The notes under the pieces: generated by a model
The model's database searches: none
The model's input: the letters and a program-made list of their open reading frames with translations, nothing else
Told to the model about the DNA's origin: nothing
In this document: one piece after another, positions 1-33,886 of the stretch
Numbering within the stretch: the first letter of the stretch is position 1
How the letters are laid out: each line of letters opens with the position of its first letter
Source of the DNA: Christensenellaceae bacterium
GTDB taxonomy: Bacteria; Bacillota; Clostridia; Christensenellales; DTU072
Assembly: GCA_031259965.1 (NCBI GenBank)
Contig: JAIRKT010000104.1
Span: 1-33,886 of the forward strand
Reading direction: 5' to 3'
DNA: 33,886 nt
Made by a program: the position numbers and the translations under genes

Positions 1-1594
1 TCCTTATTTCTCTCATATAAATCTCAGCTATAAATTGTATGAAAAGCCTAGCATTCATTCGATTTGAATTTTGCACATTTAAGATGCGCATATCTAATTC
101 ATTTTTTATTTCATCAAAATCTTTTTCAATATGGTCACGTGTTGAATATTCTGATAAAGCGACTTTTGCAGCGTCAATAGATTTATCGTTTGTTATGAAA
201 CATACGTTGCCACTATAATTAAAACGTTCTTTTTTTATTCTATCTTGATTAAATGAAATTACTCTTTTCTTGTTTTTTCTCTGCTTCGTTATAATAAAAA
301 ACTCTTCAAATTCTTTTATGGGTAATGCATCTTCATCGTCTACTAATCGATCATATTCCGCGCTAACCTTTTTTGACAGCTTTGGCCAATTATGTTTAAC
401 CAAATCCTCAGTAAATAGTATATGAACCATACAACTATATTTCTCAATAATGTTTAACTCATTTTTTATTTTGGAATATTCATTCTTGGGTATTACTTTA
501 TGTTCTCTTATTACCTTTCCATTGTTCTGCGTCGCTGATTGAAATATCCAAAAACAAGGAGTTGACGTTGCAAAATATGTTTGATTCCCAATTTCCAACA
601 TGGAAATTGGTTCAAAACGCTCTCCGCTACCCGAATCTATTAAGTTCATAACCCATTCTGAAGTATTTTCTACAGTCTGAAAAAATGTGTAGTTGTTTTT
701 TAACAGATGCGTAATATTATCTATCGTTCCAAATGCTCTGTCAAGCATTAAACAATCAGGTTTATACCCTAGTTTGTTTAAATATTCATATGTTGTTTTA
801 AGCGTAGCTACGTCGTTAATGCTTCCATTCATCACCCAAGAAAATATTGGCATTCCCGTGTCTCTATAACATAATAATCCGTAGTTTACTTGTTGAAAAT
901 CTTCCTTATCTCGATTATATCCCCAATTAGCCTCATCTATATTTGTTCCATAGGTCGATATGGAAGCAAGATCATAAAGTATTTTCCCTCTTTTCGTCTT
1001 ACAACTATTTAAGCATTGTTTATAAAAAGTCATTATTCCATCTAACTTAATATCATCTAACAATCGTGATATGTCTTGACTGCTAATTGATCCATTATTT
1101 AGATTTTCAAAATAGTCTAACCAACTATCACTATTTGAAAGAACACTGCCCTCACATATAACGTACATTACTAAAGATAGTATTTTATCAGTATTGATTT
1201 TATCAAAAGCACTAGTTAACATTTTGTGCAAATTATATCTAGAAGTTATTACATCAAAAATTAATGATGGTCCTACAAAAACAGGTTCTGCGGTTTTTAT
1301 TCCTACTTGTTCTTTTTCCTCTTTTAATCTGTTTAAAATATCCTTACCATATTTTTCAATAGTTGTTTTTATAACTAACTTATCATGTTCGCTTAGTAAT
1401 TCTTCATCTATCATTTGAGCTCTAATTTTTGAGGATAGAAACTTATTGGGCATAAACAAAGGCGGATCACCTTTTAAAGAACCTACTGCTACATTGGGTG
1501 TTTCGTACTTTTTAAGTTCAGAATTCCATACGGATTCGTATGCAAAACAATAGACAGAACCTTTCTTAATCCCTTTGTTTTGAAAAATAAACAT
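1..1594 (-). CDS. IS4/IS1634-like DDE transposase, 3' end truncated by window edge
   Basis: Hand translation of the minus strand from ATG at 1594 stays open to position 1 (MFIFQNKGIKKGSVYCFAYESVWNSELKKYETPNVAVGSL...YDLASISTYGTNIDEANWGYNRDKEDFQQVNYGLLCYRDTGMPIFSWVMNGSINDVATLK...CLMLDRAFGTIDN...STRDHIEKDFDEIKNELDMRILNVQNSNRMNARLFIQFIAEIYMREIR). DDE-like layout with a C-terminal YxxRDxIEKDFxxxKNxLDxR block. Not in the ORF track because no stop lies inside the window. Confidence 0.85.
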   Translation of the reverse strand, partial: MFIFQNKGIKKGSVYCFAYESVWNSELKKYETPNVAVGSLKGDPPLFMPNKFLSSKIRAQMIDEELLSEHDKLVIKTTIEKYGKDILNRLKEEKEQVGIKTAEPVFVGPSLIFDVITSRYNLHKMLTSAFDKINTDKILSLVMYVICEGSVLSNSDSWLDYFENLNNGSISSQDISRLLDDIKLDGIMTFYKQCLNSCKTKRGKILYDLASISTYGTNIDEANWGYNRDKEDFQQVNYGLLCYRDTGMPIFSWVMNGSINDVATLKTTYEYLNKLGYKPDCLMLDRAFGTIDNITHLLKNNYTFFQTVENTSEWVMNLIDSGSGERFEPISMLEIGNQTYFATSTPCFWIFQSATQNNGKVIREHKVIPKNEYSKIKNELNIIEKYSCMVHILFTEDLVKHNWPKLSKKVSAEYDRLVDDEDALPIKEFEEFFIITKQRKNKKRVISFNQDRIKKERFNYSGNVCFITNDKSIDAAKVALSEYSTRDHIEKDFDEIKNELDMRILNVQNSNRMNARLFIQFIAEIYMREIR

Positions 1595-1774
1595 ATTACT
1601 ACCTTAAATTGTCAACACAAATTATACCATTATTAAAATGTAATCAAAACATTGTAGAATATAGCCAAAATATTATATTTAAGTTCCAGATTGTCCAAGC
1701 AAAAATGGTGTGAATTTCCATAAGAATGCAAAAAATAAAGAGGATTATTAATTTTTTACACACCTATGTAAATT

Positions 1775-2032
1775 TTAGGAATTTAGATTTTCATATGCCT
1801 CTTTTACGCCTCTTGCTAGCTGATCAGCGCAAGATGTGGATTTAGAGTGGCACAAAATTCCAGAACATTTAGTTACAATCTCATCAACAGTCAAACCATT
1901 AGCAAGAATTGACACAGCTTTTAAATTTCCATTACAACCACCTGTGAATGAAATATTAGTTATTATGTTACCATTTATGTCAAAGGTGATTTTTTTTGCA
2001 CAAACACCATTTGTGAGATACTCATATTTCAT
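1775..2032 (-). CDS. TSCPD domain-containing protein (TIGR03905-like)
   Basis: 85 aa ORF; ITFDINGNIITNISFTGGCNGNLKAVSILANGLTVDEIVTKCSGILCHSKSTSCADQLARGVKEA matches the GGCxGN...C...G..C....TSCxDQLA pattern of the TSCPD family. Confidence 0.85.
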   Translation of the reverse strand: MKYEYLTNGVCAKKITFDINGNIITNISFTGGCNGNLKAVSILANGLTVDEIVTKCSGILCHSKSTSCADQLARGVKEAYENLNS

Positions 2033-2244
2033 AATTAACTCCCAAATTTATATTAGAATACTTTCAAATAAATATTTTAGAGATAAAATTATTTACAATT
2101 ATCTGATAAAATTGCAAAAATTTTTTTATGTTATTTAGTATAATACAAACTCAAAAAAAAAGCAATATTTTAATATGCAACGTTAATTAAAAGATAGCAG
2201 TATGAAATGACTTAGGAGAGCTATAAAAATACCATCAAGATCAG

Positions 2245-2267
2245 CAAATCAAATGAAATTTGATTTG
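2245..2267. promoter_or_regulatory. 10-bp perfect inverted repeat CAAATCAAAT-gaa-ATTTGATTTG
   Basis: Perfect dyad in the intergenic region upstream of the RND gene. Confidence 0.45.
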
Positions 2268-2335
2268 GAATTAACTTTTACAAATTAAATTATCAAAGCA
2301 CAGTGAAAATTAATATTTAGTTAATATATAAAAAA

Positions 2336-2363
2336 TATAATGATAATGTCAAAATCTGACATT
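2336..2363 (+). promoter_or_regulatory. Candidate -10 (TATAAT 2336-2341) plus 7-bp inverted repeat AATGTCA-aaatc-TGACATT (2345-2363)
   Basis: Perfect inverted repeat a few nt downstream of a consensus -10, upstream of the SD-supported RND start at 2424. No good -35 seen. Confidence 0.4.
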
Positions 2364-2423
2364 TATTGTTTAGTGCAAAATAAGAAGTTAATAGTTGCTT
2401 TAGCTAACCTGTGGAGGAAATAT

Positions 2424-5400
2424 ATGTTAGGGCGTGTAAGTGTTAAAAAACCCTTTTTGGTAATAGTTATGATTATCATAGTTCTGATAATGGGCGTGAT
2501 TTCATATACTCAAATGAGTATTGATTTTTTGCCCAATATGAACTTCCCGTACTTAGTTGCGGTGACAGTAAGCCCAGGGCTTTCTCCTCAAGAGATAGAA
2601 TCTCAAGTTACCAATTATATTGAAGATGCGGTCCAAGGCATACAAAAGGTTGAGCAAATTATATCTATGTCCATGGAGCATGCATCTATTGTAATAATGC
2701 AATTTGCGTCGGACGCCAACCTTGATACAGCGGTGTTAGATCTTCAGACCGCCCTAGGGTCTGCTAAGGACAATTTGCCAGCAGATGCTATGGATAGTTT
2801 GATTACTAAAATCAATCCTACAATGTTGCCTATTATGAACTTTACAATTGCTGAATCAGGCAAAAGCATAGGAGATTCATCGGAATATTTAACAAAGATT
2901 TATGATGATATACGACGCATAGATGGTGTTTCATCTGTAGACCAAAATGGATTAACAGAAAATCAGGCTTTAGTAATTATTTCAAAAGAGCGTTTAACGA
3001 ATTCGATTGACCAACAATTGTTTTCAGATAATGAGTCATTAAATCCAGCTCAAGGCTCTGATTTAAATGGAGACACTGATGGATCAAGCTTGTTAACCAC
3101 AATTGCGGGATACTTTGCTGATATGATATTATCAATGTTGGATAGTGATACAGTAGGTCTTGCTATATATGCACAAAATCTCGAAGTACCAGCAGGTTCT
3201 ATCATTGAAGGTATTGGTTCATATTTAGTGAAGCTAGGCGACAAAATCTCAACAGCAGAGGAACTTGAAAATTTACCAGTTATGACGATAGATTTTCAAA
3301 AACTATTTGAAAATTACGATGATATATTAGAAGTGCTTAAGTTAATACAAATAGATCAGTCATTAATAGATAGTTTAAAATCTTTCTCGGATGAAGATGG
3401 TGTATACCAAAAGGCTATAGCAAGAATTTTACAAGGGTATTATGATATTATAGATAGTAATACTATATTCGAATTCAAAAATTCTGAAAAGGTATATGTA
3501 ATTAAGCATGATATACTCGATCAACTCGATCAATTTGCTACATGGGGAGAACTAGATAGCATAGATTTAAGTGCTATCCCTGATGCTACCTGGACTGCAA
3601 TAGCTGCTTCACTTGCAATTTCCAGAGATGAGCTATTTGAGTATTTAGAGTTAATTCCGTTTTTTGCATTAACATATGAAGAGAACGGTTCTCCTCAAGC
3701 GTTAACTTTGAATGAAAGTATTAAAAATCTTTTATTAATGGCTACTGATTTAAAAGAAGAACTTAGTCAGATTTCTATAACACTAGAAGAAGTGGATAGT
3801 GTTGCAGTTAGTATTCAAAATCTAGCGGATTATGGTAAGCAAATTGCAGCATTGGTTTCTACAATTGAAACTGATATACTAATAGAAAGGACGGATATTT
3901 TTGAACCTGTATATAAAATGGATAGTGATGGGAATTACACAGATGAAGTCGACTATTACAGATTGCAAATAGGTTATATTGAATTGTTGCAAAAGCTGCC
4001 CGAATTAAAATTGACAATAGGTGCATTTGCAGAAGTTTATCATCTTAATACAGCAAGTAAAATATTGAATCTTGTAAATGGTTCTGCTGGCGTTATGGTT
4101 TCTGTTAACAAACAACCCGACTATTCTACGGTAGATGTTTCAAATGCAGTAAAAGAATATTTAAAGGAAACCAAAGCGGCAAATTCTAATTTTGAATACT
4201 TGATCTTGTCAGATCAAGGCGAATCAGTTATGATGATGATTAATAGTTTAGTTAAGAATATTCTGATTGGAATGGGTCTGGCTATAATAATACTATTCTT
4301 GTTCTTAAGGGATGTGCGTGCAACACTAATTGTAGCTATGTCAATGATAATATCTATCATAGCTGCGTTTGTTTTAATGTATTTTGCAGGAATATCATTA
4401 AATATCCTTTCACTTAGTGGATTATGCCTTGGCGTTGGGATGTTAGTTGATAATTCCATAGTCGTTCTAGAAAACATATATAAACTGCGGAGTGAGGGGA
4501 AGAGTGTTTATAGGGCTTGCGTGGAGGGGGCAAAACAGATGGGTGGTGCTATTACAGCATCTACCATAACAACTATTATAGTTTTTGTTCCTCTCATTTT
4601 CTTAAAAGGAATAACACAGCAGATTATAATGGATATAGCCCTTACATTATCATTTTCACTCATAGCGAGCTTGGTTGTAGCATTAACACTTGTTCCGATG
4701 GCGAGTTCATATATGTTAAAAAAACCAGCTAAAAAAGAGTCAAAATGGTTCCACAGATTTAAAGAATTTTATGGTAAAGTTCTAGACCGAATTTTGAGGT
4801 ATAGATTATTAATAACTTTTAATAATGCAGGCGGATTAAAAAATAATGATATTGTTTTCCAGGATAATGAAAATATTGCAACTAAGAAAACAAAAGCCAA
4901 GAAAGTAAATGCTTCATGGATTATTCCAGAACCAAAAACTAAACGTCAAAAAAACAGTTCAAAAGATGGTTTCAAATTAACTTTGAATTTTAAGGTTATA
5001 ACTTTAGTTCTAGCAGTTATTTTACTACTGGGTGCGGGAACTGGTTTGATTTCAATGAAACGCATATTCTTCCCTGCAACAGACGCTGGTACGTTTACAT
5101 TGTCAGTCTCAGTTGATAGAAACAAATTGCCATCAGACAAAACATATGATGAAAACATAAAAGAAATAATAGATTATATTTATAAAGAGGCTAAAAGCAT
5201 AAAAGATGTAGCAGACGTAGGCGTTGAGTTGTCAGCAGGCTTTAATATGATGGGTGTCAGCATAGGAGCTGGCAATATAACAGCATACGTTACTTTAACA
5301 GAAAACTCAAAAAACTCTAGTGAGGATGTAGCAAAAACCCTAAAAGAAAAATGCATGAACATGAGATGGTTGTCATCAGACTCTTACTCTGTTTCATATA

Positions 5401-7466
5401 ATGCTGATTCTGGTGTACTGGGTTCTATGGGTGACATGATGGCGGGCAACACGCTCTCAATTATCTTCACAGGAAATGATTTAGAGGCAATGAGGGATAA
5501 TGCTGTAGTGCTCGCGGAGATTATTGATAAGGAAAATATACCTGGTGTTGTTTCTGTAGATAATGGGGTTAGTGATGCTGCACAGGAATACCATGTGGTG
5601 TTAGATAAGGAAAAAGCAGCAGCTATAGGGTTAACAGTGGGACAAATATATCAAATGCTATCTAAAGACTTTGAAATTCCTACTTCATCCGCCACAGTAA
5701 ATTATCCTACTTCAGATGGAACTACATCCAAAGGATTATATAACGTTATAGTATATAGAGATGTTTATGAAATCGAGCGTTGGTATGTATTAGATCTTGA
5801 AATTGCTGGTGTTACTGTAGGTACTGAAAAAGCTTACATTGAGCGCGATACAAAGAGCGGTAAAGATTCTTATTATGTACTTGTATCAGATGAAAAAGTG
5901 TCGCTTTCGTATGACTCTAATACCAACACTTTCACATATAATGCTGATAAATTTGCAAACTACAAATTAAAATCATCTGATGCAAACTTAATTACTTATT
6001 ATGATATTCTAAGAAAAGAAGAAATCGATATTTCCACATATCCTATAAAATCAACGATTAGTCTTGGAGATTTGGGACAGTACGATGTTCAGGTCGAATT
6101 ATGGCAAATTTGCGACGAAGAATCTTTTATAAAAGACGAAAACGGAAATGTAATGTACAAAATTACAGGTTATGAAAAAGATCAAAGTGGATATGATAAA
6201 GTAGATGAAAATGGTAACAGAATTCCCATATACGAATATTTAACAGAGAAGGACGCAAATGGCGATGCACTGAAGGACGGAAATGGCAATATAGTATACG
6301 CATATGATAAGGAAGGCAAAAAAATACCCATACCTGTTGGTATAAAGAAAGAAGCAGGTTATATGACTATAGTGCATACTGATGGCGTTGTTCAAATGAC
6401 AGTAACTGTAAAAGTTGATATTGAAAAATATAACATTACAAGTGTAAGCGGCGAAGTGGAAAAAGTAATGAATTCTTTCAGAGAAGCACTACCAGAAGGA
6501 ATCAGTGTTGATTTTGAAGGGGAGCAACAAATGATAATTGATGTTTATCAAACATTGCTTATAGTCCTAGGCGTTGGTATTGTATTAATATACCTAGTAA
6601 TGGTAGCACAATTTCAAAGTGCAAAACTCCCATTTATTATAATGTTCACAATACCATTAGCATTTACTGGAAGTGTGTTCGCGCTGTTAGTGTCAGGATT
6701 CCCAATCAGTGTTGTCGCAATGGTCGGCCTCATAATATTAATGGGCGTCGTTGTTAACAATGGTATAGTCTTTATAGACAACGTTAGACGTCTAATAGAT
6801 AGTGGTTTAAGCAAACACGATGCACTAGTAAAAACTGCACGTGAAAGACTTAGACCAATTTTAATGACAGCATTAACTACAATAATAGCGTTGTTTGGTA
6901 TGGCTCTAGATGGTTCTGCCTCAGGGGCTATGATGCAACCAATGGGAATTGCAACACTCGGCGGATTATTCTATGCTACATTCCTAACACTCTTTGTTGT
7001 TCCGATTATGTTTGATTTACTCGATAAAGGACGCAAGAGTCGATATGCGGACGAAGATAAGGATATAGAGTTTCAAGACGATAATGATAAAAACAATCAG
7101 CTAGAAAGCGCTGATGTGCAGCCAGCTCTAGTTGGGGCGGATTCAAAACCTGAGCTGGTTGGAAACGATTATCCATTCCTTACAATTTCGAATATTGAGA
7201 TTACTAACAAATCTGTTATGGAGAACAACTCTGCTACAAATAACACAGATGGAATTGATTTAGGGAATTCCAATAACCCTATCTACAATGAAGACCTAGT
7301 TACAAAAAGCAATTCTATCTATGATGAGTTGTTTGCCGAGGTGGGCAGTGGAGATAATGAGGAAAAGATAATATCAAATCCATCTGATGAGAATATACCA
7401 GAAGAATTAGACTGCAAAAATGAAAATATAGCAAGTGATAATGATAAGACGAGCACAGATGAGTAA
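2424..7466 (+). CDS. RND-superfamily efflux transporter permease (AcrB/HAE1-like), unusually large
   Basis: ORF track starts at 2340, but GGAGGAAA (2413-2420) sits directly upstream of ATG 2424 (MLGRVSVKKPFLVIVMIIIVLIMGVISYTQMSIDFLPNMNFPYLVAVTVSPGLSPQEIE). Two RND-type TM clusters (GLCLGVGMLVDNSIVVLENIYKLR and GLIILMGVVVNNGIVFIDNVRRL...RLRPILMTALTTIIALFGMAL). Confidence 0.93.
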   Translation: MLGRVSVKKPFLVIVMIIIVLIMGVISYTQMSIDFLPNMNFPYLVAVTVSPGLSPQEIESQVTNYIEDAVQGIQKVEQIISMSMEHASIVIMQFASDANLDTAVLDLQTALGSAKDNLPADAMDSLITKINPTMLPIMNFTIAESGKSIGDSSEYLTKIYDDIRRIDGVSSVDQNGLTENQALVIISKERLTNSIDQQLFSDNESLNPAQGSDLNGDTDGSSLLTTIAGYFADMILSMLDSDTVGLAIYAQNLEVPAGSIIEGIGSYLVKLGDKISTAEELENLPVMTIDFQKLFENYDDILEVLKLIQIDQSLIDSLKSFSDEDGVYQKAIARILQGYYDIIDSNTIFEFKNSEKVYVIKHDILDQLDQFATWGELDSIDLSAIPDATWTAIAASLAISRDELFEYLELIPFFALTYEENGSPQALTLNESIKNLLLMATDLKEELSQISITLEEVDSVAVSIQNLADYGKQIAALVSTIETDILIERTDIFEPVYKMDSDGNYTDEVDYYRLQIGYIELLQKLPELKLTIGAFAEVYHLNTASKILNLVNGSAGVMVSVNKQPDYSTVDVSNAVKEYLKETKAANSNFEYLILSDQGESVMMMINSLVKNILIGMGLAIIILFLFLRDVRATLIVAMSMIISIIAAFVLMYFAGISLNILSLSGLCLGVGMLVDNSIVVLENIYKLRSEGKSVYRACVEGAKQMGGAITASTITTIIVFVPLIFLKGITQQIIMDIALTLSFSLIASLVVALTLVPMASSYMLKKPAKKESKWFHRFKEFYGKVLDRILRYRLLITFNNAGGLKNNDIVFQDNENIATKKTKAKKVNASWIIPEPKTKRQKNSSKDGFKLTLNFKVITLVLAVILLLGAGTGLISMKRIFFPATDAGTFTLSVSVDRNKLPSDKTYDENIKEIIDYIYKEAKSIKDVADVGVELSAGFNMMGVSIGAGNITAYVTLTENSKNSSEDVAKTLKEKCMNMRWLSSDSYSVSYNADSGVLGSMGDMMAGNTLSIIFTGNDLEAMRDNAVVLAEIIDKENIPGVVSVDNGVSDAAQEYHVVLDKEKAAAIGLTVGQIYQMLSKDFEIPTSSATVNYPTSDGTTSKGLYNVIVYRDVYEIERWYVLDLEIAGVTVGTEKAYIERDTKSGKDSYYVLVSDEKVSLSYDSNTNTFTYNADKFANYKLKSSDANLITYYDILRKEEIDISTYPIKSTISLGDLGQYDVQVELWQICDEESFIKDENGNVMYKITGYEKDQSGYDKVDENGNRIPIYEYLTEKDANGDALKDGNGNIVYAYDKEGKKIPIPVGIKKEAGYMTIVHTDGVVQMTVTVKVDIEKYNITSVSGEVEKVMNSFREALPEGISVDFEGEQQMIIDVYQTLLIVLGVGIVLIYLVMVAQFQSAKLPFIIMFTIPLAFTGSVFALLVSGFPISVVAMVGLIILMGVVVNNGIVFIDNVRRLIDSGLSKHDALVKTARERLRPILMTALTTIIALFGMALDGSASGAMMQPMGIATLGGLFYATFLTLFVVPIMFDLLDKGRKSRYADEDKDIEFQDDNDKNNQLESADVQPALVGADSKPELVGNDYPFLTISNIEITNKSVMENNSATNNTDGIDLGNSNNPIYNEDLVTKSNSIYDELFAEVGSGDNEEKIISNPSDENIPEELDCKNENIASDNDKTSTDE

Positions 7467-7507
7467 TAATTTAAGACTGATCGTTTAACAAGTTGTTCTA
7501 TGTGAGG

Positions 7508-7536
7508 GCCCAGCTCGTGTGAGCTGGGCTTTTTTC
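7508..7536 (+). terminator. Rho-independent terminator after the RND gene
   Basis: GCCCAGCTC-gtgt-GAGCTGGGC followed by TTTTTTT: 9-bp perfect GC-rich stem and U tract, 42 nt after the stop. Confidence 0.95.
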
Positions 7537-7828
7537 TTACATACGATTAGATTTGTAACACCTCATAAATTTTGGTTTGTAGTTAATAATGAATACACAT
7601 GCTCTGCTAACTTTATGAGACGAGATCTCTATTTTTATTAGGATGCAAGTTCAAAATATGAAATTATTTTTCACATAGTGTATAGTAAGATGATAAGTTA
7701 ATTAAATATAAAATCCCAAAATTCTTAACTAGTCAACTTCTGAAAAAAATTAAAAAATAAGTGAAAATAATTTAAATAGCATTTGTAATCTAGCTAAAAA
7801 AAGATTGCAATAGTAGGAAAGAAAATTA

Positions 7829-8286
7829 CGTGCGAAAATCGAATGATGTTAACTAATCTTGACATCGATTTTCGTGTGCTTAAACTTGACGACAGCAATA
7901 TGAAAGACACTTTTTATAATCCCACCAAATATGATCAAAACATGATACTTGGATTAGACACTTCAATTAAGGAAGGCGCACGACGGAAGAGATCTTATTC
8001 CAGGTAATGCTGGAAAAGCCTTGCTTTATCGTCAAAAATAGAAAAAACAACAATAGTAAATGGTCAGCAAATCTACTATATAGTGAATAATACTGGCCTT
8101 GGACTGATTGACTTAATTTATTGTCTAGACAAAAAATCAACACGGATCGTTAAGGAAATAGAGAAGGTAAATCCAGAGTAGTGCTGCGTGTTTTTAGATA
8201 GTGGAATTGAGAATAATGCAACTCGCGCGAATTTTCAACGGATCTTTGACACCCACAGTTCAAAGAGATGGGTCAAAGTGCTATAG
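7829..8286 (+). pseudogene. Degenerate C-terminal remnant of a Type III restriction-modification DNA methyltransferase (Mod)
   Basis: Fragments across changing frames: DIDFRVLKLDDSNMKDTFYNPTKYDQ (7861 frame), RTTEEILFQVMLEK (7977 frame), KIEKTTIVNGQQIYYIVNNTGLGLIDLIYCLDKKSTRIVKEIEKVNPE*CCVFLDSGIENNATRANFQRIFDTHSSKRWVKVL* (8035 frame, internal TAG 8179-8181). Matches the conserved Mod tail pattern FRVLKxDSSNMKDVYYxP...KEDRTPEDLLFQVML...EQIF. Confidence 0.7.
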
Positions 8287-8607
8287 ATGAGTAGAAGAGG
8301 GCTAGTCTCTAAGTACTTATTAAAAATTGAAAGCTAATGGCAAAAGTGTTTGCAAAAATACACCTCTGCGTATTGGTAAAAGATTTTTAATCATTCCAAA
8401 ATGCAGGAGACTGTGCAAAACAATTATCAAACAGGGCACGAAATTTTTAGCAGAGCGTTGGTGCTTTCTGATAGTTTTACACCACAACAAATCCCATAAA
8501 TCTAGGACTAATTTCTTATTCAAAATTTATGAATTCATTTCTAAAACAAATATAAAATTCGCATATCCAAAAAATGAAAATTAATTTAGATTCACAAGAT
8601 TCAGATA

Positions 8608-9357
8608 TTAGTCAGCAATTAAGTCATCCTCATCCTCATTATACAACTCCTCTCTCTTTTCTTGTGTTATTTTAAGTTTTTTAGAGTCTCGTTTATATAA
8701 TATAAATGCAGAAACTAAAGATACAACCATGCCAGCGCTTAGCATAGTTGATTGTCCATAATCTTTTCCCATTAGAAACATTGCAAGGGCTATTAATAAC
8801 ATGATTCCAAATGGAACTATAGTTAATTTGAAGTATCGTGAGAGCAATACAATTCCTAGTCCACCAAAAATAGCGGGAATAACATAAGGTGTTACTGGTT
8901 TTAAGGTGTCAACGATATCTTTACCAAATATACTAAGTGGAATTAAGCCAATTGTAATTATAATTGTTGTCACTATGCTAGATACTGATATAGCAATAGT
9001 AGTAATTATTTCCTGTTCCTCAGTTCCTCTTTTTGTTTTAGTAATAGTTTGTGCGTTGATTGCGCAAGGCAACTTAAGATTGCTTATATTACCTGTGATA
9101 TATGCCATGTATTGACCACCAACGCTTAGAAGTGGGGCATAACTAAAAATTTCAACCATGGCTATTAGAATGTAACTCAGCATAAAAGGCATGGCTTTTA
9201 AAATATTTTCCCATATAGGCATAACACCTGCCGATATGCAATATATGACTGGCATGAGAGAAATTAATATTAGGCAAATGAGGGTGAAGATTCTACCTGA
9301 TTTATGAAATGATTCTGCAAATAAATTTTCATTAGCTATATGATTCGACTTTTTCAT
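8608..9357 (-). CDS. Uncharacterised integral membrane protein, partner of the DUF5058-like protein
   Basis: 249 aa, multiple hydrophobic segments; 9 nt downstream of the DUF5058-like ORF; motif GGQYMAYITGNISNLKLPCAINAQTI. Confidence 0.8.
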   Translation of the reverse strand: MKKSNHIANENLFAESFHKSGRIFTLICLILISLMPVIYCISAGVMPIWENILKAMPFMLSYILIAMVEIFSYAPLLSVGGQYMAYITGNISNLKLPCAINAQTITKTKRGTEEQEIITTIAISVSSIVTTIIITIGLIPLSIFGKDIVDTLKPVTPYVIPAIFGGLGIVLLSRYFKLTIVPFGIMLLIALAMFLMGKDYGQSTMLSAGMVVSLVSAFILYKRDSKKLKITQEKREELYNEDEDDLIAD

Positions 9358-9366
9358 TGTATCCTC

Positions 9367-10098
9367 CTAAAATGCGAATGTTAAGGCGTATGCAGCCCCC
9401 ATTGCGACTAATATAGTAATTGGTAGTGCGTAATTTTCAAGTTTAGTCCATTTAAGTTTTGTAATTAACAAACCACACACCGCCATAGTAGCCATACTTA
9501 TAGCAAGTGTAATTAGAGTTATATAACCATTAGTAGCGGTGTTTATTCCATCTTCAGATGACGTATTGCCTGTGAAGAATGCACCAATTATTATGTGTGA
9601 TGCGAGTCCAGCTAATATGCCGCCTAAAAGAGCGCCAGTTATTGTATCTAATAGGCGCTTGTTATTTTTTTCTAAATCCACTAATTTGTGTTGTAGTTTT
9701 TTAAAGGCTACAATATTAAAAATTGGGCCTGCTACAATGCTAAATGTCATTATAATAGCGGCTGTTCCAATTAATTCTGCAGTTGGTATAACCTTTGTGA
9801 TTCCGACCTGATCCATTGCTAGTAGCTCATATTGAAGAGCACCTATAACGGTTAACCTTATCCACGGAATTGATAGTCCCAAATAACTCATCATCACACC
9901 CACGCCAATTACTATTGGGATGCTAGGTAAAATGGAAAATATAGCAGAGGATTTAACAGCGTTTTTTACAGTAGCACTCGACATGCCAATTTCCTTCGCC
10001 CTTTTAAGTGACTTCACTAAATAATAAGTGGCCATACCAATAATTGATAGCACTATTGCGGCGCCTAAAATAAATACGCCAATATAGTCCTTAGGCAT
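9367..10098 (-). CDS. DUF5058 family membrane protein
   Basis: Start set to ATG 10098 (MPKDYIGVFILGAA) because GGAGG precedes it; LVKSLKRAKEIGMSSATVKNAVKSSAIFSILPSIPIVIGVGVMMSYLGLSIPWIRLTVIGALQYEL resembles DUF5058. Confidence 0.75.
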   Translation of the reverse strand: MPKDYIGVFILGAAIVLSIIGMATYYLVKSLKRAKEIGMSSATVKNAVKSSAIFSILPSIPIVIGVGVMMSYLGLSIPWIRLTVIGALQYELLAMDQVGITKVIPTAELIGTAAIIMTFSIVAGPIFNIVAFKKLQHKLVDLEKNNKRLLDTITGALLGGILAGLASHIIIGAFFTGNTSSEDGINTATNGYITLITLAISMATMAVCGLLITKLKWTKLENYALPITILVAMGAAYALTFAF

Positions 10099-10305
10099 AC
10101 TAATACCTCCATACTGAAATGTATTAAATAAGTTTATCATATTTAACTAATTCATTACAAAAAAAACAAATGCATATGCAAAAAAAATCGCATGTTTTTA
10201 AAAAGTACCACGAATTCGAGCTATTAACATTTGAAATTTAATGGTAATGCGTGTGAATATCAAAATAAATGTGTGGTAAAAAATGTGATTGTATATAAGG
10301 CAAAA

Positions 10306-11325
10306 CTAAAAAATCACGATGACGCTTCCCACTGTTAAGAATATAATTCCAAAAACAGATTTTTTATTGAGTTTTTCTTTAAGAAAAAGCCAGGATAAAA
10401 TGATAGTAAGGGCTATGCTTAATTTATCGATCGGTGCTACAACACTAACATCACCTAGACTTAGTGCTCTATAGTACATAAGCCATGCAAATGTAGTAGC
10501 AAGAGCAGAAAGTATTAAAAAAATTGCTTCTTTTATAGCACTGCGTCGCTTCCCTATGCTTATAGCACTAGTTGTTTCAGATGTTTGCAAACAGGGTGCA
10601 TTTGTTTGCGTTAATGATTTGCTATAGCGAGAGATATCATTATAGTTACTAGTTTGCAAATTCGTTGTTGTATGATTATTTTGAGGGCTTGAGATATGAG
10701 AGGATTTGACCATCGGAATTAGAAAATCTATTACAAAAGCAACAGCACCAGCCATTACAAAAACGACTCCTGTTCTTATTGCTGTAGCAAGATCAGAATT
10801 TAATCCTTGCAAACCTACTTTAGCAAATATTGATGTTAAAGCCGCGAAGATAGCAGAAAGAATTGCAAATGGAAGCCATGAAATTTTGTTTTTATGAAGC
10901 GTGTTACTGTTTTTGTTTAGCATACAATATGTGCCTATTAAAATAAATATGACACCTATAATTTTAAAAGCGGTTATAGATTCCCCAAGGAAGGAAATAC
11001 CAATTATTACAGTTAGTGTTACACTGGATTTATCAACAGCTGATACTCTTACAACCTCTCCAAGAGAGAGTGCTTTGTAATAGCATATCCAGGAAAATCC
11101 CGTACAAAGACCAGATAAGACTAAAAATATGACGTTATTTGGTGTAATGCTAGTAAAATAATCTAAAGCACCTGTGACAATTACTATAACCCATAAAAAG
11201 ATAAGTATAATACAAGTGCGAATAAAAACTGCTGTATGCGATTTTATGCGTTTTAATGAAAGCTTAGAAAAAACCGCAGTAAGTGATGAGAATACTGCGG
11301 ATAGCATTGCAAATAGTATATACAA
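10306..11325 (-). CDS. EamA/DMT-superfamily transporter
   Basis: Two EamA repeats (ALSLGEVVRVSAVDKSSVTLTVIIGISFLGES and ALSLGDVSVVAPIDKLSIALTIILSWLFLKEK). TTG start with GGAG about 8 nt upstream. Confidence 0.88.
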   Translation of the reverse strand: MYILFAMLSAVFSSLTAVFSKLSLKRIKSHTAVFIRTCIILIFLWVIVIVTGALDYFTSITPNNVIFLVLSGLCTGFSWICYYKALSLGEVVRVSAVDKSSVTLTVIIGISFLGESITAFKIIGVIFILIGTYCMLNKNSNTLHKNKISWLPFAILSAIFAALTSIFAKVGLQGLNSDLATAIRTGVVFVMAGAVAFVIDFLIPMVKSSHISSPQNNHTTTNLQTSNYNDISRYSKSLTQTNAPCLQTSETTSAISIGKRRSAIKEAIFLILSALATTFAWLMYYRALSLGDVSVVAPIDKLSIALTIILSWLFLKEKLNKKSVFGIIFLTVGSVIVIF

Positions 11326-11349
11326 TTTTAATCTCCAACCTTAATATCT

Positions 11350-11382
11350 TGTTTAGTGCTGAGTATAACTCAGCACTAAACA
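11350..11382. repeat. 15-bp perfect stem-loop TGTTTAGTGCTGAGT-ata-ACTCAGCACTAAACA
   Basis: Long perfect inverted repeat with 3-nt loop between the SBP stop and the EamA start; no U tract on the 3' side on either strand. Confidence 0.85.
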
Positions 11383-11414
11383 GCTAGAAAAAACGCAAAG
11401 AATTAAGCCTTTGG

Positions 11415-12476
11415 TTATTCCTCAATACTATCAAAATATTGGTTTATGTTTGCAATCATGCGATCTGCAGCGGTAAAACCGCCAGTCATAGTATACCATG
11501 ATTCGCCCGTTAGAAGGTATATATTATTGTTTTTAAATGCCTTTGTTTGCTTAATTACTGTATCTCCAATGAAATTCTCATAACCTGCACCAGAGCCTAT
11601 AGTAGCTGATCTGTCTAAAACAAAGATGAGATCTGGGTTTTGTTCTAGAACGTATTCTGCCCGTGCTGTTAGACCATGAGCGTCAGTCCATTGTACAGTG
11701 TTTGGATCGATAGGTAAGAATCCAAAATCCTCATAAAGCATATCAAATCTGCTATTAACATTGAATACAGACATGGTTGTTTGATCTACCATCATTACAA
11801 AAAGGGCTGTTTTTTTGGAGGCAATTGCTTTAGCTTGAATTTCTGCAATATTACTTTTAATCTCTTGGAATTTGATCGCAATTTCGACGTTTTTAAATAT
11901 CCTAGCTAATATATAAGCATTGCGCTCCATATCGTTCACCAAATTTGAATTTGATGAGTTGACAGATATCTTAATAAATTTTGTATTTGGATATCTGTCA
12001 TATGCTGATTTTTTGAATGCAGCGGCATCCTCTGTACCTAGACGATTCCCATCAACGTCCATTCCAAATGAACGTCCTCCTAGAATAACCAATTCAGGTT
12101 GGATAAGATCCAAAACGTCAAAATCAACATAGAACAAGGAACCACCAGAATAAACATTTTCCATAGTCTTATAACTAGCTAAATCAGCAGGTAATCCATC
12201 TTTGTTTGGAACAACTAATTTTTCGATGCCTGATGTGGCAAACCCTACACTATCTAAGATGTCCAAAACACCGTAATCATAAATAGCTACGTTTTTAGGA
12301 TTTGTTTTCAGTGTATGCTCTACACCATCAGCATCAACAATTTTGACTTCAGGTCTGGTATCCTCAGTACCTGTTGTATTCTCACTTTCATCCTTGTTGC
12401 AAGAACTAAGTGCCATGATACCAATAACTAACATGGCGATCAGCGCCATTGTTATAAATAAATATTTTCTTTTCAT
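11415..12476 (-). CDS. Iron-siderophore ABC transporter substrate-binding lipoprotein (CeuE/YclQ-like)
   Basis: Signal peptide with lipobox (MALSSC), PKNVAIYDYGVLDILDSVG, periplasmic binding fold, end of the ABC operon. Confidence 0.88.
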   Translation of the reverse strand: MKRKYLFITMALIAMLVIGIMALSSCNKDESENTTGTEDTRPEVKIVDADGVEHTLKTNPKNVAIYDYGVLDILDSVGFATSGIEKLVVPNKDGLPADLASYKTMENVYSGGSLFYVDFDVLDLIQPELVILGGRSFGMDVDGNRLGTEDAAAFKKSAYDRYPNTKFIKISVNSSNSNLVNDMERNAYILARIFKNVEIAIKFQEIKSNIAEIQAKAIASKKTALFVMMVDQTTMSVFNVNSRFDMLYEDFGFLPIDPNTVQWTDAHGLTARAEYVLEQNPDLIFVLDRSATIGSGAGYENFIGDTVIKQTKAFKNNNIYLLTGESWYTMTGGFTAADRMIANINQYFDSIEE

Positions 12477-12535
12477 CTTTATTTAAACTCCTTAAATTAT
12501 TTTTTTAAATTGATGAAATTTTAACGAATTAGGTT

Positions 12536-12550
12536 GCGAATAGAATTCGC
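12536..12550. repeat. Intercistronic hairpin GCGAAT-aga-ATTCGC between ATPase and SBP genes
   Basis: 6-bp perfect stem, 3-nt loop, no U tract. Confidence 0.4.
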
Positions 12551-12582
12551 GATATATAGAAAGTAATTCTAAAAAATGCTAG

Positions 12583-13569
12583 CTAACTAAACTTTTTTGC
12601 GTTAGAATTACTTGCAGCCTTTTTAGATTTAAACTTATCAGCAAAATACTTGAATTTAAAAAATTCTTGCATTTTATTTTTATTTGTTTTTAAATCTTCT
12701 CGAGTACTGTCATGAGACAATACATCTTGTTGATTAGTTGAATTTGTCAGTTTTGCACAATGTTTATTTTCCTCATGGATGTGTGAGTTCTCACCATGCC
12801 TGTGTGAATTGTGCCCATAGTAAAGACAAACACGTCTGTTGTCATGTTCTATTATGTTAAAGTCATGATCAAAAACATTATTTAAAACATCACAGCAAAC
12901 AATTTCTTTAACACTACCTTGATTAATAATTTTTCCATCTTTCATTGCTACTATATAATCTGCATATGCAGATGCAAAGTTAATATCATGTAAGACAACA
13001 ACTACGGTTTTATTTAAACGTCTAACTAGTTTTCTAATGATGTGCATCATTTCCACTGAGTATTTGATATCGAGATTGTTTAAAGGTTCATCTAGAAATA
13101 TGTATTTTGTGTCTTGTGCTAGTATCATAGCTATAAAAGCACGTTGGCGTTGCCCACCAGATAATTCGTCTATAAATTTGTCGCGTATATCATTTAGTTT
13201 CATGAATCGAATGCTTTCTTCGATTTTTTCGCGGTCCTCTGCTTTTAGCCTCCCCCCACAATGAGGAAAGCGTCCAAATTCAACTAATTCATTTATAGTA
13301 ACTTTTAAACTGAGAGATTGTGTTTGTTTGAGTACCGCAATTTGTTTTGCAACTTCGCGTGTTTTGATTGATTTAATGTTGATATTATCTAACAAAACTT
13401 CCCCAGAGATAACAGGTAATAATCTTGATGCTACACCCAACAAAGTTGATTTGCCGGCGCCATTTGCGCCTATTAAAGCAGTAATCGCATTTTCTTTTAT
13501 GTCTAGTGATATGTTATCAAGCACATGCTCTCGTCCGTATGATTGGACTATATTTCTTATCTGGATCAT
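12583..13569 (-). CDS. Iron-siderophore ABC transporter ATP-binding protein with His-rich C-terminal extension
   Basis: Walker A GANGAGKST, signature ELSGGQRQRAFIAM, Walker B YIFLDEPLNNLD. ATG 13569 overlaps the upstream permease TGA (ATGA). Tail HNSHRHGENSHIHEENKH. Confidence 0.92.
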   Translation of the reverse strand: MIQIRNIVQSYGREHVLDNISLDIKENAITALIGANGAGKSTLLGVASRLLPVISGEVLLDNINIKSIKTREVAKQIAVLKQTQSLSLKVTINELVEFGRFPHCGGRLKAEDREKIEESIRFMKLNDIRDKFIDELSGGQRQRAFIAMILAQDTKYIFLDEPLNNLDIKYSVEMMHIIRKLVRRLNKTVVVVLHDINFASAYADYIVAMKDGKIINQGSVKEIVCCDVLNNVFDHDFNIIEHDNRRVCLYYGHNSHRHGENSHIHEENKHCAKLTNSTNQQDVLSHDSTREDLKTNKNKMQEFFKFKYFADKFKSKKAASNSNAKKFS

Positions 13570-14579
13570 AGTTTTTTGTTCTCCTTTAATATTAAATAAA
13601 ACATATAAGAGCATCCAATAGCATCTATTATAACTGTAACAGGAACGGATCCCTCTGTTAATTCTGTTAAGGCCTGTCCAAAGACTAGTGCAAATGTTGC
13701 TATCAAGGCGCTAGCTAAAAATAAAATAAAATGCTTGTTAGTTTTAAATATTTCTCTTGTTATGTTTACAGCTAGCAAACCGAGGAAAGTCAAACTTCCT
13801 ATAAGTGCGGTTGCTATTGACATTCCCAGGGAGATCATTACTAAGTTAAAATTTGTTTCCTTTAAGTAATTTAAACCCAGATTTTTTGCATTATCCTCAC
13901 CTAGCGCTAATATGTTATATGATCTGTGGCGTATCAAAAAAATACTACAAATAACAATCATAAATGGGCTTAAGAATATTGCGAGTTTAGCATTCATGCT
14001 GTTTATTGAAACAGCTGTAGCGGCTTGCAATTGATTGAATTTAGTAGGATCCATTAGTGTTTGCAAATAAGTGGAACCGCTTCGTATGATCCCTGACAAG
14101 ATCAAACCAAATAAGAGCAAAAAGACTATATTGTTCTTAGTATTTCGTAATACAGCTCCATACATCAGCATAGAGACAATTAGCATAGCACCAGCTGTAA
14201 TTGCAAAGTTTAGATAAACATTAGAAAAAATCTTTGTAGACGTTCCTAAAAAGAATACAATTACTGTTTGTGTGCCGATGAATATTGAGTCAAAACCAAT
14301 CATAGAAGGTGTTAATATTCTACTACCAGTTGTTGTCTGAAAGGCCAGACTTACAAATGCTATTATGAATGCTGAAACGGACATTCCAACAAGTGTGCCA
14401 ACTATGCGCTCTGAGATAGATTTAAAAGCTTGAGCTGTCATTGGTAAACCAACCTTTTGGGATTTTGCATATGTTCTTGAGTAAAAGTACAATGCAATTG
14501 CACCAACGATTGCAAAAATGATAATAGCAAAAATTATTTTCTGCAGCCTTTTAGATGGTCTGTAATTAAGTTTAATCAT
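13566..14579 (-). CDS. Iron-siderophore ABC transporter permease (FecCD family)
   Basis: FecCD-type motifs (ALGEDNAKNLGLNY, GSLTFLGLLAVNITREIF); ORF track start 14603, internal ATG 14579 overlaps the previous gene's end. Exact start uncertain. Confidence 0.9.
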   Translation of the reverse strand: MIKLNYRPSKRLQKIIFAIIIFAIVGAIALYFYSRTYAKSQKVGLPMTAQAFKSISERIVGTLVGMSVSAFIIAFVSLAFQTTTGSRILTPSMIGFDSIFIGTQTVIVFFLGTSTKIFSNVYLNFAITAGAMLIVSMLMYGAVLRNTKNNIVFLLLFGLILSGIIRSGSTYLQTLMDPTKFNQLQAATAVSINSMNAKLAIFLSPFMIVICSIFLIRHRSYNILALGEDNAKNLGLNYLKETNFNLVMISLGMSIATALIGSLTFLGLLAVNITREIFKTNKHFILFLASALIATFALVFGQALTELTEGSVPVTVIIDAIGCSYMFYLILKENKKL

Positions 14580-15609
14580 GCGTAACTTGTGGCTCCTTAT
14601 CATTTGTACTAATAATGTGATTTTTCTTAATTTTTGTTTGCTTTGATCGCTTTACACCTATTATTATGTAAATCATAAATATAATGCCGCCAAATATACT
14701 TATAGTCAAACTCACCGACATTTCAAATGGGAAGATTACAAGTCTACTAATAATGTCGCAGAGCAGCACAAAATCCGCACCAAAAAACATAAGGTCAGTG
14801 ATAGTTTTCTTGATATTATCACCATAAAAAGTTGACGTCATGTTAGGTATGATCAATCCAACAAAAGGAAGTGGACCTACTGCTGTATAGCTGGCAGCAC
14901 TCACTAATGCTATTATTACGAGTCCTAAAAAAACTACACGATTGTAATTTAGTCCGAGATTTTTTGAAAAATCCTCACCCAAACCTATAATCGAAAATTT
15001 TGATGAAAAAAGGATAGCTAAGACCAAAGGAATTAGTATCACATAAATCATAGTGAAATTTCCAATTTTAGCAAATGTACCATTGTTAATAGTTTGAAGC
15101 ATTTGCATAACATCGAATCTATATGCTATAAGTGTGGTTATAGCGGATATTAGACCACCATACATCATTCCAATCAGTGGAATATACACAGCGTCTCTAA
15201 CTTTGAGATGATTAATAACACTCGTAAATAATAAAGTGGATATTAAAGAAAAGAAAAAAGCAAATAATGTCTGTATTATTCCAGACTGTGTGCTAAGTAA
15301 TATGAAAGCTATTATAATGCCCAGCCCTGCAGCATTTGTAGCCCCTGCTGTAGATGGTGACATGAATTTGTTTCGACTTATTGCTTGCATTATAAGACCA
15401 GCTACGCTAAGACCTGCTGCGGCTAAAATTACAGCAAGGGTGCGTGGTAGACGACTAACCCATATAATCTGCCATGCTAATTCATTTCCTGTTAGTAAGT
15501 TTTTTATAGTAACATCCTTAACAGCGCCTATTAAAAGTGAGACAATGAATAAAGCAGCGAATATTACAATAATTACTAAACGTTTGATTTTGAAAGTAGT
15601 ATACTTCAT
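14572..15609 (-). CDS. Iron-siderophore ABC transporter permease (FecCD family)
   Basis: LPRTLAVILAAAGLSVAGLIMQAISRNKFMSPSTAGATNAAGLG, PLPFVGLIIPNM. Start set to ATG 15609 (MKYTTFKIKR) with AAAGGG upstream; the track start 15627 lies inside a palindrome. Confidence 0.92.
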   Translation of the reverse strand: MKYTTFKIKRLVIIVIFAALFIVSLLIGAVKDVTIKNLLTGNELAWQIIWVSRLPRTLAVILAAAGLSVAGLIMQAISRNKFMSPSTAGATNAAGLGIIIAFILLSTQSGIIQTLFAFFFSLISTLLFTSVINHLKVRDAVYIPLIGMMYGGLISAITTLIAYRFDVMQMLQTINNGTFAKIGNFTMIYVILIPLVLAILFSSKFSIIGLGEDFSKNLGLNYNRVVFLGLVIIALVSAASYTAVGPLPFVGLIIPNMTSTFYGDNIKKTITDLMFFGADFVLLCDIISRLVIFPFEMSVSLTISIFGGIIFMIYIIIGVKRSKQTKIKKNHIISTNDKEPQVTHD

Positions 15610-15619
15610 TAAACCCTTT

Positions 15620-15635
15620 GTTAGCATATGCTAAC
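15620..15635. promoter_or_regulatory. 16-bp perfect palindrome GTTAGCATATGCTAAC, operator candidate (copy 1)
   Basis: Identical to copy at 16005-16020; lies 3 nt downstream of a possible minus-strand -10 (TATATG 15644-15639, -35 TTGATG 15667-15662, 17-nt spacer). Confidence 0.75.
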
Positions 15636-16004
15636 TGTCATATATAAATTAAGTTGATTTTCATCAACTAATAATCTTAGGAAAATTGACTTTAACTAAG
15701 GAATTAAACCAAATAGAAATTAACAAAACTCGTCAGAACTTTAATGAAATACCACCTGTTTTAACTGTTATAAAAGGGAGGTCTTTGCATTAATGATTGT
15801 ACCGCCAAAAGTATTTTCACACTAAAACGGCTCTAAAAATTCTAAACTTTGATCATAAAAGCCAATAAAACACATATTTTTCTGATTTAATTCTAACAAA
15901 AAAACAAAATTATAATGAGTAATATGCTTTTGGCGACATAGTCATTAATAAATCAAATATGTTAAAATACATAGTTAATTGTAGTTAAATTCATTATTAA
16001 GAAA

Positions 16005-16055
16005 GTTAGCATATGCTAACTATTAAATTATACTAAAATAATTAAAAAGCGTCAA
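16005..16055 (-). promoter_or_regulatory. Promoter (TTGACG-N17-TATAAT) with 16-bp palindromic operator GTTAGCATATGCTAAC (copy 2) at +1
   Basis: Minus strand: -35 TTGACG (16055-16050), 17-nt spacer, -10 TATAAT (16032-16027), palindrome 16020-16005. Confidence 0.7.
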
Positions 16056-16434
16056 TCATTTAATATAGATAAATTTTGAAAACGCATGTATTTTTTTAGA
16101 TATTGTTAACACACAAAAGCCATTTTTTATATATAGTTAGTACACAAAAAACCCTTAAACGCTAATCTCTTTGGGAATTTGATGCATATGCACATAAAAT
16201 GCTAAATAAATGGTAGGGCGCAAAATATGTTGGAATATTGGATTTATTATGAACGCTAAATAATTATGAACGCTTAAAACAGATGATTATATATGTAGAA
16301 ATGTGGCAAGGTTGTTTGCTATAAAGGAAATTCCTCAGCCTATCTTTATATACAAACAAAGCGCAAACAGCACGAGAAATTATTATAGATATGGTTTTTA
16401 GGTAGGTGGAGAATTTTGATTTAGAGGCTTTTTG

Positions 16435-17550
16435 TTAGTCATTTGTGATTGATTTTATTTTAGTTAAATAGGTAAATATAAATTCCGATATATTGCCATC
16501 CATTATTGATAGCACATTTGATTCCTCATAGCCTGTACGATGATCTTTAACTAATGTATATGGACAAAATATATAGGATCTGATTTGACTTCCCCATTCA
16601 ATTTTCTTTATGTCGCCTCGAATGCTTAAATTCATTTCGATTCGTTCGCGTTCACGCCTCTCAATCAATTTGCCTCTCAACATGCTCATAGCTGTTTCGC
16701 GATTTTGAATTTGGGATCTCTCATTTTGACAAAAAACTACGATGCCAGTTGGAATATGAGTGATTCTAACAGCACTTTCTGTTTTATTTACATGTTGTCC
16801 ACCAGCGCCACTTGATCTTAATGTATCAATCCTTAGTGTGTCAGGATCTATTTTGAGTTCGCTGTCATCTATGATTTCAGGCATTACTTCCAAAGATGCG
16901 AATGAGGTATGTCTGCGTTTATTTGCATCAAATGGGCTTATTCGCACCAGACGATGCACACCCATTTCAGCTTTAAGTAGTCCATACGCATTAGGTCCAG
17001 AGCATATAAAAGTAATACTTTTAGTGCCAGCACTATCTCCTGGTAAAAAATCAATCACACTTATTTTAATGCCTTCCTTTTCACAGAATCGCGTATACAT
17101 GCGATAGAGCATATCTACCCAATCCTGTGCCTCAGTTCCTCCCGCACCAGCGTGTAATGACAAAATAGCATTAAGATTATCGTATTTGCCTGTAAATAGT
17201 GTTTCTAGAAATAATTTATGAGCTGATATATCTAAATTTTTCAGACTGTCAATTATCTCAGGGATTAAAGATTCATCATCAACTTCTTCAACTAAATTAA
17301 GCAATTCTCTAAGGTCGTTAGATTTGGTTACTAACGTTTCAACAATAACCAAACGCCTTTCTAGTGTGGCGATTCGTTGGTTATCGAGTTGTGCAATTTG
17401 CAGGTTGTTCCAATAACCTGAGAGATCTTGCTTTTTTCTTATTTCATCTATTTCATTTTTTAATTTGTCACAGTTTATAGCTTGTGCTGATGTGTTTATC
17501 GATTGAGTGACAGTTTCTAATTGTTGACGGAGTTCATAAATGTCTGCCAT
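16435..17550 (-). CDS. prfB: Peptide chain release factor 2 (RF2)
   Basis: SPFD motif (VRISPFDANKRRHTSF) and GGQ motif (RSSGAGGQHVNKTESAVRITHIPTGIVV). ATG 17550 (MADIYELRQQLE) lies 1 nt after the secA stop. Confidence 0.95.
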   Translation of the reverse strand: MADIYELRQQLETVTQSINTSAQAINCDKLKNEIDEIRKKQDLSGYWNNLQIAQLDNQRIATLERRLVIVETLVTKSNDLRELLNLVEEVDDESLIPEIIDSLKNLDISAHKLFLETLFTGKYDNLNAILSLHAGAGGTEAQDWVDMLYRMYTRFCEKEGIKISVIDFLPGDSAGTKSITFICSGPNAYGLLKAEMGVHRLVRISPFDANKRRHTSFASLEVMPEIIDDSELKIDPDTLRIDTLRSSGAGGQHVNKTESAVRITHIPTGIVVFCQNERSQIQNRETAMSMLRGKLIERRERERIEMNLSIRGDIKKIEWGSQIRSYIFCPYTLVKDHRTGYEESNVLSIMDGNISEFIFTYLTKIKSITND

Positions 17551-17551
17551 T

Positions 17552-20239
17552 TTATCTACCGCAACAATTTTTATATTTTTTACCAGACCCACATGGGCAT
17601 GGTTCGTTTCTGCCAACTACCTTCTTGTTTTCAATTTTTTTAGGCTGCATATTCTGTGCATTTTGTTGCATTTGACGTTGTTTAATGGCATTAATTCGTT
17701 CAATTACCATTTCAATATCAATTTTCGCCAACATAATCACTGTTGAGGTTTGAATGCTATCTATCATTTTTTCAAACATATCTGACCCTTCGCGCCTGTA
17801 TTCCATTATGGGATCATGTTGTGCATAACCTCTCAGTCCTATGCCCTTTCTCAAAGCATCCATGTCAGCTATATGATTCATCCAATGTCTATCAACTTGA
17901 TCTAGGAGAACAGTTCGTTCTGTCGCATAAAAATCAATACCACTTTCTTTTGCTTTTGCTACCTTGCTTTCATATTGTTCTTTTGCTTTATCGCATATAG
18001 AGTCAATTAATAAACCATAATTTAAATGCGCACACATTTCACGCGTGACAATGTTTGTACCCTTGTTTAGGATTTTTAATTCTAACGTGGAATTGAAATT
18101 GTCATAATCTATAGTTGTTTCGTCGCCTGAGGAAAAGTTTACAAAGGAATTAGATATTTCTTCAATGACAGGTTCCATATATTTTAAAATTTGGTCATGA
18201 ACATCTTTGCCATCTAAAACTTCATTGCGCTGTGAATAAATAAGTTGACGTTGTTTGTTCATAACATCATCGTAATTCAAAACATATTTGCGTCGTTCAT
18301 AATTGTTTTCTTCACAGCGTTTTTGCGCAGATTCAATACCACGCGTTACAAGCGGCATTTGGATCAGCATATCATCTTGTCCTGTATGGAGAGAGGCGAG
18401 AGCTAAGCGCATTCTATCACCACCAAACAATCTCAGCAAATCATCTTCGAATGATAAATAAAATGAAGAACTACCAGGATCGCCTTGTCTGCCACTACGA
18501 CCACGCAATTGGTTATCTATGCGTCTTGACTCATGACGCTCTGTGCCTATCACTCTAAGCCCACCTAGCTCGCAAACAAGGGCTTTTTGGGCATCAGTAT
18601 CTTTTTTAAATGTAGCAAGCAATTCGTTATAATGATTTCTAGCTGCAATTTGTGTTTCATCCGTCAAATGGTTTTTTGCAGAAGCAATTTCGATAATTGT
18701 ATCCTCATATTCCTCTTGAACCATTCTTTTCTTTACTAAAAATTCAGGATTTCCACCTAGTAAAATGTCTGTTCCTCTGCCGGCCATGTTAGTAGCAATT
18801 GTAACTGCGTTTTTGCAACCAGCTTGAGCGATGATAGCAGCTTCTTCCTTATGCCTTTTTGCGTTTAAAACACTATGTGTGATCCCTTCGTTGTGAAGAA
18901 GATCACTTAATAATTCACTTGTCTCGACATTCGTTGTGCCTACTAATACGGGTTGTCCTTTTGAATGACAAGTTTTAATATCTTCAATAATGTTTTTAAA
19001 TTTTATTTCTTTCGTAAGATAAATTTTGTCTAATTCATCAACGCGGACACATGGTAGGTTTGTAGGAACAGGTACCACATCGAGTTTGTAAATTCCATTG
19101 AACTCTGCTTCTTCGGTTATAGCAGTTCCAGTCATTCCAGAAAGCTTTGAATAAAGCCTAAAGTAATTTTGGAATGTAATAGTTGCAATTGTCTTGTTTT
19201 CTTTGTTAACCCTTACATTTTCTTTAGCCTCAATGGCTTGATGCAATCCATCGCTATAGCGTCTTCCTGCCATTTTACGGCCTGTAAATTCATCAACTAT
19301 TATAATTTGGCCATCTTCTACTATATAATCGACGTCAATGTGCATTAGAAAATTAGCACGCAAAGCGGAATTAATTTTAACACTTAAATCAGCGTTTTCA
19401 CTATCTCCTAGGTTTTCGATTTTAAAATAATTTTCCGCCTTTTCAACACCAACTTCGGATAAATAAATATGACGTTCTTTTTCATCTTTTATATAATCTT
19501 CTTCATGCAGAATTCTAACAAATTTATTTGCTTTAATGTAAGATTCATCACTTTCTCCAGCTTGTGCGGAGATTATAAGAGGTGTGCGTGCTTCGTCTAT
19601 TAATATACTATCTACCTCATCAACTATTGCAAAATTATGTCCACGTTGCATGAGTCGATCCTTTGAAACGGCCATATTATCTCTTAAATAATCAAATCCA
19701 ATTTCGTTATTAGTAGCATATGTTATATCAGCATCATAAGCAGCCTTTTTTTCTTCGGGTCGCATGTCATTAAGAACAACACCAACAGTTAGCCCCAAAA
19801 ACTTAAATATTTTGCCCATCCAGTCAGAGTCACGTTTTGCTAGATAGTCGTTAACAGTTACTATGTGTACGCCTTTGCCAGATAAAGAATTTAAATAGGC
19901 TGGGAGTGTAGCAACTAAAGTTTTTCCTTCACCTGTCTGCATTTCAGCAATGCGACCTTGATGTAGTACGACACCACCGATTAGTTGGACATAAAAGTGA
20001 CGCATGTTGAGAACACGTTTTGACGCTTCTCGAACAGTAGCAAATGCTTCAGGCAATAATCCGTCTAGGGACTCCCCTTCTTCATATCGTTTTTTAAATT
20101 CCGAGGTTTTAGCAACTAGTGCCTCATCAGATAAAGAAGAAAAACTAGGTTCAAGTGCTTCAATAGAATCTGCTATGACACTAAGTTTTTTGATTTGTTT
20201 ATTCTTCTCTCTTTTGAAAAGAAAGTCGAAAATTCCCAT
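17552..20239 (-). CDS. secA: Preprotein translocase subunit SecA
   Basis: MQTGEGKTLVATLPAYLNSLSGKGVHIVTVNDYLAKRD, DEVDSILIDEARTPLIIS, C-terminal zinc motif RNEPCPCGSGKKYKNCCGR; GGAGG upstream of ATG. Confidence 0.99.
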   Translation of the reverse strand: MGIFDFLFKREKNKQIKKLSVIADSIEALEPSFSSLSDEALVAKTSEFKKRYEEGESLDGLLPEAFATVREASKRVLNMRHFYVQLIGGVVLHQGRIAEMQTGEGKTLVATLPAYLNSLSGKGVHIVTVNDYLAKRDSDWMGKIFKFLGLTVGVVLNDMRPEEKKAAYDADITYATNNEIGFDYLRDNMAVSKDRLMQRGHNFAIVDEVDSILIDEARTPLIISAQAGESDESYIKANKFVRILHEEDYIKDEKERHIYLSEVGVEKAENYFKIENLGDSENADLSVKINSALRANFLMHIDVDYIVEDGQIIIVDEFTGRKMAGRRYSDGLHQAIEAKENVRVNKENKTIATITFQNYFRLYSKLSGMTGTAITEEAEFNGIYKLDVVPVPTNLPCVRVDELDKIYLTKEIKFKNIIEDIKTCHSKGQPVLVGTTNVETSELLSDLLHNEGITHSVLNAKRHKEEAAIIAQAGCKNAVTIATNMAGRGTDILLGGNPEFLVKKRMVQEEYEDTIIEIASAKNHLTDETQIAARNHYNELLATFKKDTDAQKALVCELGGLRVIGTERHESRRIDNQLRGRSGRQGDPGSSSFYLSFEDDLLRLFGGDRMRLALASLHTGQDDMLIQMPLVTRGIESAQKRCEENNYERRKYVLNYDDVMNKQRQLIYSQRNEVLDGKDVHDQILKYMEPVIEEISNSFVNFSSGDETTIDYDNFNSTLELKILNKGTNIVTREMCAHLNYGLLIDSICDKAKEQYESKVAKAKESGIDFYATERTVLLDQVDRHWMNHIADMDALRKGIGLRGYAQHDPIMEYRREGSDMFEKMIDSIQTSTVIMLAKIDIEMVIERINAIKQRQMQQNAQNMQPKKIENKKVVGRNEPCPCGSGKKYKNCCGR

Positions 20240-20374
20240 TATACATATCCTCCAAATAATGCACCATTTAAATAAAGGTTACATCTTGCTTTAACAATTA
20301 GCAAGCACATTATGCTAATATTGTTATTAAATATTTAGTTTAGATAGCACTTTAATGCGTGCCCTAGCTTTTTG

Positions 20375-21754
20375 TTAGAGTTTTATATCAAATGGCACAA
20401 TTGAAGAAAAACCAACGTTTAATTCATCATCTGTAGGCACGTGATCAGTCATTTCGCCAGAATTATGTTGTGCATATGCCATTAAATCAAAATAACCAGT
20501 ACCTGTTAATCCGAACAAAATAGTTTTCTTTTCACCAGTTTCTTTGCATTTTAAGGCCTCATCAATTGCAACCTTAATAGCATGCGTTGATTCTGGTGCT
20601 GGTAATATACCTTCGGATTTTATGAAAATTTTGGCGGCGTCAAAAACATCGTTTTGAATGCAAGCGCGAGCTTGAATAAACCCATCATCATAAAGTTTAG
20701 AAATAATAGGACTCATTCCATGATATCTAAGACCGCCAGCGTGGTTTGCGGATGGGATAAAGCCATTCCCTAAAGTATACATCTTGATTAAAGGTGTAGT
20801 TCTTGCTGTGTCACCAAAATCATAAACAAATTTACCTCTTGTTAATGAAGGGCATGATGCAGGTTCGACGGCAATAAATGTAATATTGTTTTTACCATTT
20901 AATCTGTCGCCCATGAATGGAGAAATGATACCACCTAGATTAGAACCACCGCCAGCGCAGCCAATTATTATATCTGGAGTGATACCATATTTATCCATAG
21001 CTATCTTGCATTCCAAACCGACTACAGATTGGTGAAGTATTACGTGATCTAAAACACTGCCCAACACATACCGACAATTTTCAGTTGTAAGCGCCTGTTC
21101 AAGTGCTTCACTTATAGCACATCCCAATGAACCCCCTGTTGTTGGATTTTCAGCTAATATTTTCTGACCAGCTTTGGTTTTCATTGAAGGCGATGGTATG
21201 ACGCTCGCTCCGTAAGTTTCCATTACGATTTTGCGATAAGGCTTTTGTTCACTTGAGATTTTTACCATGTAAATAGTCAAGTCAATACCATAGAAAGCGC
21301 ATGCCATAGATAGTGCGGTTCCCCACTGTCCAGCACCAGTTTCTGTAGTCAGAGAAGTTAAACCTTCTTGCTTTGCATAATATGCCTGAGCTGCTGCTGA
21401 ATTAAGTTTGTGAGATCCCGAAGTATTATTGCCTTCAAACTTGTAATAAATTTCTGCAGGAGTTCCAAGCACCTTTTCTAAGGAATAAGCACGTATAAGA
21501 GGAGAAGGCCTGAACATTTTATAAAAATCTAAAATGCCATCTGGTATTGGGATTTTTTGATCTGTCTGATTTAATTCCTGATCAACTAATTCCTTGCAAA
21601 AGACAGGATACAGATCACTAGCCACGCATGGTTTTAGCGTGCCTGGGTGAATAAAAGGCGCATGCTTTTCTTTCATGTCTGCTCTTACATTATACCAAAA
21701 CTTTGGCATCTCATCTTCGTTTAGATAAATCTTAACGGGTATATTTTTTGACAT
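20375..21754 (-). CDS. trpB: TrpB2-type tryptophan synthase beta-like protein
   Basis: PLP-fold TrpB2 features (RPSPLIRAYSLEKVLGTPAEIYYKFEGNNTSGSHKLNSAAAQAYYAKQEG, TETGAGQWGTALSMAC, IGCAGGGSNLGG); not adjacent to a trpA. Confidence 0.92.
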   Translation of the reverse strand: MSKNIPVKIYLNEDEMPKFWYNVRADMKEKHAPFIHPGTLKPCVASDLYPVFCKELVDQELNQTDQKIPIPDGILDFYKMFRPSPLIRAYSLEKVLGTPAEIYYKFEGNNTSGSHKLNSAAAQAYYAKQEGLTSLTTETGAGQWGTALSMACAFYGIDLTIYMVKISSEQKPYRKIVMETYGASVIPSPSMKTKAGQKILAENPTTGGSLGCAISEALEQALTTENCRYVLGSVLDHVILHQSVVGLECKIAMDKYGITPDIIIGCAGGGSNLGGIISPFMGDRLNGKNNITFIAVEPASCPSLTRGKFVYDFGDTARTTPLIKMYTLGNGFIPSANHAGGLRYHGMSPIISKLYDDGFIQARACIQNDVFDAAKIFIKSEGILPAPESTHAIKVAIDEALKCKETGEKKTILFGLTGTGYFDLMAYAQHNSGEMTDHVPTDDELNVGFSSIVPFDIKL

Positions 21755-21793
21755 AAACCTTAAAACTCCTATGCCTAAAAGAAGTAGTACCTA

Positions 21794-21818
21794 TATAATC
21801 ACATTTGTGATGATTATA
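21794..21818. promoter_or_regulatory. Inverted repeat TATAATCA-catttgtga-TGATTATA upstream of trpB2
   Basis: 8-bp perfect arms about 40 nt upstream of the trpB2 ATG; a nested ATCACA-tt-TGTGAT dyad is also present. Confidence 0.4.
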
Positions 21819-22347
21819 GAAAGATGTCAGAACTAACTTTAAGCAAAATTAAAATACATTTTAACACGAAACAGAATAAAATGCAAGAAAATCTATTTAA
21901 AACCTTTTACATTTATAACGAATGAGTTAATTATCAGAGTAAGTGCGTTCTGTAGAAAATCCTGCATTTAACCTAAGAAGCAAAAAAGCTACATTTGGCC
22001 TGAAAACTAATTTTTTTAGTTTGCAAATGAATATGATTAATAATATAAAATAGATAATAATACTTGATTTACAAAAAATATACACGCAGAAAAATTATTT
22101 TAGATATGCTTGACAATACATCCAAACAAAAATGGCAACCAAGGGTTATATACAATAGATTCAACTATTTTTAATTTATGACAAGTCAGAACATCATTTT
22201 GCTATTTTACAAATTCTTCTTTTGTAATTTTGAAATTAAAGAAAATTCATATCCTCTAACATGAGATTTTCAAAAGATCATAGAAATGCAATGTATAATA
22301 TAAAATTTTTAGTCTATACTTTTAGAAAACATTTCAAGGAGAAACAT

Positions 22348-22944
22348 ATGCTTCTAAAAGATAGTAAAACATTTTTGCACTTAGCAGAATCATTTGCAGG
22401 CGAATGCATGTCGAGAACACGCTATGAGTTTATTGAATATGGCGCACGACAGTCGGGTGACATCGCTCTTGCAGACATAATTGCAAAAATTGCTTTTAAT
22501 GAGTTTAATCATGCGCGCATGTTCTATACATTTATGCAAAAAGGTCACAAACCAACCATTTCAAATGTCCAGATATCCTCTGGTTATCCTTTTAAAGAAA
22601 AATGGGACGTTTTAGAAAATCTCAAATTCGCTAGTGAAAATGAATTAGAAGAGGGCGAACAGATTTATCCAAAATTCGCTGCAATTGCTAAAACAGAGGG
22701 GTTTGCAGATATAGAAAAACTTTTTTTAAATGTAGCTAGTGTCGAAATTTCACATGCAAAGCTCTTAACAGAATTGCATAAACAAATGAAAACGAATTGT
22801 ATGTACAAAAAAGAGAATGTTGTCGAATGGCGATGCGCAGATTGCGGACATATATTTAAAGCATCTGAGGTAATGTCAGAATGCCCATTGTGTGAAGCAA
22901 AACGCGGGCACATTTGCATAAAACTAGTAAGTTGTGCTATTTAA
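22348..22944 (+). CDS. Rubrerythrin family protein
   Basis: Start set to ATG 22348 (AAGGAG upstream). Ferritin-like helices with ExxH motifs (FNEFNHARMF, VEISHAKLL) and C-terminal rubredoxin-like CADCGHIF...CPLC. Confidence 0.93.
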   Translation: MLLKDSKTFLHLAESFAGECMSRTRYEFIEYGARQSGDIALADIIAKIAFNEFNHARMFYTFMQKGHKPTISNVQISSGYPFKEKWDVLENLKFASENELEEGEQIYPKFAAIAKTEGFADIEKLFLNVASVEISHAKLLTELHKQMKTNCMYKKENVVEWRCADCGHIFKASEVMSECPLCEAKRGHICIKLVSCAI

Positions 22945-23228
22945 AACTCTGTCCGCTTTTATGTGTGGTTATATAACTTTTATCTAATCAACAACGCGTT
23001 TGAATAAGGCTCTCAGACAGCTTGAAACATTTAATTTGTATTTCTATGTTATGACTAGATCTGAAAAATTTGTCCTAAATAGTATTCAAACTTCAAAAGT
23101 AAGACTCTGATTTTTTAATGACAAATTCCGAGTTTCTCGCGGATCCCTGTGGCCTAAAATGGACATTAGTATTAGAACTAACTAATTTTTTTTGAAATTA
23201 AATGTAATTTTTTGAGTTTCTCAGTTTT

Positions 23229-23255
23229 AGTGCAGTATTTTAACAAAACTGCACT
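23229..23255. repeat. Stem-loop AGTGCAGT-attttaacaaa-ACTGCACT
   Basis: 8-bp perfect stem upstream of the trp promoter, no U tract on either strand. Confidence 0.5.
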
Positions 23256-23325
23256 TACTCTATAATTAACTACAAATTAAAAATCCTTTATTTTCGTCTT
23301 AATTTGCAATATTCATTTTGCATAC

Positions 23326-23354
23326 TTGACAATAAACAAAATTTAGAATATAAT
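23326..23354 (+). promoter_or_regulatory. Sigma-A type promoter of the trp operon
   Basis: TTGACA (23326-23331), 17-nt spacer, TATAAT (23349-23354): exact consensus hexamers and optimal spacing. Confidence 0.88.
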
Positions 23355-23369
23355 TGTACTATTAAAATA

Positions 23370-23675
23370 ACCGTTGACGCGGGAGAAAAAGCAATTGTGC
23401 ATTGACAGAGAGTCGTGTTGATGAGAAACGATAAAACGCAGGTTGCGTATTAATATTTGCAGTATGCAGAGATTGATTTAAATGGGCCGCTGAGGGCATG
23501 TTGAAAGATAGTTGAAAAACTCTTGATTATGCATGACGTCTAAAGTATACGATAATACTTATGAGAGCATCTCTTAGAGAGTGGAAAATTTTAATTTAGA
23601 TTTTCCAAATCAAGGTGGCACCGCGGATTTTGATTCGTCCTTGACAATAACTATTGTTGAGGATTTTTTTTATTC
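23370..23675 (+). ncRNA. T-box leader, predicted tRNA-Trp specific
   Basis: AG-box-like AGAGAG (23407-23412), candidate specifier TGG (23483-23485) in AAATGGGCCGCTGAGGGC, T-box AAGGTGGCACCGCGG (23612-23626), followed by a terminator. Confidence 0.93.
23638..23671 (+). terminator. T-box regulated terminator
   Basis: TCCTTGACAA-taacta-TTGTTGAGGA followed by eight Ts; stem includes two G-U pairs. Confidence 0.85.
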
Positions 23676-23701
23676 TCAGCTGAATTTAATTGAGGTTTTG
23701 A

Positions 23702-25204
23702 ATGAAAAAAGAAAAATACTTAATAAATCCCAATTTGGAAGAGGCCCGGCATTTATCTGAAGGTTATGGGAGAATTCCAGTCAGCCTTGTTTTAAAAAAC
23801 ATAAAAAAAGAGCCATCCGAAGTTTTCCTTATATTAAAAGCCCAAAGCAAGCGTTGTTATATTCTAGAGAGTTTAGAAGATAAAGGTGCAAGAGGGCGCT
23901 ACACAATTTTAGGTTATGATCCAACTCTAGGAATTGATTGTTTAAATGGACATTTAGTCATACGAGGCGATACTGACATTCAGATAGATACTATAAACCC
24001 AGAAGTCTATATAAAAAAAATAATGTCAGAAAACAAATCTCCAAAAATCGAAGGATGCCCACCATTTGTAGGTGGCCTGGTTGGATATTTTTCTTATGAT
24101 TACATTAAATATGCAGAACCAACATTAGCACTTGACGCATTAGACGAGGAAAATTTTAAGGATTTTGATTTAATGTTGTTTGACAAGGTGATTACATTTG
24201 ATCATAAAACTAATGAAATTACGTTGACTATTAGCATTAAAGCAAAAGATCTGAGTGAAAATTACTATAAAGCAGTTAGTGAATTAGCTAATATGCATAG
24301 ATTGATAGATAATGGGATTCAGGCCAAAGTAAAGCCTCTTAAGCTTAAATCTCAATTCGAAAGACTATTTAACAAGCAAGAATATTGTCAAATGGTAATA
24401 AAAGCAAAAGAGCATATATTTGAAGGTGATATTTTTCAGATTGTACTATCTAACAGAATAAGTGCGGAAGCAGAAGGAAGTTTATTTGATACATATTTAG
24501 AATTAAGAAAAAGCAATCCATCACCATACATGTTTTATTTTTCGAGTGATGATATTGAAATAGCAGGGGCTTCACCAGAAACTTTAGTTAAAGTCACGCA
24601 CAAGAAAGCTTTCACATATCCGTTAGCTGGCACAAGACCGAGAGGCAGAACTGATGAAGAGGATTTAAAACTAGAAGTTGAACTTTTAAATGACCAGAAA
24701 GAACTAGCAGAGCACAATATGCTAGTTGATTTGGGAAGAAATGATATTGGAAAAATTTGTGAATTTGGAACGATTAAAGTTGATAAGCATTTAGCAATTG
24801 AGCGTTTCTCACACGTTATGCATATAGGATCTGTCGTCTCTGGCACAATAAAAGACAATTTAGAGGGGATAGATGCCATAGAAGCAGTACTGCCAGCTGG
24901 GACCTTGTCTGGCGCGCCAAAAATACGCGCCTGTGAGATTATTAATAAATTAGAAAACAATAAAAGGGGAATATATGGCGGTGCTATAGGGTACTTGTCA
25001 TTTTCAGGAGACACAGACACCTGTATAGCAATACGAATTGCATTCAAAAAAAATAACAAGGTTTTTGTAAGAAGTGGAGCTGGCATAGTAGCAGATAGTA
25101 TCCCAGAAAAAGAATATGAGGAATGCGAAAATAAAGCAAAGGCTGTATTAAACGCGCTTAGACAGAGTCAAACATCGAGAGGCCAGAATGATTTTATTAA
25201 TTGA
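23702..25204 (+). CDS. trpE: Anthranilate synthase component I
   Basis: FEGDIFQIVLSNR, SPSPYMFYFSS-type motif, TYPLAGTRPRGR, AGAGIVADS-type C-terminus; downstream of the T-box. Confidence 0.97.
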   Translation: MKKEKYLINPNLEEARHLSEGYGRIPVSLVLKNIKKEPSEVFLILKAQSKRCYILESLEDKGARGRYTILGYDPTLGIDCLNGHLVIRGDTDIQIDTINPEVYIKKIMSENKSPKIEGCPPFVGGLVGYFSYDYIKYAEPTLALDALDEENFKDFDLMLFDKVITFDHKTNEITLTISIKAKDLSENYYKAVSELANMHRLIDNGIQAKVKPLKLKSQFERLFNKQEYCQMVIKAKEHIFEGDIFQIVLSNRISAEAEGSLFDTYLELRKSNPSPYMFYFSSDDIEIAGASPETLVKVTHKKAFTYPLAGTRPRGRTDEEDLKLEVELLNDQKELAEHNMLVDLGRNDIGKICEFGTIKVDKHLAIERFSHVMHIGSVVSGTIKDNLEGIDAIEAVLPAGTLSGAPKIRACEIINKLENNKRGIYGGAIGYLSFSGDTDTCIAIRIAFKKNNKVFVRSGAGIVADSIPEKEYEECENKAKAVLNALRQSQTSRGQNDFIN

Positions 25205-25772
25205 TAACTATGATAGTTTTTCGTATAACCTATACCAGCTAGTGGGTGAAATATCAAATGATATAATAAAAATAGTACGAAATAATAAAATAACCTGTGA
25301 TGAAATTAGTGAGTTTTCTCCTTCACATATTATAATATCACCAGGGCCGGGACGTCCAGCAGATGCTGGTGTTTGTGAGATGGTAATAAGTGAATTTTCA
25401 GGCCTTATACCAATTTTGGGTGTATGTTTGGGACATCAGGCAATATGTGAGGTGTTTGGTGCGAAAATTGGTTATGCAAACCAAATTATGCATGGAAAAA
25501 CCAGTGATATAAAAATTGATAATTTAGACTACCTATTTAAAGAATTACCTAAACAAATTGTTGTAGGCAGGTATCATTCATTGGTTGCTATTCCTCATAC
25601 CATGCCCAGTTCATTGAAGGTTATCGCAAAAACGATAAGTGATGAAATAATGGCGGTAAAACACATAGATCATCCTAAAACATATGGTCTTCAATTTCAT
25701 CCAGAATCAATATTAACGCCATATGGGAAAAAGATACTTACAAATTTTTTAGAATTACAAAAAGAGGTTTAA
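25188..25772 (+). CDS. trpG: Anthranilate synthase component II (glutamine amidotransferase)
   Basis: MILLIDNYDSFSYNL, GVCLGHQAI catalytic Cys motif, LQFHPES; overlaps trpE by 17 nt. Confidence 0.97.
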   Translation: MILLIDNYDSFSYNLYQLVGEISNDIIKIVRNNKITCDEISEFSPSHIIISPGPGRPADAGVCEMVISEFSGLIPILGVCLGHQAICEVFGAKIGYANQIMHGKTSDIKIDNLDYLFKELPKQIVVGRYHSLVAIPHTMPSSLKVIAKTISDEIMAVKHIDHPKTYGLQFHPESILTPYGKKILTNFLELQKEV

Positions 25773-25775
25773 ACA

Positions 25776-26792
25776 ATGATTAAAGAAGCTATTAAAGAAG
25801 CAGTAAATTATAGAAATTTAAGTTATGAAATGGCGGAAGGTGTGATGTGCGAAATTATGAGGGGTGAAGCAAGCGATATCCAGATGGCGGCATATTTAAC
25901 AGCGATGTCAATCAAATCCGAATCAATTGAGGAAATTACAGCTTCGGCTGCAGGAATGCGTAAATTTTGCATAAGACCTTTAAACGATGCAGATGCACTA
26001 GAGATCGTAGGGACGGGAGGTGATCATTCAAACTCCTTCAATATATCAACTACATCAGCCTTTGTTGTCGCGGCTGCTGGGATCCCTGTCGCAAAACATG
26101 GCAATAGGGCTGCATCTAGCTTATGTGGTGCTGCGGATGTACTAGAGGCATTGGGCGCGAAAATTGATGTTACCCCAGAAAAAAGCATAAGGATGTTGAA
26201 CAATATAGGATTTTGTTTTTTCTTTGCACAAAACTATCATATATCAATGAAATATGTAGCGCCGATACGAAAAGAGTTAGGAATTAGAACTATATTTAAT
26301 ATATTGGGACCACTTGTAAATCCAGCAGGCGCAAAAATGCAATTACTAGGGGTGCATAGCTCGAATCTAGTTTTTCCAATGGCTCAAGTGTTGTCAAATC
26401 TTGGCGTTAAAACTGGGCTAGTAGTGCACGGGAGGGATGGACTTGACGAAATAACAATAGGGGATGAGACCGATGTTTGTGAAATTAGAGATGGAAAATT
26501 TTCCGAATATACAATAAATCCTACCAAACTTGGTTTTAAAAAACACCCAAAAGAGGCATTGGTTGGAGGCAATCCTGAAAGAAATGCTAGCATACTAAAA
26601 GCCGTCTTGTCAGGCGAGCCTGGAGCTAGGAGGGATGCGGTTTTGTTAAATTCGGCTGCTGCTTTATATATAGCAAGACAAAACACTACACTTGAAGAAA
26701 ACATAGAACTTGCTAAAAAAATCATTGATGAAGGAGATGCACTTGACCTAATGAAACGATATGTGGCTAGCTCTAAAAACGAAGATGAATGA
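25776..26792 (+). CDS. trpD: Anthranilate phosphoribosyltransferase
   Basis: VGTGGDHSNSFNISTTSAFV, KHGNRAASSLCGAADVLEALG, NILGPLVNPA. Confidence 0.97.
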   Translation: MIKEAIKEAVNYRNLSYEMAEGVMCEIMRGEASDIQMAAYLTAMSIKSESIEEITASAAGMRKFCIRPLNDADALEIVGTGGDHSNSFNISTTSAFVVAAAGIPVAKHGNRAASSLCGAADVLEALGAKIDVTPEKSIRMLNNIGFCFFFAQNYHISMKYVAPIRKELGIRTIFNILGPLVNPAGAKMQLLGVHSSNLVFPMAQVLSNLGVKTGLVVHGRDGLDEITIGDETDVCEIRDGKFSEYTINPTKLGFKKHPKEALVGGNPERNASILKAVLSGEPGARRDAVLLNSAAALYIARQNTTLEENIELAKKIIDEGDALDLMKRYVASSKNEDE

Positions 26793-26799
26793 GGCATGT

Positions 26800-27585
26800 A
26801 TGATATTAAATAAGATAGTAGAAAATAAGAAAAAAAAACTGATTGAAATTAAGAAAAATAAGGATTTTTCTAGGGTTAAATCCGATGGAATTGCTTTAGC
26901 TGAATTTGATAGGTTTAAATTTAACTCCACAATAAAAAGGATTAATAACATATCGTTTATTTGTGAAATAAAGAAGGCATCGCCATCAAAAGGAATAATA
27001 AGTGAAAATTTCGATCACAGATCATTAATAGTCGAATATGAAGAGGCCTCTGCAGACGCTTTATCAATTTTGACAGAAACAGATTTTTTTATGGGATCTG
27101 ACAATTACTTAATAGATGCAAAGAAAATTACAAATATACCACTCCTGCGCAAAGATTTTATAATCGACGAATATCAAATATATGAAAGCAAGACGATAGG
27201 AGCGGATGCAATTTTGTTGATTGTTTCTTTGCTAGAAAGAGTACAACTCAGTGACTATTTAAAAATCGCGGATGAACTAGGTTTGTCTGTTTTAGTTGAA
27301 ACAAGAAATAAAAAGGAGATTGATATAGCATTAGAAGCAGACGCCAAAATAATTGGTGTTAATAATAGAGACCTCATGGATTTTTCTGTAAACATATCAA
27401 ATGGATTGAAACTAAAAGAATTTGTACCGGATGATAAAATATTTGTAGCTGAGAGTGGATTTAGATCACGAGAGGATGTTATAATGTATGAAAAAGCAGG
27501 AGCAGATGCTATACTAATAGGCGAGCATCTTATGAAAAGTGACGATAAGTTTGAGTTTTTGTCTAGATTAAGAGGAGACAAATGA
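26800..27585 (+). CDS. trpC: Indole-3-glycerol phosphate synthase
   Basis: ICEIKKASPSKGII, LRKDFIIDEYQIYESKTIGADAILLI, GVNNRDL. Start set to MILNKIVENKKKK with GAGG upstream; track start 26761 overlaps trpD. Confidence 0.95.
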   Translation: MILNKIVENKKKKLIEIKKNKDFSRVKSDGIALAEFDRFKFNSTIKRINNISFICEIKKASPSKGIISENFDHRSLIVEYEEASADALSILTETDFFMGSDNYLIDAKKITNIPLLRKDFIIDEYQIYESKTIGADAILLIVSLLERVQLSDYLKIADELGLSVLVETRNKKEIDIALEADAKIIGVNNRDLMDFSVNISNGLKLKEFVPDDKIFVAESGFRSREDVIMYEKAGADAILIGEHLMKSDDKFEFLSRLRGDK

Positions 27586-28190
27586 GTGCGGACATAAAAA
27601 TTAAAATTTGTGGTATTACGCGAATTGAAGATATTGCTTGTTTGAACGAATCTAAACCTGATTATGTAGGATTTGTATTTGTAAAAAGGAGTAAAAGATA
27701 TTGTGAACCGACGAATGCAATTAATTTGAGAAAAAAATTATCAATGGAAATAACTACAGTAGGCGTTTTTGATAATGAACCTATCACTAACATAATTAAA
27801 TTTTTTAATGAAGGTATAATATCAATTGTTCAATTGCATGGCGGTGAAAATCTGGAATATATTAGAGAGCTAAGATCCAGAATGCCTGGTATAACAATAA
27901 TTAGGGCCATTGATGTGAGCTCTCATGCGAATAGTTATGATATGTATGATGCGGATTATTTGTTGTTAGATAATGGTAAAGGTGGAACTGGTATCACATT
28001 CGAGTGGACCAAAATCAAAAACATAAAGACACCATATTTTTTAGCAGGTGGAATAAATATAAGCAACTTAGAAGATGCTATCAAATATGGCCCATATGCT
28101 ATAGATGTTAGTAGTGGTGTTGAAACCGATGGTTATAAAGATCACAACAAAATCAAACGCATAATTTATGCGTTAAGGAATATGAAATGA
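27582..28190 (+). CDS. trpF: Phosphoribosylanthranilate isomerase
   Basis: [49 protein letters not shown]. Confidence 0.96.
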
Positions 28191-29422
28191 AAATTAAAGG
28201 TGTGAGGCAAAAAATGCTGTATGATAAAGAATCAAATGCGCATGGAAGGTATGGAATTTTTGGCGGACAATACATTCCAGAGACTTTAATGGATGAAGTA
28301 ATAAAACTAGAAGAAAATTATAATTTCTACAAAAATAATCTCTCGTTCAATACTGAATTAAATGAATTATTAAAGAATTATGCTGGCAGACCATCATTGT
28401 TGTATTATGCGAGTAAAATGACAAGCGATTTAGGAGGATGCAAGGTTTATTTAAAAAGAGAAGATTTGAACCATACAGGGTCGCATAAAATAAATAATGT
28501 GCTAGGCCAGGCTCTTTTAGCTAAAAAAATTGGAAAAACCAGAGTCATTGCCGAAACAGGTGCTGGTCAACATGGTGTTGCAACTGCTACAGCAGCTGCA
28601 TTGTTAGGCCTTGAGTGTGAGATTTTCATGGGGGAAGAAGATGTTAAAAGGCAGGCATTAAATGTATACAGGATGGAACTTTTAGGTGCAAAAGTCAACT
28701 CTGTTACGAGTGGGACGGCTACTCTTAAAGATGCGGTAAACGAAACAATGAGAGAGTGGGTTAGCAGGGTTTATGATACACATTATTTACTAGGTTCAGT
28801 TATGGGTCCACATCCATTTCCTATGATTGTTAGAGATTTTCAAAGCATAATAAGTAGCGAAGCACGAGCCCAAATTCTTGATCTTGAGAACAAATTACCA
28901 CATGCTGTAATAGCATGTGTGGGTGGTGGTAGCAATGCAATTGGAATGTTTTATAACTTTATAAACGACAAATCCGTTAGATTAATCGGTTGCGAAGCGG
29001 CAGGCCTAGGAGTTGATACTGACTCTAATGCGGCAACCATTGCAACAGGCAGAGTAGGTGTCTTTCATGGTATGAAATCCTATTTTTGTCAAAATGATGA
29101 TGGCCAAATTAAACCTGTTTACTCGATTTCGGCGGGTTTAGATTATCCAGGAATAGGCCCAGAGCATGCATTCTTACATGCATCAAAAAGAGCTGAGTAC
29201 ATATCAATTAAAGATTCGGAGGCGGTTGATGCTTTTGAATACCTCGCACGAACAGAAGGAATAATATGCGCAATAGAGAGTGCACATGCCATAGCATATG
29301 CAATGAAGTTAGTACCATTAATTTCTAAAGCGGAAAATATAATAGTATGTTTATCAGGACGCGGCGATAAGGATGTTGCAAGTATTGCAAAATATCGTGG
29401 CAGAGATAATATAGAAATTTAA
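28187..29422 (+). CDS. trpB: Tryptophan synthase beta subunit (TrpB1)
   Basis: [80 protein letters not shown]. Start may be 28214 (MLYDKES). Confidence 0.98.
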
Positions 29423-29435
29423 AAAGGAGGCATCT

Positions 29436-30212
29436 ATGAGCAATATAAAAAATGCCTTTTCAAAAGGCAAAGCATTCATCGCCTTTGTAACTGCAGGACA
29501 TCCAACGCTAGATTTAAGTTACGAATACATAACTAAAATCGCAAAAGCAGGTGCAGATATCATTGAAATAGGAATTCCCTTCTCCGATCCTGTTGCCGAA
29601 GGTGTGGTTATTCAAAAGGCCAATACATGTGCCTTAAAAAAGGGTGTAGCACTAAACAATGTTTTTGAATTGACCAAAAGAGTAAGAAAAAATACCAATG
29701 TTCCGATTGTTTATTTAACATATTATAATCCCGTTTTTAATTATGGTGTTGAAAAGTTTTTCGAAGTTCTGAGAGAGCTAGGTGTGGATGGAATTATAAT
29801 TCCCGATTTACCATTTGAAGAATCAGAAGAGGTTTTACCGTTTGCTAAAAAAAACAACATTGATTTAATATCATTAATTGCACCTACATCATCAGATCGT
29901 ATATGTAAAATCGCAAAAAACGCAAGCGGTTATATATATCTTGTATCTTCAATGGGTGTAACTGGAATGCGCCACGAAATCACTACAAAGCTAGAAGATA
30001 TAGTGAGCGAGATCAGAAAAATTACGAACGTGCCAGTCTGTGTTGGTTTTGGCATTAACACAAAACAACAAGCAGCTGAAATTGCGAAGATCTCAGATGG
30101 TGTGATAGTTGGAAGTGCAATTGTTTCTATTATTGAAAACAATGGGACAGGTGACACTGATAAAATAACAGATTATGTTGAGATGATGAAAAATGCCATT
30201 ACAGAAAGTTAA
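29436..30212 (+). CDS. trpA: Tryptophan synthase alpha subunit
   Basis: AFVTAGHPTLDLS, ADIIEIGIPFSDPVAEG, PDLPFEES, YLVSSMGVTGMR, VGFGINTKQQA; AAGGAGG upstream. Confidence 0.97.
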   Translation: MSNIKNAFSKGKAFIAFVTAGHPTLDLSYEYITKIAKAGADIIEIGIPFSDPVAEGVVIQKANTCALKKGVALNNVFELTKRVRKNTNVPIVYLTYYNPVFNYGVEKFFEVLRELGVDGIIIPDLPFEESEEVLPFAKKNNIDLISLIAPTSSDRICKIAKNASGYIYLVSSMGVTGMRHEITTKLEDIVSEIRKITNVPVCVGFGINTKQQAAEIAKISDGVIVGSAIVSIIENNGTGDTDKITDYVEMMKNAITES

Positions 30213-30445
30213 AACACAATCTAAGTAGCAAGTAAATCCGTTTTATACAATGTTTATGTTCAGTTCGAAGTGTAAATAAATGTATTGTTGCATAGCACTA
30301 TTTATAATATTATAGTAAAAAACTTGCAAATTAAAACCTAACAATATATAATAAAACTAAGTAAAGTTAAGAATGTTTAAAAAAACTATACTCGTTTAGT
30401 TAATTGCAGTATATATTAAACTTAAATTTACAATAGAGGTGTTAT

Positions 30446-30658
30446 ATGCCATTAGCAATAGCCCCAGTCGGGCAGGAAATGACGATTATGAAAATATCAA
30501 CCGACGAAAAAACTAGACGACACCTTGAGGATCTGGGTATAATAGTCGGTGGCAAAATCAAGGTTTCATCAGACTTATCTGGTAATCTGGTTATTACTAT
30601 AAAAGATTGTAGAATGGCTTTAGATAAAGGACTTGCAATGAAAATCCACGTATCATAA
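30446..30658 (+). CDS. feoA: FeoA family protein (lone)
   Basis: 70 aa SH3-like FeoA: RRHLEDLGIIVGGKIKVSSDLSGNLVITIKDCRMALDKGLAMKIHV; AGAGGTG upstream. Confidence 0.88.
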   Translation: MPLAIAPVGQEMTIMKISTDEKTRRHLEDLGIIVGGKIKVSSDLSGNLVITIKDCRMALDKGLAMKIHVS

Positions 30659-30923
30659 TCTGTTTATATTTCTATGGCTTATTTGAAGTTTGAAACTTTT
30701 TTATATCAAATTAAAGCATAGTTGTTTTGCTAAGAAAAGCAGTTTGAAATATAAATTAAGAATGTTTTGCTTCTGTTATTAATAGTTTATGGGGTTAAAT
30801 TTCATTTTAAAATTAAAAAAGTTATTGAATTATAGAAATCATACAAATAATGTGATATAATATAATTGCATGAAAAAGTTTGTTTAAAACTAGCAAAGGC
30901 ATAGTTTAGTGAGGATTCTTTAC

Positions 30924-31859
30924 ATGAATCAGCCGAAATCATTGGCAAATATAGCTACAACTCCATATAATAGTCATTTGCTAAAATTAGCATTGAATGT
31001 TGTCTATTTTACAGCACTCATCATGTGTGTTATTTTTTTTGAAGGTGGGGTTTTTTATACAACTCCATTATTCAGTATTTTTACAGTAATAGCAGGAATA
31101 ACATTATTTTTTAATATTATAAAAATAGACGTCTTTGTAGCTAAATTAAACCAAAAACTTAAATTATATTTTTATTTATCTTGGATTCCTATTATTTTAG
31201 CACTTATCTTCTATCTTCTTTACTGTATAAAATTTACTAACGAATACAAAATAATAGCGATTATAATAAGTTGTGTAGGTTTAATAACAAACGCCTTTTT
31301 GGAAATAAAAACAATAATGTTCCTAAAATCCGATAAAAACTATTTAGGCACGTATGCTAACATGGTAATGGAAGCATTTCAGGAGTATTCTTCTAAAAAC
31401 AAAACTAAAGACAAAGAAGGTTCATTAGATGTATCCACATTAGCTTTAATCGGTTATTTAGTTCTCTTTATAACTGTGCGTGGAGGGTTGAGCCTTATAC
31501 GAGTACCAAAACAAACCACACCAGTTTTAATAGCTATGATTGTTTTGCTAATAGGAGTATTTGTCATACAATTTTTGACTTGTAAGCGCATGTATCAAGA
31601 CACAGGAAAATTTTTAAAACGCTATATCGCATTTGTGCAATTAACTCTGATTACTGCCATTTGCGCTGTTACTGTTGTCTTGCTTCTACCCGCAGAACTA
31701 GAATTAGCCCAATGGGGCTTTACTATACTAATGTCATTAACCTATGCGCCCTTTTATTTAGCAGCCCATAGATGTGGGAGATATATAAATGCAGTAAGAA
31801 TTTCTGTTTATTTATCACTTTTAGATTCGGAAGGCAATGTCCCCGAAAACTTACAATAG
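30924..31859 (+). CDS. Uncharacterised multi-TM membrane protein
   Basis: ATG 30924 (MNQPKSLANIATTPYNS) preceded by GTGAGGA; about eight hydrophobic segments; family not recognised. Confidence 0.75.
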   Translation: MNQPKSLANIATTPYNSHLLKLALNVVYFTALIMCVIFFEGGVFYTTPLFSIFTVIAGITLFFNIIKIDVFVAKLNQKLKLYFYLSWIPIILALIFYLLYCIKFTNEYKIIAIIISCVGLITNAFLEIKTIMFLKSDKNYLGTYANMVMEAFQEYSSKNKTKDKEGSLDVSTLALIGYLVLFITVRGGLSLIRVPKQTTPVLIAMIVLLIGVFVIQFLTCKRMYQDTGKFLKRYIAFVQLTLITAICAVTVVLLLPAELELAQWGFTILMSLTYAPFYLAAHRCGRYINAVRISVYLSLLDSEGNVPENLQ

Positions 31860-31885
31860 CCCTTAAAAATAGGGTTTTACGAAGT
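31858..31885 (+). terminator. Weak possible terminator
   Basis: AGCCCT-taaaaat-AGGGTT then TT: short stem with one G-U pair and a short T run between convergent genes. Confidence 0.3.
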
Positions 31886-31916
31886 ATATTATTTTAATTT
31901 ATACGTTGAACTCTTT

Positions 31917-33389
31917 TTAATCAGATAAAAAACCGAGTCTAGTACAGAGCAGTTTTGTTTTTTTTGTTATTTTCGTTGTTAACCAAGTTTCGCCAAATTT
32001 TTGCTTATAAATGTCTCCTAATTCCGTAAATACATCTGTAAGAGAATACGATGAAGCAAGGTTCTCACGTCTTAAAATATTTAATACTCGATAGGCCAAA
32101 AGCAAAGAAATATGATTAAAAAAACACCAACATTCAAACGTCTTATTATTGTGCATGTAGCTACTATCTTCACCCAAAATATTTTTCAGTGTTACAAAAT
32201 TTTGCTCTATCTGCATACGTTGTTTATACAGTTCATATATCTTTTGTGGGCTGTCTTCTTTGTTAGTTTTAATTATTATAGCACCACATTGTTTAGCTTT
32301 ATTTGACATTTCTTCAACAGGATTTAATATTTTAGATTTTCTGATATTTAGATTTTTGGATGCACAGATTTTTTCGTTTTTTTCTTCAATGCGGCCAACC
32401 ATATCGGACAGTTCAGCACTTTTTTTTACAGCATCTAAAAATATAATAATACGATAACCATCTTTTTCTATATCAAAAGCAGTAATCATTTTCTTGTGAA
32501 ATGTGAATGCTGCTGAAGCAGTTTTATTATCACAAACAATTCCTTTTGCTTCAAGGGAATTTCGATTTAATGGAATAATATATTTAACATTCAGGCCATT
32601 TAAAAGATTTATGTTTTCTTCAGATGAGAATCCCGTATCAGCCACTAAAGTATAATTAACATCCTTGTTTCTTTCTAATAAAGTGAGTTCTAAGGCTTTT
32701 ATATCTGGTATGTTTTCAGTAATACATCTATAAAAAACAGGTTCTATAGTTGGTTCAGTTGAAAAAACATAAATTGAATTTACTTGTGGCGTCCAGCTTC
32801 CATCGTGATTATGACCCACTTTAGGGAAGGACATATTCTTAGACCATGATTTAATTTTTGATCCGTCTATAATAATGTTGTTAGATGCATTGGATATCCT
32901 GTTCATAGTCTCTACGATCAAATCTCTGCGATCACCTATTGTCTCCATAGTTCTGCTAATATGTGACGAACTTAATCCAAGATTTGGTAGCATTTCGGAT
33001 ATGTAAGAATGATCGTAGTCCCTTTGAATTCGTTTAAATGGTGTTTCATTTAAACATCTTAAAAGTGAAATTGTATAAATAGTATCAGCTATTTTTTCTG
33101 TTTTAAAGACGTCTCTTAATGTCTCAAGTATGTCTTGAGAAATGGATGAAACAAATGCTACAGAACCATATGATTTTTGAACTTGCAATTTGTCTGCTGC
33201 AAATGATATCTTTTTGGGCGTAAGACCCTGTGGAGTAATAGTGCCAAGATAAGCACCTGTTTTTAAAACCTTTTTCTTCTTTTCAGAACTATATTCATAA
33301 TACTTTTCATACAAGTAATAGTTGCCTCTAAGAAGTCTTACTTCACGATTTTTTTCTTTGAATTTTGCGGCCCAATCAGGCAATATCAT
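31917..33389 (-). CDS. IS4/IS1634-like DDE transposase
   Basis: IIIDGSKIKSWSKNMSFPKVGHNHDGSWTPQVNSIYVFST, YTLVADTGFSSEENI, YELYKQRMQIEQNFVTLKNILGEDSSYMHNNKTFECWCFFNHISLLLAYRVL (YxxRxxIEqxFxxxK motif). ATG 33389 chosen over the upstream TTG 33404. Confidence 0.9.
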   Translation of the reverse strand: MILPDWAAKFKEKNREVRLLRGNYYLYEKYYEYSSEKKKKVLKTGAYLGTITPQGLTPKKISFAADKLQVQKSYGSVAFVSSISQDILETLRDVFKTEKIADTIYTISLLRCLNETPFKRIQRDYDHSYISEMLPNLGLSSSHISRTMETIGDRRDLIVETMNRISNASNNIIIDGSKIKSWSKNMSFPKVGHNHDGSWTPQVNSIYVFSTEPTIEPVFYRCITENIPDIKALELTLLERNKDVNYTLVADTGFSSEENINLLNGLNVKYIIPLNRNSLEAKGIVCDNKTASAAFTFHKKMITAFDIEKDGYRIIIFLDAVKKSAELSDMVGRIEEKNEKICASKNLNIRKSKILNPVEEMSNKAKQCGAIIIKTNKEDSPQKIYELYKQRMQIEQNFVTLKNILGEDSSYMHNNKTFECWCFFNHISLLLAYRVLNILRRENLASSYSLTDVFTELGDIYKQKFGETWLTTKITKKTKLLCTRLGFLSD

Positions 33390-33886
33390 AATAAAAATCT
33401 CCAAACGTGGATACTTGGTAATATTATAACATATAGTTTAAAAAAGTAATATGAAATAATTTGTGAATACTAATACAATAGTGTAAAATTTAAATGTTAT
33501 ATTTTTAAAAAACAAAATACGTAAATATAACAAAGTTTATAAACGAAGCATTATAACACAAATACTAAAGAGCTTAAAAAGAAACAGCTAGTTTTTTTTT
33601 TATTGTTATTTGCAATATAGTTATCGTAGAGTAAATTCAGCATGAGCTATTAGACATATTAATATTTGTATACAATCTAGAGATTGGGAACAATCACAAT
33701 TATTTTGTTGGTACGAAAAGTAATACAAATAGCATATTACTAATACTAGCCCACAATGCTTGTAATTATCACGGATCTTCACGGCATCAGTATACCTAGT
33801 TAATATAAGAAACAAAAGTCAAAAAATCCCAATTTAATTTGAAAAATCCAATATAATTCACAACATATTTCCTTTCAACCCAATTT

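Follow-up and report, generated by a model that had tools for sequence, protein, structure and literature searches.

Why does a siderophore importer carry two identical 16-bp palindromes in front of it, one at its promoter and the other directly before its Shine-Dalgarno sequence? We addressed this question in a window of 33,886 nt, contig C84 of an uncultured Clostridia genome (2.24 Mb, 89% complete). A scan of the window located GTTAGCATATGCTAAC exactly at 15620-15635 and 16005-16020, as the initial annotation had reported, and no further match with up to three mismatches, the average in dinucleotide shuffles being 0.27. The window contains three perfect 16-bp palindromes, and two of them are these copies. 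Read in the direction of transcription, the locus is laid out as follows.

16027-16055, minus strand: distal promoter, TTGACG-N17-TATAAT, read from the sequence and with the same layout in congeners
16005-16020, no strand assigned: distal operator, GTTAGCATATGCTAAC, beginning 6 nt past the -10 and spanning about +1 to +16
15789-15949, no strand assigned: MITE in the leader between the operators, about 161 bp long and bounded by imperfect terminal inverted repeats (about 30 bp)
15652-15669, minus strand: leader RNA hairpin, AGUUGAU-GAAA-AUCAACU, fold -8.6 kcal/mol, containing the supposed proximal -35
15644-15652, minus strand: T-rich tract, TTAATTTAT, which stops 8 nt short of the proximal operator; a weak example of a T-tract
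15620-15635, no strand assigned: proximal operator, GTTAGCATATGCTAAC, within the leader and directly 5' of the Shine-Dalgarno sequence; the proposed roadblock site
15607-15619, minus strand: Shine-Dalgarno-like AAAGGG followed by the ATG start of the first permease gene, read from the sequence
14572-15609, minus strand: permease 1, FecCD family (Pfam FecCD, 1e-60)
13566-14603, minus strand: permease 2, FecCD family (Pfam FecCD, 3.1e-35)
12583-13614, minus strand: importer ATPase (Pfam ABC_tran, 1.7e-30; best NCBIfam model FecE-like, 242 bits, below cut-off)
11415-12476, minus strand: SstD-like substrate-binding lipoprotein of the importer (Pfam Peripla_BP_2, 3.4e-12)

The start of permease 1 was taken as 15609, and the ATG at 15627 given in the list of open reading frames falls inside the operator. 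The substrate-binding lipoprotein scored 130 bits against the NCBIfam SstD model, below its cut-off of 450. Elsewhere, the window carries a tryptophan synthesis operon at 23702-29422 (trpE, G, D, C, F and B, assigned by domains) and an additional TrpB-like gene at 20375-21754. AcrB/RND proteins are usually about 1000 aa long, and an open reading frame of this family at 2340-7466, with 1708 aa, is well above that.

Genome-wide, GTTAGCATATGCTAAC is present in three exact copies, one copy with a single mismatch and two copies of the form GTTAGCAATTGCTAAC; 16-bp matches with three mismatches, one of which lies inside a znuC-like gene, were excluded from the operator count. The pattern GTTAGCN4GCTAAC occurs five times in the 2.24 Mb and its reversed control not at all. 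These five sites belong to the importer (two), a flavodoxin gene, a gene pair for an ABC transporter and a promoter with no open reading frame behind it, and the one-mismatch copy of the palindrome stands 28 nt before feoA. Most of the sites thus precede iron genes, and the palindrome is not scattered over random positions without a link to metal genes. In congeners and in more distant relatives, this motif is again found before feoAB, flavodoxin, importer and dtxR genes; an intragenic occurrence in one genome (G018) was discounted. Two genomes of one genus have the exact palindrome before feoA (G006:C19:7483 and G019:C205:14766), and despite this a DtxR-family protein was detected in neither of them.

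The promoter without an open reading frame (locus L036, from 13834 onward, G000:C8:63833) has a counterpart in a second species (L057, 4132, genome G001, on the other strand). In both species the transcript would form a long hairpin whose changes are paired and whose loop, about 26 nt in length, is conserved, while the flanking sequence diverges. A search of the L036 transcript against Rfam gave no match, and we regard the pair as a candidate iron-regulated small RNA.

Which protein would read these sites? The arms of the palindrome had been likened to DtxR/IdeR half-sites. The canonical DtxR/IdeR operator, TTAGGTTAGSCTAACCTAA, is 19 bp long, and its GTTAG and CTAAC are one base apart. The window sites have a 6-4-6 layout, GTTAGC-N4-GCTAAC, in which the two half-sites are four bases apart; the comparison is supported for the type of regulator but not for the half-sites, which are noncanonical. 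Mixed half-sites, considered as a way to tell recognition of DNA from recognition of RNA, account for 14 of 413 sites, most of the 413 having been gathered with symmetric patterns.

The genome encodes only one DtxR-family protein, C118, of 124 aa and without an SH3 domain, which scores above cut-off against PF01325 (40.8 bits) as well as PF02742 (44.3 bits). Its closest solved structures are the MntR proteins of E. coli and B. subtilis, and in MntR numbering its metal ligands are D8, E11, H77, C99, E102 and H103. Position 99 thus holds Cys and not Glu, like the iron sensors of the family, and this Cys is kept in all clear relatives aligned. There are also two Fur-family proteins in the genome, one closest to PerR models, whose gene adjoins that of a rubredoxin-type protein, and one Zur-like, whose gene adjoins a znu-like operon. 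DtxR homologues with a CxxEH motif were found in 12 of the 118 named loci, among the matches listed, with the operator directly upstream of most; the motif stands directly 5' of dtxR homologues in several genomes (for example L081 and L110), and G001-G003 have a second DtxR homologue. Some relatives replace the GTTAGC form by a variant operator, GTTCGCN4GCGAAC. P39 of DtxR contacts DNA, and the residue at this position is Ser in 8/8 genomes with GTTCGC and Pro or Ala in 10/10 with GTTAGC (Fisher 2.3e-5, from a hand-assembled table that ignores kinship); two genomes of one genus, G015 and G024, fall on opposite sides of the split.

The single DtxR-type protein with its iron-type Cys, the presence of sites upstream of dtxR and feoAB in relatives and the helix residue that tracks the operator all agree with the DtxR-type regulator that had been suggested, and the sequence comparisons make it a well supported reading that the operators belong to an iron-responsive repressor of this type. 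We infer that C118 binds the palindrome from its genomic association, its autoregulatory position and the covariation of helix and operator. Separately, DtxR-like winged-helix proteins of about 120-130 aa are encoded directly behind operator modules at five loci (L129, L139, L166, L227 and L220); some of these genes lie in feo operons, and the L129 protein, when aligned, has no metal ligands.

At the distal copy, the minus-strand promoter string and the operator over about +1 to +16 are as first described, and the layout is kept in congeners. For the same gene G001 reads TTGACA-N17-TATAAT-TATAGA-GTTAGC, that is, promoter, 6 nt and operator, and G002 reads TATAAT, 6 nt and operator with a weaker -35. 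The distal site is a promoter operator, at which a bound repressor would probably block initiation by promoter occlusion.

The proximal copy lies in different surroundings. The expectation of a long leader that carries an operator near its ribosome-binding site is supported, since this copy comes directly before the Shine-Dalgarno sequence, and the AAAGGG and ATG noted behind it are found at 15607-15619. The window, G001 and G002 share the leader order hairpin, T-rich stretch, operator, Shine-Dalgarno sequence. The hairpin at the equivalent place is GUUGAU-GCAA-GUCAAC in G001 and AACGACUGGUC-UUCG-GAUUAGUCGUU in G002, so that the three leaders have different stems and the stable tetraloops GAAA, GCAA and UUCG. 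Operator start-to-start distances are 385 bp in the window, 167 bp in G001 and 110 bp in G002. The leaders of the two congeners are shorter and do not align over the MITE, of which the genome has about 20 full or partial copies, the best 99% identical (among them G000:C20:9394-9554 and C34:8469-8631). We rejected the MITE as the carrier of the operators: neither of them is within it, and both are present in relatives that lack it.

Paired operators recur well beyond this genus. Of 396 genomes from the order, 37 contain two operators spaced 37-67 bp apart, and none contains the control pattern; in named genomes such pairs were seen in at least 118 stretches, which are nearly all from Clostridia among the matches listed. 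From 210 operators with a Shine-Dalgarno sequence and start codon within 75 nt downstream we removed those directly preceded by a promoter match, and dereplication left 109; most were gathered with the site-pair pattern, so this is not a random sample of sites. Their common layout is hairpin, T-tract, 8-10 nt and operator. T content is 55-71% at positions -17 to -10 relative to the operator, about 25% farther upstream and 9% at -8 (p = 1.5e-22 against controls), and runs of at least four T end mostly 8-10 nt before the operator. A run of at least five T that ends 7-13 nt before the operator was present at 46.8% of the 109 sites; the corresponding shares were 0.8% among control gene starts (n = 128) and 3% among promoter-type operators (n = 33). 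The T signal is sharper when the sequences are aligned by operator (0.60) than by start codon (0.40).

RNA upstream of the T-tract folded more stably than its dinucleotide shuffles, with a mean z of -1.39 overall and of -1.44 among the 82 sites whose folded region contains no nearby upstream operator. A strict terminator rule was satisfied by 40 of the 109 sites; for comparison, 4 of the 128 controls passed it, and shuffled sequences gave 2.9 on average. At feoA-feoB junctions a run of five or more T was present in 8/8 with little or no hairpin. Terminator strength must therefore vary: just over one third of the Shine-Dalgarno-proximal sites are textbook terminators, and some, such as those of feoB, have a T-tract with hardly any hairpin. 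The intrinsic-terminator features of the window are limited to a weak AT-rich hairpin and TTAATTTAT, whose position matches the T peak of the relatives.

In two loci the leader operator stands without a promoter operator. A ZIP-type transporter gene (L041, G031) and an ABC gene pair (L060, G002) each have an operator-free, perfect TTGACA/TATAAT about 80 bp upstream, followed by a hairpin, a T-tract (T8 and T6, respectively) and then the operator. Here, as at the proximal site of the window, the operator lies downstream of the predicted start and outside the promoter, where a roadblock would act. The orthologues of L060 in G000 and G001 use a promoter operator instead, so promoter operator and leader module look interchangeable. 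In the Oscillospiraceae, an importer whose genes are ordered as in the window (L185) shows the complete series: promoter, operator, hairpin, T7, 8-9 nt, operator, Shine-Dalgarno sequence.

Such leaders also precede genes of other kinds. In Christensenella and G085 (L170, L171) a paired-operator leader stands before a gene for a NifH-like ATPase, which is probably iron regulated, judging by this leader. DUF3793 and DUF2325 proteins are recurrent targets (L172, L072, L184 and others), which suggests roles for them in iron shortage. Loci L152-L161 (family f15, genus g64) have an extra operator upstream of the feoA -35, followed by T7, and the stem of this operator could also serve to terminate transcription that arrives from upstream.

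We consider it rather probable that the importer is controlled by a two-site iron repressor, with a block of initiation at the distal copy and a roadblock at the proximal copy that releases polymerase at a built-in terminator. This model is based on the sites, their association with iron genes, the association of regulator and operator, the promoter geometry, the phased hairpin and T-tract of the relatives and the operator-free promoters; from these we infer binding, iron response, roadblock and termination. With sufficient iron, a short repressor of the DtxR/MntR family would occupy the distal copy and cover the start site, preventing initiation. The iron-loaded repressor would also sit on the proximal copy within the transcribed leader, and polymerase that had escaped or arrived from upstream would stall there. 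The stalled enzyme would then have its active site at the hairpin and T-rich tract, about 8-17 bp short of the operator, and would release the RNA before the ribosome-binding site had been synthesized. When iron is short, the repressor would leave both copies and the siderophore importer would be made. In experiments with EcoRI Q111, the active site of a polymerase stopped by a bound protein lies about 14 bp before that protein. This stall position coincides with the T-tract, so that a weak RNA-DNA hybrid together with the hairpin would favour release. Strong leader hairpins such as that of G131 count against the model, which does not account for their read-through at low iron. The second DtxR homologue of G001-G003 and the feoA palindromes of G006 and G019 are further points against it. 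The proximal copy in the window may be less efficient, given its weak T-tract and the MITE in the leader; it represents its class poorly, and the support for the mechanism comes from the relatives.

Plain repression from two operators, perhaps by looping or cooperation and with no part for the hairpin and T-tract in iron control, would be an alternative account, which we think unlikely. It is consistent with the distal site at the promoter, with how common multi-operator promoters are and with operator pairs that flank promoters in G276, G363 and G086. However, the T-tract keeps a fixed phase to the operator and is oriented with transcription although the operator itself is symmetric, the two sites stand at widely differing distances from each other (about 37-385 bp), and some promoters are operator-free with an operator only in the leader. 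We give still less credence to an attenuator at the RNA level, riboswitch-like or formed by alternative pairing of palindromic RNA hairpins, with the proximal DNA operator incidental. The palindromes can themselves form RNA hairpins, and hairpins with stable tetraloops are conserved; but there was no match to an Rfam family, a non-exhaustive check saw no conserved alternative structure, and at other loci the motif of the proximal copy is placed ahead of the -35, where it is not transcribed. That the proximal copy is the operator of a second, tandem promoter, as initially proposed, is hardly to be expected: the string TTGATG-N17-TATATG is present at 15639-15667, but its supposed -35 is the 5' arm of the hairpin kept in two congeners, the -10 is absent in G001 and weak in G002, and relatives are T-rich there and not TATAAT-like. 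The differing stems with stable tetraloops and the missing -10 in G001 point to RNA structure rather than a promoter at this site, and of the proposed two-module operator with tandem promoters the two-module design stands and the second promoter does not.

Beyond the importer, we regard it as an evenly balanced proposition that repressor-gated terminators are used by many Clostridia, a metal-loaded repressor 8-10 bp past a hairpin and T-tract making a leaky terminator efficient. Such modules could replace promoter operators, as in L060 compared with its congeners, or stack in tandem, as in G094 and G005.

The arrangement resembles that of eukaryotic RNA polymerase I terminators, where Reb1 or TTF-I pauses polymerase and a T-rich element just upstream favours release. 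Those terminators are constitutive in rDNA, with no RNA hairpin and no metal regulation, and the proteins are unrelated; the bound protein and the T-rich element upstream of it are alike. Closer in protein family is YtgR of Chlamydia trachomatis, a DtxR-family iron-dependent repressor with an operator in the transcribed region of trpRBA, where transcripts end at the operator in an iron- and YtgR-dependent manner; YtgR represses a promoter as well (PMC6504234). It is one reported case, and the part of that report used here describes no phased hairpin or T-tract (PMC6504234), whereas in Clostridia the architecture is repeated and adjoins the Shine-Dalgarno sequence. Roadblocks by PurR, GalR, ArsR, CcpA, CodY and LacI likewise involve a DNA-bound repressor that halts elongating polymerase downstream of the promoter, and in the LacI system the stalled polymerase is released mainly by Mfd (PMC10310618, PMC4132739); the Clostridia leaders differ in having terminator-like sequence built in at the predicted stall point. 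In C. diphtheriae, roadblocking has been suggested for DtxR sites that overlap the start site or follow it (PMC5784534). Known DtxR/IdeR and MntR regulons share the regulator family, the palindromic operator and targets in iron or manganese uptake, and differ in that here the operator is 6-4-6, the protein is short and SH3-less, and paired leader sites come with a terminator-like module. Roadblocking by a DtxR-type repressor is thus already known, while a terminator phased to its operator appears to be new; we found no description of one in the open-access literature.

If true, the model would define how iron control is encoded in a large section of the Clostridia, most of it uncultured. It would also supply a general mechanism open to testing, whereby a repressor influences elongation by way of a terminator matched to the site it binds. 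Operators that lie past the start site could then be predicted to be functional elements, and the fixed spacing would offer a way to measure the point at which a stalled bacterial polymerase is released.
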